Shown here piece by piece: positions 1 through 64,000 of a DNA stretch of 64,000 nucleotides. The stretch lies in assembly GCA_002280515.1 (NCBI GenBank), contig NCEA01000009.1, positions 42,419 to 106,418 of the forward strand. The letters run 5' to 3'. A model generated the notes under the pieces. It had not been told where the DNA came from, did no database searches, and saw nothing but the letters and a program-made list of their open reading frames with translations. The stretch comes from Rhodobacterales bacterium 32-67-9. GTDB taxonomy: Bacteria > Pseudomonadota > Alphaproteobacteria > Rhodobacterales > Rhodobacteraceae. Numbering within the stretch: the first letter of the stretch is position 1; every line of letters starts with the position of its first letter. A program made the position numbers and the translations under genes.

Positions 1-485
1 TCGTGACCGGCAACAACGACGCCGACGCCGTCTGGTTCCTGCGCTGGGCCGAGGCGCGGTTCGCGCCCGAGAAGGTGGCACACCTACGCGCGCATCTCGA
101 AGCCTGGGGCGGCAATTCCTCGGGCCTCGGGGTCGCCAACATCGATTCGCAGGGCAAGGTCCATCCCGACACCTACTGGTCCGACTATACCGTCGGATCG
201 GTGAAGGAGACGCCGTTCTCCACGCTCTGGACCGGCGGCGACCCGATGCTGGCGACGCTGCGCCAACGGCCGCGCCCCCTGAAGGGTCGTTGCGGCGCCT
301 GCGCCTTCCAGTCGGTCTGCGGCGGCAATACCCGCATCCGGGCGCTTCAGGTCACCGGCGACCCCTGGGCCGAGGACCCGGCCTGCTATCTCTCCAACGC
401 CGAGATCGGCATCGAGGATGCCGAGCGGCTCACCGTCACGCCCTTCAGAGGCAAGAGCCATGATCCGGCACATCGTTTTCTGTAG
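1..485 (+). CDS. nirJ: Heme d1 biosynthesis radical SAM protein NirJ, C-terminal part (5' end outside the window)
   Basis: NirJ is a radical SAM enzyme that acts on the porphyrin rim during synthesis of heme d1, the cofactor of cytochrome cd1 nitrite reductase. Only about 160 C-terminal residues are present, while family members have close to 390. The visible part is the SPASM-type region, with a Cys-x2-Cys-x5-Cys cluster ([10 protein letters not shown]) followed by GGNTRIRA and a later Cys before the end. These are auxiliary iron-sulfur ligands in this family. The reading frame is open to the window edge, so the GTG at position 3 is not taken as the start. The stop overlaps the start of nirN by 26 bases, as expected in a nir operon ending in nirJ-nirN. 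Confidence 0.88.
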
Positions 486-2007
486 TTCCCTCGCCGCACT
501 GCCGGCGCTTGCCGCGCCTTCGGGCGCGGCCCTTTTTTCCGAACACTGCGCCTCCTGCCACGCCGAAACCCGGCTTGGCGGCACCGGGCCGGCGCTCATC
601 CCCGAAGCACTCGGCCGGATCAAGGGCGAGGCACTGGAGGAAATCATCGCCAGGGGCCGCGTGGCGACGCAGATGCCCGCCTTTGCCGGTGCGCTGACGC
701 CCGACGAGATCGCGGCACTTGCCGCCTATATCGCTGAGCCCCTGGCCGAGCGGCCCGACTGGCAGACCGCCGACATCGACGCGACGCGCGCGATGCGGGA
801 CGACTACGTCCCCGCCACTGCCCCCGTCTTCACCGCCGACCCCATGAACATCACGCTCGTCGTGGAAACCGGCGACCACCATGTCAGCGTCCTCGACGGC
901 GACACGTTCGAGGTGCTCGACCGGTTCCCCACGCCGTTCGCCGTCCACGGCGGGCCGAAATTCTCGCCGGACGGGCGCTATGTCTTCATCATGTCGCGCG
1001 ACGGCTGGGTGCAGAAATACGATATCTGGTCGCTGCACGAAGTTGGCCGGGTCCGTGCCGGTCTTAACTCCCGCAACATCGCGATGAGCCATGACGGCAA
1101 ATGGCTCGCCGTTGCGAACTACCTGCCGAACACGCTGACGATCCTCTCGACCGAGGATCTGGGCGTCGCGAAGGTTCTTGACGTCGCGGGCCGCGACGGC
1201 ACGCCCTCCCGCGTCTCCGCCGTCTATCAGGCGCCGGACCGCAAAAGCTTCGTTCTCGCCCTGAAGGACGTGCCGGAGATCTGGGAAGTTGCAACCGATC
1301 CCGACGCCGGACCCTATCACGAGGGCTTCGTCCACAGTTACGAAGCCGGGATGGAGGAAAGCCTCGCCGCCGAGAAGGGCCTTTTCGCCCGCCGTCGCAT
1401 CGTGATCGGTGCTCCGATCGACGATTTCTTCTTCGACCCCGGCTACCGCAACCTGATCGGCACCAACCGCGACGGCGACAAGGGCGTGGTCGTCAACCTC
1501 GATGTCGGGCGCGAGGTGGCGGAGCTGCCGCTGCCCGGCATGCCGCATCTCGGCTCCGGCATCTCGTGGATGCGCGACGGCCGCCGGGTGATGGCCGCGC
1601 CGCATCTGCGCGAAGGCGTGCTCAGCGTCATCGACATGGGCACCTGGGAGGTGGTGAAGACCATTCCGACCGACGGGCCGGGCTTTTTCCTGCGCAGTCA
1701 CGAGAATTCCCCCTATGTCTGGGCCGATGTCTTCTTCGGCCCGCACAAGGACGAGATGCACGTCATCGACAAAGAGACGCTGGAGATCGTGAAGACGCTG
1801 AACCCCGCCCCCGGCAAGACCGTCGCCCATACCGAGTTCACCCGCGACGGGTCCCATGCCCTCGTCTCGGTCTGGGAAGACGACGGTGCGGTTATCGTCT
1901 ATGACGCGAAGACGCTGGAAGAGGTGAAGCGACTGCCGATGCGGAAACCTTCTGGGAAGTACAATGTCTGGAACAAGATCAATTTCGAAGAGGGAACCTC
2001 CCACTGA
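460..2007 (+). CDS. nirN: NirN, c-type cytochrome with heme d1 propeller domain (dihydro-heme d1 dehydrogenase)
   Basis: The 515-residue product is a periplasmic relative of cytochrome cd1 nitrite reductase. In this family NirN carries out the last oxidation of the heme d1 precursor. A short signal peptide ([10 protein letters not shown]) is followed by a cytochrome c domain with heme motif C30-A-S-C-H34, then an eight-bladed propeller-like region from about residue 130 to the end. The ATG at 460 is preferred to the upstream in-frame start at 418 because it puts the signal peptide at the N-terminus. The gene overlaps nirJ and is followed by a small overlapping gene. NirF and NirS are related propellers, but NirF lacks this intact heme c domain, and position after nirJ favours NirN. 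Confidence 0.88.
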
Positions 2008-2227
2008 CGGCCGCTGGCCGCTCTGGAAGCTCGGGCTCGTGCTTTATCCGTTCGCGGCATCGGCGGTGGCGATCAACCTCTTCATGCTCGGCCTTCTCGG
2101 TCAGGCGCTGGGACTTCCGGCCCTTTCCCCCCTGCTGGCGCTGGCGCTTTCCGCCCCGCTCGGCGTGCCGGCAACCTGGCTTGCCGCGCGCTGGGTCCGG
2201 CATCTGATCGACGAGGCCGGTGGATAG
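1964..2227 (+). CDS. Small two-helix membrane protein at the end of the nir operon
   Basis: The product has 87 residues: a short polar N-terminus, then two hydrophobic segments (about residues 24-46 and 51-75) joined by a Pro-rich turn, and a charged C-terminus. It starts inside the last codons of nirN (44-base overlap), so it is probably translated with nirN. No other start codon lies in frame before the first helix. Small membrane proteins such as NnrT are encoded near denitrification genes in Rhodobacterales, and this could be one. I cannot confirm that identity from sequence alone and leave the function open. Confidence 0.6.
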   Translation: MSGTRSISKREPPTDGRWPLWKLGLVLYPFAASAVAINLFMLGLLGQALGLPALSPLLALALSAPLGVPATWLAARWVRHLIDEAGG

Positions 2228-2236
2228 GCCGGGGTG

Positions 2237-3169
2237 TCAGGCCGGCAGCGCCAGACCCTCCATCGCCTGCGCCAGATCGGTGCGGATCTTCGCCATGATG
2301 AAGTCCGTGAACACGCGGATCTTGGGGTCGCGCAGCCGCCGGTGCTGGGTCAGGCAGGACAGTTGCACCGGCATTGGCGGTGTTTCCCGAACGACCGGGA
2401 CGAGGCGGCCGTCGCGCAGGTGGTCCGCCACCTCGAAGATCGGCTTCATGACGATTCCCCGTCCGTCGAGCGCCCATCCCGTCAGCACGTCGCCGTCGTC
2501 GGTCTCGTAGGGGCCGGCCACGTCGAAGCGCTTCGGCCCTTCTGGCGTCACCAGCGTCCACTGGAACTCGGTCGCGCCGGGGAACCGCAGGTTGAGGCAG
2601 TCGTGGCGGTCCTTTACCAGCGCCTCGCCGCTCCCTGGATCGCCGCGCCGGGCGACATAGGCCGGCGCCGCGCAGAGGATACGCGGACATTCCGCGACAA
2701 GCCGCATCTTCAGCGTGCTGTCCTCGAGCATGCCGAGGTGGAAGGCGAGGTCGAGGCCCTCGCCGATCACGTCGATCTTGCGGTCCGACAGCCGCAACCG
2801 CACGTCGATCTGGGGATATTCATCCTTGAATTCAGGGACATGCGGGGCGATGAACCGGCGCCCGACGCCAAGGGGCGCGGCCACGAAGACGGTGCCCCGA
2901 AGGTTCTGGGTGGAAGCCATGACCGCGGCTTCCGCGTCGTCGATCGCCTCCAGCACCTTGCGCGCGCCGTCATAGAACAGCCGCCCGTTCTCCGTCGGTT
3001 GCAGTCGTCGCGTGGTGCGGTTGAAGAGCCGCACACCGAGATGCTTTTCGAGTTCCGCGATCCGCGCCGAGGCCACGGCGGGCGAGGTCCGCTGATCCCG
3101 CGCCGCCGCCGACATCGAGCCAAGCTCGAAGACCCGTACGAACATCTTGATGTTGTTCACATAGGCCAT
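2237..3169 (-). CDS. LysR-type transcriptional regulator (next to puuD)
   Basis: This is a 310-residue LysR-family regulator. The N-terminal winged helix-turn-helix is clear (SMSAAARDQRTSPAVASARI, then a LEKHLGVRLFNRTTR wing), followed by the usual effector-binding domain from about residue 90. The ATG at 3169 is chosen over one seven codons earlier because MAYVNNIKMF sits at the normal distance from the HTH. It is divergent from puuD across about 120 bases, the usual arrangement for a LysR activator and its target. Control of puuD is an inference from position. It converges on the nir operon with only 9 bases between stops, so it is not part of that operon. Confidence 0.85.
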   Translation of the reverse strand: MAYVNNIKMFVRVFELGSMSAAARDQRTSPAVASARIAELEKHLGVRLFNRTTRRLQPTENGRLFYDGARKVLEAIDDAEAAVMASTQNLRGTVFVAAPLGVGRRFIAPHVPEFKDEYPQIDVRLRLSDRKIDVIGEGLDLAFHLGMLEDSTLKMRLVAECPRILCAAPAYVARRGDPGSGEALVKDRHDCLNLRFPGATEFQWTLVTPEGPKRFDVAGPYETDDGDVLTGWALDGRGIVMKPIFEVADHLRDGRLVPVVRETPPMPVQLSCLTQHRRLRDPKIRVFTDFIMAKIRTDLAQAMEGLALPA

Positions 3170-3291
3170 TGCCGCCCCCCGCCCAGCCATTCTTCGGCTA
3201 TGCTTGAAAGTTCTCAGATATTCGAAGAATTATCAGGAAGATGTGCTTCGGTATAGCGTGTTGCGCAAAGCGAAGCCTGAGGGAGCGCGAC

Positions 3292-4527
3292 ATGTACGAC
3301 TTCATCGTCCTGGCCGACTGGCTGGAATTCGCGGTCCGCTGGCTGCACGTGATCACCGCGATTGCCTGGATCGGCTCCAGTTTCTACTTCATCGCGCTCG
3401 ACCTCGGGCTGCACCGCGACCGAAACCTGGCCTCCGGTGCGGATGGCGAGGAATGGCAGGTCCACGGTGGCGGCTTCTACCATATCCAGAAATACCTCGT
3501 GGCGCCCGAAACGATGCCGGACGACCTCGTCTGGTTCAAATGGGAAAGCTATGCGACGTGGCTGTCGGGCTTCGCGCTTCTGTGGCTCGTCTACTACCTC
3601 GGGGCCGACCTCTACCTCGTCGATCCGAACGTGCTCGACATCCCGGTCTGGCAGGCGGTGGCGATCTCGCTCGCGTCGCTGGCGGTGGGCTGGCTCCTCT
3701 ACGACACGCTCTGCAAGTCGCCTCTCGGCGAAAGCCCGACCACGCTGATGGTGCTCCTCTACCTGATCCTCGTCGGGCTCGCCTTCTTCTACACCCATGT
3801 CTTTTCGGGCCGCGCGGCGCTTTTGCATCTCGGGGCGATCACCGCGACGATCATGTCGGCCAATGTCTTCATGGTGATCATCCCGAACCAGAAAATCGTC
3901 GTCGCCGACCTGATCGCCGGGCGCACGCCCGACCCGAAATTCGGCAAGATCGCCAAGCTGCGCTCGACCCACAACAACTACCTGACGCTTCCCGTCATCT
4001 TCATGATGCTGTCGAACCACTACCCCCTTGCCTTCGCGACCGCGAACAACTGGATCATCGCCAGCCTCGTCTTCCTGATGGGCGTCACGATCCGGCACTG
4101 GTTCAACACCCGCCATGCCCGGAAGGGCAGCCCGACCTGGACCTGGATCGCCACGGTCCTGCTGTTCCTGATCATAGCCTGGCTCTCGACCGCGCCGCTT
4201 TTCAGGGCCGAGGCCGACGCGGAAGTACGGCTCACCCCTGCCGCCCAGCGATTCGCCGATGCCGCGGATTTCGCCGAGGTGGAAAGCATCGTCATGGGGC
4301 GCTGCTCAATGTGCCACGCCTCCGAGCCCTATTACGAGGGCATCCACTGGGCGCCGAAGGGCGTCATCCTCGAAACCCCCGGACACATCGCCGCCTATGC
4401 GCGCGAGATCTACCTTCAGGCCGGCGCCAGCCACGCCATGCCGCCGGCCAACGCCTCGTTCATCGAGCCCGAGGAGCGCGCGGCGATTGTCGCCTGGTAT
4501 CGCGGTGTCACGCGGGGCGACGGCTAA
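3292..4527 (+). CDS. puuD: PuuD-type urate oxidase: integral membrane protein with C-terminal cytochrome c domain
   Basis: This is a 411-residue inner-membrane protein of the PuuD family, which oxidises urate and passes electrons to a cytochrome c domain rather than using the soluble cofactor-free uricase. The N-terminus begins with MYDFIVLADWLEFAVRWLHV and carries about eight transmembrane helices over residues 10-310. The C-terminal domain has the heme motif C338-S-M-C-H342 and a later AMPP segment that can supply the axial Met. The ATG at 3292 gives the conserved N-terminus; an earlier in-frame ATG at 3241 would add 17 unlikely residues. No other urate or allantoin gene lies nearby. Two LysR genes flank it. 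Confidence 0.87.
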   Translation: MYDFIVLADWLEFAVRWLHVITAIAWIGSSFYFIALDLGLHRDRNLASGADGEEWQVHGGGFYHIQKYLVAPETMPDDLVWFKWESYATWLSGFALLWLVYYLGADLYLVDPNVLDIPVWQAVAISLASLAVGWLLYDTLCKSPLGESPTTLMVLLYLILVGLAFFYTHVFSGRAALLHLGAITATIMSANVFMVIIPNQKIVVADLIAGRTPDPKFGKIAKLRSTHNNYLTLPVIFMMLSNHYPLAFATANNWIIASLVFLMGVTIRHWFNTRHARKGSPTWTWIATVLLFLIIAWLSTAPLFRAEADAEVRLTPAAQRFADAADFAEVESIVMGRCSMCHASEPYYEGIHWAPKGVILETPGHIAAYAREIYLQAGASHAMPPANASFIEPEERAAIVAWYRGVTRGDG

Positions 4528-4539
4528 GCGCCGCGCAGA

Positions 4540-5427
4540 TTACTTGAAGATCGCGGCGTAACGTGGGGCGAAGAAGCTCACGAACTTCTTCACCTCGGGC
4601 CTCCTGTAAGCTTCCGGCGCGACAAGCAGCAGATGTTCCTGTGTGAGGTCTTCGACAGGATCGAAGCAACGGACGAGATTGTCATCCGTCTCCGACTGCT
4701 TGACGTTGAGAATGCCGAGACCCTGCCCGCTGCTGACCGCCGCCTGCAACAGACTGAACTCGGCGAAAGCCCCGACAATCTGGTCCTTCGTGACAAATTG
4801 CAGCAGCCATGCCTCGTTCGGGCGCGGCGTGGCGTCCGGCCGGTAGACCACGAAGCGATGCCCCCGCAAGTCGGCCTCGCTGGTGGGCAGTCTCTTTTCG
4901 GCAGCATAGGCGCGCGACCCGTAGACTGCGTACCGGGCGGTGCTGATCCTGCGGCAGATGAGGTCGGGGTCAGGCGAGGTGGTCGTCAGCCGGAGCGCCA
5001 CATCGGCCTCGCCGGCGGCAAGGTCCAGGATTTTCGTGGTCTGGATGAACTCAAATCCGACATTCGGGTTCGACAAGGTGAACTCATAGATGAACCGCTG
5101 CATTCGGGGCGTGAAATTGGCGCCGGGGGCCGTGATGCGGATCGGTCTGGCGTGCGTCAGATCCTTCGCCTTCCCGGCGAACGCCCGGGCCGCCTCCTCG
5201 ATTGCTTCAGCCTGCGGCAGGAGCGCGCGGGCCAGCGCCGTCGGACGAAAACCGCGTGTCTCGCGCTCGAAGAGAACCGCGCCCAGTTCGCGTTCCAGCG
5301 CGTCGATGCGCCGCGCCACGGTGGGCTGCGCCGCCCCGAGGATCCGCGACGCGGCCAGCGTCGAGCCTTCGCGAAACACCGCGAGGAAGTAGCGGACATT
5401 CGACCAGTCGCGGAATGCGTTCTTCAT
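4540..5427 (-). CDS. LysR-type transcriptional regulator
   Basis: The product has 295 residues. The N-terminus (MKNAFRDWSNVRYFLAVFRE) leads into a typical LysR helix-turn-helix (GSTLAASRILGAAQPTVARR), followed by an effector-binding domain that includes FTPRMQRFIYEF. The ATG at 5427 places the HTH where LysR proteins have it; earlier TTG, GTG and ATG codons exist up to 5457 but add non-family residues. No clear Shine-Dalgarno sequence precedes 5427. The start codon lies inside a perfect 20-bp palindrome, which suggests self-control. It converges on puuD with 12 bases between stops and is divergent from a small gene at 5520. The regulated genes are unknown. Confidence 0.84.
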   Translation of the reverse strand: MKNAFRDWSNVRYFLAVFREGSTLAASRILGAAQPTVARRIDALERELGAVLFERETRGFRPTALARALLPQAEAIEEAARAFAGKAKDLTHARPIRITAPGANFTPRMQRFIYEFTLSNPNVGFEFIQTTKILDLAAGEADVALRLTTTSPDPDLICRRISTARYAVYGSRAYAAEKRLPTSEADLRGHRFVVYRPDATPRPNEAWLLQFVTKDQIVGAFAEFSLLQAAVSSGQGLGILNVKQSETDDNLVRCFDPVEDLTQEHLLLVAPEAYRRPEVKKFVSFFAPRYAAIFK

Positions 5428-5438
5428 AAATGAAGAAC
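5419..5438. promoter_or_regulatory. 20-bp perfect palindrome over the LysR start codon
   Basis: The arms GTTCTTCAT and ATGAAGAAC are exact reverse complements separated by AA. On the minus strand the right arm contains the start codon of the LysR gene. The symmetry fits a dimer-binding operator for autoregulation and possibly for the divergent small gene at 5520. That the LysR protein binds here is inference. Confidence 0.45.
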
Positions 5439-5519
5439 AGCACAACATCTGCACCAATACCAGCGGATTGGCGGGCCACGTAGGATTGAACCATCGAAAG
5501 CATCCTGGAGGACCTGACG

Positions 5520-5744
5520 ATGATGTCGATCACCTCGCCCCGGTTCCGCCTGCCCGAATGGCCCAGCCTATCCGGTCTCCTGCGCCGGGTCTTGCCGAGC
5601 TTCCCGCCGATCAATGACGCCGACGCCGATGCGGACCGCGCCCGCCGGGATTTCGTGCTCGACATGCTCGACCGGCATCCCGAAGCGTTCGCAAGCGAAT
5701 TCGACGTGCAGGGCATGCTGTCGCTCTACCGCGACCGATTCTGA
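5520..5744 (+). CDS. Small hypothetical protein, divergent from a LysR regulator
   Basis: This is a 74-residue protein of unknown function. The N-terminal half is basic with an RFRLPEWPSLSGLLRRV stretch that could form an amphipathic helix. The C-terminal half is acidic and ends HPEAFASEFDVQGMLSLYRD. GGAGG lies 7 to 8 bases upstream of the ATG at 5520, which supports translation; the next codon is also ATG. It shares a 92-base divergent intergenic region with the LysR gene at 5427 and is therefore a candidate target. Similar short proteins with an FASE-DVQ-MM-x-Y ending occur in Rhodobacterales by my recollection, but I cannot name a function. Confidence 0.55.
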   Translation: MMSITSPRFRLPEWPSLSGLLRRVLPSFPPINDADADADRARRDFVLDMLDRHPEAFASEFDVQGMLSLYRDRF

Positions 5745-5771
5745 ACACTGCGGCCAGCGCGGCGCCGGTCG

Positions 5772-6572
5772 CTATGCCGCCCCCCGCGTCAGGTAGGGAA
5801 ACCAGTCCTCCCGAAGCCGCTGCCCCGGCTGCATCCCATGCCCCGGAAATGGCGGCGAGGTCCGCCCCGGCCGCTCGACATAATGCGCGTCGTCCCCGAG
5901 AAGCCTGAGAGAGAACGCCCGCCGCCGCGCCATCGCGGTATTTCCGCGCGCGCCGTGAAGCGTGCGGAAGTCGAACGCAACCGCGTCGCCCGGCTCCATC
6001 GCCCATTCGAGAACCGTCATGCCCTCGGCGTCCGGGTCCGGCACCGGCCTGTAGCGTTCCGGGTCGGGATAGAAGTTCTCCTCGCTCAGCCAGCGGGTCG
6101 GCAGCACCTCCTTCTCCCAGCGGTGGGAGCCGGCGACGCAGCGCAGCGTCGCCTCCGTCACCGGATCAACCGGCGACCAGAAGCTGATGGTCTGGCTCCC
6201 CTCGACGAAGTAGTAAGGTCCGTCCTGATGCCAGGGCGTAGGCTTCGTCGTTCCCGGCTCCTTCACGAGGACATGGTCATGAAAGACCTGAACGCTGTCC
6301 GAGCGCATCAGCGCGGCAGCCACCTCGGCCACGCGGGAATTGAGGATAACCTCCCGGAACTCCGGGATCCTCTGCCAGTTGCAGTAGTCGTCGAAGAAGC
6401 GCCCGCCCTCGCCCGGCTTGAGGTTTTCCGCCGCATAAGGCCCCGGCTCCGCCATGTTGCGCTCGATCCCGGCGCGGATCTCGTCGACCCGGTCCGCCCA
6501 GAGCCCCTTGACCAGAACCACCCCATCGCGGCCGTAGGCCTCGACCATATCCGCCGTCACCAGATCCGTCAT
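5772..6572 (-). CDS. Phytanoyl-CoA dioxygenase (PhyH) family Fe(II)/2-oxoglutarate oxygenase
   Basis: The product has 266 residues and belongs to the PhyH family of non-heme iron, 2-oxoglutarate-dependent oxygenases. The iron-binding HxD is seen in TPWHQDGPYYF (about residue 120). A distal His lies in FDFRTLHGARGN, followed by the Arg-containing RRRAFSLRLLGDDA segment that normally holds 2-oxoglutarate. The start at 6572 gives the usual MVEAYGRDGVVLVKG N-terminus. It lies 47 bases downstream of hutC on the same strand and so may be co-transcribed with it and controlled by HutC. The substrate is unknown; a link to histidine or urocanate derivatives is only suggested by position. Confidence 0.82.
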   Translation of the reverse strand: MTDLVTADMVEAYGRDGVVLVKGLWADRVDEIRAGIERNMAEPGPYAAENLKPGEGGRFFDDYCNWQRIPEFREVILNSRVAEVAAALMRSDSVQVFHDHVLVKEPGTTKPTPWHQDGPYYFVEGSQTISFWSPVDPVTEATLRCVAGSHRWEKEVLPTRWLSEENFYPDPERYRPVPDPDAEGMTVLEWAMEPGDAVAFDFRTLHGARGNTAMARRRAFSLRLLGDDAHYVERPGRTSPPFPGHGMQPGQRLREDWFPYLTRGAA

Positions 6573-6619
6573 GCGCGACCTCCCGAATTGCGCCACCCTT
6601 TCGCGCCCGGCTGCGGCCG

Positions 6620-7312
6620 TCAATAGCGCGTCGTCATCCGGTACCCGCGCCCGAAGTATAACCGCACATGGGTGATCGCCCGCCCCTCCCACCAGGTGGT
6701 GCGCTCGGCGGTAAAGACCGGCTCGCCCGGCGCGAGGCCAAGACAGGCGCCGATGCGCGCATCCGCCGCGGTGGCGAGGAAACTGATCTCCACCTCGGAA
6801 TAGGGCACGGCGCGGACCAGCCAGTCGTTCGGGCCAAGCTCCCCGAAATCGGCCGCCTCCGCCTCGGGCAGGGCCGCGAGGTTGATCCAGCGGTCCTCCA
6901 ACTGGTAGGGCGCGCCGTCCGCCGAATGCAGGCAGGCGAGATGGAGCGCCTTCGCCCCCGACGGCAATCCGAGCCGCGCGCGAAGCCAGTCCGGCGCCCG
7001 CCCGACCCGGCGCTCCAGCAGTGCGTAGCGATAGGCGGCCCCGGTCGCCTCGATCTCGGCCCGTACCAGCGGGATCTCGAACCGCGCCGCCCTGAGCGGC
7101 GATGGCCGGACCCGGGTGCCGGCCTTGCGGCGGCGCTCCAGCAACCCCTCGTCGGTCAGTTCCCGCATTGCCCGGTTGACTGTCGCCCGCGCCACACCGA
7201 ACGTCTCCGCAAGCTCGATCTCGCCGGGCAGGAGCGCGCCCGGCGCCCAGTCGCCTTCGGTGATCCGGCGCAGGATCTCGGCCTTCACGTCGCGGTAGTT
7301 CTTCTTGTCCAT
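6620..7312 (-). CDS. hutC: Histidine utilisation repressor HutC (GntR/HutC family)
   Basis: HutC is a 230-residue GntR-family repressor that is released from hut operators by urocanate. The N-terminal winged HTH is plain (MDKKNYRDVKAEILRRI, then LAETFGVARATVNRAMRELT and a GLLERRRKAGTRV wing). The C-terminal UTRA effector domain follows from about residue 85 to the TTWWEGRAITHVRLYFGRGY ending typical of HutC. The ATG at 7312 is preceded by GCGGAGG at ideal spacing, so the in-frame ATGs at 7366 and 7330 are rejected. It is divergent from hutD and followed by the PhyH gene. Candidate operators lie at 7373-7386 and 9379-9392. Confidence 0.9.
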   Translation of the reverse strand: MDKKNYRDVKAEILRRITEGDWAPGALLPGEIELAETFGVARATVNRAMRELTDEGLLERRRKAGTRVRPSPLRAARFEIPLVRAEIEATGAAYRYALLERRVGRAPDWLRARLGLPSGAKALHLACLHSADGAPYQLEDRWINLAALPEAEAADFGELGPNDWLVRAVPYSEVEISFLATAADARIGACLGLAPGEPVFTAERTTWWEGRAITHVRLYFGRGYRMTTRY

Positions 7313-7372
7313 GACCTCCGCTTCCCGCATGGACTGGCCCTGCCGTTGTGGTATTTGTCCGATCATAACGAC

Positions 7373-7386
7373 TTCTTGTCCAAGAA
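7373..7386. promoter_or_regulatory. Candidate HutC operator in front of hutD
   Basis: TTCTTG-TC-CAAGAA is a perfect inverted repeat with six-base arms, centred 20 bases before the hutD start and in the divergent hutC-hutD space. It shares the TGTC core with the stronger palindrome at 9379-9392. A second TTTGTCCGATCATAA stretch lies just upstream. Binding by HutC is inferred. Confidence 0.4.
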
Positions 7387-7398
7387 AAAGGCCGCGCC

Positions 7399-7947
7399 AT
7401 GCACCTCGTTCCCGCTTCCGCCTTCCAGACCCAGCCGTGGAAGAACGGCGGCGGCCTCACGCACGAGATCGCTCGGGAAGAGCTGGACGGACACCTCCTC
7501 TGGCGGCTCTCGATCGCCGAGGTCGCGTCCGACGGGCCGTTCTCGGCCTTTCCCGGCCTTGCCCGTATCCTCACCGTGATCGAGGGCGCCGGGCTGCGAC
7601 TCGACACGCCCGACGGCGCCCTCGACGCCCTGCCCTTCGCCCCGGTTCACTTCTCCGGCGACCTCCCCGTCACGAGCCGCCGCATAGACGGGCCTATTCG
7701 CGACATCAACGTGATTCACGACCCCGAAAGGATCGCCGCCTCGGTCCGCATCCTCGACACCACAGCGCCCTTCGACTGCCCGCGGGCCTCGGGGCGCCGC
7801 TACGCCCTGCTTGCCACCGGAACCGGAACCTGCCTCGACACGACCGACATCCCCGCAGGAGCTATCGGCTTTTTCGAACAGGGAACCGCGACGAGCACCG
7901 CCGCACCCCCTGCCATCCTGGTCGTTCTCGAACAAATCCCGGCCTGA
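7399..7947 (+). CDS. hutD: HutD family protein
   Basis: HutD (Ves family) is a small cupin-like protein found in hut operons; it is thought to help set hut expression or urocanate levels, but its chemistry is not settled. The 182-residue product shows the family hallmarks PWKNGGGLTHEIA near the N-terminus, LWRLSIAEVASDGPFSAFPG, and RDINVIHDPE in the middle. It starts 86 bases from hutC on the opposite strand, with a palindromic element between. It converges on hutF. The length matches the family. Confidence 0.88.
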   Translation: MHLVPASAFQTQPWKNGGGLTHEIAREELDGHLLWRLSIAEVASDGPFSAFPGLARILTVIEGAGLRLDTPDGALDALPFAPVHFSGDLPVTSRRIDGPIRDINVIHDPERIAASVRILDTTAPFDCPRASGRRYALLATGTGTCLDTTDIPAGAIGFFEQGTATSTAAPPAILVVLEQIPA

Positions 7948-7953
7948 TTTCAC

Positions 7954-7979
7954 TTTGCTCCAAATACCTCCGCCGGAGG
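7954..7979. repeat. Recurring intergenic motif, copy A (between hutD and hutF)
   Basis: The 26 bases run TTTGCTCC-AAATACCTCC-GCCGGAGG. The central AAATACCTCC resembles two closer copies at 14674-14700 and 18212-18239. The 3' part CCTCCG-C-CGGAGG is a small inverted repeat. It lies between convergent genes, where it could contribute to transcription ends. It is the most diverged of the three copies. Confidence 0.4.
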
Positions 7980-8007
7980 CATCCCCCGCCGCCGCGCGCG
8001 CCACGCG

Positions 8008-9366
8008 TCAGACCCGCGCGACCAGCCCAGCAACCGCTCGCCGGTAGGCCACCGCGACGCCATCCCGCGCGACATGCCGCCCCGATTGCACCCTGTGCCG
8101 GCCGGCCGACCAGAGGTCGGTCACCACCGCGTCCGGGGCGGCAAAGCAAAGCCCGTCCAGAAGCTGGTCGCCCGCCAGCGCGCAAAGCGTCGGGTGGCCG
8201 GCATCAACCGCGACGAGATCGGCCCAGAGACCCGGCGCGATCTCTCCGGCCGCGCGGCCCAAGGCTTGCGCCCCGCCGCGCGCCGCACTGCGATAGAGAA
8301 ACGCCCCGACCGAACCTTCGCCCGGCACCATCACGTTGCGGGCAAGATCGCGCAGACGCTGCGAATATTCGAGCATCTGCAATTCCCCGACCACCGAGAT
8401 CCGAACATTGGAGTCGGACCCCACCCCGAACGCCCCGCCGGCGGCGATCCAGCCCGGACCGTCGAATGGCCCGTCGCCAAGATTGGCCTCGGTGATCGGG
8501 CAGAGCCCCGCCACCGCCCCCGACCGCGCGAGGCCAGAGACCTCCGCCGCCACCATGTGGGTCGCGTGGACCGCGCACCAGTCCGGCCCGACCGGCGCGT
8601 TGGCAAGGAGCCATTCGACCGGTCGCGCGCCGAGCCAGGCAGAGATGTCCACCACCTCCTGCGGCTGTTCTGCGATGTGGATATGGACCGGCCCGCCTGC
8701 CGCGAGGTCCGGTACGGCGGCAAGCTCCGCCGGCGATACCGCGCGCAGCGAATGCGGCGCGACGCCGATGCGGGTGTCGGCCGGCGCCCCCTTGGCCGCC
8801 TCGCGCACCGCCTCAAGAAGTGCTGCGAACCCGTTGAGATCGTTTCCGAACCGTAACTGCCCGCCGGCCAGATCCTGCTGCCCGGCGCCGCCGTAGCAAT
8901 AAAGCACCGGCAGATGGGTCAGGCCTATGCCCACCGCCCCCGCCGCCGACAGGATCCGCGCCGAAAGCTCGGCCCGGTCGGCGTAGGGCGCCCCGCCCGG
9001 CTGGTGGTGCACATAGTGGAACTCGCCGACCGAGGCGAACCCGGCCTCCTGCATCTCGACAAAGGCCATCGCGGCGACCGCCTCGATATCCTCCGGCGTC
9101 AGGTGATCGAGGAACCGGTACATCAGTGCCCGCCAGGTCCAGAAGCTTTCGCGCCCGCCGGCGCGGTGTTCCGTCATCCCCGCCATGGCGCGCTGAAAGG
9201 TATGGGAGTGCAGGTTGGCGAGCGCCGGCAGAAGCGTGTCGACCCGCGCATCGCCCGGCTCCGCCGCCGCCCCCGCCGCGACCCCGTCGATCCGCCCGGC
9301 CGCGACCGAGACCCGGACATCCTGTGCCCAGCCCGACGGCAGCAGCGCCCGCTTCGCGAAAATCAT
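8008..9366 (-). CDS. hutF: Formimidoylglutamate deiminase HutF
   Basis: HutF hydrolyses N-formimino-L-glutamate to N-formyl-L-glutamate and ammonia, the branch step of the five-step histidine pathway. The 452-residue amidohydrolase has LANLHSHTFQRAMAGMTEHR with metal-binding His residues, plus HIHIAEQPQEV, VHATHM and GVGSDSN segments. The start at 9366 is preferred to the ATG four codons upstream because GGAG lies 5 to 6 bases before it and MIFAKRALLPSGW matches the family N-terminus. It is divergent from hutI over a short space holding a strong palindrome. Together with hutG it shows that this organism uses the formylglutamate route rather than HutE-type direct hydrolysis. Confidence 0.93.
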   Translation of the reverse strand: MIFAKRALLPSGWAQDVRVSVAAGRIDGVAAGAAAEPGDARVDTLLPALANLHSHTFQRAMAGMTEHRAGGRESFWTWRALMYRFLDHLTPEDIEAVAAMAFVEMQEAGFASVGEFHYVHHQPGGAPYADRAELSARILSAAGAVGIGLTHLPVLYCYGGAGQQDLAGGQLRFGNDLNGFAALLEAVREAAKGAPADTRIGVAPHSLRAVSPAELAAVPDLAAGGPVHIHIAEQPQEVVDISAWLGARPVEWLLANAPVGPDWCAVHATHMVAAEVSGLARSGAVAGLCPITEANLGDGPFDGPGWIAAGGAFGVGSDSNVRISVVGELQMLEYSQRLRDLARNVMVPGEGSVGAFLYRSAARGGAQALGRAAGEIAPGLWADLVAVDAGHPTLCALAGDQLLDGLCFAAPDAVVTDLWSAGRHRVQSGRHVARDGVAVAYRRAVAGLVARV

Positions 9367-9378
9367 GTTCGGCTCCAT

Positions 9379-9392
9379 TATGTCTAGACATA
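9379..9392. promoter_or_regulatory. Likely HutC operator between hutF and hutI
   Basis: TATGTCTAGACATA is a perfect 14-bp palindrome in the 81-base divergent space. It lies 12 bases from the hutF start and 55 from the hutI start. A -10-like TATACT at 9398-9403 follows on the plus strand, so a bound repressor would block the hutI promoter. The TGT-N6-ACA form fits GntR/HutC operators. HutC binding is inferred. Confidence 0.6.
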
Positions 9393-9447
9393 TAACCTAT
9401 ACTGGCATACAACCCGAATCCGCAACCGAATTCGCCGGACGATCCCG

Positions 9448-10656
9448 ATGCGCCAGCCCAATGCCCTTCTCGTGAACTGCCGCGCCGCCACCATGGCCGG
9501 GCCGCACCCTTACGGCCTGATCGAGGAGGCGGCCGTGGCGCTTACCCCCGACGGCATCCTCTGGGCCGGACCGGAGGCCGCGATTCCCGCCGCCACCGCC
9601 GCCTTCCCGCGCCACGATCTCGGCGGGCGGCTGGTCACGCCGGCGCTCATCGACTGCCACACCCATCTCGTCCACGGCGGCGACCGCGCCGGCGAATTCG
9701 AGATGCGGCTGAAGGGCGCCAGCTACGAAGAGATCGCCCGCGCCGGCGGCGGCATCGTCTCCACCGTACGCGCCACCCGCACCGCGAGCGAGGAAGAGCT
9801 GATCGCAGCCGCCCTGCCGCGCCTCGACGCGCTGATCGCCGAAGGGGTCTCCACGGTCGAGATCAAGTCCGGCTACGGGCTCGACGTCGAGACGGAACTC
9901 ACCATGCTCCGCGCCGCCCGTCGGCTCGCCGCCCTGCGCCCGGTCGAGATCGTCACCAGCTTCCTCGGCGCTCATGCCGTGCCCGCCGAGTACAAGGGCC
10001 GCGCCGACGCCTATATCGACGAGGTCTGCCTTCCGGCCCTGAAGGCCGCGCATGACGAGGGCCTCGTCGACGCGGTCGACGGCTTTTGCGAAGGCATCGC
10101 CTTCACGCCGGCCCAGATCGAACGGGTTTTCGGCGCGGCAAAGGCGCTCGGCCTGCCGGTCAAGCTCCATGCCGAACAGCTTTCCAATCTCGGCGGCGCG
10201 GCGCTCGCCGCCCGCTCGGGCGCGCTCTCGGCCGACCACCTCGAATATCTCGACGAGGCCGGCGTCGCGGCGATGAAAAAGGCCGGCACCGTCGCCGTGA
10301 TCCTGCCCGGCGCCTTCTACACACTTCGCGAGACGCAAAGCCCGCCGATCGGCCTTTTCCGGACGTATGGCGTTCCGATGGCCGTCGCCAGCGATCTCAA
10401 TCCCGGCTCATCGCCGCTCAACTCGCTCCTGCTGACGATGAACATGGCCTGCACGCTCTTCCGCATGACACCGGAAGAGGCGCTGGCGGGGGTGACGCAC
10501 AATGCCGCGCTCGCGCTCGGTCTCGGCGACCGGGGCAAGATTGCGCCCGGCCTGCGCGCCGACCTCGCGGTCTGGGACGTCACCCATCCGGCCGAACTTG
10601 CCTACCGCATCGGCTTCAACCCGCTTCACCAGCGCATCATCGGAGGCTGGCTGTGA
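9448..10656 (+). CDS. hutI: Imidazolonepropionase HutI
   Basis: HutI is a metal-dependent amidohydrolase that opens the ring of 4-imidazolone-5-propionate to give formiminoglutamate. The 402-residue protein has the metal-binding [55 protein letters not shown] and [11 protein letters not shown] segments, all in family order. It is the first gene of a tight hutI-hutH-hutG-hutU operon; its stop overlaps the GTG start of hutH by four bases. Expression probably starts from a promoter under the 9379-9392 palindrome. Confidence 0.95.
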
Positions 10657-12185
10657 TCCACCTTGTTCCCGGCGCCGCGACGCTCGCCCAGCTCGCGACG
10701 ATCTATACCGAAGAGGCACCCGTCCGCCTCGACCGCGCCGCCCGGCCGGCGGTCGAGCGCGCGGCGGACGCCATCGCCAGCGCCGCCGCCGGCGACGCGC
10801 CGGTCTACGGCGTCAATACTGGCTTCGGCAAGCTGGCGAGCATGCGGATCGCGCCGAAGGACACCGCGACACTGCAACGAAACCTGATCCTATCGCATTG
10901 CTGCGGCGTCGGCGCCCCGATCCCGCGCGCCCATGCGCGGCTGATGATGGCGCTGAAGCTCCTCTCGCTTGGCCGGGGCGCCTCGGGCGTGCGATGGGAA
11001 CTGATCGAACTTCTCGAACACATGCTCGAACGCGGCGTGACCCCGGTCATCCCCGCGCAAGGTTCGGTCGGCGCGTCGGGCGACCTCGCCCCCCTCGCCC
11101 ACATGACCGCGGTGATCATCGGCGCGGGCGAGGCCGAATTCGCGGGCCAGGTGCTGCCCGGCGCCGAGGCCCTGGCGAAGGCCGGGCTCGCGCCGATCCC
11201 GCTCGGCCCGAAAGAGGGCCTCGCCTTCATCAACGGCACCCAGTTCTCCACCGCCTTTGCGCTCGCCGGCCTCTTCGACGGCTGGCGCGCGGCACAGGCG
11301 GCGCTCGTCACCTCGGCGCTCTCGACCGACGCGATCATGGGGTCCACCGCCCCGTTGCAGCCGGAAATCCACACTCTGCGCGGCCATGCCGGCCAGATCG
11401 AGGCGGCGGCGACGATGCGCGCGCTTCTCGACGGCTCGGAAATTCGCGAAAGCCACCGCGAGGGTGATACCCGCGTGCAGGACCCCTATTGCATCCGCTG
11501 CCAGCCGCAGGTCACCGGAGCGGCGATGGACGTGATGCGCATGGCCGCAACGACGCTCGCGACCGAGGCCAACGCGGCAACCGACAATCCCCTCGTCCTC
11601 TCCGAGGCCGGTCTCATCGTCTCGGGCGGCAATTTCCATGCCGAGCCTGTGGGCTTTGCCGCCGACATGATCGCGCTGGCACTGGCCGAGATCGGCGCCA
11701 TCGCCCAGCGCCGCATCGCGCTGATGGTCGATCCGACGCTCAGCTACGACCTGCCGCCTTTCCTGACCCCCGATCCCGGCCTCAATTCCGGCTACATGAT
11801 CGCCGAAGTCACGACGGCCGCGTTGATGAGCGAGAACAAGCACCTGGCGCACCCGACAGTGACGGATTCGACGCCGACGAGCGCCAATCAGGAAGACCAT
11901 GTCTCGATGGCTGCCCACGGAGCCCGGCGGCTCGGCCAGATGGTCGGGAACCTCGACCGCATCCTCGGGGTGGAGCTTCTCTGCGCCGCGCAGGGCATCG
12001 AGTTTCGCGCCCCGCTCGTCACCTCTGCGCCCTTGCAAGCCGTCATCGCGCATCTGCGCGCCACGATCGCGCCGCTCGGCGAGGATCGCTATCTCGCGCC
12101 CGACCTCGAGGCCGCCGGGCGCCTCATCGCCTCGGGCCGCGCCGCCGAGGCGGCCGGCCTGCCCCTGCCGGAGATCACACCATGA
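10653..12185 (+). CDS. hutH: Histidine ammonia-lyase HutH
   Basis: HutH removes ammonia from L-histidine to give urocanate. The 510-residue product carries the triad A141-S142-G143 in [14 protein letters not shown], which cyclises to the MIO electrophile. Other family segments are [34 protein letters not shown] and [11 protein letters not shown]. The start is GTG at 10653, overlapping the hutI stop (GTGA) with GGAGG upstream. An open frame extends far upstream inside hutI but is not coding. The stop overlaps hutG by four bases, so translation of the operon is coupled. Confidence 0.96.
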
Positions 12186-12976
12186 ATATCGTTGACGTTC
12201 TGCCGGGCGACGGCCCCGTCATTCTCGGCCAGCCCCACGGCGGCACCTGGCTGCCGGACGCGCTGACCGCCCGGCTGAACCCCAACGGGCGCGGGCTTGC
12301 CGATACCGACTGGCATATCGGCCAGCTCTACGACGGCCTTCTTTCCTCGGCGACCGTGGTCCGCTCCAACGTCCACCGCTACGCCATCGACGCCAACCGC
12401 GATCCGGCCGGCGTCTCGCTCTACCCCGGGCAGAACACCACCAGCCTCTGCCCGGTGTCGGATTTCGACGGCGCCGCGATCTGGCAGGATGGTCAGGACC
12501 CCTCGGAAGACGAGATCCTCGCCCGCCGCGCCGCCTACCACGCGCCTTATCACGAAGCCCTCGCCGAAGAGGTCGCCCGCGTGACGGCCCGCCACGGCGT
12601 CGCCATCATCTACGACTGCCACTCGATCCGGTCCGAGATTCCCTTTCTTTTCGAAGGGCTTCTGCCCGTCTTCTCGATCGGCACCAATGACGGCCAGACC
12701 TGTGCCGGGGCCATAGCCGACGCCACCGTCGCCGCCTGCGCCGCCGAGTCCCACGTCCTCAACGGCCGCTTCAAGGGCGGCTGGACGACCCGGCATTACG
12801 GCCGGCCCGAAACCGGTGTCCACGCGATCCAGATGGAACTCGCCCAACGCGCCTACCTCGCGGCCGAGACCCCGCCCTGGAGCTACGATCCCGCCCGGGC
12901 CGGACCGACCCGCGCCACGCTGCACACCATCCTCGCCGCACTCGACCGCCTCGCCCGCTCCGGCGCGCTCGCCTGA
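12182..12976 (+). CDS. hutG: N-formylglutamate deformylase HutG
   Basis: HutG cleaves N-formyl-L-glutamate to formate and glutamate, the last step of the HutF route. The 264-residue protein shows the family segments [41 protein letters not shown] and the metal-binding [16 protein letters not shown], with [13 protein letters not shown] near the C-terminus. The start codon overlaps the hutH stop (ATGA). hutU follows after 11 bases. It is a formylglutamate deformylase of the amidohydrolase-like FGase family, not the arginase-like formiminoglutamase that shares the hutG name in some bacteria. Confidence 0.94.
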
Positions 12977-12987
12977 AGGAGACCCCA

Positions 12988-14670
12988 ATGCTCGACCGCA
13001 AGAACACCCGCGATATCTTCCCGCCGACCGGGACGACCCTGAACGCCAAGAGCTGGCAGACCGAGGCGCCGCTCCGGATGCTGATGAACAACCTGCATCC
13101 CGACGTCGCCGAAAACCCGCACGAGCTTGTCGTCTACGGCGGCATCGGTCGGGCCGCGCGCTCCTGGGGCGATTTCGACCGCATCGTCGCGGCGCTGAAG
13201 GATCTCGAGGCCGACGAGACGCTGATCGTCCAGTCCGGACGCCCCGTCGCGGTGGTCCGCACCCATGCGGATGCCCCCCGCGTCCTCATCGCCAATTCCA
13301 ACCTCGTGCCGCATTGGGCCACCTGGGACCATTTCAACGACCTCGATAAGAAGGGGTTGATGATGTACGGCCAGATGACCGCCGGATCGTGGATCTACAT
13401 TGGAACTCAAGGCATTGTGCAGGGAACCTACGAAACCTTCGCCGAGGCCGGGCGCCAGCATTACGGCGGCGACCTGACGGGCAAATGGATCCTCACCGGC
13501 GGCCTCGGCGGCATGGGCGGCGCCCAGCCGCTCGCCGCCGTCATGGCGGGCGCCTGCTGTCTCGCCGTCGAATGCGACGAGACCCGGATCGATTTCCGTA
13601 TCCGGACCAGGTATTTGGACGCGAAAGCTCGGACGCTGGACGAAGCGCTCGCCCTCATCGCCGGCTGGACCGCGAAGGGCGAAGCGAAGTCCGTGGGCCT
13701 CCTTGGCAACGCCGCCGAGGTCTTCCCCGAACTGGTCGCCCGCATGAAGGCCGGCGGCCCCCGCCCTGACATCGTCACCGACCAGACCTCGGCCCACGAC
13801 CCGCTGCACGGCTATCTGCCGCTCGGCTGGTCGGTCGCCGATTGGCGCGCGAAACAGGAAAGCGATCCGAAGGCGGTCGAGGCCGCCGCCCGCGCCAGCA
13901 TGCGCACCCATGTCGCCGCGATGGTCGATTTCTGGAACGCCGGGGTGCCGACGCTCGACTACGGCAACAACATCCGCCAGGTCGCGAAGGACGAGGGACT
14001 GGAAAACGCCTTCGCCTTCCCGGGCTTCGTGCCTGCCTACATCCGGCCCCTCTTCTGCAAGGGCATCGGCCCCTTCCGCTGGTGCGCGCTCTCGGGCGAC
14101 CCGGAGGATATCTACAAGACCGACGCGGCGATGAAGAAGCTCTTCCCCGAGAACGCCCACCTGCACCGCTGGCTCGACATGGCGCGCGACCGCATCGCCT
14201 TCCAGGGCCTGCCCGCCCGCATCTGCTGGATCGGCCTAGGCGACCGGCACCGCGCCGGCCTGATGTTCAACGAGATGGTGGCGAGCGGAGAACTCAAGGC
14301 CCCCGTCGTCATCGGCCGCGACCACCTCGATTCCGGCTCGGTCGCAAGCCCCAACCGCGAGACCGAGGCGATGAAGGACGGCTCCGACGCCGTCTCCGAC
14401 TGGCCGCTCCTCAACGCGCTCGTCAACACCGCCTCTGGCGCGACCTGGGTCAGCCTCCATCACGGCGGCGGCGTCGGCATGGGCTTCAGCCAGCATTCCG
14501 GCGTTGTCATCTGCGCCGACGGCACGCCCGAGGCCGCCCGCCGCCTCGAACGCGTGCTCTGGAATGACCCCGCCTCCGGCGTCTGGCGCCACGCCGATGC
14601 GGGCTACGACACCGCCATCCAATGCGCCCGGGAAAACGGTCTCCGCCTGCCGACGATCCTCGGCACCTGA
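12988..14670 (+). CDS. hutU: Urocanate hydratase HutU
   Basis: HutU is an NAD-dependent urocanase converting urocanate to imidazolonepropionate. The 560-residue length is normal for the family. Visible hallmarks are [14 protein letters not shown] near the N-terminus, [17 protein letters not shown], the dinucleotide-binding [14 protein letters not shown], and the active-site Cys region [16 protein letters not shown]. It ends with [17 protein letters not shown] and a short C-terminal tail. AAGGAG lies just before the ATG. It is the last gene of the hutIHGU operon; an array of palindromes starts a few bases after its stop. Confidence 0.96.
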
Positions 14671-14673
14671 TCC

Positions 14674-14700
14674 TCTTCTGTTCGAAAATACCTCGGGAGG
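14674..14700. repeat. Recurring intergenic motif, copy B (after hutU)
   Basis: TCTTCTGTTC-GAAAATACCTCGGGAGG starts four bases after the hutU stop. It matches the reverse complement of 18212-18239 almost base for base, with one base fewer in the middle. The repeat is plain in the sequence; its role is unknown. Confidence 0.6.
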
Positions 14701-14760
14701 GTCCGGGAGGGCAGTGCCCTCCCGGTTGGGGGAGGGTCCGGGAGGGCAGCGCCCTCCCGG
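14696..14760. repeat. Two tandem 30-bp copies of a palindromic element
   Basis: The unit GGAGGGTCC-GGGAGGGCAG-YGCCCTCCCGG occurs at 14696-14725 and 14731-14760 with a single T/C difference and a period of 35. Each unit contains a strong inverted repeat: 11-base arms at 14703-14713 and 14715-14725, and 10-base arms at 14738-14747 and 14751-14760. They lie in the 168-base hutU-waaA space and could fold in RNA as stacked hairpins. Termination or mRNA stabilisation for hutU is possible, but no T-tract follows. Confidence 0.7.
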
Positions 14761-14792
14761 CGGGTCGGATCGCGGAACGCGATCCGACCCGC
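14760..14792. repeat. Long stem-loop with perfect 15-bp arms
   Basis: The arm GCGGGTCGGATCGCG at 14760-14774 pairs exactly with 14778-14792 around a three-base GAA loop. It follows directly on the two tandem palindromes. A 15-bp GC-rich stem can act as a terminator-like or extragenic palindromic element; no T-run follows it. Confidence 0.7.
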
Positions 14793-14838
14793 GACCGCGC
14801 TTGCCGCGATCCGCCCTCTGTGCCACATCATCGGGACC

Positions 14839-16137
14839 ATGTTCCTCTATCGGCTGATCCTCAACCTGACCCTCTGGCCCTGGCTCGGCCTGCGCACCCG
14901 GTGGGCTCTCTGGACCGGACGCAGGAACAGCGATATCGACGAACGCTGGCTCCTCGACCGGCCCCGGCCCGCCCCGGCCCGCCGCATCTGGGTCCACGCG
15001 GCCTCGAACGGCGAACTCACATCGGTCCGCGGCGCACTCCGGAGCCTGCTCGACCGCGACCCTTCGCTCACTCTCCTCGTCACCTGCAACACGCCGACCG
15101 GGCGCGACCTGGTTGCCGGCTGGGGCGAGGCCCGGATCGAGACGCGCCTCGCGCCGGTCGATCTCCGGCCCGTCCTGCGCCGGTTCCTCGACCTCTGGAC
15201 CCCCGCCGCCCTCGTCATCGTCGAAAACGAACTCTGGCCGGAGCGACTTCTTGCCTCCGCCTCGCGTGGCCTCCCGGTTCTCGTCATCGGCGCCCGGATG
15301 AGCGCGCGCAGCCACCAGCTCTGGTCCCGCCTCCCCGGCCTCGCGCGGCACCTCATGGCGGCGATAAGCTGGCTCGCCCCGCAGGACGACGCCTCGCGCG
15401 GCCACTTCGTCTCGCTCGGCCTCGCCCCTGACCGGCTCGGACCGACGATGATGCTGAAATCCGCGGCCGCCCCCGCCGCCACGGGAACCGCGCCCCTGCC
15501 CTTTCCCCGCGCCCGGACGCTCCTTGCGGCCTCCACCCACGCGGGCGAGGACGAGATCGCGCTCGACGGCTTCCTCGCCGCGCGCCGGGATCTGCCGGAC
15601 CTGCAGCTGATCCTCGCACCCCGCCATCCCGATCGCCGCGACGGGATCGAGGCGGCGATCCGCGCCCGCGGCCTCGCTTTCGCCACCCGGTCGCGCGGTG
15701 CCGAACCCGATGCGGACACCCCCGTCTACCTCGCCGACACGCTCGGAGAGATGGACCGCTGGTATGCCGGCGCCGGGATCACCTTTGTCGGCGGATCACT
15801 CGTCGACCGGGGCGGGCATACGCCCTTCGAACCCGCCGCGCACGGCTCGGCGATCATCACCGGCCCCTATGTGTCGAACGCCGCCCCGGCCTATGCCGCG
15901 CTTTTCGCCGCCGGCGGCGCCACCAAAGTGCGCGACGCGGCGAGCCTTGCCGGGGCGATCCGCACGCTCGCCGACCCCGGGCGGCAGGCGCGCCGGGCCG
16001 AGGCAGCCCGGAGCGCCCTTGCCGGCTTCAATTCCGGCGCCGCCATCGACGCCTTTCTCGCCGCCCTTGCCGCCGAGACCGGGATCGCGGCGCTCGCCCC
16101 CCCGACGAAAGGAACGGACGATGCCCTTCACGCTTGA
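14839..16137 (+). CDS. waaA: 3-deoxy-D-manno-octulosonic acid transferase WaaA (KdtA)
   Basis: WaaA is an inner-membrane-associated glycosyltransferase (GT30) that adds Kdo from CMP-Kdo to lipid A precursor. The 432-residue protein starts with a hydrophobic anchor (MFLYRLILNLTLWPWLGL). It then has the family segments WVHAASNGELTSV, TCNTPTGRDL, VENELWPERLL, SARSHQLWSRLPG, and FVGGSLVDRGGHTPFEPAAHG near the nucleotide site. The family Gly-Glu motif usually seen as ASVGE is ASNGE here, with the Glu retained. It overlaps the next gene by 17 bases. Confidence 0.9.
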   Translation: MFLYRLILNLTLWPWLGLRTRWALWTGRRNSDIDERWLLDRPRPAPARRIWVHAASNGELTSVRGALRSLLDRDPSLTLLVTCNTPTGRDLVAGWGEARIETRLAPVDLRPVLRRFLDLWTPAALVIVENELWPERLLASASRGLPVLVIGARMSARSHQLWSRLPGLARHLMAAISWLAPQDDASRGHFVSLGLAPDRLGPTMMLKSAAAPAATGTAPLPFPRARTLLAASTHAGEDEIALDGFLAARRDLPDLQLILAPRHPDRRDGIEAAIRARGLAFATRSRGAEPDADTPVYLADTLGEMDRWYAGAGITFVGGSLVDRGGHTPFEPAAHGSAIITGPYVSNAAPAYAALFAAGGATKVRDAASLAGAIRTLADPGRQARRAEAARSALAGFNSGAAIDAFLAALAAETGIAALAPPTKGTDDALHA

Positions 16138-17092
16138 CGACCTCGAGGCGGCGGCCCGGCTGGTCCACGGCCAGATGGCGCCGACGCCGCAATACGAATG
16201 GCCGCAACTTTCGGCGGCGACCGGCGCCGAGGTCTGGGTCAAGCACGAGAACCACGGGCCGATCGGCGCCTTCAAGGCGCGCGGGGCGATCACCTTCATC
16301 GACTGGCTGCGGCGCAGCCATCCCGAGTGCCCCGGCATCATCACCGCGACGCGCGGCAATCATGGGCAAGCCCAGGCGCGGGCGGCGACCCGCGCGGGGC
16401 TCCGCGCCGTCGTCTATGTGCCGAAGGGCAACTCGGTCGAGAAGAATGCGGCGATGCGATCCTTCGGCGCGGAACTGCGCGAACACGGGCATGACTTCGA
16501 CACCGCGAAGGACGAGGCGATGCGCGCCGCCGCGGCCGAGGGGCTTTTTCCGGTGCCGCCCTTCCACCCGGAACTGGTGCGCGGGGTCGCGACCTATGCG
16601 CTCGAATTCTTCCGCGCCGCGCCGCCGGTCGACGCGGTCTATGTGCCGATCGGCTGCGGATCGGGCATCTGCGGGGTGATCGCCGCGCGCGACGCGCTCG
16701 GTCTTGCGACCGAGGTGATCGGCGTCGTGGCGTCCGAAGCGGCCGGCGCGAAACTCTCGGTCGAGGCCGGCCGGCTGACCGAAACCAACTCTGCACGCAC
16801 CTTCGCCGACGGCATGGCCGTGCGGGTGCCGGTTGAGGCGGCACTCGCCATCTACGGGTTCGGGGCAGCGCGCATCGTCGCGGTCGGCGAGGACGAGATC
16901 GCCGCGGCAGTGCGACTTTACTTCGCGGCGACCCACAATGTCGCCGAAGGCGCGGGTGCGGCGGCGCTCGCCGCGCTGGTGCAGGACGGTTCGGCGATGC
17001 GCGGACGCCGTGTCGGGCTGATCCTGTCGGGCGGCAATATCGACACCGACTGGTTCAGGACGATCCTTGCGGGGGGCACGCCCCGGCCATGA
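16121..17092 (+). CDS. Threonine dehydratase-like PLP enzyme (fold type II)
   Basis: This is a 323-residue fold-type II PLP enzyme of the serine/threonine dehydratase group. The Schiff-base lysine is K52 in GPIGAFKARGA. The phosphate-binding glycine loop is CGSGICG, and SGGNID near the C-terminus contacts the pyridine nitrogen. There is no C-terminal ACT domain, so it is not the feedback-regulated IlvA form. It could act on threonine, serine or 3-hydroxyaspartate; the sequence does not decide. It starts inside the end of waaA with GGAACGG as a weak ribosome site. Confidence 0.85.
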   Translation: MPFTLDDLEAAARLVHGQMAPTPQYEWPQLSAATGAEVWVKHENHGPIGAFKARGAITFIDWLRRSHPECPGIITATRGNHGQAQARAATRAGLRAVVYVPKGNSVEKNAAMRSFGAELREHGHDFDTAKDEAMRAAAAEGLFPVPPFHPELVRGVATYALEFFRAAPPVDAVYVPIGCGSGICGVIAARDALGLATEVIGVVASEAAGAKLSVEAGRLTETNSARTFADGMAVRVPVEAALAIYGFGAARIVAVGEDEIAAAVRLYFAATHNVAEGAGAAALAALVQDGSAMRGRRVGLILSGGNIDTDWFRTILAGGTPRP

Positions 17093-17185
17093 CACTGGAA
17101 AAAACACTTTAACCATGCTAATCATTCAGAATTCCTGCGCAAGAACGGGAAACGAGAAGCAGGTTTCGACGAAGGAGCCGGGCCC

Positions 17186-17683
17186 ATGATCGGGTCCGGG
17201 CGGCCCATGAAAAAGATGGAAGAAGGCAGAACCGCCCCGACGGAGGCGATGGCGCAGAACGCGGCGCTGTGTTTCCGCGTGACCAAGAAGCGCGGGGCCG
17301 AGGTGCTGTTGGTCACCAGCCGCGACACCGGGCGCTGGGTGATCCCGAAGGGTTGGCCGATGAAGGACAAGTCCGGAGGCGAGTGCGCGCTTCAGGAAGC
17401 CTTCGAGGAGGCCGGGGTCGACGGACGGATCGTCGCCGGGGCCGTCGGGATCTATTCCTACGACAAGGTGATGGACGACAAGTCGCTCCAGCCTTGCGTG
17501 GTTTCGGTCTTTCCGGTCGAGGTCGCGCGGCTGAAATCCAACTTCCCCGAACACGGTCAGCGCGACCGGCGCTGGTTCAGCCCGAAGAAGGCCGCGCGCA
17601 AGGTGGCCGAGCCTGAACTGCGCAATATCCTTGCCGGTTTCGATCCCGCGCAGCTCACCGATGCGGACGGCGGAAACGCTTGA
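17186..17683 (+). CDS. Nudix hydrolase
   Basis: This is a 165-residue Nudix protein of the diphosphoinositol-polyphosphate-hydrolase-like type. The box region is PKGWPMKDKSGGECALQEAF followed by EEAGV. The EExG core that binds metal is intact, but the first Glu of the canonical box is a Lys and the Arg of REx2EE is Gln, as in other PKGWPM-type members. The ATG at 17186 has GGAG eight bases upstream; ATGs at 17207 and 17216 are alternatives. The substrate is unknown. Confidence 0.82.
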   Translation: MIGSGRPMKKMEEGRTAPTEAMAQNAALCFRVTKKRGAEVLLVTSRDTGRWVIPKGWPMKDKSGGECALQEAFEEAGVDGRIVAGAVGIYSYDKVMDDKSLQPCVVSVFPVEVARLKSNFPEHGQRDRRWFSPKKAARKVAEPELRNILAGFDPAQLTDADGGNA

Positions 17684-17734
17684 TTTCGGCGCGTTTGTGC
17701 CCACATAGAGCAGGTAGTCCCCCGGGGTAACGCG

Positions 17735-18166
17735 ATGATCCGCTACGCTTTGACCTGCACCAACGACCACGGTTTCGAAAGCTGGTTCCAGTCGGCCGAC
17801 GCCTTCGACCGCCTCGTTGCGTCCGGCATGGTCTCCTGCACGGTCTGCGGCTCTCAGGAGGTTGCGAAGACGCTGATGGCGCCGACGGTAAGGCCCGCGC
17901 GCAAGGCCGGGGAACAGACGCCCCGCCCGCTCACCGCCCCGCAGAACCCGGCCGAGATGGCGCTGGCGGCGATGCGGCGGCAGATCGAGGAGAATTCTGA
18001 TTACGTCGGCCTGAACTTCGCCGCCGAAGCCCGCGCGATCCATGACGGCGAAGCGCCGGAACGGTCGATCTACGGCGAGGCGCGGCTCGACGAGGCCAGA
18101 AAACTGGTCGAGGACGGCGTGCCGGTGGCGCCGCTGCCCTTCCTGCCGGCGCGCAAGACCAACTGA
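17735..18166 (+). CDS. DUF1178 family protein
   Basis: This is a 143-residue member of DUF1178, common in alphaproteobacteria and without a known function. The N-terminal part looks like a zinc ribbon: MIRYALTCTNDHGFESWF carries one Cys and a His, and SCTVCGS supplies two more Cys. A Pro-rich linker is followed by a conserved C-terminal half with IEENSDYVGLNFAAEARAI and SIYGEA. It lies 51 bases after the Nudix gene on the same strand and may share its transcript. A terminator-like hairpin follows its stop. Confidence 0.85.
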   Translation: MIRYALTCTNDHGFESWFQSADAFDRLVASGMVSCTVCGSQEVAKTLMAPTVRPARKAGEQTPRPLTAPQNPAEMALAAMRRQIEENSDYVGLNFAAEARAIHDGEAPERSIYGEARLDEARKLVEDGVPVAPLPFLPARKTN

Positions 18167-18170
18167 CGGC

Positions 18171-18189
18171 AGGGGGCTTTCCGCCCCCT
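18171..18189 (+). terminator. GC-rich hairpin after the DUF1178 gene
   Basis: AGGGGGC (18171-18177) pairs with GCCCCCT (18183-18189) around a TTTCC loop, five bases after the stop. A second small hairpin (TGCGCG/CGCGCA) follows at 18191-18207. There is no T-run, so intrinsic termination is only likely. Confidence 0.45.
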
Positions 18190-18211
18190 CTGCGCGCCTC
18201 GCGCGCATTCA

Positions 18212-18239
18212 CCCCCGAAGGTATTTTCAGAACAGAAGA
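18212..18239. repeat. Recurring intergenic motif, copy C (opposite orientation)
   Basis: Read on the minus strand this is TCTTCTGTTCTG-AAAATACCTTCGGGGG. It is the clearest partner of copy B at 14674-14700 but is inverted relative to it. It ends ten bases before the SDR start at 18250, so it also occupies that gene's leader. Confidence 0.6.
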
Positions 18240-18249
18240 AAGAGGGACC

Positions 18250-18900
18250 ATGCGCATCATCGTCACCGGCGCGAACCGGGGCATCGGCCGCGCCCTTGTC
18301 GAGACTGCTTCTGCGCGGGGTGACGCGGTGACCGGGACCACGCGCGGGACACCGGAGCGGGCGGGATGGCTCCGGCTCGACGTGACCGATCCGGGGTCGG
18401 TCCGGGCGATGGCCGAGGCGTTCGGGACCGCGCCGCTCGATCTTCTGGTCTGCAATGCCGGGGTCTATATCGACAAGGGCGAGGACCTCGCGTCCGGCTA
18501 TCCGGCCGGGGCCTGGGCCGCGACCTTCGCGGTCAACGTCACCGGGGTCTTCCTGACGGTGCAGGCGCTCCTGCCCAATCTCCGCGCTGGCAAGGGCAAA
18601 GTGGCGATCGTCTCGTCGCGCATGGGATCGCAGGCACTGGCGCCGGGCGGCAGCTACATCTACCGCGCCTCGAAGGCGGCGGCGGTCAACCTTGGCCGCA
18701 ACCTTGCCGCCGACTTGAGGCCCGAGGGCATCGCCGTCGGCATCTATCATCCGGGCTGGGTGCGGACCGACATGGGCGGCGCCGGTGCCGATGTGGCCGC
18801 CGGAGACGCGGCGCGGGGTCTTATGGCCCGCTTCGACGCGCTGTCCCTCGCCACCACCGGGTGCTACGAGGACTGGCAGGGACAGGCGATTCCGCTCTGA
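18250..18900 (+). CDS. Short-chain dehydrogenase/reductase
   Basis: This is a 216-residue classical-type SDR with a slightly short length. The NAD(P)-binding GANRGIGRAL, the CNAGV motif, the catalytic Ser in IVSSRMGS and the YRASK motif (Tyr-x3-Lys) are all present, so it should be active. The GxxxGxG loop followed by Arg suggests NADPH, though this is not decisive. The substrate is not evident. It lies alone between DUF1178 and lysC, 84 bases from each. Confidence 0.85.
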   Translation: MRIIVTGANRGIGRALVETASARGDAVTGTTRGTPERAGWLRLDVTDPGSVRAMAEAFGTAPLDLLVCNAGVYIDKGEDLASGYPAGAWAATFAVNVTGVFLTVQALLPNLRAGKGKVAIVSSRMGSQALAPGGSYIYRASKAAAVNLGRNLAADLRPEGIAVGIYHPGWVRTDMGGAGADVAAGDAARGLMARFDALSLATTGCYEDWQGQAIPL

Positions 18901-18984
18901 CCCGCGGCCTCTCTCCCCTTGCCCTTGTCGCCGCCGCCGCATAAGAAGCCCGCGATTTGACTCGGGCGCGCAAGGGGGGCCGGA

Positions 18985-20244
18985 ATGCCGCTTCTCGTGA
19001 TGAAATTCGGCGGCACATCGGTGGCCGACCTCGAGCGCATCAGGAATGCCGCCCTCAAGGTCAAGCGCGAGGTCGAACGCGGCTATGACGTGATCGTCAT
19101 CGTTTCGGCCATGTCGGGCAAGACCAACGAACTGGTCGGCTGGGTCGAACAGACCTCGCCTCTCTTCGATGCGCGCGAATACGATGCCGTCGTCTCCTCG
19201 GGCGAGAACGTGACGGCGGGGCTGATGGCGCTGACACTTCAGGAAATGGACGTGCCGGCGCGAAGCTGGCAAGGTTGGCAGGTGCCGATCAACACCACAT
19301 CGGCCCATTCTGCGGCGCGCTTCGTCTCGATCCCGCGCGACCATCTCGACGCGAAATTCGCCGAAGGCTTCAAGGTCGCCGTCGTCGCGGGCTTTCAGGG
19401 CGTCAGCCCCGAAGGTCGCATAACCACGCTCGGCCGCGGCGGGTCGGATACGACCGCGGTCGCCTTCGCCGCCGCCTTCGGGGCGGAGCGCTGCGACATC
19501 TACACCGACGTGGACGGCGTTTACACGACCGATCCGCGCATCACCGACAAGGCCCGCAAGCTCGACCGCATCGCCTTCGAGGAGATGCTGGAACTGGCCT
19601 CGCTCGGCGCGAAAGTCCTGCAAACCCGTTCGGTCGAGCTTGCCATGCGCTACAAGGTGCGCCTGCGCGTGCTGTCGAGCTTCGAAGATACGGATGAAAA
19701 CTCCGGCACCCTGGTCTGCGACGAGGAGGAAATCATGGAATCGAAAGTCGTCTCCGGCATCGCCTACAGCCGTGACGAGGCCAAGCTGACGCTGGTGACG
19801 GTCGAGGACCGGCCGGGCATAGCGGCGGCGATCTTCGGCCCCTTGTCCGAGGCGGGCGTGAACGTCGACATGATCGTCCAGAACATCTCGGAGAAGAACT
19901 TCGAGGGGCACAACGTCGCCGTGACCGACATGACCTTCTCCTGCCCGGTCAACCAGGTCGCCCGCGCCCAGAAGGCGCTCGAGGATGCCCGCGCCTCCGG
20001 CTCCATCGCCTATGACGACCTCGTCGTCGACACCGATGTCGCCAAGGTCTCGGTCGTCGGCATCGGCATGCGCAGCCACGCCGGGGTAGCGGCCCAGATG
20101 TTCTCGGCGCTTTCGGCGGAAAACATCAACATCAAGGTCATCGGCACGTCCGAGATCAAGATTTCCGTGCTGATCGACCGGAAATACATGGAGCTTGCCG
20201 TGCAGGCACTGCATGACGCTTTCGGGCTGCACCGCGCCGCCTGA
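18985..20244 (+). CDS. lysC: Aspartate kinase LysC
   Basis: Aspartate kinase phosphorylates L-aspartate, opening the pathway to lysine, threonine, methionine and diaminopimelate. The 419-residue protein begins with the KFGGTSV nucleotide-binding signature, has SSGENVTAGLMAL and TTLGRGGSDTTAVAFAA in the kinase domain, and ends with two ACT domains from about residue 265 (TLVTVEDRPGIAAAIFG and VSVVGIGMRSHAGVAAQMF) for feedback control. An internal start giving a separate beta subunit is possible but not shown. ptsP follows after 185 bases, an arrangement I recall from related genomes. Confidence 0.95.
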   Translation: MPLLVMKFGGTSVADLERIRNAALKVKREVERGYDVIVIVSAMSGKTNELVGWVEQTSPLFDAREYDAVVSSGENVTAGLMALTLQEMDVPARSWQGWQVPINTTSAHSAARFVSIPRDHLDAKFAEGFKVAVVAGFQGVSPEGRITTLGRGGSDTTAVAFAAAFGAERCDIYTDVDGVYTTDPRITDKARKLDRIAFEEMLELASLGAKVLQTRSVELAMRYKVRLRVLSSFEDTDENSGTLVCDEEEIMESKVVSGIAYSRDEAKLTLVTVEDRPGIAAAIFGPLSEAGVNVDMIVQNISEKNFEGHNVAVTDMTFSCPVNQVARAQKALEDARASGSIAYDDLVVDTDVAKVSVVGIGMRSHAGVAAQMFSALSAENINIKVIGTSEIKISVLIDRKYMELAVQALHDAFGLHRAA

Positions 20245-20373
20245 TCCGCCCGCGCCGGCGACGGGGCGCTGTCCGGTGTGCCGAAGAATTCAGCCGATCG
20301 CCGTGAAAGGCGCCCGCTCAGGCCGCCCCCGGGGCAGGAGCGCTTCGAAAACAATTCACTCTGCGGCTGGCTT

Positions 20374-20392
20374 GTGGTCTACAAAAGACCAC
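20374..20392. other. Hairpin in the lysC-ptsP space
   Basis: GTGGTCT (20374-20380) and AGACCAC (20386-20392) are perfect 7-bp arms around an ACAAA loop. No T-run follows, and the element lies 37 bases before the ptsP start, so a leader structure or protein site is as likely as a terminator. Confidence 0.35.
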
Positions 20393-20429
20393 CGGGTCAT
20401 CCCGGCAGCGGAACAATGCCGGACTTCGA

Positions 20430-22676
20430 ATGGCCGAACGGAGCGAAACTGAAAGCCGCAAGCTGCTGCGCCGCTTGCGCGACCTGCTCGCCGAACCCGG
20501 CGCGGGGCAGGAACGTCTCGATCGCATCACCCATGCGATCGCCGATTCGATGCATTCCGAGGTCTGTTCGATCTACCTTTTCCGCGACGACGAAACGCTG
20601 GAGCTCTGTGCCACCGAGGGCCTGAAGAAGGAATCGGTCCACAAGACCCGGATGCGGCTCGGCGAGGGCCTTGTCGGCCGGGTCGCCAAGACATCCTCCC
20701 CGGTCAATACCGCCGACGCCCCGGCCGAAAAGGGGTTCCGCTACATGCCGGAGACGGGGGAGGAAATTTATTCCTCCTTCCTTGGCGTGCCGATCCAGCG
20801 CCTGGGCGAAAAGCTCGGCGTGCTCGTCGTGCAGTCGAAGCGCGCGCGCCAGTTCTCCGACGACGCGGTCTACGCGCTCGAAGTCGTGGCGATGGTGCTG
20901 GCCGAGATGACCGAGCTTGGCGCCTTCGTCGGCGAGGGCGAGGCGCTTTCCGCGCTGCACCAGCAGCCGGTGCTCTATCGCGGCGCCACCGGACAGGAGG
21001 GGTCGTCCGAGGGCCGGGTCTGGCTGCACGAGCCGCGCGTGATGATCACCAATCTGGTCGGCGACGATCCGAAGAAGGAACTGGCGCGGCTCAATGCCGC
21101 GGTCGATCAGTTGCGCCTTTCTGTCGATGCGATGCTGTCCATGACCGACGGCCAGGACAAGGAACAGAGCCAGGTTCTCGAAGCCTACCGGATGTTCGCC
21201 AATTCGCGCGGCTGGATGCGGCGGATGGAAGAGGACATCGCCCGCGGCCTGTCAGCCGAGGCGGCGGTAGAAAAGGAACAATCGGCGGCACGTGCGCGGC
21301 TGGAAACGGTGCCCGACCCCTATCTGCGCGACCGGCTTCATGATCTCGACGATCTGTCGAACCGGCTCTTGCGCATTCTCACCGGACAGGGCGCCGATAC
21401 CGGGGCCGAGATGCCCGACAACCCGATCCTCGTCGCCCGCAACATCGGCCCGGCGGAGCTTCTGGATTACGGCCGCAAGCTCAAGGGCGTGGTGCTGGAG
21501 GAAGGCTCGGTCGGCTCGCACGCCGCCATCGTCGCCCGGGCGCTCGCCATACCTCTCGTCATCCATGCCGACCGGATCACCACCGAGGCGCTGAACGGCG
21601 ACCATATCCTTGTCGACGGCGATCAGGGCATCGTGCACCTGAGACCCGAGGAAACCGTCGCCGCCGCCTTCCGCGACAAGGTCGCGATGCAGGCCGCGGC
21701 GCAAACCCGCTACGCCAGCCTGCGCGACCTGCCGGCGACTGCGAAATGCGGCACCACGATCGCGCTTCACATGAACGCCGGGCTGATGGCCGACCTGCCC
21801 TCTCTGGTCGGATCGGGGGCCGAGGGGGTGGGTCTTTTCCGGACCGAATTGCAGTTCCTGATCCGCGCCCACGTGCCGAAGCGCGCCGAACTCGCGGCGA
21901 TCTATGCCAGCGTGATGGCCGCGGCGAAGGGCAAGCGCGTCGCCTTCCGGACGCTCGACATCGGCTCCGACAAGGTGCTGCCCTACATGAAGCGGGTCGA
22001 GGAACCCAATCCGGCGATGGGCTGGCGCGCGATCCGCGTCGGTCTCGACAAGCCGGGCGTCATGCGGATGCAGCTTCAGGCGCTGATCCGCGCCGCCGAT
22101 GGCCGGTCGCTGACGGTGATGTTCCCCTTCGTCGCCGAGATGGACGAGTTCCGCCGCGCCCGCCAGATGCTTCTCGACGAAGTCCAGCGCGAACGCCAGA
22201 TTGGCCGCAAGCTCCCCGGCGCGCTGGAGATCGGCGCAATGCTGGAAACGCCGTCGCTTGCCTACGCGCCGAAGGCGTTCTTCGAGATGTGCGATTTCAT
22301 TTCCATCGGTGGCAACGACCTCAAGCAGTTCTTCTTTGCCGCCGATCGGGAAAACGAGCAGGTCCGCCGCCGCTACGATCTGCTGAACACAAGCTTCCTG
22401 CGCTTCATCTCGTTGATCGTCCAGCGTTGCGAGGACACCCGCACCCACCTGTCGTTCTGCGGCGAGGATGCCGGGCGGCCGGTGGAGGCGCTCTGCCTCG
22501 CCGCGCTCGGCATCAAGGCGCTCTCGATGCGGCCGGCCTCGATCGGTCCGGTCAAGCACCTGATCCGGCGCGTCGACCTGACCGAGCTGCGCCACGTGAT
22601 CGACACCGATTGCGAGGCGGGCGCGCTGAATGTGCGGGCCTCGGTCATGGACTGGCTCGCCCGCCAGGATATCTGA
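20430..22676 (+). CDS. ptsP: Phosphoenolpyruvate-protein phosphotransferase PtsP (EI-Ntr)
   Basis: PtsP is the first enzyme of the nitrogen-related PTS; it takes phosphate from PEP and hands it to NPr, usually in response to glutamine and 2-oxoglutarate. The 748-residue protein has an N-terminal GAF domain (about residues 20-165), a linker, the phospho-acceptor His364 in GSVGSHAAIVARA, and a C-terminal PEP-binding domain with EGVGLFRTELQFL, FRTLDIGSDKVLPY and FISIGGNDLKQF. The length and order fit EI-Ntr, not sugar EI. No NPr or EIIA gene is in the window. Confidence 0.94.
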   Translation: MAERSETESRKLLRRLRDLLAEPGAGQERLDRITHAIADSMHSEVCSIYLFRDDETLELCATEGLKKESVHKTRMRLGEGLVGRVAKTSSPVNTADAPAEKGFRYMPETGEEIYSSFLGVPIQRLGEKLGVLVVQSKRARQFSDDAVYALEVVAMVLAEMTELGAFVGEGEALSALHQQPVLYRGATGQEGSSEGRVWLHEPRVMITNLVGDDPKKELARLNAAVDQLRLSVDAMLSMTDGQDKEQSQVLEAYRMFANSRGWMRRMEEDIARGLSAEAAVEKEQSAARARLETVPDPYLRDRLHDLDDLSNRLLRILTGQGADTGAEMPDNPILVARNIGPAELLDYGRKLKGVVLEEGSVGSHAAIVARALAIPLVIHADRITTEALNGDHILVDGDQGIVHLRPEETVAAAFRDKVAMQAAAQTRYASLRDLPATAKCGTTIALHMNAGLMADLPSLVGSGAEGVGLFRTELQFLIRAHVPKRAELAAIYASVMAAAKGKRVAFRTLDIGSDKVLPYMKRVEEPNPAMGWRAIRVGLDKPGVMRMQLQALIRAADGRSLTVMFPFVAEMDEFRRARQMLLDEVQRERQIGRKLPGALEIGAMLETPSLAYAPKAFFEMCDFISIGGNDLKQFFFAADRENEQVRRRYDLLNTSFLRFISLIVQRCEDTRTHLSFCGEDAGRPVEALCLAALGIKALSMRPASIGPVKHLIRRVDLTELRHVIDTDCEAGALNVRASVMDWLARQDI

Positions 22677-22710
22677 CGGCGCTTTCCCGGTTCGGGTCCG
22701 GGCTGGATGG

Positions 22711-23526
22711 TCAGTCGCCGACCGGCCGCGCCGTGGCGACGCGGAACTCTTCCCCGACCGCCTTCGCCCCATGCCGGTTCACCAGACGCATCAGCCCGAA
22801 ACGCACATGCGCCATGTCGCGGTAATATCCGAGGAAGGCGAGGTTGATCCCGGCCCCAGCCGCGGCACCGAGAACCGGCACCGCCTGCGTCGCAAGCTTG
22901 CGGCCCAGCACGATGGCAAGGGCAGGCGCGACCTGCCGGATGACCGCCTGTAACGTCGCCCCGTTCACCGCGATCCGGGCACTGAAAAAGCTGGTGTTGA
23001 CGCCGTCATCATCGGCAAGCGGTCCGCCGGCCCCGAAAATCTCGATGCAGGTCAGGCGCGTCGCCTCCGACCCCGGGTCGAACCCGTGTTCGCCGGCCAC
23101 CTTCTGCATCGCCGAGAAGAAAAGCGTCACCGTCGCCGGAAGCTCGATCAGGGCCGTGCCGATGCCGCCGAAGCCGCCCAGCGCGCCGCCGGTCGCCGCC
23201 GCGACCCAGTGGCCCCAGGCCCCGGCATCCGGCATGCCGGGATGGGCGCCGACGATCCCCGCTGTGCGATAGGCCCGCTCCAGAAGCTCCGCCGTGCCGG
23301 TGTCGAGCACCCGGCGCACCGCCACCGGCAGTGTGGCGATGCGGGTTTCGATGCCGCCGCCGACGCGGTTCATCACCTTCATTACCGGCCCATTGGCCCG
23401 CGCCAGACGCCGCGCCAATGTGGCGATCTCGGCCTGCACCTCAGCGGGCAGCGCATCCTCCGGCCGGTCGTCGGGATCAGCCGCGTCGCCCTGGCCGGGC
23501 ATGGGAAGCTTCGAAACCTCTGTCAT
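22711..23526 (-). CDS. EcsC family protein
   Basis: This is a 271-residue EcsC-family protein (named after a gene in a Bacillus ABC transporter locus; biochemical role unknown). The middle has glycine-rich hydrophobic stretches (GALGGFGGIGTALIELPATV) and the C-terminal third a second one (AVPVLGAAAGAGINLAFLGYY), typical for this family and likely membrane-associated. It converges on ptsP with 34 bases between stops, and its own upstream region borders the GNAT gene's end at 23571. Context gives no hint of the role. Confidence 0.82.
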   Translation of the reverse strand: MTEVSKLPMPGQGDAADPDDRPEDALPAEVQAEIATLARRLARANGPVMKVMNRVGGGIETRIATLPVAVRRVLDTGTAELLERAYRTAGIVGAHPGMPDAGAWGHWVAAATGGALGGFGGIGTALIELPATVTLFFSAMQKVAGEHGFDPGSEATRLTCIEIFGAGGPLADDDGVNTSFFSARIAVNGATLQAVIRQVAPALAIVLGRKLATQAVPVLGAAAGAGINLAFLGYYRDMAHVRFGLMRLVNRHGAKAVGEEFRVATARPVGD

Positions 23527-23570
23527 TCAACGTAGATAGGCATTGCCCCCGCACGCTGCAATCGGGTGGT

Positions 23571-24056
23571 TCAGCCGGCCTTCGTCACCGACCCGACCAC
23601 GCCATCCCAAGCGCCCGGACGAAGCGCGAGGCCGAGAACCCGGTCGGGGTTGGTCGGGGGCGGCATCTCCACCCCGTCGAGCTTGCGGAACCCAAAGCGC
23701 CGGTAATAGGGCGCGTCACCCACCAGCAGCACCCGTTCCCAGCCGAGTCGCGCCGCCTCGGCCAGGCTTTCGCGGATCAGAAGCCCGCCCAGCCCCTCGC
23801 CCTGCCGGGTCGGATGGACGGCCACGGGGCCGAGCAGCAGGATGCGCTTGCCCGCGACCTCCGCCGGCCAGTAGCGGATCACGGCGGCCAGAACACCGTC
23901 GCCATCGCGCAGCACATGGCAGAGGTCCTTGACCTTCGGCACCCCGTCGCGCAGCCGGTAGGACGACAGCGCCGTCCGCCCCGGTGCGAAGCATAGGTCA
24001 TAGAGCGCCTCGACCTCCCACCAGTCGGCCTCGGTCTCCTCCTCGAGCCTGTACAA
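23571..24056 (-). CDS. GNAT family N-acetyltransferase
   Basis: This is a 161-residue single-domain GNAT. The acetyl-CoA binding motif A is seen as LGPVAVHPTRQGEGLGGLL (about residues 75-93), followed by VLLVGDAPYYRRFGFRKLDG, the form typical of YhbS-like members. The substrate is unknown. It lies on the minus strand upstream of the EcsC gene (44-base gap) and may share its transcript. Its start is divergent from the flavin reductase gene over 80 bases. Confidence 0.83.
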   Translation of the reverse strand: MYRLEEETEADWWEVEALYDLCFAPGRTALSSYRLRDGVPKVKDLCHVLRDGDGVLAAVIRYWPAEVAGKRILLLGPVAVHPTRQGEGLGGLLIRESLAEAARLGWERVLLVGDAPYYRRFGFRKLDGVEMPPPTNPDRVLGLALRPGAWDGVVGSVTKAG

Positions 24057-24136
24057 GCGCCTGCCCTTTTTCGAATCTGCTGGAATTCGCCCCTAACATG
24101 CGGGCAGGATCGGTTCAAACCGAATGAGGACGCGCG

Positions 24137-24724
24137 ATGTTCTACCGCCCGGAAGACGGCCACGGCCTGCCGCACAACCCTTTCAGCGCCGTGGTGACGC
24201 CGCGCCCCATCGCCTGGGTCTCGACGCGCGGCCAGATGGGCGACAACCTCGCGCCCTATTCCTTCTTCAACGCCATCGCCTATGCGCCGCCGCAGGTGAT
24301 GTTCGCCTCCACCGGGCGCAAGCACAGCGTGACGAATATCGAGGCGACGGGCGTCTTCGCGATCAGCATCGTCGAAGACGCGGCGCGCGAGGCGATGAAC
24401 CTCAGTTCCGGCAGCTACCCGGCGGGGACCGACGAATTCACCCTCGCCGGGGTGGAGCGCGCCGAGTGCGAGACGATCCCCTGTCCGCGCGTGGCGGCCG
24501 CGCCTGCGACGTTCGAATGCCGGCTGACGCAAGTCATCACCCTGCCGGGCAAGGACAACTTCCTGATCCTCGGCGAGGTCACCGGCGTCCATCTGCGCGA
24601 CGACTGCCTCGTGGGCGGCCGCTTCGACGTGACCCGGTTCCGCCCGGTCGCCCGATCCGGCTACAGGGACTACGCCGTCGTCACCGAGCTTTTCCAGATG
24701 GTCCGGCCCGACGAACGACCCTGA
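24137..24724 (+). CDS. Flavin reductase family protein (FMN-binding split barrel)
   Basis: This is a 195-residue protein of the flavin-reductase-like family. The N-terminal NPFSAVVTPRPIAWVSTRGQ and NLAPYSFFNAIAYAPPQVMF segments build the FMN-binding split barrel, and NIEATGVFAISIV follows as in the family. Such proteins reduce flavin for partner monooxygenases or have other FMN roles; no partner oxygenase is adjacent. It is transcribed alone, ahead of a 277-base space before the sigma factor gene. Confidence 0.82.
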   Translation: MFYRPEDGHGLPHNPFSAVVTPRPIAWVSTRGQMGDNLAPYSFFNAIAYAPPQVMFASTGRKHSVTNIEATGVFAISIVEDAAREAMNLSSGSYPAGTDEFTLAGVERAECETIPCPRVAAAPATFECRLTQVITLPGKDNFLILGEVTGVHLRDDCLVGGRFDVTRFRPVARSGYRDYAVVTELFQMVRPDERP

Positions 24725-24926
24725 GGGGCCGGCGGGGCGATGCAACGTGGGTTCAACTGTTTGCTCCCATGGGGCGACGAGGCGATCCATCCGTCAGGAC
24801 GGAAGCGTGAGCTATGGAACAAGCCCGTCACGGCCGCGCCAGTAACGAGCCGTGGGACGACGAGTCCGGCCGCTTCATAAAATATCTCCGCCACGACGCG
24901 GGCGTCACCCGGCGACTCTGCATCGC

Positions 24927-24956
24927 TTGACACCGGCCGGTGCAGGATCCCAAACT
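24927..24956 (+). promoter_or_regulatory. Possible sigma-70-type promoter for the ECF gene
   Basis: A perfect TTGACA (24927-24932) is followed 18 bases later by CAAACT (24951-24956), a poor -10. The -35 overlaps a 12-bp palindrome CACCGGCCGGTG (24931-24942) that could bind a regulator. The rest of the 277-base space shows nothing I can interpret. Confidence 0.3.
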
Positions 24957-25001
24957 CGTCTGCCCGAACAGGTCACATGACCGCAGACCCTTCCGCGAGA
25001 A

Positions 25002-26246
25002 ATGATGCAGTCGGACACCCATGACGATCCGGTCCAGGTCGCGTATCGCCGCGACGGGCGCCGCGTCTTCGCGACCCTCGTGCGGCTCCTCGGCGATTTT
25101 GATCTGGCCGAGGACGCGCTTCAGAACGCGTTCGCGGCGGCGGCGGAGCGCTGGCCGCAGGACGGGATGCCGGCCAACCCGGTCGCCTGGCTGGTGTCGG
25201 CGGGCCGGTTCCGCGCCATCGACCAGATCCGGCGCCAGCGGCGTGCCGCCCCCTGGAGCGAGGTGGACGAAAAGGCTGAAAGCCTGCCTGACCCCGCCCC
25301 CCTGCCCGAAGATCGCGACGTTCTGGAGGACGACCGGTTGCGCCTGATCTTCACCTGTTGCCATCCGAGCCTGTCCGAACAGGCCGCCGTGGCGCTGACC
25401 CTGAGGGAGATCTGCGGCCTCTCGACGGAGGCCGTCGCAAGCGCCTGCCTCGTCGCCCCGGCGACGCTGGCGCAGCGGATCGTGCGGGCCAAGACCAAGA
25501 TCCGCGACGCGCGCATTCCCTACGAGGTGCCGGACGCGCCCGACCTGCCGGCGCGGCTGGGTCAGGTGCTCCGCGTCGTCTACCTCGTCTTCAACGAAGG
25601 CTACTCCGCCGCGCAGGGAACCGACGTGCTGCGCCCCGACCTCACCGCCGAGGCGATCCGGCTGGCGCGCCTTCTGCTGGAGCTTCTGCCGGAGCCGGAG
25701 GTCCGGAGCCTTCTGGCGCTGATGGTGCTTCAGGATTCGCGGCGCGCCGCCCGGACCGATGGCGCCGGCGACCTCGTGCCGCTGGACGCGCAGGATCGGG
25801 CGCTGTGGGACACGGCGGCCATCGCCGAGGGGCGCGCGCTGGCGCGGGACGCGCTCGGTTCCGGGCGCGCCGGCAGCTACAGCCTGCAAGCCGCCATCGC
25901 CGCATGCCATGCCGTGGCACCGGCGCCGGAGGCAACCGACTGGGCCGCGATCGCCGGGTTCTACGACGCCCTTCTTTCCATCGAACCCTCGCCGGTCGTG
26001 GCGCTGAACCGCGCGGTGGCGGTCGGAATGCGCGATGGCCCCGAAGCGGGCCTTCCGCTGGTCGATGCGCTGCTGCAAGGCGGTCTTGACCAATACCACC
26101 TCGCCCATGCCGCAAAGGCCGATCTTCTCCGCCGCGCAGGGCGCGGGGCGGAAGCGCGGGCGAGCTACGCGGCGGCGCTGGCGCTGACCCGGCAGGAACC
26201 GGAGCGGCGCTTTCTGGCGCGCCGGATGGCGGATCTCGACCGTTGA
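25002..26246 (+). CDS. ECF42-type RNA polymerase sigma factor with C-terminal extension
   Basis: This is a 414-residue sigma factor, twice the normal ECF size. Region 2 (VFATLVRLLGDFDLAEDALQ, then AWLVSAGRFRAIDQIRRQRR) and region 4 (LTLREICGLSTEAVASACLV, TLAQRIVRAKTKIRDA) fill the first 190 residues. The rest is an alpha-helical TPR-like domain containing VVYLVFNEGYSAAQG, ALMVLQDSRRAAR and ALNRAVAVGM, which defines the ECF42 group. ECF42 genes normally sit beside genes for YCII/DGPF proteins, and one follows here. No anti-sigma gene is visible; the extension is thought to control activity in this group. Adjacent ATGs at 25002 and 25005 are both possible. Confidence 0.9.
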   Translation: MMQSDTHDDPVQVAYRRDGRRVFATLVRLLGDFDLAEDALQNAFAAAAERWPQDGMPANPVAWLVSAGRFRAIDQIRRQRRAAPWSEVDEKAESLPDPAPLPEDRDVLEDDRLRLIFTCCHPSLSEQAAVALTLREICGLSTEAVASACLVAPATLAQRIVRAKTKIRDARIPYEVPDAPDLPARLGQVLRVVYLVFNEGYSAAQGTDVLRPDLTAEAIRLARLLLELLPEPEVRSLLALMVLQDSRRAARTDGAGDLVPLDAQDRALWDTAAIAEGRALARDALGSGRAGSYSLQAAIAACHAVAPAPEATDWAAIAGFYDALLSIEPSPVVALNRAVAVGMRDGPEAGLPLVDALLQGGLDQYHLAHAAKADLLRRAGRGAEARASYAAALALTRQEPERRFLARRMADLDR

Positions 26247-26266
26247 TGAAAAAATTTTCGCGGCCC

Positions 26267-26293
26267 TGTCGATTTCGGCCCGCCCCGTTCGAC
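26267..26293 (+). promoter_or_regulatory. Candidate ECF42-dependent promoter before the DGPF gene
   Basis: TGTCGA (26267-26272) and CGAC (26290-26293) are separated by 17 bases, which matches the TGTCGA / CGA(C/T)C pattern I recall as predicted for ECF42 targets. It lies in the 121-base space after the sigma gene, 75 bases before the YCII/DGPF start. The function is inferred. Confidence 0.5.
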
Positions 26294-26367
26294 TAGTAAC
26301 AGAGGCCGCCGAAAAGCCGCCTGTCCCGTCGGGGTCTGACGATCCCGAGCAGAAGAGGAACGCGCCG

Positions 26368-26706
26368 ATGAAATACCTTTGCCTTGTCTATCTCGACCGG
26401 GAAAACTGGAGCGCCTGCCCCGACCCCGTCTGCGCCGACTACGCCAAACACCTGGCGGAGACCGGCACGCTCGTCGCCGGCGAGGCGTTGCATCCGGTCG
26501 ACACCGCGACGACCGTGCGTGTCCGCAACGGGCAGGCGCAGCTCTACGACGGCCCCTTCGCCGAGACGAAGGAGCTGCTGGCCGGCTTCTATCTGATCGA
26601 GGCAAGCGACCTTAACGAAGCGATCCGCGTCGCGGGCAAGATCCCCCCGGCCAGATACGGCAGCGTCGAGGTCCGGCCGATCCGCCAGCTTCAGCTCGAC
26701 GGCTGA
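26368..26706 (+). CDS. YCII-related / DGPF domain protein
   Basis: This is a 112-residue YCII-superfamily protein of the DGPF subgroup. It starts MKYLCLVYLDRENW and carries the naming motif in QLYDGPFAETKELLAGFYLI; the C-terminus has GSVEVRPIRQL. These proteins are the usual partners of ECF42 sigma factors, but their reaction is unknown. GAAGAGGAA lies before the ATG. It opens a five-gene same-strand run with SRPBCC, DoxX and two VOC proteins behind the candidate ECF promoter. Confidence 0.9.
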   Translation: MKYLCLVYLDRENWSACPDPVCADYAKHLAETGTLVAGEALHPVDTATTVRVRNGQAQLYDGPFAETKELLAGFYLIEASDLNEAIRVAGKIPPARYGSVEVRPIRQLQLDG

Positions 26707-26739
26707 TCCATCCACATCCCCAGCATCGGAGTCCCTGCC

Positions 26740-27183
26740 ATGCCCAGCACCATCCGCCTGCACCGCGTTCTTGCGACGACGACGGAAAAGCTCTACCGCG
26801 CCTTTCTCGAAGCCGACGCCTTGGCCAAATGGCTACCACCCGACGGTTTCACCTGCACCGTTCATGAGTTCGATTCTGGTGTCGGCGGACGTTTCCGTAT
26901 GAGCTTTCGCAACTTCACCACCGGCGGCAGTCATTCCTTCGGCGGTGAATATGTCGAACTCGTCCCGAACGCGCGCCTCGTCTACACCGACCGTTTCGAC
27001 GACCCGAACCTGCCCGGCGAAATGCGCGTCACAGTGACCCTGAAGCCGGTCTCGGTCGGGACCGAGATCGAGATCGTCCAGGCCGGCGTGCCGGACCTCA
27101 TCCCGGCCGAAGCCTGCTACATCGGCTGGCAGCAGTCCCTCACGAACCTGGCGCGACTGGTCGAGCCCGACATCCCGCAATGA
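26740..27183 (+). CDS. SRPBCC family protein (AHSA1-like)
   Basis: This is a 147-residue START-like protein. The opening RVLATTTEKLYRAFLEADAL and KWLPPDGFTCTVHEFDSGVG, then GEYVELVPNARLVYTDRF and the late GWQQSLTNLARLVE, are characteristic of the AHSA1 subgroup. These form a hydrophobic ligand cavity; the ligand is unknown. It follows the DGPF gene by 33 bases, and its stop region overlaps an in-frame ATG of the next gene's frame. It is probably part of the ECF42-linked cassette. Confidence 0.85.
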   Translation: MPSTIRLHRVLATTTEKLYRAFLEADALAKWLPPDGFTCTVHEFDSGVGGRFRMSFRNFTTGGSHSFGGEYVELVPNARLVYTDRFDDPNLPGEMRVTVTLKPVSVGTEIEIVQAGVPDLIPAEACYIGWQQSLTNLARLVEPDIPQ

Positions 27184-27236
27184 TCCGCCGGGCGACCTCG
27201 CGCCGCCCCAGCGGAACCCGAAGTGGAGACACCTTC

Positions 27237-27659
27237 ATGTTGAAAACAATCGCACTTATGACCGCGCGGCTGATCTTTGGCGGCGTATTCCTGATGGCTG
27301 CCGGCTTCAAATTCGCCGACATCTCTGCGACCGGAGCTTACATCTCCTCGGCCGGCTTCCCCTACCCGCTCGTGCTGGCCTGGCTCGCGGCCGCCTTCGA
27401 AATCGGCCTCGCAGCCGCCTTGCTCACCGGCGCCTTCTTTGCCGAGGCGGCGCTGGCGGCGGCGGCCTACGTGTTGTTCCTCGCCCTCGCGTTCCACGGG
27501 CCGGCGCGTTGGGTCTCCAACCAGGCCGAATTCGGCTTCTTCATCGACCATTTCACCTTCATCGCCGGCCTGCTCTTTGCCGCCGTCCATGGGCCGGGCG
27601 AACGGGCGGCGCTGCACTGGCGGCTGATCGGTCAACGCTCCCGGGCCACCCGTGCCTGA
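27237..27659 (+). CDS. DoxX family membrane protein
   Basis: This is a 140-residue inner-membrane protein of the DoxX superfamily with four hydrophobic helices (ARLIFGGVFLMAAGFKFADI, LAWLAAAFEIGLAAALLTGA, AALAAAAYVLFLALAFHG and a last one near FTFIAGLLFAAVHG). The GxxFxxAGxxK-type first helix is typical. ATG 27237 is chosen because GTGGAG lies eight bases upstream and the first helix then starts near the N-terminus; an in-frame ATG at 27180 overlaps the previous stop and would add 19 polar residues. The role is unknown; a redox or stress role fits the cassette. Confidence 0.8.
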   Translation: MLKTIALMTARLIFGGVFLMAAGFKFADISATGAYISSAGFPYPLVLAWLAAAFEIGLAAALLTGAFFAEAALAAAAYVLFLALAFHGPARWVSNQAEFGFFIDHFTFIAGLLFAAVHGPGERAALHWRLIGQRSRATRA

Positions 27660-27690
27660 CACATCCACCCGACAGGAAAGGACACGTTTC

Positions 27691-28113
27691 ATGGAACCGA
27701 CCATCTACCTCTTCTTCAAGGGCAATTGCCTGGAAGCGATGCAGTTCTACGCCGAAACGCTCGGCGGGAAGATCACCGGCATCTTCCGCAACGGCGACAC
27801 CCCGGACCCGGAAAGCCGGATGCCCGGCGGTGACGACCTCGTCATGAACATGAACATGACGCTTGGCTCCGCCAATATCATGGCCTCCGATTCACCGGGG
27901 GAGTGGTACAGCAAGCCGCAGGGTTTCTATGTCTCTCTGGCGCCGGCATCGGTCGGGGAATTCGACCGCCTCTACGCGGCCCTCGCCAAAGGTGCGCAAA
28001 ACGTCCCGATGGAACCCGGCGAGACGTTCTGGGCCGAGCGCTTCGCTATGTTCACCGACCGGTTCGGTACACCGTGGATGCTGAACTTTCCCGGGAAGAA
28101 GGCAGCCGCCTGA
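27691..28113 (+). CDS. VOC family protein (PhnB-like glyoxalase fold)
   Basis: This is a 140-residue PhnB-type member of the vicinal oxygen chelate superfamily. Family segments are YLFFKGNCLEAMQFYAETLG, the Met-rich LVMNMNMTLGSANIMASD, and ERFAMFTDRFGTPWMLNFPG at the C-terminus. The ATG at 27691 has AAAGGA upstream; an earlier in-frame ATG at 27652 would add 13 polar residues. Metal and substrate are unknown. A second VOC gene follows after 39 bases. Confidence 0.85.
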   Translation: MEPTIYLFFKGNCLEAMQFYAETLGGKITGIFRNGDTPDPESRMPGGDDLVMNMNMTLGSANIMASDSPGEWYSKPQGFYVSLAPASVGEFDRLYAALAKGAQNVPMEPGETFWAERFAMFTDRFGTPWMLNFPGKKAAA

Positions 28114-28152
28114 CCCGACGCGCCACAGCCCTACGACATGAAAGGATACGAC

Positions 28153-28635
28153 ATGACCGTCGCCAGGAACACGATCTGCCTCTGGTTCGACAAGGACGCC
28201 GAGGCCGCCGCCCGCTTTTATGCCGCGACCTTCCCCGACAGCTCCGTCGACGGCGTTCACCACGCGCCAAGCGACTATCCGTCCGGCAAGAAGGGGGACG
28301 TGCTGACGGTTCAGTTTACGGTCTGCGGCATCCCCTGCCTGGGGCTGAACGGTGGCCCCGCCTTTCCGCAGAGCGAGGCCTTCTCGTTCCAGATCGCTAC
28401 CGAGGATCAGGAAGAGACCGACCGCTACTGGAACGCCATCGTCGGCAACGGTGGTGCAGAAAGCGCCTGTGGCTGGTGCAAGGACCGTTGGGGCCTCTCG
28501 TGGCAGATCACACCGCGCACCCTGACCGAGGCGATGGCCGCAGGTGGGGCCGAGGCAAAGCGGGCTTTCGACGCGATGATGGAGATGGGCAAGATCGACG
28601 TCGCTGCGATCGACGCCGCGCGCCGGGGCGAATGA
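28153..28635 (+). CDS. VOC family protein (3-demethylubiquinone-methyltransferase-like glyoxalase fold)
   Basis: This is a 160-residue VOC protein of the type often annotated as 3-demethylubiquinone-9 3-methyltransferase. It has no SAM site and the fold is glyoxalase-like. Family segments are ICLWFDKDAEAAARFYAATF, VQFTVCGIPCLGLNGGP, and ESACGWCKDRWGLSWQITPR. ATG 28153 has AAAGGA at good spacing; an ATG five codons earlier is less likely. It is the last gene of the ECF42-linked run and is followed by a strong inverted repeat before the convergent ATPase gene. Confidence 0.85.
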   Translation: MTVARNTICLWFDKDAEAAARFYAATFPDSSVDGVHHAPSDYPSGKKGDVLTVQFTVCGIPCLGLNGGPAFPQSEAFSFQIATEDQEETDRYWNAIVGNGGAESACGWCKDRWGLSWQITPRTLTEAMAAGGAEAKRAFDAMMEMGKIDVAAIDAARRGE

Positions 28636-28638
28636 CCG

Positions 28639-28670
28639 GACGCCCGGCGACCCGCCGGTCACCGGGCGTC
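28639..28670. terminator. Inverted repeat between convergent VOC and ATPase genes
   Basis: GACGCCCGG (28639-28647) pairs with CCGGGCGTC (28662-28670). An alternative stem TGACCGG (28633-28639) with CCGGTCA (28655-28661) uses part of the same sequence, so two exclusive folds exist. The repeat covers both stop regions and may end transcription from both sides. There is no T-run. Confidence 0.45.
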
Positions 28671-30522
28671 AACGGATCGCCGGGCGGATCCGCAGGGCGC
28701 GGAGCGCGTTGAGGATCACGGCGACGTCGATGACCTCCTGAACCACCGCGCCCTGAACTGGCGTCAGGTGGCCGAAGGCCGCCGCGACCATCCCAGCGAC
28801 AGATAGCCCGATCCCGGCCACGACGCTTTCGACCGCGATGCGGCGGGCGCGCCGCGCGATCTCGATCCCCGATCCGAGCCGGTCGATCCGGTCGACAAGC
28901 AGCACGACGTCGGCGGCCTCGGCGCTCGCCGCAGCGCCGCGTGCGCCCATCGCCACGCCGACATCGGCGGCGGCGAGCGCCGGGGCGTCGTTCACCCCGT
29001 CGCCGACCATCATCACCGGACCGTTCTTGCGCTCGGTCAGGACCAGCAGCACCTTCTGATCCGGCGTCAGCCCGGCACGAAGCCCATCGAGGCCAAGGCC
29101 CTCGGTGACGCGCTCGGCCACCTCGCGCCGGTCGCCGGTGGCGAGGAGGATGCGCCCGACCCCCTGCCGCCGCAACCCGGCGAGCATGACGCCCGCGCCC
29201 TCCCGCAAGGGATCGGACATCACCAGATGCCCCGCGATTTGGCCGTCGACCGCCACCGCGACCAGAACCGATCCGGCGGCAAGGGCCGGGTGACCGCCGG
29301 ACACATCCCCGATGCGGCCGGCCACGAAACTGTCGCCGCCGACCACAACCTCGTGGCCCATGACACGGCCGAGGACGCCCTCGCCGGGGACCTCCGTCAC
29401 CCCGGACGGCACCGGCAGGTCGAGGCCCCGCGCCTGCGCGGCAGCGACGATCGCCTGGGCGACGGGATGTTTCGACGCCTGATCGAGCGCCGCGGCGAGG
29501 CGCAGGATGTCGCCCTCGCCCATGCCGCCGCGACTGTCGATCGACACGATCTGCGGGCGCCCGTCCGTCAGCGTGCCGGTCTTGTCGAGGATCAGCGTGC
29601 GAATACGCGCCATCGTCTCCAGCGGCCCCGCGCCCTTGATCAGCACGCCGAAATGCGCGGCGCGCGACAGGCCGGCGACCAGCGCCACCGGCACGGCGAG
29701 GATCAGCGGGCAGGGCGTGGCCACCACCAGCACCGCGACGGCCCGGATCGGGTCGCCGGTGGCCGTCCATGCGGCGCCGGCAATGGCGAGCGTGACGGCG
29801 AGGAAGCCGAGCGACCAGCGGTCTGCCAGCCGCGACATCGGTGCTTTCGACCGCTGCGCCACCTCAACCAGCCGGACGATTCCTGCATAGGTGCTTTCCT
29901 CGGCGCGGCGCGTCGCGGCAAGGTCGAAGGCCTCGCCCGCGTTGGTCGAGCCGCTCATCGCCTCGGCCCCCAGCGCAAGACGCACCGGCAGCGCCTCGCC
30001 GGTCAGCGCCGAGGTATCGACGAAGGCCGTATCGGAGGCCACGGTGCCGTCCACCGGCACCACATCGCCCTGCCGGACCAGAAGCCGGTCGCCCGGCATC
30101 ACCGCGTCGAGCGCGATCTCCTCCAGCCCGCCGTTCCTGTGGCGTGTCGCGGTCCGGGGCACGCGGGACAGAAGGTCGTGCATCTCGCGCCGCGCGCGGC
30201 CCTCGGCGAAACTCTCAAGGAACGTGCCGCCGGAATACATCACCGCGACGACCGCCGCCGCCAGCGTCTCGCCGAAGACGAGCGCGGCGGTCATCGAGAG
30301 CGCCGCCACGATGTCGAGCCCGACCTCGCCGCGCCTGAGGCTCCGCAGGATTTCCACCACAAGCGCGGCCAGCGCAGGTGCGACCCCGGCGATCCAGACA
30401 GCGTCGGCGAGCTCGCCCTTGCCGGCGGCAAGTAGCGCAAGCCCCGCGATCAGGCCCGCCGCCGCCAGCAGGAGGATCGCGGTCTTGAAGCGGTCACCAC
30501 TGGCGCGTTCCATCCGGCTCAA
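28669..30522 (-). CDS. Heavy-metal P1B-type ATPase with TPC membrane motif
   Basis: This is a 617-residue metal-transporting P-type ATPase. It has the phosphatase loop SALTGEALP (about 171), the phosphorylation site D313 in DKTGTLTDGRP, the SKHPVAQA nucleotide-domain HP motif, and MVGDGVNDAPALAAADVG. The transmembrane metal motif is T269-P-C-P (ATPCPLILAVP) rather than the CPC of copper and zinc pumps, and there is no N-terminal HMA domain. The metal therefore cannot be assigned; Ni, Fe, Mn or Zn are all possible. It is a single gene, convergent with the VOC gene, with no metal-sensor gene beside it. Confidence 0.88.
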   Translation of the reverse strand: MSRMERASGDRFKTAILLLAAAGLIAGLALLAAGKGELADAVWIAGVAPALAALVVEILRSLRRGEVGLDIVAALSMTAALVFGETLAAAVVAVMYSGGTFLESFAEGRARREMHDLLSRVPRTATRHRNGGLEEIALDAVMPGDRLLVRQGDVVPVDGTVASDTAFVDTSALTGEALPVRLALGAEAMSGSTNAGEAFDLAATRRAEESTYAGIVRLVEVAQRSKAPMSRLADRWSLGFLAVTLAIAGAAWTATGDPIRAVAVLVVATPCPLILAVPVALVAGLSRAAHFGVLIKGAGPLETMARIRTLILDKTGTLTDGRPQIVSIDSRGGMGEGDILRLAAALDQASKHPVAQAIVAAAQARGLDLPVPSGVTEVPGEGVLGRVMGHEVVVGGDSFVAGRIGDVSGGHPALAAGSVLVAVAVDGQIAGHLVMSDPLREGAGVMLAGLRRQGVGRILLATGDRREVAERVTEGLGLDGLRAGLTPDQKVLLVLTERKNGPVMMVGDGVNDAPALAAADVGVAMGARGAAASAEAADVVLLVDRIDRLGSGIEIARRARRIAVESVVAGIGLSVAGMVAAAFGHLTPVQGAVVQEVIDVAVILNALRALRIRPAIR

Positions 30523-30679
30523 CTCCGCTCAGCCCGGGCGATCGGTGTCCAGCCCTCGGAACAAAGTCGCCCGACGGTCGCGCCCCTTGGATCATCATCG
30601 CCCGGCAGGAACCGGGCGTCGAGGCTCATAGCGTCGCATCCCGACGCGACCACGGCCCGTCGGTATGTTGGCAGCGGGT

Positions 30680-31651
30680 TCAGGCGACGCGGTCGCGCGG
30701 TTCGCGGCCGTCGAAAAAATCGACGAGGTTGTCCATCACCCTGAACCCCATCGCCTCGCGCGTCTCGCGCGTCGCGGACCCCAGATGCGGTAGCATGACG
30801 AGGTTCGGCGCGGCCATCAGCGAAGCCGGTATCCGTGGCTCGTTCTCGAAAACGTCAAGCCCGGCCCCGCCGATCCGGCCCTGCACCAGCGCGTCGGCCA
30901 GCGCGGCTTCGTCCACGACCTCGCCCCGCGCGGTGTTGATCAGGAAGGCGCCAGGCTTCATCAGGCCCAACCGCCACGCGTCGATCAGGTGCCGGTTCGC
31001 GGCGCCGCCCGGGCAGTGAAGCGAGACGCAGTCGGAAATCGCCAGCAGGTCGTCGATCGCGTCCACCTGCCGCGCGCCGGTCTCTGCCAGCACCCCGGGC
31101 GCCACCGCCGACCGGTTCTGGACGAGGATCCTCATGCCGAAGCCATGGTGCGCGCGCTTGGCAACCGCCTGCCCGATCCGGCCGAACCCGATGATGCCGA
31201 GTGTCGCGCCGGAGACCTTGGTGCCAACCAGATGGGTCGGCCGCCAGCCGGTCCAGCGCCCTTCGCGCAGTTCGCGTTCGCCTTCGCCGGCCCGCCGAGC
31301 CACCATCAGCATCAGCGTCAGCGCCAGATCGGCAGTGCAATCGCTGAGCACGTCGGGCGTATTGGTGACCGCGATACCCCGCGCCTTCGCCGCCGAAATG
31401 TCGATGTGGCTGAAGCCAACCCCGTAGTTCGCGAGAATCCTGGTGCGGATATCCGGCCCCTCGAACACCTCGGGGCCAAGCCTGTCGGTCACCGTCGGCA
31501 GGATTGCGTCGAAGGTGCGAAGCGCGTCGCGCAAGGCATCGGGGCCAAGCGGGGTGTCGGCGTCGTTGCGGGTCACGTCGAAGGCGGCGGCAAGCCTTGC
31601 CTCCACTGCCTCCGGCCAGCGCCGCGTGATCAGGATCTTCGGTCGCGTCAT
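30680..31651 (-). CDS. D-2-hydroxyacid dehydrogenase (glyoxylate/hydroxypyruvate reductase type)
   Basis: This is a 323-residue NAD(P)-dependent D-2-hydroxyacid dehydrogenase. The Rossmann motif GIIGFGRIGQAVAKR (about 150), INTARGEVVDEAALADAL with its catalytic-site Arg, the Glu in FENEPRIP and the catalytic His in MLPHLGSATRETREAM are all present. GhrB-like glyoxylate or 2-ketogluconate reductase is the best guess; formate and phosphoglycerate dehydrogenases are less similar in length. It lies 22 bases downstream of the chorismate mutase gene on the same strand and may share its transcript. Confidence 0.86.
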   Translation of the reverse strand: MTRPKILITRRWPEAVEARLAAAFDVTRNDADTPLGPDALRDALRTFDAILPTVTDRLGPEVFEGPDIRTRILANYGVGFSHIDISAAKARGIAVTNTPDVLSDCTADLALTLMLMVARRAGEGERELREGRWTGWRPTHLVGTKVSGATLGIIGFGRIGQAVAKRAHHGFGMRILVQNRSAVAPGVLAETGARQVDAIDDLLAISDCVSLHCPGGAANRHLIDAWRLGLMKPGAFLINTARGEVVDEAALADALVQGRIGGAGLDVFENEPRIPASLMAAPNLVMLPHLGSATRETREAMGFRVMDNLVDFFDGREPRDRVA

Positions 31652-31673
31652 GCCATCCTCCCCCTCGCCCCGG

Positions 31674-31967
31674 TCAGCCGCGGCCGATCACCGCTTCCTC
31701 GCGGGCGATCGACCAGTCGATGAGCCGACGCCAGAGCGCGTCCGCCAGCGCCGGGTCCAGCCCTTCGGCCATCGCCCGCGCGCACACCTTCGCCACGACC
31801 TCTTCGACCCGCTCGTCGATCCGCGCCGGAAGGCCGAGCGCCGGCTTCAATTCCGCCGCCCGGTCGATATACCCCGCCCGATCGACCAGAAGTGCCACGA
31901 TCTGGCCGTCGATCCGGTCGATCTCGGCCCTCACATCGGCCATCGTCCTGCATTGCTCCGGGTTCAT
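31674..31967 (-). CDS. Chorismate mutase (AroQ type)
   Basis: Chorismate mutase turns chorismate into prephenate, the branch to phenylalanine and tyrosine. The 97-residue all-helical single-domain form is seen: VRAEIDRIDGQIVALLVDRA with the family Arg, RIDERVEEVV, and the final WRRLIDWSIARE. ATG 31967 is chosen because GGAGAG lies five bases upstream; an ATG four codons earlier at 31979 is less well placed. The free-standing pheA in this window supplies the next step. A salicylate-type isochorismate lyase (PchB) is related but less likely without partner genes. Confidence 0.85.
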   Translation of the reverse strand: MNPEQCRTMADVRAEIDRIDGQIVALLVDRAGYIDRAAELKPALGLPARIDERVEEVVAKVCARAMAEGLDPALADALWRRLIDWSIAREEAVIGRG

Positions 31968-32060
31968 CGGTCTCTCCATCGGCAGTCCGCCCGCGTCATA
32001 ACGCCAGCGGCCCGCATGGGCAACGCGGCCGGCGCGGCCAAGACACCGCCACTCACCCGT

Positions 32061-32939
32061 TCAGACCCATTTGGCCAGGGGCGGCAGGCTCATCAGCACC
32101 GCATTGGCGTCATGCCCGGTCTCGAGCCCGAACTTCGTGCCGCGGTCGTAGACGAGGTTGTATTCCGCATAGAGCCCGCGATGGATGAGTTGCACATCGC
32201 GGTCCGCATCGCTCCAGCCCGTGCCCATCCGCCGTTCGGCCAGCGGCAGGAAGGCCGGCAGGAAGGCACGGCCCACCGCCTGGGTGAAGGCGAAATCCGC
32301 CTCTTGGTCGCCGGTATTGAGGTCGTCGTAGAAAATCCCCCCGACGCCACGCGCCCGTCCCCGGTGCGGAACGAAGAAATACTCGTCCGCCCAGGACTTG
32401 AAGCGCGGATAATAGCCCGGATCGTGGGCATCGCAGGCCGCTGCCAGCGTGGTATGGAAATGCAGCGTATCCTCGGGATATTCGATGCAGGGGTTGAGGT
32501 CGGCGCCACCACCGAACCACCAGGCATGAGGGGTCCAGAACATCCGCGTGTTCATGTGGACAGCCGGCGCATGCGGGTTCTGCATATGGGCGACTAGGCT
32601 GATCCCGCTTGCCCAGAAGCGCGGATCGGCCTCCATCCCCGGGACACCGCGCGCGGCCATCGCAGCTTGCGCCCGCGCCCCAAGCTGGCCGTGCACGGTC
32701 GAGACGTTGACGCCGACCTTCTCGAAGACGCGGCCGCCGCGCATCACGCTCATCAGGCCGCCGCCGGCATCGCCGCTGCCGTCCCCGGTCCGCCGCGTCT
32801 CGGTCACCTCGAAGCGACCGGGGGCCGCGGTTCCGGCCCTTCGATCCTCCAGCGCCTCGAACGCCGCCACGATCTCGTCCCGCAAGCTGCGAAACCAGGC
32901 CGAGGCCCGCGCCTTGTCCGCTTCCATGTCGTCGCTCAT
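32061..32939 (-). CDS. hemF: Oxygen-dependent coproporphyrinogen III oxidase HemF
   Basis: HemF performs the aerobic oxidative decarboxylation of coproporphyrinogen III to protoporphyrinogen IX. The 292-residue protein has the signature FWTPHAWWFGGGADLNPCIE with FHTTLAAACDAHDPGYYPRF, then YFFVPHRGRARGVGGIFYDD and the late IHRGLYAEYNLVYDRGTKFG. Start ATG 32939 gives the family N-terminus; the frame is open upstream to 33023 but without family features. HemN at 52.7 kb serves the same step without oxygen, so both oxygen regimes are covered in this window. Confidence 0.95.
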   Translation of the reverse strand: MSDDMEADKARASAWFRSLRDEIVAAFEALEDRRAGTAAPGRFEVTETRRTGDGSGDAGGGLMSVMRGGRVFEKVGVNVSTVHGQLGARAQAAMAARGVPGMEADPRFWASGISLVAHMQNPHAPAVHMNTRMFWTPHAWWFGGGADLNPCIEYPEDTLHFHTTLAAACDAHDPGYYPRFKSWADEYFFVPHRGRARGVGGIFYDDLNTGDQEADFAFTQAVGRAFLPAFLPLAERRMGTGWSDADRDVQLIHRGLYAEYNLVYDRGTKFGLETGHDANAVLMSLPPLAKWV

Positions 32940-33090
32940 GCCACCTACCCCGGTCTCGTCGCACTCCTGCCCTAGCAGCTTAGACACCGCCCTTCCAGAA
33001 TGACAAATCCGCGCGGGGGGCACGCGAGGGTCTGGCGGCCGGACACCGGACGGTTAGACTGGTCCGGTCACCATTGCCGCGAGTCGTCCC

Positions 33091-33450
33091 ATGTTCCTCC
33101 GTCCCATCCTGCCCGCGCTCGCGCTTGCTGCCCTCGCGGCCTGCGCCGATCCCGCCAGCCGCTGCGGCGGTCCCGAGACACGAGAGTTGAAGACCATCGA
33201 CAAGCTCATCGCCGAGACCCGCGCCAATCTCGACCGCGGCTATACGCGGGTGCGCGAGGACAGCGGGGCGTCGGTCAACTTCTGCCTCGGCAGCCACAAC
33301 TCGAATGTCGGGCTCAGCTTCTGCACCGATCCGGGCAGCCGGACCCGGACCGCCCCCCTCGACACCGCCGCCGAGACTCGCAAGCTCGAATCGCTGCTGG
33401 CCCGGCGCGACGCGCTGACCGCCCGCATCGCCGCCTGTGCCCGGCCCTGA
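33091..33450 (+). CDS. Small lipoprotein, first of three tandem paralogues
   Basis: This is a 119-residue predicted lipoprotein: signal MFLRPILPALALAALAAC with a lipobox LAAC at residues 15-18. The mature part has a KTIDKLIAETRANLDRGYTR helix shared with the two following genes, and further Cys residues in NFCLGSHN and LSFCTD, possibly forming disulfides in the periplasm. The C-terminal helix TRKLESLLARRDALTARIAA is also shared. It diverges from the sister genes in its middle part. The function is unknown. Confidence 0.7.
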   Translation: MFLRPILPALALAALAACADPASRCGGPETRELKTIDKLIAETRANLDRGYTRVREDSGASVNFCLGSHNSNVGLSFCTDPGSRTRTAPLDTAAETRKLESLLARRDALTARIAACARP

Positions 33451-33462
33451 CCGCGATACCCC

Positions 33463-33846
33463 GTGATGCACCTTCGCCCCGCCCTTTTCGTCCTTCTCCT
33501 TCTCGCGGCCTGCGGCACTCCGCAGGAACAGTGCATCCGTACCGCGACGCGCGAGATTGCGACCCTCGACCGGCTGATCGCCGAGACCGAGACCAACCTC
33601 GCGCGCGGTTATGCCCTTGAGGAACGCGAGGTCGTGCGCCGCGAATGGTCGCGCTGCGACGACTGGGTGCCGGGTACGCCGCGCCGGATGTGCTTCGAGC
33701 CGGTCTGGCACACGGTGAAGCGCCCGGTCGCCATCGACCCGGCGGCCGAAGAGCGCAAGCTCGGCGGGCTGGAGGCGCGGCGCAAGGCGCTCGGCCTTCA
33801 GGCCGCCTCCGCCATAGCGGCCTGCCGGGCGCAGTACCCGGAATGA
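33463..33846 (+). CDS. Small lipoprotein, second of three tandem paralogues
   Basis: This is a 127-residue predicted lipoprotein with signal MMHLRPALFVLLLLAACG (lipobox LAAC). It has the same plan as its neighbours: LDRLIAETETNLARGYALEE near the N-terminus, two Cys in the middle (WSRCDDW and RMCFEP), then VKRPVAIDPAAEERKLGGLE and a final Cys in AACRAQYP. It is closest to the third copy, sharing the RPVAIDPA block. It starts 12 bases after the first copy, and its stop overlaps the start of the third (ATGA), so the set is an operon. The function is unknown. Confidence 0.7.
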   Translation: MMHLRPALFVLLLLAACGTPQEQCIRTATREIATLDRLIAETETNLARGYALEEREVVRREWSRCDDWVPGTPRRMCFEPVWHTVKRPVAIDPAAEERKLGGLEARRKALGLQAASAIAACRAQYPE

Positions 33847-34226
33847 ATCGCGGCATCCTTCTGCTGTTCGCGCCGGTCCTTTTTGGTGCCTGTGCATCGG
33901 TTTCGCGCGACCAGTGCCTGCGCGCGGCGGTGGAGGACATCCGAACCCTCGACCGGCTCATTGCGGAGACCGAGGCCGGCCGCGCGCGTGGCTACGGGAT
34001 CGTCCGTCTGGACATGCCGGTTCTCGAACGCCGGCACTGCACCGGTAGCAGCGGCGCCGCGACCTGCCTTGAGACCGACATCGTTACCGTCGAGCGCCCT
34101 GTCGCCATCGACCCGGCCAGCGAAGACCGCAAGCTTGCCGGGATGCGGGCAAAGCGCGAGGCGCTGATCCCGCGCGCGATGATGCAGATCGCCGACTGCC
34201 GGCGGCGCTACCCCGAGGCTCAGTAG
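33843..34226 (+). CDS. Small lipoprotein, third of three tandem paralogues
   Basis: This is a 127-residue predicted lipoprotein with signal MNRGILLLFAPVLFGAC (lipobox FGAC). It repeats the layout of the second copy: LDRLIAETEAGRARGYGIVR, Cys in RRHCTGSS and ATCLETD, VERPVAIDPASEDRKLAGMR, and a final Cys in IADCRRRYP. The start ATG overlaps the previous stop; an open frame extending upstream to 33645 is not coding. Its last seven bases overlap the end of the convergent SDR gene. The function is unknown. Confidence 0.7.
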   Translation: MNRGILLLFAPVLFGACASVSRDQCLRAAVEDIRTLDRLIAETEAGRARGYGIVRLDMPVLERRHCTGSSGAATCLETDIVTVERPVAIDPASEDRKLAGMRAKREALIPRAMMQIADCRRRYPEAQ

Positions 34227-35029
34227 GCCGGGACCGCGACCGGGTCGATCAGCCCGCGCCCGCCATCGACCGTCAGGATCTGCCCTGTGACAAAGCGCGC
34301 GCCGTCCGAGGCGAGGAACTGCGCCGCCTCGGCCACTTCCGAAGGCGTGGCGATCCTGCGCATGGGCGTGCCCTCGGTGATCATGTCGTGCCAGTCGGGA
34401 TTGTCCTTCAGCGTCGCCTGCAAGCTCGCGCTCATGATGCTGGCGATGGCGATGCCGTTCACCCGGATCCGCTCCGGCGCCAGCGCCACGGCCAGCGACC
34501 GCGTCGCCTGGTCGAGCGCGGCCCCGGCGATGGAATAGGCCAGCAAGTCGGGCTGCGCCCGCCGCGCGGCGAGGGTGGAGACGTTGATGATCGTGCCGAC
34601 CGGTCCCTCGGTCAGCTCGTCCTTCTCCGCCTGGGCGATCATCCGCTTCGCCGCCATCTGGCTCAGTCTCAGCGCCGGCAGGAGGTTCTGTTTCCACATC
34701 GCGTCGAGGGACGGGTCGTCCGGATTCAGCGGATCGGTCGTCAGCACCGCGCGTTGCGCGTTGACAAGGATGTCTACCCGCTCGAAAGCATCGACCGTTG
34801 CCGAAAGCAGGTTGGCAAGTGTCAGCTTCTGGCTGAGATCGCCGCCGAAGAAGCGCGCCGGCCCGTCCTCCTCCGCCGCCTCCCCGACCTCTTCGGCAAG
34901 CCGCGCCTCGTCGCTGTCGGCGAACATGACCCGGGCACCATGATCGACGAAATGGCGGGCGATGGCGAGACCGATGCCTTTGGCGGCCCCGGTGACGATG
35001 GCAGTCTTGCCGGCGATGGACAGGGACAT
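34220..35029 (-). CDS. SDR-fold protein lacking the catalytic lysine
   Basis: This is a 269-residue protein with the FabG-like SDR fold: the cofactor loop TGAAKGIGLA is intact and Ser151 and Tyr165 are in the expected places. The usual NNAG motif reads N90-A-Q-R, and the residue four after Tyr165 is Gly169, where a classical SDR has Lys. It may therefore be catalytically weak, use another mechanism or be structural. The ending GQILTVDGGRGL is normal. The frame is open to 35362, but MSLSIAGKTAIVTG at 35029 is the family start. It lies 41 bases behind the RsmC-like gene on the same strand. Confidence 0.83.
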   Translation of the reverse strand: MSLSIAGKTAIVTGAAKGIGLAIARHFVDHGARVMFADSDEARLAEEVGEAAEEDGPARFFGGDLSQKLTLANLLSATVDAFERVDILVNAQRAVLTTDPLNPDDPSLDAMWKQNLLPALRLSQMAAKRMIAQAEKDELTEGPVGTIINVSTLAARRAQPDLLAYSIAGAALDQATRSLAVALAPERIRVNGIAIASIMSASLQATLKDNPDWHDMITEGTPMRRIATPSEVAEAAQFLASDGARFVTGQILTVDGGRGLIDPVAVPAY

Positions 35030-35070
35030 AGATGCTCCGGATTGATTCTGCGGCGGCAGGTTACGGGATT

Positions 35071-36078
35071 TCAGCGGCGCGGGCGAGGCACGGCCACCGG
35101 GCGCGCCGCATTGAGCAGTTTGAAGCCGCCGTCGCCGCCGATCTCGGCCACTTCGCCGAAGTGGCGGGCCAGTACAGCCTCGTACGGCAAATGGCGGTTC
35201 GCGACCATCCAGAGCCGGCCCGAAGGCGCCAGCATCGCCGCCGCCGCCGCGATGAAGGCGACGCCAAGCGCCGGCTCGGCGGCGCGGCCGCTGTGGAAGG
35301 GCGGGTTCATGATCACCGCATCGACCCGCGTATCGGGGCGGAAGCGGGTCGCGTCCTTCCAATGGAACTCAGCGCGGGGGTCGGTGATGTTCCGACGCGC
35401 GCAGTCGAGTGCGATGCGGTCGGCCTCCACCAGGTGCAGCACCTCGACGCCCGGCCGGGCGAGGATCGCGGCGGCAAGCCAGCCCCAGCCGGCGCCGAGA
35501 TCGGCGACCTTCGCCGGCAGTCTGTCGGGAAGAGCCGCGGCCAGCAGGGCGGAACCGTGATCGACCTTTTCGGCCGAAAACACCCCCGGCCGCGTGACAA
35601 AGCCCGGCGCCGGATGCAGGTCCGCCGCGCGCCAGTCGTCGAAATGCGGGCCGGCATCGAAGCGGAAGATCTTGCCGTGCGCCTTGGCAGTCGGCGCAGA
35701 GACGGCGGTGCGGGCGCGGATATCCTTCAGCAACGTGTCGATGCCGTCGGTCTTCTGCCCGTCGATCCAGATCGCCCCGCCCGGCGCGACGCGGCGCGCT
35801 GCCTCGGCGACCAGCGCTCGGGCGGCACCCCGGGCCCTCGGCAGGAAGACCACGGCCGCCGCGAATTCCCCCGCGGCCTCGGCGACGGTCGCCACCACTG
35901 TCCAGCCCCCGGCGGCAAGGGCGTCATGATCGGGACGAAAGCCCTGCACGATCACGGTCCGCTCCACCGGCAGCTCCGACAGATCGGTGCCCGCCCCCGG
36001 CACGAGGACGAGAACGCGGCCCGAAAGCGGCAAGGCGTCGGCGCCCTGAAGCGCGAGGGAAAGTCTCGGATGGCTCAT
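35071..36078 (-). CDS. Class I SAM-dependent methyltransferase, RsmC-like
   Basis: This is a 335-residue methyltransferase with the two-domain layout of RsmC, which methylates G1207 of 16S rRNA. A degenerate N-terminal domain (about 1-165) is followed by the catalytic domain: VADLGAGWGWLAAAIL is the SAM-binding loop, LVEADRIALDCARRN the acidic end of strand two, and IMNPPFHSG the NPPF motif of amino-methyltransferases. ATG 36078 (MSHPRLSLAL) is taken over 36147. The rRNA target is likely but not proven. It lies 19 bases after the stop of clpS, same strand. Confidence 0.82.
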   Translation of the reverse strand: MSHPRLSLALQGADALPLSGRVLVLVPGAGTDLSELPVERTVIVQGFRPDHDALAAGGWTVVATVAEAAGEFAAAVVFLPRARGAARALVAEAARRVAPGGAIWIDGQKTDGIDTLLKDIRARTAVSAPTAKAHGKIFRFDAGPHFDDWRAADLHPAPGFVTRPGVFSAEKVDHGSALLAAALPDRLPAKVADLGAGWGWLAAAILARPGVEVLHLVEADRIALDCARRNITDPRAEFHWKDATRFRPDTRVDAVIMNPPFHSGRAAEPALGVAFIAAAAAMLAPSGRLWMVANRHLPYEAVLARHFGEVAEIGGDGGFKLLNAARPVAVPRPRR

Positions 36079-36097
36079 GCGGACCGGGGCCCCGCCC

Positions 36098-36439
36098 CTA
36101 TTCCTTTTCCATCGTGCATTGCAGGGGATGCTGGTGGCGCCGGGCAAAATCCATCACCTGCGCCACCTTGGTCTCGGCCACCTCGAAGGAAAACACGCCG
36201 ACCACCGCCAGTCCCTTCTTGTGCACCGTCAGCATGATCTCGAAGGCCTGCGCATGGCTGAGGCCGAAGAACCGCTCCAGAATATGGACGACGAACTCCA
36301 TCGGCGTGTAATCGTCGTTGAGAAGCAGAACCTTGTAGAGCGGCGGCCGCTGCGTCTTCGGACGGGTCTTGGTGATGACCGCGCTGTCGGGGTCATTGCC
36401 GTCCTTCCGGTCCGACAGAGTGATGGGGCGCAAGGCCAA
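36098..36439 (-). CDS. clpS: ATP-dependent Clp protease adaptor ClpS
   Basis: ClpS delivers N-degron substrates to ClpAP. The 113-residue protein has the core [20 protein letters not shown] with the ND(D/Y) binding surface, [20 protein letters not shown], and the ending [19 protein letters not shown]. The start is taken as TTG at 36439, because a perfect AGGAGG lies six bases upstream and the product then begins [10 protein letters not shown] like its relatives. ATG codons further upstream (36493 and beyond) have no ribosome site. No clpA gene is adjacent. It is divergent from a HAD-family gene. Confidence 0.9.
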
Positions 36440-36445
36440 GGGCTC

Positions 36446-36451
36446 CCTCCT
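36446..36451 (-). promoter_or_regulatory. Ribosome binding site that fixes the clpS start
   Basis: AGGAGG on the minus strand is six bases before TTG 36439, the best Shine-Dalgarno sequence in this stretch, and decides between this start and upstream ATGs. Confidence 0.6.
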
Positions 36452-36578
36452 CGGGATTCGGGCGCAGGGGTTCGGGACGTCAATATAATCCATGGGCGGG
36501 ATGAGAAAAAGGTTGCGATTGGACCGGGATTGATCCGGATCGCCAAAACCGCCAGATTGGGCGCCCGTGAGGACGCCC

Positions 36579-37289
36579 ATGCCCAAGCTCGCCACCATCG
36601 CCTTCGACGCCGACGACACGCTCTGGCACAACGAACGCTTCTTCCGCCTGACCCAGGACCGGTTCGCCACGCTCCTGGCCGACTACGCCCCGCGCGATCA
36701 CCTCGACGAACGGCTTCTCGCCGCCGAGCGGCGCAATCTCGGGCACTACGGTTTCGGCATCAAGGGCTTCACGCTCTCGATGATCGAAACCGCCCTCGAC
36801 GTGACCGGTGACCGGGTGCCGGCGCGGGTCATCCGCGAGATCGTCAGCGCCGGGCAGGAGATGCTCGCCCACCCGATCGAGCTACTGCCCCATGCCCGGG
36901 AGGCGGTCGAACGGCTTGCCGTAGATCACCATATCCTTTTGATAACAAAGGGAGATCTACTCGACCAGGAACGCAAGCTGGCGCAATCCGGCCTGGGCGA
37001 CCTGTTCAACGGGGTGGAAATCGTGTCGCACAAGACCGCCCCCGTCTACGCCGATATCTTCGCCCGCCACGGCCATCCGCCTGAGGCGGCGATGATGGTC
37101 GGCAATTCGCTGAAATCCGATGTCCTGCCCGTCCTCGACCTTGGCGGCTGGGGCGTGCATGTGCCGCATGACCTGACCTGGGCGCTGGAGCATGAGGAGC
37201 CGCCAGAGGCCCACGTGCGGTTCCGCAGCCTCGGCGATCTCGGCGCGCTCGGCGATCTTGTCGCAACGGTCGAGGCCGACCCCGGCTGA
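36579..37289 (+). CDS. HAD superfamily hydrolase
   Basis: This is a 236-residue HAD phosphatase. The nucleophile motif is [11 protein letters not shown] (DxDxT with the nucleophile at the first Asp), followed by an alpha-helical cap. Motif II is ILLITKG, the Lys of motif III is seen in VSHKTAPVY, and motif IV is [18 protein letters not shown] lies before ATG 36579, so the upstream GTG at 36567 is rejected. A YjjG-like or phosphoglycolate-like role is possible; the substrate cannot be read from sequence. It is divergent from clpS over 139 bases. Confidence 0.85.
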
Positions 37290-37468
37290 GCCGATTTGGT
37301 GGTTGCGCGCATCCTCGGACCCAGATGTGCCACGGGCGCGAAGACTGTCTCAGCATCGGCAACAAACACATTGAAATTAGGGTGTTTTCGCATCGCGGCA
37401 GCTGTGCTATCGTGGCGCAAATCAGTGAAGTTCCGGCGCCAATGACCGGGACATGAGGCAGGAAAAAG

Positions 37469-39352
37469 GTGAGACAGGTGTTTACTTGTCCGGGGCAGTG
37501 CGTCCAACGCACCCGCATGTTCGTCGCATTCGTGCTGGCGTTTCTTATCGTGCCGATGCTTGCGCTCGCAGCACCCTATGCGGATTTCGTCATCGACGCC
37601 CGCACCGGCGAGGTGCTGCATCAGGACAATGCCGACACGCGGCTTCACCCCGCCTCGCTGACCAAGATGATGACGCTCTACATCGCCTTCGAAGCGATCG
37701 AGTACGGCGAGATCTCGCTCGACAGCAAGGTCACGATCTCCAAGCACGCAGCCTCGCAACCGCCCTCGCGACTGGGCCTCAAGCCTGGGCAGACGATCGC
37801 CCTGCGCTACCTCATCCGCGCCGCTGCGATCAAGTCGGCGAATGACGCCGCGACGGCGATCGGCGAGGCGATCGAAGGGTCCGAGCCGGCCTTCGCCCGG
37901 CGCATGAACCGCACCGCGAAACTGCTCGGCATGAAGCGCTCCACCTTCGTCAACGCGAACGGCCTCACCGCCGCGGGCCACCTTTCCACCGCGCGCGACA
38001 TGACGATGCTCGGCCGCCACCTCTTCTACGACTACCCGCAGTACTACAATCTCTTCTCGCGCACCTCGGCCGATGCCGGCGTGGCGCAGGTGGCCCATAC
38101 CAACAGCCGCTTTCTTGCCGCCTACAAGGGCGCCGACGGGATCAAGACCGGCTACACCGCGGCGGCCGGCTTCAACCTGACGGCCTCGGCCCAGCGCGGC
38201 AACAAGCGCATCATCGCCACCGTGCTCGGCGGCAAGTCGACAGCCAGCCGCAATGCCCGCGTGGCGGAACTCATGGATCTCGGCTTCGGCAAGGCGCCGA
38301 ACCGGGCGACGGTCCAGAAACCGGCGCGGCCCGATTACCTCGCCTCGGCCGAACCTGCCGACGACGGCATGGCCGAAGCCGTGGCGAAGGCCGTGACGAC
38401 CGCGTCCGGCGCGGTGGCCGCCGGCAAGACCATCCGCCTCAACGTCGCCATCGTCAGAAGTCCGCGCCCGAAGGCGCGGCCGCAGCCGGGCATCGAGGCG
38501 CCGGCGGAAGAACTCCTCCTCGCGATGCAGGACGACATCAACGCCGCCCTCGCCGAGGCACAGGAGCTTTCGCTGACCGACGACGTCCCGTCCGCCGCAG
38601 TTGCAGAAGCGGTCGCGGAGGCGGCGGAGGCCGTACCCGCTGCAGGCACCGAACTGGCCGCCGCCGAACCGGAGGCCCCCGTCGCCCCGGTCTTCGCCGC
38701 AACGACCGAGGCGCAGCCCGAAACCACGCTCGCGCTTGCCGCAGCGCCGGATGCGTCGACCGACACCGCTACCACCGCCGTGGAGGGCACCGAACCGCTC
38801 GCCCTCGCCTCGGCCATCGCCCCGACGCAATCCCCGATGCCCCCCGCCGCCCCCCGGCCGGCCGAGGCAGCAGCGGAAATCGTGATCGCCGCCGCGGCCC
38901 CTGCCCCGACAGCCGACACTGTTGTCATCGCCGAGGCGCCGGCGCCGGTCGAAAGCGTCGCGCCCGAATCCGTCTCCACCGATACGCCCGTGATCATCGC
39001 CAAGCCCGATGCGCCGACGCCGAAGTCGCGCCCGGAAGAGATCGTCCTGGCCTCCTTCACCGCCGAGGAGCCCGTCGCCGAGGAACTGGAGGTCGTGACC
39101 CGCGTCTCGACCTCGGGCGGACGGCAATGGGCGATCAATGTCGGCCACTTCGGCTCGCGCTACAACGCCGAACGGGAGCTTCTACGCACCGCTCTCGTGG
39201 AGATCAGCACGCTCGACGAGGCTCTGCGGAAGGTCGTGGCGCGCAAGGGCGGCTTCGACGCGAACTTCGTCGGCATGACCGAAGAGATGGCGAACCTCGC
39301 CTGCCGCCGCTTGCAGGCCCGGCAGACCGAATGCACGGTGATCGGGCCCTGA
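37469..39352 (+). CDS. D-alanyl-D-alanine carboxypeptidase (peptidase S11) with C-terminal SPOR domain
   Basis: This is a 627-residue penicillin-binding protein of the DacA/DacF type, trimming the terminal D-Ala of peptidoglycan in the periplasm. After a signal peptide (FVAFVLAFLIVPMLALAAPY) come S63-L-T-K66, S123-A-N125 and K226-T-G228, the three active-site motifs. A long Ala/Pro/Glu-rich linker (about 300-545) leads to a C-terminal SPOR domain (WAINVGHFGSRYNAERELL to the end) that in other proteins binds denuded septal glycan. GTG 37469 gives a basic signal n-region; ATG 37517 is an alternative. The 179-base upstream space shows no clear promoter. Confidence 0.88.
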   Translation: MRQVFTCPGQCVQRTRMFVAFVLAFLIVPMLALAAPYADFVIDARTGEVLHQDNADTRLHPASLTKMMTLYIAFEAIEYGEISLDSKVTISKHAASQPPSRLGLKPGQTIALRYLIRAAAIKSANDAATAIGEAIEGSEPAFARRMNRTAKLLGMKRSTFVNANGLTAAGHLSTARDMTMLGRHLFYDYPQYYNLFSRTSADAGVAQVAHTNSRFLAAYKGADGIKTGYTAAAGFNLTASAQRGNKRIIATVLGGKSTASRNARVAELMDLGFGKAPNRATVQKPARPDYLASAEPADDGMAEAVAKAVTTASGAVAAGKTIRLNVAIVRSPRPKARPQPGIEAPAEELLLAMQDDINAALAEAQELSLTDDVPSAAVAEAVAEAAEAVPAAGTELAAAEPEAPVAPVFAATTEAQPETTLALAAAPDASTDTATTAVEGTEPLALASAIAPTQSPMPPAAPRPAEAAAEIVIAAAAPAPTADTVVIAEAPAPVESVAPESVSTDTPVIIAKPDAPTPKSRPEEIVLASFTAEEPVAEELEVVTRVSTSGGRQWAINVGHFGSRYNAERELLRTALVEISTLDEALRKVVARKGGFDANFVGMTEEMANLACRRLQARQTECTVIGP

Positions 39353-39358
39353 TCGCGG

Positions 39359-39517
39359 TCAGGGTTTCGGGCGATCGTCCCAGTCGTCGCTGAGAATGCG
39401 GTTCGCGTCGCCGTCGGGATCGTCGTATTGCCGGTGCTTCAGCGACCAGAGGAAGGCGGCAAGGCCGATCCCACCGAGAAGCAGCGAGACGGGGATCAGG
39501 TAGACCAGCATCTCCAT
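39359..39517 (-). CDS. ccoS: cbb3-type oxidase assembly protein CcoS
   Basis: This is a 52-residue protein: MEMLVYLIPVSLLLGGIGLA forms a single membrane helix, followed by AFLWSLKHRQYDDPDGDA and a short acidic tail. This is the typical CcoS (FixS/RdxS) plan, needed for cofactor insertion in cbb3 oxidase. A second ATG two codons in (39511) is an alternative start. It follows ccoI by 10 bases and closes the ccoGHIS order on the minus strand. Confidence 0.92.
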   Translation of the reverse strand: MEMLVYLIPVSLLLGGIGLAAFLWSLKHRQYDDPDGDANRILSDDWDDRPKP

Positions 39518-39527
39518 CGCGACACCG

Positions 39528-41711
39528 TCACTTCAGCCGGAGCGCGTTGAGCGAGACGGTGATCGAGGATGCCGACATCGCCAGCGCGGCGATCAGCGGC
39601 GTGGCGAGGCCGACAAGCGCCACCGGCACCGCGATGACGTTGTAGGCGAGCGACAGCGCGAAATTCTGCTTGATCCGCCGCCGCGCGACCGTCGCGATCC
39701 GGAGCGCGTCGGACAGCGGCGCAAGGTCCTGGCCCAGAAGCACGATATCCGACGCCGTCCGCGCCGCGTCGAGGGCTGTTGCCGGCGATATCGAGACATG
39801 TGCACCGGCAAGGGCCGCCGTGTCGTTCAGCCCGTCGCCGACCATCAGCACCCGGTGCCCCGCTTCGGTCAGCGCCGCGATCCGCCCGGCCTTTTCCTCG
39901 GGCCGCATTCCCGATTGCCAGTCCGGAATGCCGAGCGTCCTTGCCAAGGTCGCAACCGGCGCCTCGGCGTCGCCCGAGAGAAGGATCACCCGCTTGCCTG
40001 ACGCGATCAGCGCTTGCACCGCCTCCTCCGCGCCGGGACGCGGGCTGTCGGCAAAGGCGAACTCGACCGGTGCTGCGTCGCCCTTGGCGAACCAGCTTGC
40101 CGTCCGTTCGCCCGGCACGGCACCGAGCCATTCGGCGCGACCGAGCCGCACCGGCTTGCCGCGCCAGCGCCCCTCGACGCCCCAACCCGGCACTTCGCGA
40201 AGGCCGGTCACGGCCGCGGGACGAATGCCGGCGGCATCAAGCGCCCCCGCAAGTGCCCGCGACAGCGGATGTGCCGAGGCCCCGGCCAGCGCCGCGACCA
40301 CGGCAAGGTCGTCGCGCGACCGAGCCGACAGATCCTGTGGCTCTGGTGCGCCCATGGTCAGCGTCCCGGTCTTGTCGAAGACGACCGTATCGACTTCGGC
40401 CAGCCGTTCCAGCGCGGTGCCGTCCTTGATCAGAAACCCCTTGCGGAACAGCTTGCCCGAGGCCGAGGTCACCACCGCCGGCACCGCGAGCGCCAGCGCG
40501 CAGGGGCAGGTAATGATCAGCACGGCCGCCGCGATATTGACCGAAAGCCGCAGATCGCCGGTCAGGTACATCCAGACCGCGAATGCTGTGAGCGACAGGA
40601 GATGGACCGACGGCGAATAGGCCCGCGCCATCCGGTCGGCAAGCGAGGTGTATTTCGTTCGCGCATTCTCTGCCACCGCGACAAGGTCGGCCATGCGATG
40701 AAGCGAGGAATCGCGCCCTGCCGCCGACACGCGCACCGTCAGCGGCCCGGTCAGGTTGACCTCGCCCGCGCTGACCGTGCTGCCCTCCCCCGCCCAGACC
40801 GGCAGCGTTTCCCCCGTCAGGAGCGAGCGGTCGATCTCCGACGTGCCCTCGGTCACGGTGCCGTCGACCGGCATCCGCGCGCCCGGCCGGACCCGGACGA
40901 GGTCGCCGACGGCGAGTTCGGCGATCGGCACGATCCGTTCTTCTCCCGCCAGCAGCTTCGTCGCGCGCGGGACTTCGAGCGCCGCGAGTTCCTCGGCAGC
41001 CGACCGGGCGGCGGCGCGGCTGCGGTAGTCGAGATAGCGCCCCGCCAGCAGGAAGAAGCACAGGGAGACGGCGGCGTCGAAATAGGCGTGGTGGCCACCC
41101 TCGAACGTCTCGTAGAGCGAAATTGCCGAGGCGAGGATCAGCGCCAGCGATATCGGCACATCCATGCCGAGCCGCCGCGCCTTGAGCGAGGTCCAGGCCG
41201 AGGCAAAGAACGGCTGGCCGGCGAAGGCCAATGTCGGCAGTGCGATGGCGGCGGAAATCCAGTGGAAAAGGTCGCGTGTCGCGGCCTCGGCCCCCGACCA
41301 GACCGCGACCGACAAGAGCATGATGTTCATCATCGCGAAGCCGGCGACGCCGAGCCGCATGAGAAGGTCGCGGCCGCGCTTGTCGGTCTCGGTCACCGAG
41401 AGGAGGCCGGGATCAAGCTCGTGCGCCGGATAGCCGATGGTCTTGAGGCGGGCGATCACGTCGTCTGCGGTGACGTCCGGGCCAGCCGCGACCGAAACGC
41501 GTTTCAGGGTGAGGTTGACGCGCGCCGACCTCACCCCCGGCATCGCTGCCAGCGTGCGTTCGACATCCGAGATGCAGACGGCGCAATGGGCGGTCGGCAG
41601 CGACAGGACCAGCCCCGCGTCCTTCTCGGCCCGTCGCGCGGCGATCGCCTCGGCCGCAGGCGCCGCGACGCAGGCGGGACAGGCCGAGATCGAGGGCGCG
41701 GCGGTGGACAT
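39528..41711 (-). CDS. ccoI: Copper-transporting P1B ATPase CcoI
   Basis: CcoI (FixI/RdxI) exports copper for assembly of the CuB centre of cbb3 oxidase. The 727-residue protein begins with a Cys-containing ACPAC stretch and an HMA-like domain with HCAVCISDVERTLAAMPG (CxxC-type copper ligand). It continues through helices to TGE (LLTGETLP), the CPC motif in ITCPCALALAVP, the phosphorylation site FDKTGTLTMG, HP in SAHPLSRALAG and VGDGLNDTAAL. Context between ccoH and ccoS and the CPC motif make CcoI much more likely than a general CopA. Confidence 0.94.
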   Translation of the reverse strand: MSTAAPSISACPACVAAPAAEAIAARRAEKDAGLVLSLPTAHCAVCISDVERTLAAMPGVRSARVNLTLKRVSVAAGPDVTADDVIARLKTIGYPAHELDPGLLSVTETDKRGRDLLMRLGVAGFAMMNIMLLSVAVWSGAEAATRDLFHWISAAIALPTLAFAGQPFFASAWTSLKARRLGMDVPISLALILASAISLYETFEGGHHAYFDAAVSLCFFLLAGRYLDYRSRAAARSAAEELAALEVPRATKLLAGEERIVPIAELAVGDLVRVRPGARMPVDGTVTEGTSEIDRSLLTGETLPVWAGEGSTVSAGEVNLTGPLTVRVSAAGRDSSLHRMADLVAVAENARTKYTSLADRMARAYSPSVHLLSLTAFAVWMYLTGDLRLSVNIAAAVLIITCPCALALAVPAVVTSASGKLFRKGFLIKDGTALERLAEVDTVVFDKTGTLTMGAPEPQDLSARSRDDLAVVAALAGASAHPLSRALAGALDAAGIRPAAVTGLREVPGWGVEGRWRGKPVRLGRAEWLGAVPGERTASWFAKGDAAPVEFAFADSPRPGAEEAVQALIASGKRVILLSGDAEAPVATLARTLGIPDWQSGMRPEEKAGRIAALTEAGHRVLMVGDGLNDTAALAGAHVSISPATALDAARTASDIVLLGQDLAPLSDALRIATVARRRIKQNFALSLAYNVIAVPVALVGLATPLIAALAMSASSITVSLNALRLK

Positions 41712-41714
41712 GGC

Positions 41715-42170
41715 TCACCCCTTGACGAAAAGATCGAGCCGCTGGTGGAACCGGGTGCCGTCCTCCGCGAAGGCTTCGAGCAGGATCATCCACTTGCCCG
41801 GCGCGAGGTCGGCCGGCGCCACGTAGTCGCCGTTCCGCCAGGCAAACTCGGGCTTCAGGTCATCCGAGGCGGCGGTGGTGCGCCCGACCGTGGCCGAGAG
41901 CCGCTCCACCCGCACCGGCAGCCCGTCACGGTCACGGAAGGCGAGCCTAAGTTCGCCCGCCTCGTGGGTCTCGGTGAGGGTCCAGCCCAGCGCCTCCTGC
42001 GCGGTGCGCTCGGCATCGAAGGTCTGGCTCGCGACATAGGAGTTCTTCACTTCGAGACCGGGGAAGGTGCCGATGGCTTTCACCGCCATCAGCACGTTGA
42101 CCCCGATGATCACCGCGAAGGCCGACGCGGCGATGAGGAAGACCTTGCGTCCGGTCAGAGGGGCGGTCAT
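41715..42170 (-). CDS. ccoH: CcoH (FixH family) cbb3 assembly protein
   Basis: This is a 151-residue protein of the FixH family. It has one N-terminal membrane helix (VFLIAASAFAVIIGVNVLMAV) and a periplasmic beta-sandwich part, with KNSYVASQTFDAERTAQEAL and FAWRNGDYVAPADLAPGKW typical of the family. CcoH associates with the cbb3 complex during assembly. It lies between ccoG (one base apart) and ccoI, as in other Rhodobacterales. Confidence 0.93.
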   Translation of the reverse strand: MTAPLTGRKVFLIAASAFAVIIGVNVLMAVKAIGTFPGLEVKNSYVASQTFDAERTAQEALGWTLTETHEAGELRLAFRDRDGLPVRVERLSATVGRTTAASDDLKPEFAWRNGDYVAPADLAPGKWMILLEAFAEDGTRFHQRLDLFVKG

Positions 42171-42171
42171 C

Positions 42172-43599
42172 TCACTGTCCCTTCCCGTTGAAGACCGTGT
42201 CGACGCTGACGCGGTCGTTGCTGTCGAGGTCCTCGACCCAGAGCCGGACGGCGGTGCGGTCGGTCGTCGCCGCCGCGCTGCCGGTCGGTGCCGTCACATA
42301 GACCCGCTCGGTCTGCGTCTCGTCCGCCGGAACGGTCACCACCATCTTCTCGGTCCCTTCGAGGGCGATCGTCAGGTCCGCCTCCGAGGTCAAGGATAAC
42401 TGGAACGGCCGGTCTTCGCCATGCTTGTTCCTGAGCCGCACCTCGTAGGTGTTGCGGATCGAGCCGTCGGCAAGGATGACGAAGGTCGGATTGCGCACCG
42501 GCGTGACGTTGAGGTCGATGGGCGAGCGGATGAAGAGTGCGACGATCAGGCCGATGCCGACAGCCGACCAGAGTGCCGTGTAAAGCAGGGTGCGCGGCCG
42601 GAAGATGTGCTTCCAGAGGTTCTTCGGATGCCCGCCGGTGCGTTCCGCCGCCTCGTCCTTCAGCGCCATGTAGCCGATCAGGCCGCGCGGCTTGCCGACC
42701 CTGTCCATGATCTCGTCGCAGGCGTCGATGCAAAGGGCGCAGGTGATGCATTCAAGCTGCTGGCCATCGCGGATGTCGATGCCCATCGGGCAGACGTTGA
42801 CGCAGGCCATGCAGTCGATGCAGTCGCCGAGCTGGTCGGCATCCTCGGCCTTGCGGTGCTTGCCGCGCGGCTCGCCGCGCCATTCGCGGTAGGCGACGAC
42901 CAGCGTGTCCTCGTCCATCATTGCCGCCTGGATACGCGGCCAGGGGCAGGCATAGATGCATATCTGTTCGCGGGCGAAACCGCCGAAGAAGAAGGTGGTG
43001 GCAGTCAGCACCGCCATCGTCATGTAGGCGATGGGATGGGCCTGCCCGGTGACGAGATCAACGAGAAGCGTCGGCGCGTCGGTGAAGTAGAAGACCCAGG
43101 CCCCCCCGGTGGCCAGACCGATCAGCAGCCACAGAACCCATTTCGTCATCCGCAGGCGGAACTTGCGGAAATCCCATTTCGCGTTCCAGAGCCGCACGCG
43201 GGCGTTGCGGTCGCCTTCGACCCAGCGCTCGACGAGGATGTAGAGGTCGGTCCAGACCGTCTGCGGGCAGGCATATCCGCACCAGACCCGGCCGAGCGCC
43301 GAGGTGAAGAGGAAAAGCCCGAGGCCGGCCATGATGAGAAGGCCCGCGATGAAATAGAACTCGTCCGGCCAGATCTCGATCATGAAGAAGAAGAAGCGGC
43401 GATTGGCGAGGTCGATCAGGACCGCCTGATCCGGCAGGTTCGGCCCCCGGTCCCAGCGGATCCACGGCGTAATGTAGTAGATGCCGAGCGTGACCGCCAT
43501 GATCACCCATTTCAGCGAGCGGAACGCGCCCTTCACGCGGCGCGGAAACACAGGCTCCCGGGCGGCATAAAGCGCCGGAGGGGTTTCGGTGGAACTCAT
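42172..43599 (-). CDS. ccoG: Membrane iron-sulfur protein CcoG (RdxB family)
   Basis: This is a 475-residue polyferredoxin-like membrane protein, linked to copper reduction for cbb3 assembly. There are several membrane helices in the first 220 residues, the CGYACPQTVWTDLY motif, then two 4Fe-4S cluster motifs with CIDCMACVNVCPMGIDIR and CITCALCIDACDEIMDRVG. The C-terminus is a periplasmic Ig-like domain. It is the first gene of ccoGHIS, and an FNR box lies 63 bases upstream of the start. Confidence 0.95.
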   Translation of the reverse strand: MSSTETPPALYAAREPVFPRRVKGAFRSLKWVIMAVTLGIYYITPWIRWDRGPNLPDQAVLIDLANRRFFFFMIEIWPDEFYFIAGLLIMAGLGLFLFTSALGRVWCGYACPQTVWTDLYILVERWVEGDRNARVRLWNAKWDFRKFRLRMTKWVLWLLIGLATGGAWVFYFTDAPTLLVDLVTGQAHPIAYMTMAVLTATTFFFGGFAREQICIYACPWPRIQAAMMDEDTLVVAYREWRGEPRGKHRKAEDADQLGDCIDCMACVNVCPMGIDIRDGQQLECITCALCIDACDEIMDRVGKPRGLIGYMALKDEAAERTGGHPKNLWKHIFRPRTLLYTALWSAVGIGLIVALFIRSPIDLNVTPVRNPTFVILADGSIRNTYEVRLRNKHGEDRPFQLSLTSEADLTIALEGTEKMVVTVPADETQTERVYVTAPTGSAAATTDRTAVRLWVEDLDSNDRVSVDTVFNGKGQ

Positions 43600-43661
43600 G
43601 TTCGGATCCCGGATTTGTCTGTTCGCGCGGACTACCTACGCCGCGCCTGCCTTCAAGGGCA

Positions 43662-43675
43662 TTGATATAGGTCAA
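43662..43675. promoter_or_regulatory. FNR-type box upstream of ccoG
   Basis: TTGAT-ATAG-GTCAA matches the FNR consensus TTGAT-N4-ATCAA in nine of ten positions. Its centre lies about 69 bases before the ccoG ATG, a fit for class II activation. The surrounding 304-base gap between ccoG and the ccoP remnant holds this box and a terminator hairpin; I see nothing else in it. Confidence 0.75.
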
Positions 43676-43874
43676 AATTCCTGCCCGGAATGCGGCGAAT
43701 CCGCCGGCCTCTGATCGTATCGCGCTTTTCCGGGGAAGGTCTGGCCGCCGTTTCCCGGCGCATCGCGCGGAAGATCTTGGCTGGCAAGTGGTGTATGATC
43801 GGGTAGAAAGTGGAGAAAGGCACCGGCGCCCCCAGGAAACGCGCGAACAGGACGGGGCGCCGATGCTCTCTACC

Positions 43875-43896
43875 CGGGGGGGCTTACGCCCCCCCG
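43875..43896 (-). terminator. Hairpin after the cbb3 subunit operon
   Basis: CGGGGGGGC (43875-43883) and GCCCCCCCG (43888-43896) form a perfect 9-bp stem with a four-base loop, eight bases beyond the original ccoP stop at 43904. It ends the ccoNOQP transcript. A T-run is absent. Confidence 0.6.
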
Positions 43897-43903
43897 AATT
43901 CTG

Positions 43904-44014
43904 TTACTCGCCGCCACCGCGGCTGTGGACCCAGGCCGCGACGGCGCGGATGTCGGCCTCGCTGAGGCGTCCGGTCCAGGACGGCATCACGCCGAAGCGG
44001 GCATTGGTGACCGT
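43904..44014 (-). pseudogene. ccoP: Displaced 3' end of ccoP (lost frame)
   Basis: Read in the frame ending TAA at 43904, this stretch encodes [20 protein letters not shown] and continues to [13 protein letters not shown]. This is the normal C-terminus of CcoP, including the Met that ligates the second heme. It is out of frame with the upstream part (43987-44709) and has no start of its own. About 20-odd residues expected before it, the APNL-DAIWLYGG stretch of CcoP proteins, are missing. The junction lies near 44014-44020. Confidence 0.8.
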
Positions 44015-44709
44015 CCCCGGTCGCCGGTGCCGTCTTCCATGTGGCAGGCCGCACAGTTGTCGGCGAAGACCGTCGCGCCCTCGGTAGCGAGGCCCGCGTC
44101 ATGCTCCTGCCCCGAAATTTGCAGGACATATTGCACGACCTGGTCGATCTGCGCCGGCTCCAGCAACTCGTCGGCACCGAATTTCGGCATCTCGGAATAG
44201 CGGGCGTCAGCGTCGGTCGTATTGCGGATACCGTGAGTGATGGTGGTGTGGATATCCTCGATCGTGCCGCCCCAGAGCCAGTCGTTGTCGAGCAGGTTCG
44301 GATAGCCGACCGCACCGGCGGCACCCGAGCCGTGGCACTGCGCGCACCAGGTGCGGAAGACCGCGCCGCCGGCGTTCTGGGTGTAGTTGGCGAGGTCCGG
44401 ATCCGTGGCGATCGCGGTCAGGTCGGTGGCGACAAGCTTTGCCTCGACCGGCGCGTTGGCATCCTCGTAGCGCTGGATCTCCGCCGCGACGTCGGAGCGG
44501 GTATTCTGGTTCAGCAGACCCTGCGTCGCACCCGACACCAGCGGCCATGCCGGGTAGGCGATGGTGTAGAGGACGCCCCAGATGATCGTCAGGTAGAAGG
44601 TCCAGAGCCACCAGCGCGGCAGCGGGTTGTTGAATTCCTGAATGCCGTCCCATTCGTGGCCGGTGGTTTCAGGATCGACCTTGGAGGTCTGTACGGGTCT
44701 CTTGCTCAT
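43987..44709 (-). CDS. ccoP: CcoP, cbb3 oxidase diheme cytochrome c subunit, truncated by frameshift
   Basis: CcoP passes electrons from the bc1 complex or cytochrome cy to the CcoO heme and on to CcoN. The reading frame gives 240 residues, while intact relatives have about 290. The N-terminal anchor ([20 protein letters not shown]), heme motif 1 (C122-A-Q-C-H126), [10 protein letters not shown] and SEMPKFG are normal. Heme motif 2 (C219-A-A-C-H223) and EDGTGDRG are present, but then the frame runs into RSPMPASA and stops. The true C-terminus with the second-heme Met lies in another frame (43904-44014). The second heme should therefore lack its axial ligand. This is either a real lesion or a sequence/assembly error. 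The start overlaps the ccoQ stop. Confidence 0.85.
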
Positions 44710-44924
44710 TTGAACGCCTCCTGCGCCTTGGCGCCGATGCTCCCCATCACGCCATTGTCTCGCGCGGGTTTGTCTTCATGCCGGAACGGGATGTTCGCGA
44801 TATCCTCGTGGACGCGCCGCGATCCGGGCCGGAAGGCCCAGAGAACGACGCCGAGGAAGACCAGCGTCAGTGCCAGAAGCACCCAGCTGTCGGCGAATTC
44901 CCTCAGGAGCGAATAGATATCCAT
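44706..44924 (-). CDS. ccoQ: CcoQ, small cbb3 oxidase subunit
   Basis: This is a 72-residue protein with a single helix ([19 protein letters not shown]) followed by [20 protein letters not shown], the CcoQ/FixQ pattern. CcoQ stabilises the complex. It overlaps ccoP by four bases (ATGA) and follows ccoO by 10 bases. Confidence 0.92.
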
Positions 44925-44934
44925 CGCCCCCTCC

Positions 44935-45660
44935 TCAGCGGTTCGGGTCGGGCTGGAAGGTCGTGAAATCGACCATCGTGCCCAGAACCTGGAGATAGGC
45001 GATCAGCGCGTCCATCTCGGTGATGCCGGGCTGCCCGTCGAAATTCGACACGGTGGCGCCCGGATAGCGCTCGATCAGCCCGTCGGTGTCGGCGTCCGGA
45101 TCGGCCTGGGCGGCGAAGTCGGCCTTGGCCAGTTCGATCATCTCCGAAGTGTAGGGAACGCCGACCAGCGCATCCGTGCCGAGCCGCTCGTCGATCCAGG
45201 TGGGTTCGATCAGCCGGTTGGCGAGGAAACCGTATTTCGGCATCACCGATTCCGGCACCACCGATTGCGGGTCGGTCAGGTGGTCGACATGCCATTCGTC
45301 GGAATAGCGGCCGCCCACCCGGGCCAGATCCGGCCCGGTGCGCTTCGATCCCCACTGGAACGGATGGTCGTACATCGATTCCGCCGCGAGGCTGTAGTGG
45401 CCGTAGCGCTCCACCTCGTCGCGCATCGGCCGGATCATCTGGCTGTGGCAGACGTAGCAGCCTTCGCGGATGTAGATGTCGCGTCCGGTCAGTTCCAGGG
45501 GCGTGTAGGGACGCACGCCTTCCACTTTCTCGATCGTGTTCTCGAGGTAGAAGAGCGGGGCGATTTCCACGATGCCGCCGATCGTGACCACCGCGAAGGC
45601 GCCGATCAGAAGGGCCGTCGCGTTGGTCTCGAGGAACTTGTGCTTTTCAAGAATACCCAT
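44935..45660 (-). CDS. ccoO: CcoO, monoheme cytochrome c subunit of cbb3 oxidase
   Basis: This is a 241-residue membrane-anchored cytochrome c. The N-terminal helix ([20 protein letters not shown]) is followed by the heme motif in [13 protein letters not shown] and the family segments [36 protein letters not shown] and MPKYGFLAN with the axial Met. Start ATG 45660 gives [11 protein letters not shown]; upstream in-frame codons to 45726 belong to the leader. It lies 13 bases after ccoN. Confidence 0.96.
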
Positions 45661-45673
45661 GATCCGGGCCCCC

Positions 45674-47275
45674 TTATTCGGCCGGGACAGCGTTGGAAGC
45701 ACCAGCCACGGCCGGCTGCTTCGCAACGGTTGCCCAGAGGTTGTAGACCATGATCAGCGCGCCGGTGAGGTAGAGAACCCCGCCGAGACCCCGCACCACG
45801 TACATCGGGAACTTCGCGGCGACGGTGTCGGCGAAGGCGTTCACGAGGAAGCCCTGGCTGTCCACTTCGCGCCACATCAGGCCTTCCATGATCCCGGTGA
45901 CCCACATCGAGGCGGCGTAGAGCACGATCCCGATGGTGGCGAGCCAGAAGTGCCAGCTGACCAGCGAGAGCGAATAGAGCCGCTCGCGGTTCCAGAGCCG
46001 AGGGGTCAGGAAGTAGAGCGCACCGAAGGTGATCATGCCGTTCCAGCCAAGCGCGCCGGAGTGGACGTGGCCGATGGTCCAGTCGGTGTAGTGGCTGAGC
46101 GAGTTCACCGCCTTGATCGACATCATCGGGCCTTCGAAGGTCGACATGCCGTAGAAGCCGACGGAAACCACCATCATCCGGATGATCGGATCGGTCCTGA
46201 GCTTGTCCCAGGCGCCCGAGAGCGTCATCAGGCCGTTGATCATGCCACCCCAGGACGGCATCCAGAGGATGATCGAGAACACCATGCCCAGCGTCGCGGC
46301 CCAGTCGGGCAGTGCGGTATAGTGCAGGTGGTGCGGACCGGCCCAGATGTAGAGGAAGATCAGCGCCCAGAAGTGGATGATGCTGAGCTTGTAGGAGTAG
46401 ACCGGCCGGCCGGCCTGCTTCGGCACGAAGTAGTACATCATGCCGAGAAAGCCGGCGGTCAGGAAGAAGCCGACCGCGTTATGGCCGTACCACCACTGCG
46501 TCATCGCGTCCTGCACGCCGGCGAAGACCTGCACCGACTTGGAGCCGAACATCGAGACCGGAATGGACAGGTTGTTGACCACATGCAGCATCGCGATGGT
46601 GACGATGAACGACAGGTAGAACCAGTTCGCGACGTAGATATGCGGCTCTTTCCGCTTGATGATCGTGCCGAGGAAGACCGCGAGGTAGGCGACCCAGACG
46701 ATCGTCAGCCACCAGTCGACGTACCATTCAGGCTCGGCGTATTCCTTGGACTGGGTGGCGCCGAGGATATAGCCGGTCGCCGCCAGCACGATGACGAGCT
46801 GGTAGCCCCAGAACACGAACCAGGCGAGGTTGCCGCCCCAGAGGCGGGCGGCCGAGGTGCGCTGGACGACATAGAAGGACGACATGATGAGGGCGTTGCC
46901 GCCGAAGGCGAAGATCACCGCCGAGGTGTGCAGCGGCCGGAGCTTGCCGAAGTTCAGGTAACCCTGCGTCAACTCGGAGAAATTCAGCGCCGGAAACGCG
47001 AGCTGGAAGGCGATCGTCACGCCGACGAGGAAGCCGACGACTCCCCAGAGCGAGGTCGCGATCACGCCCGCGCGCACCACTCCGTCATTGTATTCGTTGA
47101 CCGGCGCCGACCGGCTGTCGCCCGTGTGGCGCAGCACCCACAGAAAGGTCAGCGCGGCGGCAAGCATCACCGTCAACGCGTTCACCATATAGGCCAGATC
47201 ATGCGCGTAATTGGCGGCAATCGCGGCTAGAACCGCGATGGCGCCAAGCACGGCGAGCTTAATGTAATCCCACAT
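45674..47275 (-). CDS. ccoN: CcoN, catalytic subunit I of cbb3 oxidase
   Basis: CcoN carries low-spin heme b and the heme b3-CuB oxygen-reducing centre. The 533-residue protein has twelve or so membrane helices and the family His residues, including [50 protein letters not shown] and the copper and heme ligand stretch [31 protein letters not shown] holds later His ligands. It is the first gene of ccoNOQP. Two FNR boxes lie 97 and 130 bases upstream in the space shared with usp. Confidence 0.97.
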
Positions 47276-47371
47276 CTCAACGTTCCCTCGTCATGCCTTC
47301 CCCGCCCGATTCGTTAGCGCCCGGGCGGTCTTTGACTGGCCGGGTTTTGGACGCGGAGGGAGGGAGACGCA

Positions 47372-47385
47372 TTGATCTGGGTCAA
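47372..47385. promoter_or_regulatory. FNR-type box, ccoN side
   Basis: TTGAT-CTGG-GTCAA is one of two boxes in the divergent ccoN-usp space. Its centre lies about 103 bases before ccoN. It is identical to the box at 52605-52618. Confidence 0.75.
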
Positions 47386-47404
47386 ATCCGGCTCCGCACC
47401 GCGC

Positions 47405-47418
47405 TTGATCCTTGTCAA
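47405..47418. promoter_or_regulatory. FNR-type box, usp side
   Basis: TTGAT-CCTT-GTCAA lies 33 bases from the first box and about 75 bases (centre) before the usp start, well placed to activate usp. The two boxes may serve the two divergent promoters separately. Confidence 0.72.
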
Positions 47419-47485
47419 AGCCCGAGCCCCGGCGATCCCGTAAATGTCGCCTCACACCGTTCGGTGTAGCAAAAGGAGAAGTCCG

Positions 47486-48325
47486 ATGGCCTTCAAGTCC
47501 ATACTCACGATCGTCACCGACCCGAAGGGCGCGGCCTCCCAGATCGACGCCGCTGTCGCCCTGGCCAGGCGCGAGGACGCGCATCTCGACGTGCTCTGCA
47601 TCGGCGTCGACCGCACCCAGACCGGGTACTATTACGCCGGCGCCACGGCGATCCTCACCCAGGAAGCCTACAACCAGGCGAAGGAAGAGGCTGCCTCCGC
47701 CGAAGCTGCCGTCCGCCAGCGCCTCGAGGCCGAGGATATCCGCTGGGGCGTCGACACAGCGGTCGCCCAGATCGGCGCACTCGGCGGGCCGGTCGCGATG
47801 CTCGCGCGGTTTTCCGACCTCGTGGTGCTCGCCAAGCCCTACGGCAAGTCGGTGAATCCCGCGGCCGAGGCGATTCTCGAGGCCGCGCTCTTCGAAGGTC
47901 GCGCCCCGATCCTGGTTCTGCCGGAAGGCTACGAGGGCGCCGATTTCGGCAAGCGTATCGTGCTTGCCTGGAACCAGAGCGACGAGTCGCTTATCGCCGC
48001 GCGCGCGGCGCTTCCGCTCCTGAAGGCCGCGACGGCGGTCGACATCACCATCATAGACCCTCCGAGCCACGGGCCGGAGCGGTCCGACCCCGGAGGGATG
48101 CTGTCGCAGCTTCTGTCGCGCCACGGCGTTCATGCCGAGGTCTCGGTCCTGGCGAAGACCCTGCCGAAAACCTCCGAAGTGCTGTCGCGCCACGCCCGCG
48201 ACATCAATGCCGACCTGATCGTGATGGGGGCCTATGGCCATTCCCGGTTCCGCGAGGCGATCCTTGGCGGCGCCACCCGCAACATGCTGGAGATGACCGA
48301 GGTTCCGGTATTCATGGCGCACTGA
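47486..48325 (+). CDS. Universal stress protein, tandem Usp domains
   Basis: This is a 279-residue protein with two Usp domains: an N-terminal one from MAFKSILTIVTDPKG and a C-terminal one with KRIVLAWNQSDESLIAARAA and the ending DLIVMGAYGHSRFREAILGG plus ATRNML, an ATP-binding-type G-x2-G-x9-G-(S/T) motif. AAAAGGAG lies before ATG 47486, chosen over 47444. It is divergent from ccoN, and by the FNR boxes is probably induced at low oxygen. Two hairpins follow the stop. Confidence 0.9.
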   Translation: MAFKSILTIVTDPKGAASQIDAAVALARREDAHLDVLCIGVDRTQTGYYYAGATAILTQEAYNQAKEEAASAEAAVRQRLEAEDIRWGVDTAVAQIGALGGPVAMLARFSDLVVLAKPYGKSVNPAAEAILEAALFEGRAPILVLPEGYEGADFGKRIVLAWNQSDESLIAARAALPLLKAATAVDITIIDPPSHGPERSDPGGMLSQLLSRHGVHAEVSVLAKTLPKTSEVLSRHARDINADLIVMGAYGHSRFREAILGGATRNMLEMTEVPVFMAH

Positions 48326-48338
48326 AACGACGCCGGAT

Positions 48339-48357
48339 GCCGGGCCTTTTGCCCGGC
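48339..48357 (+). terminator. Hairpin after usp
   Basis: GCCGGGC (48339-48345) pairs with GCCCGGC (48351-48357) around a CTTTT loop, 13 bases after the usp stop. No T-run follows. Confidence 0.5.
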
Positions 48358-48378
48358 CCCGGCGATCCCGGCAAGGCA

Positions 48379-48398
48379 AGGCGGGTATGAACCCGCCT
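48379..48398. terminator. Second hairpin between convergent usp and mttB-like genes
   Basis: AGGCGGGT (48379-48386) and ACCCGCCT (48391-48398) form an 8-bp stem with an ATGA loop just beyond the stop of the MttB-family gene. It may serve the minus-strand transcript. Confidence 0.5.
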
Positions 48399-48408
48399 CG
48401 CGCGCGCC

Positions 48409-49971
48409 TCAGATCACCTCGACCGCCCCGGCATAGGCCGCGACGATATGCTCGTCGGCATGGGCCGCCAGCGCCGCGATTTCGGCGCGCTGATCCTCTG
48501 ACAGGACGCCCTCCTCCGGCGCTGCGGCAATCGCCGCCAGCGCAGCCTCCCGCGCCGCGTCGAAGGCGGTGCGGCGGCCCGACTTCTCGTAGTCGTCGCG
48601 CCCCTGCCGCAGGAAGACGGACGGCGACAACTGGTCGCGGCAGGTCTGGATCGTATGCGGGCTGTCAAGAAAATGCCCGCCCGTGCGGATCCTGAGCATC
48701 TCGGCCCAGTTCATGTCCTCCTCGGCGAGCGAGGGCCTGCGGATGAACCGCCGCATCATCGCGCCGATCTCGTTGTCCATGACCGCCTGCACCGGGCTGA
48801 ACACCGTCGCACATTCAAGCTGCCCGACTCCGCCGAGAATATCCGCCCCGGCCAGCGCCACCGTCTGCCCGATCAGCGCCCGTTCGGCCATCGACTGGTG
48901 GTCGACGTCCGGCGTGTCCGATCCTGAGCCGTAGGTGTGGGTGACCATCCCGAACCCGTCCTTCATCAACTGGACCGACATGTTCGCAGCCTGGAGGCTC
49001 TCCACGCAGGATTGCAGCGCGCTTCCGGTGCGCATGTCGAGCGTGAACATCAGCGGCGTCGCGATCACCGGGATGCCCGGCGCCAGCACATGCGCCATCA
49101 CCGTCATGCCGACGATCTCGGCCGCCGCCATCACCGCCATCGACGGCACCGAGAGGGGCGCCGTGCCGCCCGAGGAGGGCAGCGAGCAGGCATGGAGCGG
49201 CACGCCGTACTGCCCCGCCGCGATGATCACCTGCGTGTCCATGAACTTGAATTCGAGCGGCGTGAAGGAACAGGTGATGGCGCTGGTGATCGGATTGGCG
49301 CGCAATTCCGCCTCGCCGCCGGCCGCGATCGCGGCGATCTTCATCAGGTAATCGACGTTCTGCCACTGGTAGGGCTGCATCCAGACATGCTTGTCGGTCC
49401 GCGCGATCAGCCGGCCGAAACTGTGGATGTCGGCGGTCTTTTCCGGCACACCGTGCACGAAGGGATGAGCGATGAACCCGACCTGGTCGAGCGTGTTGGC
49501 CACGGCCGCGATCTCCGAGACCGCCGTCAGATCCATGTTGCGGTATTTCGCGTCACGCGGATTGACGTAGCCGTGGCCGCCGGTGCCGGTGCGCATGACA
49601 AAACCGCCGTCGGGGCGCGGCAGGGCCAGATCGAGATCGCGGCGCTTGCCCGCGAGCCGCGCGGTCTTCGGCGTCGCCGTCATCGCCTCGGCGATCATCC
49701 CGCGTGGCAGCCGCAGCCGGTCGGCATCGCGCCCCTCGGTCGCGCCCGCCGCGAGGAAGGCCTTGCGCGCCTCGGGATGCAGCACGACGACGCCGTAATC
49801 GGCCAGAAGCGCAATGGCCCGCGCCTTCAGAGTTTCAACCTCGCCTTCGTCGAGAAAGCCGAACCGGGCGCGGGGGCCGACCGGGCTTTCCTGTCGGAAC
49901 GCGGTGGCGGTAAGGGATTTGCGGACGACACGCGCGCGACGAGCCGGACGGTCGATGGAGCCTTGTTCCAT
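48409..49971 (-). CDS. Trimethylamine methyltransferase (MttB) family protein, non-pyrrolysine type
   Basis: This is a 520-residue member of the MttB superfamily, TIM-barrel methyltransferases that move methyl groups from quaternary amines to a corrinoid protein. Family segments include RTGTGGHGYVNPRDAKYRNM, HACSLPSSGGTAPLSVPSMA and TYGSGSDTPDVDHQSMAERA. There is no in-frame amber codon, so it is not a pyrrolysine MttB and may act on glycine betaine, carnitine or a similar compound. ATG 49971 has GGAGG five bases upstream. No corrinoid protein or corrinoid reductase gene is adjacent, so its acceptor is unknown. Confidence 0.88.
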   Translation of the reverse strand: MEQGSIDRPARRARVVRKSLTATAFRQESPVGPRARFGFLDEGEVETLKARAIALLADYGVVVLHPEARKAFLAAGATEGRDADRLRLPRGMIAEAMTATPKTARLAGKRRDLDLALPRPDGGFVMRTGTGGHGYVNPRDAKYRNMDLTAVSEIAAVANTLDQVGFIAHPFVHGVPEKTADIHSFGRLIARTDKHVWMQPYQWQNVDYLMKIAAIAAGGEAELRANPITSAITCSFTPLEFKFMDTQVIIAAGQYGVPLHACSLPSSGGTAPLSVPSMAVMAAAEIVGMTVMAHVLAPGIPVIATPLMFTLDMRTGSALQSCVESLQAANMSVQLMKDGFGMVTHTYGSGSDTPDVDHQSMAERALIGQTVALAGADILGGVGQLECATVFSPVQAVMDNEIGAMMRRFIRRPSLAEEDMNWAEMLRIRTGGHFLDSPHTIQTCRDQLSPSVFLRQGRDDYEKSGRRTAFDAAREAALAAIAAAPEEGVLSEDQRAEIAALAAHADEHIVAAYAGAVEVI

Positions 49972-50096
49972 ATGTACCTCCATGGAAACAGAGATAGATA
50001 CGGCACACACCGATTAGGCTGACTGCCTGCCGACTTCAGCTCAGACGCGAGATTAGCACGTGCCGGAATTGCGTCAACGGCGTCGCGCAGGGCTCC

Positions 50097-50846
50097 TCAG
50101 ATGGACCCGGCCTCGACCATGTAGTTGTTGGCCGTGCACATGGCGGCGTCGTCCGAAGCCAGGAACAGCACCATCCGTGCGACATGGACCGGGTCGATCG
50201 GATCGGGCAGGCATTGCCGATTCAGATGCGCGGCGAGCGCCTCCGGCGTCACCCACAATTCCTTCTGCCGCTCGGTCATCACCCAGCCCGGCACCACGGT
50301 GTTGACGCGGATGCGGTGGCGGCCAAGTTCCCGCGCCATCGAGCGGGTCAGCCCGTGCACCGCCGATTTCGCCGTCGCATAGACCGGCAGACCGCCCACC
50401 GCCTCCCACCAGGAGTTCGAGCTGATGTTGACGATCGACCCACCGCCGGCGGCGATCATCCCCCGGGCCACCGCCTGGATGGTGAAGAACATGTGGCGCA
50501 GGTTGGTGGCGAATCGCTCGTCCCAGTAGTCCGCCGTCACCTCGCGCCAGTCGTGGCGGTCGTCGCGCGCGGCGTTGTTGACGAGGACGGCAAACGGCCC
50601 GACCTCCGACGCGAGATCGGCGATTGCCGCCTGCGTCGCGGTGATGTCGCAGAGGTCGCAAAGCCGGTGAGCGGCGCCGGTCCGCGCCGCCACATCGCGG
50701 CTTGCCTCAGCGTCGCGGTCGAGGAACGCCACCCGTGCACCCTGCTCGGCAAAGGCCGTGACGATCCGCGCCCCGATGCCGGAGGCGCCGCCAGTGACCA
50801 GAACGGCCTTGCCGTTCAGGCTCGGATAAATGGCGAAATCGGTCAT
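50097..50846 (-). CDS. Short-chain dehydrogenase/reductase (sugar dehydrogenase-like)
   Basis: This is a 249-residue classical SDR with all catalytic parts: TGGASGIGARI for cofactor, VNNAARDDRHDW, the Ser in NISSNSWW and Tyr-x3-Lys in VYATAKSAVHG. The Asp at the end of strand two (FLDRD) suggests NAD. NAARDDRHDW, with DYWDERFATNLRH, is the kind of pattern seen in pentose or galactose dehydrogenases. The substrate remains a guess. ATG 50846 has GGAG eight bases upstream. It is divergent from the next gene. Confidence 0.85.
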   Translation of the reverse strand: MTDFAIYPSLNGKAVLVTGGASGIGARIVTAFAEQGARVAFLDRDAEASRDVAARTGAAHRLCDLCDITATQAAIADLASEVGPFAVLVNNAARDDRHDWREVTADYWDERFATNLRHMFFTIQAVARGMIAAGGGSIVNISSNSWWEAVGGLPVYATAKSAVHGLTRSMARELGRHRIRVNTVVPGWVMTERQKELWVTPEALAAHLNRQCLPDPIDPVHVARMVLFLASDDAAMCTANNYMVEAGSI

Positions 50847-50948
50847 TGGCACTCTCCTGCGGTCGTCTGTCCGGCCGGACCCTACAACGGCTTGCGGGCG
50901 GCTGCCACTTGATCCCTAATGGCGGCCGGAAATCGGAGGAACGGAACC

Positions 50949-51839
50949 ATGACCGAGGAAAAGATCGGCTTCGTCGGGATCGGCCTGATGGGCCACGGCA
51001 TGTCCGCGAACATCCGGAAGGCCGGCTATCCGCTGACGGTCATCGCCCACCGCAACCGCGCCCCGGTCGAGGATCTGCTGGCGAGGGGCGCGACCGAGGC
51101 GACGACACTCGCCGACCTTGCCCGCGCGTCCTCGGTCATCTTCATCTGCGCGCCCGGCTCGCCGCAGGTCGAGGCGATCGTCGCCGGTCTCTTGCCGGGG
51201 CTTGGCGACGGCAGCGTCGTCGTCGATTGCTCCACCTCCGACCCGACCTCGACCGAAAAACTGGCCGGGATACTCGCCGAACGCGGCACGCATCTGGTCG
51301 ATGCCCCGCTCGGCGGCACGCCAGTCCAGGCCGAGGAGGGCAAGCTGGCCGCGATGGTCGGTGCCGACGACGCGGTCTTTGCCCGGATCCGGCCGGTCAT
51401 AGACACCTGGGCGGCGACGGTCGCCCATCTTGGTCCGACCGGAACCGGGCACCGGATGAAGCTTCTGAACAACTTCCTGTCGCTCGGCTATGCCGCGCTC
51501 TATTCCGAGGCGCTGGCGCTTTCGGCCAGGGTCGGCATCCCGGTCGCGACCTTCGACAGCGTGATCCGCGGCAGCCGGATGGACTGCGGCTTTTACCAGA
51601 CCTTCATGGGCTACGCGCGCGACGGCAACCGCGAGGCGCACAGGTTCACCCTGACCAATGCGCTGAAGGATCTGCGCTATCTCGAAAGCATGGCGGATGC
51701 GGCGGGGCTGGCCAATCCGGTCGGCAACGCGGCCAAGAACAGCTTCGCGATGGCGGTCGCGGCCGGCGGCGGCGGGCCGGAGGATTACGTTCCGCACCTC
51801 GTGGATTTCGTCGCCCGGCGGAACGGCATCGCCGGATAG
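50949..51839 (+). CDS. Beta-hydroxyacid dehydrogenase family (tartronate semialdehyde reductase-like)
   Basis: This is a 296-residue NAD(P)-dependent dehydrogenase of the 3-hydroxyisobutyrate / GarR group. It has the Rossmann motif GFVGIGLMGHGMSANIRKAG, the substrate-loop DAPLGGTPVQAEEGKLAAMV and catalytic Lys in GTGHRMKLLNNFLSLGY. ATG 50949 follows GGAGG; the frame is open upstream to 50919 without family residues. The substrate is unknown; pairing with the divergent SDR suggests joint use in sugar or sugar-acid catabolism. It converges on fnrL with 9 bases between stops. Confidence 0.85.
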   Translation: MTEEKIGFVGIGLMGHGMSANIRKAGYPLTVIAHRNRAPVEDLLARGATEATTLADLARASSVIFICAPGSPQVEAIVAGLLPGLGDGSVVVDCSTSDPTSTEKLAGILAERGTHLVDAPLGGTPVQAEEGKLAAMVGADDAVFARIRPVIDTWAATVAHLGPTGTGHRMKLLNNFLSLGYAALYSEALALSARVGIPVATFDSVIRGSRMDCGFYQTFMGYARDGNREAHRFTLTNALKDLRYLESMADAAGLANPVGNAAKNSFAMAVAAGGGGPEDYVPHLVDFVARRNGIAG

Positions 51840-51848
51840 TCCCCGGCC

Positions 51849-52595
51849 TCAGCCGACGAGGCCGCCGTCCGCGTCGTCGCCGGCCTCTTCCAGAAGCCGG
51901 TCGAAGCTAGGCACGACGACATGCCGCTTGCCTTCCAGAACGATGATCCCGTCGCGCTTCAGCGCCGACATCTGCCGGCTTACTGTCTCGAGCGTCAGGC
52001 CGAGGTAATCCGCCATCGCCTCGCGCGTCAGCGGCAGGTCGAAGATCATCCGGCCCTGCGGTACCTTCAGGTGCAGCGAGGCCTCGCGGCGGGCAACGAT
52101 GGCAAGCAGGCTCGCGATTTTCTCGCGCGCGGTCTTGCGGCCAAGCAGCAGCATCCATTCCCGCGCCGCGTCAAGTTCGTCGAGCGTCATCTCCAGCAAA
52201 CGCTGGCCGATATGCGGGGTACGGCCCATCAGTTCCTCGAACGGCTTCTTGCGGAAGCAGCACATCAGAAGGTCGGTCGTCGCGATGACGTTGTACGGCG
52301 CCTTGTCGCGGCCCGGACGTCCCACGAAATCGGACGGGAAGAGCAGTCCGACCGTCTGGGTCCGCCCGTCTTCCATCACCTGGGTCAACGTCGCGACGCC
52401 CGAAACCACCGAGGCGACAAAATCCATCCGGTCGCCGGACCAGAGCAGAGTCTGGCCCGCTTCGAAGCTGCGATAGAACTTGATCGAATCAAGCGCCTCC
52501 AGTTCGTCCGTTTCGCAACGGGCGCAGACCGCCCGGTGGCGGATCTGACAGTTGCCGCAGTTCGGCGCGGACAGTGGGGCTTCGTGAACTGTCAT
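51849..52595 (-). CDS. fnrL: FnrL, oxygen-responsive Crp/Fnr transcription factor
   Basis: FnrL senses oxygen through a 4Fe-4S cluster and activates low-oxygen genes. The 248-residue product starts MTVHEAPLSAPNCGNCQIRH and has cluster Cys candidates C13, C16, C24 and a further Cys at 27, with C112 or C113 in the domain as the last ligand. The HTH (LTREAMADYLGLTLETVSRQ) has the E-x2-S-R recognition helix that reads TTGAT. ATG 52595 matches family starts. It is divergent from hemN with one FNR box between, only 10 bases from its own start. Confidence 0.95.
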   Translation of the reverse strand: MTVHEAPLSAPNCGNCQIRHRAVCARCETDELEALDSIKFYRSFEAGQTLLWSGDRMDFVASVVSGVATLTQVMEDGRTQTVGLLFPSDFVGRPGRDKAPYNVIATTDLLMCCFRKKPFEELMGRTPHIGQRLLEMTLDELDAAREWMLLLGRKTAREKIASLLAIVARREASLHLKVPQGRMIFDLPLTREAMADYLGLTLETVSRQMSALKRDGIIVLEGKRHVVVPSFDRLLEEAGDDADGGLVG

Positions 52596-52604
52596 CTGCA
52601 TTCT

Positions 52605-52618
52605 TTGATCTGGGTCAA
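52605..52618. promoter_or_regulatory. FNR-type box between fnrL and hemN
   Basis: TTGAT-CTGG-GTCAA, identical to the box at 47372-47385. Its centre is 42 bases before the hemN ATG and 17 before the fnrL ATG. It could activate hemN while limiting fnrL itself. Confidence 0.75.
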
Positions 52619-52653
52619 TGTGGCAAGCCTTGCCTGTGCCTAACGCTAGGCAC

Positions 52654-54009
52654 ATGGCAACTGAATCGCAACTTACGCGGCTCGGACTATTTGACGCGCG
52701 TGTACCGCGTTATACAAGTTATCCGACCGCCCCGCATTTCAATTCGACCCTCGGCGCCGAAGATTTTCGCGCGTGGGTGGGAAACATCGCAACCGGCGCC
52801 CGAATTTCGCTCTATCTGCACGTGCCGTTCTGCCGGCGCCTCTGCTGGTTCTGCGCCTGCCGGACGCAGGGAACCACATCCGACGATCCGGTGCGCGCCT
52901 ATGCCGAGGTTCTGAAGGCGGAACTGGCGCTGCTGAAGGCGCATCTGCCGAAAGGCGTGACATTGTCGCGGCTTCACTGGGGCGGCGGCACGCCGACGAT
53001 GATGCCGCCCGAGGTGATGGAGGATGTCGCCCGGACGGTGTTCGACATCGTGCCGCTCGGCGAAGGCGCCGAGTTCTCGGTCGAGATCGACCCGAACGAG
53101 ATCGACGATGCCCGCCTCGACGCGCTCGCGGCGGCAGGGATGAACCGCGCCTCGATCGGGGTGCAGGATTTCGACCCGGAGATCCAGAAATCAATCGGTC
53201 GCGACCAGAGCTTCGAGGTCACGAAACTGGCCATCGACAAGCTGCGCGCGCGCGGCATCGCCTCGCTCAACGCCGATATCCTCTTCGGGCTGCCGCACCA
53301 GAACCGGCAGCGCATCGCGGCCTCGGTGCAAAAGCTCCTGTCGCTCGGCCCTGACCGGGTCGCGCTTTACGGCTACGCGCATGTGCCCTGGATGGCGCGT
53401 CGGCAGGTGATGATCCCGTCGGACGCCCTGCCCCGGCCGGAAGAGCGGCTCCGGCTGTTCGAGACCGCGCGCGACCTCTTCGTCGCCGACGGCTATGACG
53501 AGATCGGCATCGACCATTTCGCCCTGCCCTCTGACGGGCTTGCCGCTGCGGCGCGCGGTGGCCGGCTGCGCCGGAATTTCCAGGGCTATACCGACGACAC
53601 CGCCGAGACGCTGATCGGCCTCGGCGCCTCGGCGATCTCGCGCTTTCCGCAAGGCTACGCGCAGAACGCGCCGAGCACCTCCGCCTATACCCGCGCGATC
53701 CGCGAGGGCCGATTCGCCACCGCGAAGGGCCACGAATTCCGCGGCGAGGATGTCCTGCGCGCCCGGCTGATCGAGGCGCTGATGTGCGACTTCCGCATTG
53801 ACGCTGCGGAATTCCGCGACCGGTTCGGGCTGAGTGCCGCACAGATCGCGGCGCTGTTCGCACCGGCCGTGCGCGAATTCGGCGAGGTGGTCGAGGTCAG
53901 CGATGCGGGCTTCTCCATCCCGGAACGCGCCCGCCCGCTGACCCGGATGATCGCCCGCACGTTCGACGCCTACGACCTGTCGAAAGCCGGCCACAGCCCG
54001 GCGGTCTGA
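52654..54009 (+). CDS. hemN: Oxygen-independent coproporphyrinogen III dehydrogenase HemN
   Basis: HemN is the radical SAM enzyme for the anaerobic version of the HemF step. The 451-residue length matches true HemN. The cluster motif is C60-x3-C64-x2-C67 in VPFCRRLCWFCACRTQ, followed by HWGGGTPTMMPPEVM for SAM and the family ending with GASAISRFPQGYAQN and DFRIDAAEFRDRFG. ATG 52654 (MATESQLTRLG) fits the family; the frame is open from 52618. It is divergent from fnrL and probably controlled by the box at 52605. Confidence 0.95.
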   Translation: MATESQLTRLGLFDARVPRYTSYPTAPHFNSTLGAEDFRAWVGNIATGARISLYLHVPFCRRLCWFCACRTQGTTSDDPVRAYAEVLKAELALLKAHLPKGVTLSRLHWGGGTPTMMPPEVMEDVARTVFDIVPLGEGAEFSVEIDPNEIDDARLDALAAAGMNRASIGVQDFDPEIQKSIGRDQSFEVTKLAIDKLRARGIASLNADILFGLPHQNRQRIAASVQKLLSLGPDRVALYGYAHVPWMARRQVMIPSDALPRPEERLRLFETARDLFVADGYDEIGIDHFALPSDGLAAAARGGRLRRNFQGYTDDTAETLIGLGASAISRFPQGYAQNAPSTSAYTRAIREGRFATAKGHEFRGEDVLRARLIEALMCDFRIDAAEFRDRFGLSAAQIAALFAPAVREFGEVVEVSDAGFSIPERARPLTRMIARTFDAYDLSKAGHSPAV

Positions 54010-54019
54010 CGACGCCGCC

Positions 54020-55228
54020 TCAACCGCGCTCGACGAAGTCGACGAGACGCGGCAGGCAGTGGCGTTTCAGGTCGTAGCCTTCCAGAATCGTCCGCCGCGC
54101 CGCCGCGCGGAGCGGTAACGCGGCATCCGGATCGGCCAGCGCGTCGGTCAGCGCCCGCGACCAGCCGGCGATGTCGAAGAAATCGACAAGCCGCCCATTC
54201 TCGCCGTCGCGGATCAGCTCCTCCACCGGCGGCGTGCGCGACCCGACGACCAGCGCGCCGGCGCTCATCGCCTCGAGCATCGACCACGACAGGACGAAGG
54301 GATAGGTCAGGTAGGCATGGACCCGCGTGACCCTGAGCAGCGACAGGAAATCGCCGTAAGGCACCTGGCCGAGGAAATGCACGCGGGCAAGATCGAGCCG
54401 GTCGCCGACCTCGTCGAGAAAGATTTGCTTCCAGCTTTTGCCTTCCCCCGGCGACGGACCATAGCTTTGCCCGTCGCCGCCGACGATCACAACCTGCGCG
54501 TCCGGCCGCGCCGCCAGCACCTCGGGCAAGGCGCGCATCAGGACGTGGTAGCCGCGATAGGGCTCGAGGTTGCGGTTGACGAAGCTGATCACCTCGTCGC
54601 CGGCGCGCAGCACCCGGCCACCGGGCAGCGTCAGGCTGGCCGAGGGGTCGGGACAGACCCGGTCGGTGTCGATGCCGTCATGGATCACGCTGATCCGGTC
54701 GCGGAATGCGGCCGGAAAGGTCGAGGCCTGCCATTTCGTCGGAGAAAGTGCCGCGTCGGCCTCGGACAACGCCATCAGAAGGTGGGTCTTGCGGGCCGTA
54801 GTCCGCAGGCGCGGCGCCAGACCGTCGCGATGGAATTCCGGGTCGAAGCCGGTATCGCAGCCGGTCGTGTGATAGAAGAACTCCGCGTAGGTCAGGTGCC
54901 GCGCGTCGGGCCAGACCTCGCGCAGGAACAGTGTCTCGCCCCAGCCGCCGTGGCCGAAGACGACATCGGGAACGAAGCCCTTGTCGCGGCTGATCTGCGC
55001 CGCGGCGCGGGCGACGGAGGCGCCGCGCTCTGCCGCCTCCGCGTAGGTCTTTCCCAACCCCTCCGCCTTGGTCTGCTGTGGCGTCCGATAGCGCAGCACC
55101 GGGACCGGCGCAGGCCTTGCGTTGGTCTCGGTCGTCAGCCCTACGACCTGATGGCCGCGCGCTGCCAGAGCCGGCGCCAGATGCAGGAACTGGCCGGGGA
55201 AGTTCTGATGGACAAAGAGGATCTTCAT
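54020..55228 (-). CDS. Glycosyltransferase family 4 protein, coupled to yejF
   Basis: This is a 402-residue GT-B fold glycosyltransferase. The N-terminus [20 protein letters not shown] and the middle part VIHDGIDTDRVCPDPSAS (GT4 donor region) are clear, then VNRNLEPYRGYHVLMRALPE and the E-x7-E stretch MLEAMSAGALVVGSRTPPVE. The start overlaps the yejF stop (ATGA), so it is translated with the transporter. The sugar and acceptor are unknown; LPS or other envelope glycans are possible. It converges on hemN. Confidence 0.85.
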   Translation of the reverse strand: MKILFVHQNFPGQFLHLAPALAARGHQVVGLTTETNARPAPVPVLRYRTPQQTKAEGLGKTYAEAAERGASVARAAAQISRDKGFVPDVVFGHGGWGETLFLREVWPDARHLTYAEFFYHTTGCDTGFDPEFHRDGLAPRLRTTARKTHLLMALSEADAALSPTKWQASTFPAAFRDRISVIHDGIDTDRVCPDPSASLTLPGGRVLRAGDEVISFVNRNLEPYRGYHVLMRALPEVLAARPDAQVVIVGGDGQSYGPSPGEGKSWKQIFLDEVGDRLDLARVHFLGQVPYGDFLSLLRVTRVHAYLTYPFVLSWSMLEAMSAGALVVGSRTPPVEELIRDGENGRLVDFFDIAGWSRALTDALADPDAALPLRAAARRTILEGYDLKRHCLPRLVDFVERG

Positions 55229-56829
55229 GCGGCTCCCGCGTCGCCCGCCCCGAACGCCGCTGCCATCAGCTCGCGCGTGTAGTCCGATTGCGGCGCCTCG
55301 AAGATCGCGGCGCTGGTGCCCGTCTCGACCACGTCGCCCGCCTTCATCACGATGATCTTGTGCGACAGCGCGCGGATCACCCTGAGGTCATGGCTGATGA
55401 AGAGATAGGCCAGCCCGTAGCGCCGCTGGAGCGAGCGCAGAAGCTCCACGATCTGCACCTGCACCGTCATGTCGAGCGCCGAGGTCGGCTCGTCCAGCAC
55501 CACGACCTTCGGCCGCAGGATCATCGCCCGCGCGATCGCGATCCTCTGGCGCTGGCCGCCCGAGAATTCGTGCGGATAGCGCCCCATCGTCGCGGGATCG
55601 AGCCCGACCTCGGTCATGATCTCCGCCACCATCTCGCGCCGGTCGCGGCCCGGTTCGACGCCGTGCACGGTCAGCCCCTCGGCAATGATCTGTTCGCAGG
55701 TCATGCGCGGCGACAGGCTGCCGAAGGGGTCCTGGAACACGATCTGCATGTCGCGCCTAAGCTTGCGCAGATCGCGCGGCCGCCATCTGGAGATGTCCTG
55801 GTCGAGATAGAGGATCGGCCCCTCCGACGCGATCAGCCGCATGATGGCCAGCGCCAGCGTCGTCTTGCCCGACCCGCTTTCGCCGACGATGCCCAGCGTC
55901 TCGCCCGCCCGGACCGAGATCGAGGCGGCATTCACCGCCTTCACATGGCCCACGGTCTTGCGCAGCAATCCGCGCTGGATCGGGAACCAGATGCGCAGGT
56001 CCTCGGTCCGCACGATTTCCTCGGCGCCCTCGGCCACCGGGTCGGGCCGGCCATGCGGTTCGGCCGCCAGAAGCTTCTGCGTATAGGGATGCTGCGGGTT
56101 GGCGAAGATCGCCTCCACCGGCCCCTGTTCGACGATCTCGCCGCCCTGCATCACACAGACCCGGTCGGCGATGCGCCGCACGATGCCAAGGTCGTGGCTG
56201 ATGAACAGGAGGCTCAGCCCCTCGCGCTCCTTGAGGTCGGCGAGAAGGTCGAGGATCTGCGCCTGAATGGTCACGTCAAGCGCCGTCGTCGGCTCGTCCG
56301 CGATCAGAAGCTCCGGCCCGTTCGCCAGCGCCATCGCGATCATCACCCGCTGCCGCTGCCCGCCCGAAAGCTGGTGCGGATAATCCGCCAGTCGCCGCTC
56401 GGGATTGTCGATGCCGACCTTGTTCAAGAGTTCCACGATCCGCTCCCGCGCCGCGCCGCCGTCCAGCCCCTGATGCAGCGCGAGGCTTTCGGCAAGCTGC
56501 TTTTCCAGCGTGTGCAAGGGGTTGAGCGAGGTCATCGGCTCCTGGAAGATGAAGCTGATGTCGTTGCCGCGCACGTCGCGCAAGACCGGCTCCGGCGCGC
56601 CGATCATCTCGCGGCCGAGGTAGGTGACGGAGCCCGCGACCTCGGCATTGCCACCCAGAAGCGCCACGGTCGAGAGCGCCGTCACCGACTTGCCCGACCC
56701 GCTTTCGCCGACCAGCGCCACCGTCTCGCCCTTGTCGACGGTAAAGCTCACGCCCTTCACCGCCTCGATCGTGCGGCCGTCCTGGCGGAAGCTGACCCGA
56801 AGGTCGCGAATGTCGAGAACCGCGCTCAC
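55225..56829 (-). CDS. yejF: Peptide ABC transporter, fused double ATP-binding protein YejF
   Basis: This is a 534-residue protein with two ABC ATPase domains. Domain 1 has [14 protein letters not shown] and [20 protein letters not shown] with [12 protein letters not shown]. Domain 2 has [14 protein letters not shown] and [16 protein letters not shown] with [11 protein letters not shown]. It energises the YejABEF importer of oligopeptides, also used for microcin C in enterobacteria. The start is GTG 56829, overlapping the yejE stop (GTGA); an open frame runs upstream to 56934 but is not coding. Its stop overlaps the glycosyltransferase start. Confidence 0.93.
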
Positions 56830-57929
56830 TTGAAGGTCTTTCGCGGGTCGAAGGCGTCGCGCACCCCCTCGAAGATGAAGACCAGAAGCGAGAGCATGAT
56901 GGCGAAGGTGAAGAAGGCCGAAAAGCCGAGCCACGGCGCCTGAAGGTTCGACTTGCCCTGAAGCGCCAGTTCGCCGAGCGAGGGCAGGTTCGACGGCAGC
57001 CCGTAGCCGAGATAGTCGAGCGCCGCGAGCCCGCCGATCGCGCCCGTCACGATGAAGGGCAGGAAGGTCAGCGTCGCCACCATCGCGTTGGGCAGGATGT
57101 GGCGGAACATGATCACCCGGTCGCTGACGCCAAGCGCGCGGGCGGCGCGCACGTATTCGAAGTTGCGCGCCCTCAGGAACTCGGCCCGCACGACGCCGAC
57201 GAGCGCCGGCCAGCCGAAGAGGATCGTCACGAAGACCAGAAGCGAGAAACTGCGCCCGAGGATCGCGAAAAGGATGATGATGACGTAAAGGCCGGGGGTG
57301 GACCCCCAGATTTCCAGCAACCGCTGGAAGGTCAGATCCACCCAGCCCCCGAAATACCCCTGCACCGCGCCGGCGGCGATGCCGATCAGGCTGGAGATCG
57401 CCGTGACGATCAGGGTGAAGAGGATCGACAGCCGGAAGCCGTAGATGATCCGCGCCAGCACGTCGCGCGCGGTGTCGTCGGTGCCGAGCCAGTGGTCGCT
57501 GTCCGGCGCCGAGGGCGCTGTGCCGACATTGTTGATCGTGTTGTAGCTGTAGGGAATCAGCGGCCAGAGCATCCAGCCCGGCTCGACCGCCTCGCCCGCG
57601 AAGTCACCGTCGGCGGCATCGGCGATGACGCCTTCGGGATCGTCCCAGCAATCGACGATCCCGCCGGTCTTGATCAGGCATTGCACCGCCGGATCGCGGT
57701 AGATCGCTTCGGTCTTGAAATCCCCGCCGAACGCGATCTCGGGGTAGAACTTGTAGATCGGGTAATGAAGCTGACCCCGGTAGCTCACCAGGATCGGCTT
57801 GTCGTTGGCAATGAGTTCGGCAAAGAGCGACAGGACGAAGATCACGAGGAAGATCCAGAGCGACCAGAGGGCGCGCCGGTTGGCCTTGAAGTTGCGCCAG
57901 CGGCGCTGGTTGAGGGGGGACAGCCGCAT
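56826..57929 (-). CDS. yejE: Peptide ABC transporter permease YejE
   Basis: This is a 367-residue permease of the OppC/DppC type. It has an N-terminal helix (LWSLWIFLVIFVLSLFAELI) and a long periplasmic insertion with LHYPIYKFYPEIAFGGDFKT that is typical of YejE, then HWLGTDDTARDVLARIIYGF. Five further helices follow, with the EAA-like loop EYVRAARALGVSDRVIMFRH contacting YejF. The start is one base into the yejB stop (TGATG). Confidence 0.94.
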   Translation of the reverse strand: MRLSPLNQRRWRNFKANRRALWSLWIFLVIFVLSLFAELIANDKPILVSYRGQLHYPIYKFYPEIAFGGDFKTEAIYRDPAVQCLIKTGGIVDCWDDPEGVIADAADGDFAGEAVEPGWMLWPLIPYSYNTINNVGTAPSAPDSDHWLGTDDTARDVLARIIYGFRLSILFTLIVTAISSLIGIAAGAVQGYFGGWVDLTFQRLLEIWGSTPGLYVIIILFAILGRSFSLLVFVTILFGWPALVGVVRAEFLRARNFEYVRAARALGVSDRVIMFRHILPNAMVATLTFLPFIVTGAIGGLAALDYLGYGLPSNLPSLGELALQGKSNLQAPWLGFSAFFTFAIMLSLLVFIFEGVRDAFDPRKTFK

Positions 57930-59014
57930 CAGCCGGCCCGCTTCTCGAAGTCGATGCGGGGATCGACGAAGACATACATCAGGTCAGAGAGGAGGCCAAT
58001 GAACAGGCCAAGAAGACCGAAGACGTAAAGCGTGCCGAAGACCACCGGATAATCCCGCGCCACCGCCGCCTCGTAGCCAAGCCGACCGAGCCCGTCGAGC
58101 GAGAAGATCGTCTCGATCAAAAGGCCGCCACCGAAGAGCACGGCGAGGAAGAGGCCGGGGAACCCGGCGATCACGATCAGCATCGCGTTGCGGAAGACAT
58201 GGCCGTAAAGCACGCGCGATTCCGTAAGCCCCTTGGCCTTGGCGGTCAGCACGTATTGCTTGTTGATCTCGTCGAGAAAGCTGTTCTTCGTCAGAAGCGT
58301 GAGCGTCGCGAAGCTGGAGATGGTGGAGGCGACGACCGGCAGCGTGATGTGCCAGAAATAATCCGCGACCTTGCCGATCATCGACAACTGGTCCCAGTTG
58401 TCGGAGGTCAGCCCGCGCAGCGGGAAGATCCGCCAGTAGCTGCCGCCGGCGAAGAGCACGATGAGAAGGACGGCGAACAGGAACCCCGGGATCGCATAGG
58501 CGACGATGATCGCGCCCGAGGTCCAGGTATCGAATTTCGACCCGTCCCTGACCGCCTTGCGGATGCCGAGCGGGATCGAGATCATGTAGGCCAGAAGCGT
58601 CGACCAGAACCCGAGCGTGATCGACACCGGCATCTTCTCGATCACCAGATCGACGACGGAGATCGAGCGGAAATAGCTTTCCCCGAAATCGAAGCGCAGG
58701 TAGTTGCCCATCATTTCGAGGAACCTTTGCGGCGCCGGCTTGTCGAAGCCGAACTGCTGTTCCAGTTCCTTGATGAATTCCGGCGGCAATCCGCGCGCAC
58801 CGAGATAGCGTTCGTCGCCGCCGACCTGCTGCTGCTGCCCCGCGTCGCCGCCGCCAGCGATGTTGCGGAAGACATCGCCCTCGCCTTCCAGCCGCGCAAG
58901 GATCTGCTCGATCGGCCCGCCGGGAACAAATTGCGTCAGGGTGAAGTTGATCAGCATGATCCCGACCAGGGTCGGGATCATCAGCAGCAGTCTTCGCAGG
59001 ATATAGGCGCCCAT
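57929..59014 (-). CDS. yejB: Peptide ABC transporter permease YejB
   Basis: This is a 361-residue OppB/DppB-type permease. The first helix is LLMIPTLVGIMLINFTLTQF followed by VPGGPIEQ. A soluble insertion rich in Gly/Gln (about 50-75, with GGGDAGQQQQVGGD) is seen in the YejB group, and the C-terminal membrane part has VLTAKAKGLTESRVLYGHVF (EAA loop) and LDGLGRLGYEAAVARDYPVV. yejE follows with one overlapping base; yejA precedes by 31 bases. Confidence 0.94.
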   Translation of the reverse strand: MGAYILRRLLLMIPTLVGIMLINFTLTQFVPGGPIEQILARLEGEGDVFRNIAGGGDAGQQQQVGGDERYLGARGLPPEFIKELEQQFGFDKPAPQRFLEMMGNYLRFDFGESYFRSISVVDLVIEKMPVSITLGFWSTLLAYMISIPLGIRKAVRDGSKFDTWTSGAIIVAYAIPGFLFAVLLIVLFAGGSYWRIFPLRGLTSDNWDQLSMIGKVADYFWHITLPVVASTISSFATLTLLTKNSFLDEINKQYVLTAKAKGLTESRVLYGHVFRNAMLIVIAGFPGLFLAVLFGGGLLIETIFSLDGLGRLGYEAAVARDYPVVFGTLYVFGLLGLFIGLLSDLMYVFVDPRIDFEKRAG

Positions 59015-59045
59015 CGGCCGGTCTGCTCTTTCCCCTGGCGGCGCG

Positions 59046-60950
59046 TCAGTTCAGCGCGCCTGCCGCCTTGATTGCGGCGGCCTTGTCGGCGTTGTACCAC
59101 CAGAAGTCCAGTTCGCCCAGCGCATAGGGTGGCAGGTTCTCGGGGTGCTCGTACATGTCGTAATAGGCGACCGTGTGCTTGTTCTTGTACCATTGCGGCA
59201 CCCAGAACCGGTAGGCCCGCAGAACCCGGTCGAGCGCGCGAACCGCCGTCGTCAGCTCCTCGCGCGATTTCGCGCCTTCGATCATCGGGATCAGCCTGTC
59301 TACCGCCTCGCTCTGCAAGCCCATCAGGTTGAAGACGTCGTCGACCGATTTCGACCCGAAGGTCTGCTGCAACTCGGACCCCGGCGTCAGGCTGCCGCCA
59401 AGATGACCGGTGAGGATGTCGAAGTCATGGCTGCGAGTGCGGTTGGTCATCTGCGCGTCGTCGACCCGGTTCAGGCTCGCGTCGATGCCGAGCGCGCGCA
59501 GGTTCTCGATATAGGGGTTGAAGACCCGGTCGAAGGTCTGGCTGTCGTTGAGGAACTCGACCTTCAGCGTCTCGCCCTTGTCGTTGCGGCGGATGCCGTC
59601 ATTGCCCACGACCCAGCCCGCCTCGTCGAGAAGCGCCGCTGCCTTGCGCAGGTTCTTGCGGTCAAGCTGACGTTCGCCCGACACCGGCGCCATGACCGGC
59701 TCCTCGTCGAGAACGCCGGCCGGCAGCAGGTCCTTCAGGGGTTCCAGAAGCGCCTTTTCCGCGTCCGATGGCAAGCCCGTTGCCGCCATCTCGCTGTTTT
59801 CCCAGAAGGAATTGATGCGCGCATAAAGCCCGTAGAAAAGCGAGGCATTCGACCATTCGAAGTTGAACATCAGCCCGATCGCCTCCCGCACGCGGGGATC
59901 CTGGAACTTCTCGCGCCGCAGGTTCATGACGAAGGCCTGGCCGCTCGCGATATCGCCGTCATGCAACTCGGCCTTCTTGACCCAGCCGTTCTGTAACGCC
60001 GGAAAGTCGTAGCGCGTCGCCCAGATCAGCGACGACGCCTCGTTGCGGAAGGTGTAGGCGCCGCCCTTGAACCCCTCGAAGGCGGCGTCGTAATCGCCGA
60101 AATACTCGATCCGGATACGGTCGAAATTGCGCCGGCCACGATTGAGCGGAAGGTCCTTGCCCCAGTAATCGGGATTGCGGCGGTAGACGATGCGGGTCGG
60201 GACATCCATGCTGTCGAAAAGATAGGGGCCGGAACCGAGGAACGGCTCCAGCGAGGTTGCCTCCAGATCGCGTTTCTTCGCCTCGAAATCGGCTTTCGAG
60301 AAGATCGGCAGGCCGCCGACCGCCTGGATCAGGTCGCGCTTCGGAAAATCCGCCTTGAAGGAGAACTTGATCGTCTTCGGCCCCAGCACTTCGGCCGCCT
60401 CGACCTGCTGGGCGATCACCGCGCGGAAGCTCGACAGGCCCTTGTCGCGCAGGGTTTCGTAGGAAAACATCACGTCGTCCGCTGTCACCGGGCTGCCGTC
60501 GGAAAAGACCGCCTCGGGCCTCAGGTTGAAGACCACCCAGGAACGGTCCTCGGGGTATTCGATCGTCTCGCAGAGCAGGCAATAGGCGGCATCGACCTCG
60601 TCCGCGGTGCCCTCCATCAGGCTTTCGAGCATGATCGTGGACAGGGCGGCAGCGCGCCCCTTGACCGTGTAAGGGTTCATCGAGTCGAACCCGCCGGACG
60701 TCCATTCGGCGATTTCACCGCCCTTCGGCGCGTCCGGGTTGACGTAGTCGAGATGGGCGAAATCGGCGGCATATTTCAGGTCGCCGAAGGTGGAGATCCC
60801 GTGCGCGGTAATCACCTTGCCCTCGGCCCGGAGCGCCCCGGCAAGACCGGTCGTCACCGCGACCGTCAGCCCGGCGACCGCCATTCCCCGGAGGAGGTTG
60901 CGCCCGATACCGGCCGTCACCGCATTGCCGCGCATTCTGTCCATACCCAT
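59046..60950 (-). CDS. yejA: Peptide-binding periplasmic protein YejA (SBP family 5)
   Basis: This is a 634-residue extracellular solute-binding protein with a signal peptide (NLLRGMAVAGLTVAVTTGLA then GALRAEGK). Family 5 segments include YVNPDAPKGGEIAEWTSGGF, SFNPY-like DSMNPYTVKG, SDGSPVTADDVMFSYETLRD and FVMNLRREKFQDPRVREAIG. ATG 60950 is preferred over 60962 because GGAGGG lies five bases upstream. It is the first gene of yejABEF; the 161-base upstream space to the cytochrome gene holds that gene's terminator. Confidence 0.93.
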   Translation of the reverse strand: MGMDRMRGNAVTAGIGRNLLRGMAVAGLTVAVTTGLAGALRAEGKVITAHGISTFGDLKYAADFAHLDYVNPDAPKGGEIAEWTSGGFDSMNPYTVKGRAAALSTIMLESLMEGTADEVDAAYCLLCETIEYPEDRSWVVFNLRPEAVFSDGSPVTADDVMFSYETLRDKGLSSFRAVIAQQVEAAEVLGPKTIKFSFKADFPKRDLIQAVGGLPIFSKADFEAKKRDLEATSLEPFLGSGPYLFDSMDVPTRIVYRRNPDYWGKDLPLNRGRRNFDRIRIEYFGDYDAAFEGFKGGAYTFRNEASSLIWATRYDFPALQNGWVKKAELHDGDIASGQAFVMNLRREKFQDPRVREAIGLMFNFEWSNASLFYGLYARINSFWENSEMAATGLPSDAEKALLEPLKDLLPAGVLDEEPVMAPVSGERQLDRKNLRKAAALLDEAGWVVGNDGIRRNDKGETLKVEFLNDSQTFDRVFNPYIENLRALGIDASLNRVDDAQMTNRTRSHDFDILTGHLGGSLTPGSELQQTFGSKSVDDVFNLMGLQSEAVDRLIPMIEGAKSREELTTAVRALDRVLRAYRFWVPQWYKNKHTVAYYDMYEHPENLPPYALGELDFWWYNADKAAAIKAAGALN

Positions 60951-61060
60951 AAATCCCTCCATGACGCGCCGACAGACGCGTCCGATCTTCCAGAACGAGG
61001 CTAGAACGTCGCGGGGCCGGGCATCAAGTTGCGAATTTGTGAGATTCCGCGTGAGCGACG

Positions 61061-61088
61061 AAAAAGGGCCGCCCCGACCGGACGGCCC
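61061..61088 (-). terminator. Rho-independent terminator of the cytochrome cy gene
   Basis: On the minus strand GGGCCG (61088-61083) pairs with CGGCCC (61071-61066), followed by TTTTT (61065-61061), 24 bases beyond the cytochrome stop. It is the only hairpin in this window with a proper T-run. Confidence 0.75.
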
Positions 61089-61111
61089 CGATGCAGCGTT
61101 TCCCGCGCGGC

Positions 61112-61636
61112 TCAGCCGCCGAGCGACTGGAGATAGGCGATGATGTTGGCGCGGTCCTCGGGCTTCTTCAGCCCGGCAAAGGACATCTTGGTGCCCGCAA
61201 CGACGCCCTTGGGGTCTTCGAGGAACGTGTTCAGCGCCTCCGGCGTCCAGTCGCCGCCGTGGCTCACCATCCCGTCCGAATAGCCGAAGCCCGCGACCGA
61301 GGCCACGGCGCGGCCAACCACGCCGTCGAGATGCGGACCGGTGCCGTTGGTACCGTCAATCTTGTGGCAGGCCTTGCACTTGCCGAAGACCTTCTCGCCT
61401 GCGGCGGCATCGGCCGAGGCCAGCAGCGTCGCGAAATCGGGGCCGGCATCCGCCGCCGGTGCGGCGGCTTCCGCCGCGCCGGTGTCGATCGTGTAGGCCT
61501 GCGCGACCTCCTCTCCGGCATGGGCCACCGGACCGGTGTGATAGAGCGACTCGGCCGCCCACTTGCCCAGAAGGAAGATCAGGAAAGCCCCGCAGAGCGC
61601 GCCGCCGGCCTTCGTTATCGTCATCGTGTCGAACAT
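61112..61636 (-). CDS. cycY: Membrane-anchored cytochrome c (cytochrome cy / c552 type)
   Basis: This is a 174-residue protein with an uncleaved N-terminal helix ([20 protein letters not shown]), an Ala/Pro-rich linker (about 48-66) and a class I cytochrome c domain. The heme motif is C87-K-A-C-H91 and the axial ligand Met151 in [20 protein letters not shown]. This layout is that of cytochrome cy in Rhodobacter and c552 in Paracoccus, which carry electrons from bc1 to cbb3 and other oxidases. The symbol is by analogy (cycM in Paracoccus). It is divergent from pheA over 121 bases. Confidence 0.9.
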
Positions 61637-61757
61637 GTCGCGCCTCTACCCTGGCAATTCCTTGCGGGGTATCTACCCGCTTCCCCTGCCCGGTTTCAAG
61701 GTATAGTTAGCGCGACGAAACGCCCGGCTGCCGGGCCGTCGCCAAGGAGCCACCCCA

Positions 61758-62591
61758 ATGACCGGTCGGATCGCTTTCCAGGGAGAGCCCGGAGCCTATT
61801 CGCACGAAGCCTGCCGGGATGCCCGCCCGGAGATGGAGCCGCTGCCCTGCCGGACGTTCGAGGACGTGATCGACGCGGTGCAGTCGGGCGCGGCGGAGCT
61901 TGCCATGCTGCCGGTCGAGAACACCACCTACGGGCGCGTCGCAGACATCCACCGCCTGCTGCCGGAATCGGGGCTTTATATCGTCGACGAGGCCTTCGTG
62001 CGGGTGCATATCAGCCTGATGGCCCTGCCCGGCGTGCAGATCGAGGAGATCGAGAAGGTCCGCGCCCACCTCGTGCTGATCCCGCAATGCGCCTCCTTCC
62101 TCGCCCGCTACGGCATCAGGGGCGAGGCCGCCGCCGACAGCGCCGGTGCTGCCGCCGAGATCGCGGCGAAGGAGGAACGCACCGTCGGCGCGCTGGCCTC
62201 CGACCTCGCCGCCGAGATCTACGGCCTCAATATCCTCGCCCGCCATATCGAGGATCACGCCCACAACACCACGCGCTTTCTCATCATGGCGAAAGAGCCG
62301 AACCGCGCCCGGCGCGGCGACCACGGCATGATGACCACCTTCGTCTTCCAGGTGCGCAACATCCCCGCCGCGCTCTACAAGGCGATGGGTGGCTTCGCGA
62401 CGAACGGCGTGAACATGACCAAGCTGGAAAGCTACATGGTCGACGGATCGTTCTCGGCCACGCAGTTCTATGCCGACATCGAGGGCCATCCCGACGACGC
62501 CAACGTGCGCCTCGCGCTGGAGGAGCTGGATTACTTCACCTCGTCAATGACGCTGCTCGGCGTCTACCCGGCCGATCCCAGCCGGTATTGA
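61758..62591 (+). CDS. pheA: Prephenate dehydratase PheA
   Basis: Prephenate dehydratase gives phenylpyruvate from prephenate. The 277-residue monofunctional form has IAFQGEPGAYSHEACRD, VENTTYGRVADIHRLL, the Thr-Arg-Phe catalytic motif in NTTRFLIMAKEP, and a C-terminal ACT domain (FVFQVRNIPAALYKAMGGFA, then NMTKLESYMVDGSF with the ESRP-like site) for feedback by phenylalanine. Chorismate mutase is encoded separately at 31.7 kb. AAGGAG lies before the ATG. Confidence 0.95.
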   Translation: MTGRIAFQGEPGAYSHEACRDARPEMEPLPCRTFEDVIDAVQSGAAELAMLPVENTTYGRVADIHRLLPESGLYIVDEAFVRVHISLMALPGVQIEEIEKVRAHLVLIPQCASFLARYGIRGEAAADSAGAAAEIAAKEERTVGALASDLAAEIYGLNILARHIEDHAHNTTRFLIMAKEPNRARRGDHGMMTTFVFQVRNIPAALYKAMGGFATNGVNMTKLESYMVDGSFSATQFYADIEGHPDDANVRLALEELDYFTSSMTLLGVYPADPSRY

Positions 62592-62601
62592 GGAGAAGCG
62601 T

Positions 62602-63075
62602 TCAGGACGTCCGCCTCTTGATCTGCTGGAGCTCCAACTCGGCCGCGAATTTCTGCACGCGCCCCTCGAACCGGCGGGTGTAGCTCGCCCGGTTCAGCCG
62701 CGCCGTCTGCATCAGGAGACGCGCGGCCAGGGTGCGAGGCTTGACCTCGAGTTGCACGCCAAGCCGGGTGCGGCTTCGCGACAGCGCGACAAGGCCGAGT
62801 GTCAGCGACCCTTCGAAGGCGGTGCTTTCGATCCGGCACCGCAGGCCCGCCGGCGGATCGAACTGCTCAAGCTCGCAGACCGCCCGCCGCATCTTGCCGC
62901 GGATCGGGAACCGCAGGCTCCAGGTCATGCCGGCGCCGATGTCCGCCACTGGATCGACCCGCGTCACCTCGGCGCCCTGCCGCATCGCGCTGCGCTCGAA
63001 CGCCGCGAAATCCGACATCGCGTCGAAGATCAGGTCGGCCGGCGCCTCGATATCCTCCTTGGTCGAGAATTTCAC
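62602..63075 (-). CDS. SRPBCC family protein
   Basis: This is a 157-residue START-like protein: KFSTKEDIEAPADLIFDAMS opens the fold, followed by WSLRFPIRGKMRRAVCELEQ and TLGLVALSRSRTRLGVQLEV. The start is taken as GTG 63075, with GGAG about nine bases upstream and the product aligned with the fold; an ATG at 63135 would overlap nudC. The function is unknown. It lies downstream of nudC on the same strand and converges on pheA with 10 bases between stops. Confidence 0.75.
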   Translation of the reverse strand: MKFSTKEDIEAPADLIFDAMSDFAAFERSAMRQGAEVTRVDPVADIGAGMTWSLRFPIRGKMRRAVCELEQFDPPAGLRCRIESTAFEGSLTLGLVALSRSRTRLGVQLEVKPRTLAARLLMQTARLNRASYTRRFEGRVQKFAAELELQQIKRRTS

Positions 63076-63115
63076 GCTGCCAAACTCCGCTCGTCCACCT
63101 GTCCGAGTCTTGGCG

Positions 63116-64000
63116 TCATTCGAGCCGGTCCGCAACCCAGTTGGTCAAGAGGAATCCCGCGATTGCGCCGGCGCGCGGGCGGCGGATCGACGGATGCCGG
63201 CCGGCGAGAACCTCTGCCATCTCGTCACGGCTGATCCAGCGCGCGGCCTCCAGTTCCGCCGGGTCGAGCGTGATCTCATCGCTCTCGGCAATGCCGGCGC
63301 ATCCGATCATCAGCGACGAGGGATAGGGCCAGGGCTGGCTCGCCAGATAGCGCACCGCACCGACGCGGACGCCGGTTTCCTCGGCAACCTCGCGGCGCAC
63401 GGCGGCCTCCAGCGTCTCGCCCGGTTCCATGAAGCCGGCAAGGCAGGAATACATGCCCTCCGGCCAGCCCGGAGAGCGGCCGATCAGCGTGCTGTTGCCG
63501 CGCGTCACCAGCATGATCACCACCGGATCAGTGCGCGGGAAATGCGCCACGCCGCACGCGGGGCAACGGCGCTGCCAGCCGGCCTCGGCGACCTCGCTCG
63601 GGGCGCCGCAGGCCGAACAGAAGCGGTGGCTGCGATGCCAGGCGAGGAGCGCCTTCGCCGTCGCCACCAGTTCGCCGTCGCGCGGGTTGAGCGCGGCCAT
63701 CACCCCCCGCAACTCGGCAAAGCGGTGATCCTCTGGCAGTGCCGGATGACGCTGTTCGGTCGGATCGAAGAAGACGCCCGCCGGCGGTGTCGCACCGTCC
63801 CCGGGCTGCCAGGCGGATATATCGGCGGCAAAGCGCGGCGCGCCGTCGTCGAGGCCAAGGAAGATCGGCGCCGTGCCGGCCTCGGCCAGCACCGGATGCC
63901 CCGGCGCGACCCAGCCCGCCGCCGCCCCGGCGAACAGGGGCTTGCCGCGCCAGACCGTCAGCACCCGCGCCGCGCCATCGTCCATGAAGGCGGCGATCCG
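63116..64000 (-). CDS. nudC: NAD+ diphosphatase NudC (5' end outside the window)
   Basis: NudC hydrolyses NAD(H) to NMN(H) and AMP and can remove NAD caps from RNA. About 294 residues are visible, and the frame is open to the window edge, so the ATG at 63985 is probably internal (the family has about 315-325). A zinc site is seen in FCSACGAPS and RCPACGVAHFPR. The Nudix box is GFMEPGETLEAAVRREVAEE with TGV, followed by SQPWPYPSSLMIG, the NudC-specific motif. The SRPBCC gene lies about 40 bases downstream. Confidence 0.93.
   Translation of the reverse strand, partial: RIAAFMDDGAARVLTVWRGKPLFAGAAAGWVAPGHPVLAEAGTAPIFLGLDDGAPRFAADISAWQPGDGATPPAGVFFDPTEQRHPALPEDHRFAELRGVMAALNPRDGELVATAKALLAWHRSHRFCSACGAPSEVAEAGWQRRCPACGVAHFPRTDPVVIMLVTRGNSTLIGRSPGWPEGMYSCLAGFMEPGETLEAAVRREVAEETGVRVGAVRYLASQPWPYPSSLMIGCAGIAESDEITLDPAELEAARWISRDEMAEVLAGRHPSIRRPRAGAIAGFLLTNWVADRLE

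Follow-up and report, generated by a model that had tools for sequence, protein, structure and literature searches.

In the stretch of DNA analysed here (64,000 nucleotides; hereafter, the window), ccoP of the main ccoNOQP operon lacks 67 bases that its relatives carry. Judged from the sequence, the best reading is that the cells sequenced carry a deletion of 67 bases, which is recent and probably inactivated the gene. Supporting this, there is one gap, its flanks are collinear, and it is absent from all relatives checked. The main rival is a local assembly error (a misjoin, gap closing or a minor strain variant), with the organism's own ccoP intact. This is a serious contender, though we consider it somewhat less probable. 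An earlier note on this DNA had named the same choices, a recently damaged oxidase or a sequence error. Both readings remain, and we rank the deletion first.

Reading frames of ccoP and its operon

The genes of the operon, and the parts of ccoP, are as follows.

43987..44709, minus strand: ccoP as now read; 240 aa, with anchor, first CxxCH and Met, second CAACH, then RSPMPASA and TGA
43904..44014, minus strand: displaced CcoP C-terminus; 36 aa in another frame, with the FGVMPSW second-heme Met and the original TAA
44014..44017, minus strand: putative deletion junction; 67 bases absent compared to 21 of 21 same-genus relatives, without exact microhomology
44706..44924, minus strand: ccoQ; 72 aa, open; named by position and sequence, without an NCBIfam hit
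44935..45726, minus strand: ccoO; open; TIGR00781, 375.1 bits
45674..47275, minus strand: ccoN; open; TIGR00780, 846.2 bits
42172..43599, minus strand: ccoG; open; TIGR02745, 562 bits
41715..42170, minus strand: ccoH/fixH-like; open; named by position, length and sequence, without an NCBIfam hit
39528..41711, minus strand: ccoI-type copper P-type ATPase; open; TIGR01511, 475.8 bits; ccoI by position
39359..39517, minus strand: ccoS-like; 52 aa, open; named from sequence and position

The earlier note held that the frame from 44709 reads normally to the second CAACH and stops after RSPMPASA, and that the normal CcoP C-terminus, with a TAA at 43904, sits in another frame. Both statements are correct. 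The first frame occupies 44709 to 43987 on the minus strand, and the tail frame starts at 44014. Intact CcoP of relatives has approximately 290 aa, compared to 240 aa here. The window protein is cut just past the second CxxCH and is some 58 residues short, the aberrant end and TGA falling 17 residues beyond CAACH. Note that its score against TIGR00782 (351.6 bits) is well above the curated cut-off (179.95). Hence, automatic annotation would still name the gene ccoP and, if the gap is an error, that label would hide the break. Profile positions 4-228 of 285 are covered and 229-285 are absent. The FixP_N anchor (PF14715) is kept (88.6 bits, cut-off 24.9), as is the first cytochrome c domain (Cytochrom_C, residues 113-198), where CAQCH and SEMPKF can be read directly. 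The second cytochrome c domain is incomplete, with CAACH in frame and the Met of FGVMPSW in another frame. The claim that the axial ligand of the second heme was removed stands, with one refinement. The Met is lost from the frame, but its codon is not deleted and persists downstream, out of frame.

All other cco genes are open, in agreement with the note's view that they are intact. CcoN, CcoO and CcoG pass specific NCBIfam cut-offs. The ATPase at 39528..41711 passes general copper/heavy-metal ATPase models, and Q, H and S were assigned by position and sequence.

The size of the gap was estimated previously as 60-70 bases, one more than a multiple of three, near 44014-44020, and alignment with CcoP of relatives was proposed as the way to refine this. 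We aligned ccoP from 21 same-genus genomes, as DNA, to the window gene. A single gap of 67 bases (22 codons plus 1 base) lies at 44014-44017, and the APNL-DAIWLYGG stretch reported as missing falls inside it. The two other gaps in the window gene are 3 bases each. Net differences in ccoP length are 67 for three relatives (L004, L005 and L012), 64 for 15, 70 for one and 58 for one; the value for L019 is not meaningful, since its ccoP runs off the contig before the Met. The missing segment is present in 21/21 genes, with the whole tail visible in 20. Independently of this alignment, the blastn match between the window and one relative, G013, is broken between 44015 and 44017. For a second relative, G021, one match begins at 44020 and its neighbour ends at 43709. 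Hence, the short ccoP tail dropped out of the blastn matches in that case. Since 67 bases are missing, the frame is shifted and the second heme site of CcoP is lost.

The complete second domain is seen in all of the wider loci read. Genome contigs were scanned with the 240-aa protein, which matched at least 592 stretches. At least 539 were confirmed and the best 80 were kept, some being from the same genomes as the 21-genome set. In each of these best 80 loci, a VMP motif and an in-frame stop come after the second CxxCH. When a strict YGG rule was applied, 21 of the 80 were flagged; inspected by eye, they depart in that string only. Named best matches, among those listed, include Defluviimonas and Albidovulum, which suggests that the source is an Albidovulum/Defluviimonas-like member of the Rhodobacteraceae. 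An unbroken ccoP in every one of the 21 genus mates, and in the best 80 wider loci that partly overlap them, counts in favour of an assembly error.

Age and origin of the gap

Divergence from the nearest relative (L004) was compared on either side of the gap. Before the gap, 46 synonymous and 16 amino-acid changes separate the two genes over 231 codons. After it, over 37 codons counting the stop, there are 2 synonymous differences and the protein is unchanged, with 36 of 36 residues identical. When six other relatives are compared, their tails differ from that of the window by 9-13 synonymous and 0-2 amino-acid changes. Because the tail matches the nearest relative in protein, the lesion is either very recent or an error. 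On this comparison, protein constraint on the tail would have lasted until very recently, or would still act, in which case the gap is an error. Note that 2 changes compared to the nearest relative are too few for this test to separate a recent deletion from an error. Indeed, an identical tail with 2 synonymous changes is what an intact gene, misassembled here, should give. The word "recent" in the earlier note is supported by the 0/36 residue changes and by occurrence of the gap in 0/21 genus mates. The window ccoP also has features expected of a recent pseudogene: a displaced remainder in another frame and an intact gene in close relatives.

The junction gives few clues to mechanism. No repeat pair bracketing it was found in the window, but this search is weak because a slip would leave one copy. 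Exact microhomology is absent at the junction, and the cut with fewest mismatches varies between relatives. The lack of such homology, which would show how a deletion arose, is a further point for the assembly error. Slippage between GACCG words was considered. These flank the missing segment in several relatives, but a simple slip between them would take out 68 bases and produce a junction unlike the one seen. A strong hairpin was also rejected; DNA folding of 43950-44080, as the sequence now stands, is no better than that of shuffles (z -0.13). If the bases were truly lost, the default mechanism would be a deletion during replication or repair that involved little or no homology.

Frame integrity across the window

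The assembly is a draft of 60 contigs (93.64% complete, 2.02% contaminated), which adds to the case for an error. It yielded no second intact copy of the window ccoP or of the tail. We compared genes from G013 and G021 with the window as protein, counting hits of at least 60% identity. For 68 of 84 relative genes, at least 90% was covered in one open stretch of the window. Merged, these make 47 stretches; a few of them are over-extended frames, overlaps or shadows, so that 47 is no tally of curated genes. The frame check bears on the approximately 54.4 of the 64 kb where the two relatives gave DNA matches 500 bases or longer.

Of the 16 rows that were flagged, two concern ccoP, with one from each relative. 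The remaining 14 were considered harmless, two after alignment, four from the stop position and eight from coordinates or overlap alone. Briefly, an apparent second frame break near 36570 (two rows) comes from the shadow of a minus-strand gene being joined, over an intergenic gap, to a plus-strand gene, according to the G013 alignment. Four rows have extra stops (55390 and 55759; 7366; 18958; 23529) upstream of the window gene's listed start. This fits over-extended starts, although a nonsense change near the true N-terminus would look identical. The flag at 14.7 kb has no stop and breaks upstream of the gene start. Those at 53.8-55.3 kb, 20.0-20.4 kb and 33.4 kb are, respectively, the shadow frame of a minus-strand gene, an over-extended frame, and two overlapping frames. 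At 37.5-38.7 kb and 48.4 kb, the window gene is whole in the G021 comparison. Two rows at the window ends were judged harmless from coordinates or overlap.

After this review of flags, ccoP is the sole window gene judged broken compared to both relatives. Hence, the sequence does not appear to be generally indel-ridden, and no generally raised rate of frame breaks is seen within the compared part of the window. This speaks against an assembly error, given 68 of 84 genes open and only the two ccoP rows, from 16 flagged, judged real. So does the size of the loss, as the usual homopolymer sequencing error does not remove 67 bases.

Some other features of the window were recorded. Two adjacent small lipoprotein-like genes (33091-33846) have a similar start sequence by eye and are perhaps a tandem pair. 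A 627-aa carboxypeptidase-like protein (37469-39352; named by eye) has a long middle section rich in Ala, Pro and Glu. It has a whole match in G021; in the nearest relative, G013, only the first 433 residues match, in one frame. Short stretches at approximately 14654-14787 and 18168-18245 match many scattered sites in three related genomes, a pattern that an intergenic repeat family would produce.

Consequences for the oxidase

The window CcoP matches PDB chains 9g83_v (query residues 11-234, E 2e-116) and 6xkw_p (residues 1-229, E 8.3e-99), which we take to be CcoP of the Paracoccus denitrificans and Rhodobacter capsulatus cbb3 oxidases. The subunit is the same, and the first heme site and second CxxCH line up in the alignments. 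The difference is that those proteins have a whole second domain, whereas the window protein stops just past the second CxxCH. Returning to the deletion, a single out-of-frame event would have hit ccoP while leaving its first heme site and its anchor in place. The second cytochrome c domain would be unable to fold, and the window cbb3 oxidase would be lost or much reduced.

Parallels from other organisms make loss of function likely by analogy. In Rba. sphaeroides, deletion of ccoP derepresses pigment under oxic conditions, like disruption of the operon (PMC4944227). In R. capsulatus, assembly is described as proceeding via CcoQP and CcoNO sub-complexes, and insertion of CcoN does not require CcoO or CcoP (PMC8267372). 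In Neisseria, all ccoP insertions recovered lay 3' of the second heme domain, from which it follows that the di-heme form is needed for microaerobic growth (PMC2924362). Natural lesions are also described. A SNP in ccoP of Neisseria meningitidis shortens the protein, removing a C-terminal heme domain (PMC2924362). There, an extra third domain is lost, the di-heme core is kept and the change is a species marker; here, the second domain of the core is lost. In Bordetella pertussis, premature stops occur in ccoN of 14/14 strains examined, and in ccoP of strain 18323, with other oxidases in the genome (PMC11257404). The lesions and organism differ from ours, and the ccoN stop is common to strains, whereas the window lesion is in a single genome. 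Our literature search, of incomplete coverage, found no report of such a ccoP lesion in this group. Since there are published cases of naturally broken cco genes (PMC11257404; PMC2924362), the window lesion is ordinary in kind.

A different outcome is that the 240-aa protein works as a mono-heme CcoP, with a membrane-anchored cytochrome c552/cy feeding the first heme directly. The gene concerned, which bears only on this reading, is within the window.

61112..61636, minus strand: membrane-anchored cytochrome c552/cy-type electron donor; intact; matches 9fks_o (1.1e-70), cytochrome c-552 (3m97) and cytochrome cy (6xkw_Y)

Besides this intact donor gene, and the intact anchor and first heme domain, the proposed R. 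capsulatus route is suggestive. Electrons would pass from cytochrome c2 to heme cp2, then cp1 and CcoO, while cytochrome cy possibly donates straight to cp1 (PMC7876108). We have assumed from its number that cp1 is the N-terminal heme. Conversely, the second domain is kept in relatives (21 in the genus, one running off its contig before the Met, and the best 80 wider loci), the Neisseria insertions argue for a need of the di-heme form (PMC2924362), and the stub, whose CxxCH has hardly any domain around it, would probably misfold. We consider a working mono-heme protein very improbable. A rewiring with no loss at all, whereby mono-heme CcoP lacks the entrance for soluble cytochrome c2 (heme cp2) and the oxidase is fed only by c552/cy via cp1, seems more improbable still.

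If the deletion has inactivated ccoP, other oxidases are available. On contig C6 (locus L033, 8975-12796) there is a second set of ccoNOQP genes. Here, ccoN2 passes its cut-off narrowly (591.1 bits, 583.15 required), ccoO2 and ccoP2 are over NCBIfam cut-offs, ccoP2 is intact at 290 aa, and a ccoQ-like 53-aa frame lies between O2 and P2. Seven of 22 genus genomes, the source genome included, have a second, distant ccoP copy; G002, with a partial hit of 45 residues, and G012, with an 89% fragment, are outside this count. Contig C49 encodes an aa3-type subunit I (680.9 bits, cut-off 670.75). A COX1-family protein of 465 aa on C3, outside the window, matched no specific model and presumably resembles NorB. 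C8 has a weak COX1 hit, below cut-off, and cydA was not found in the assembly. With the second ccoNOQP set and aa3 subunit I present, loss of the window cbb3 would be tolerable, and the cell would cope through these two systems. Hence, the earlier phrase "damaged oxidase" holds for the broken ccoP and needs the qualifier that another ccoNOQP set and an aa3 subunit I are encoded elsewhere in the assembly.

Two observations concern the neighbourhood of the second set. An Rrf2-family regulator adjoins it, with the NO sensor NsrR as best match (112 bits, below the cut-off of 182), and a nitric-oxide link for the second cbb3 oxidase is possible. Nearby, at L033 6270-6800, is a small cupredoxin (plastocyanin/pseudoazurin-like, below cut-offs) that could be an electron donor.

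If the deletion is real, the window ccoP would be a further case of high-affinity oxidase loss where other terminal oxidases exist. It would also be a natural test of the need for the second CcoP heme in a cell that has a membrane-bound cytochrome c donor.
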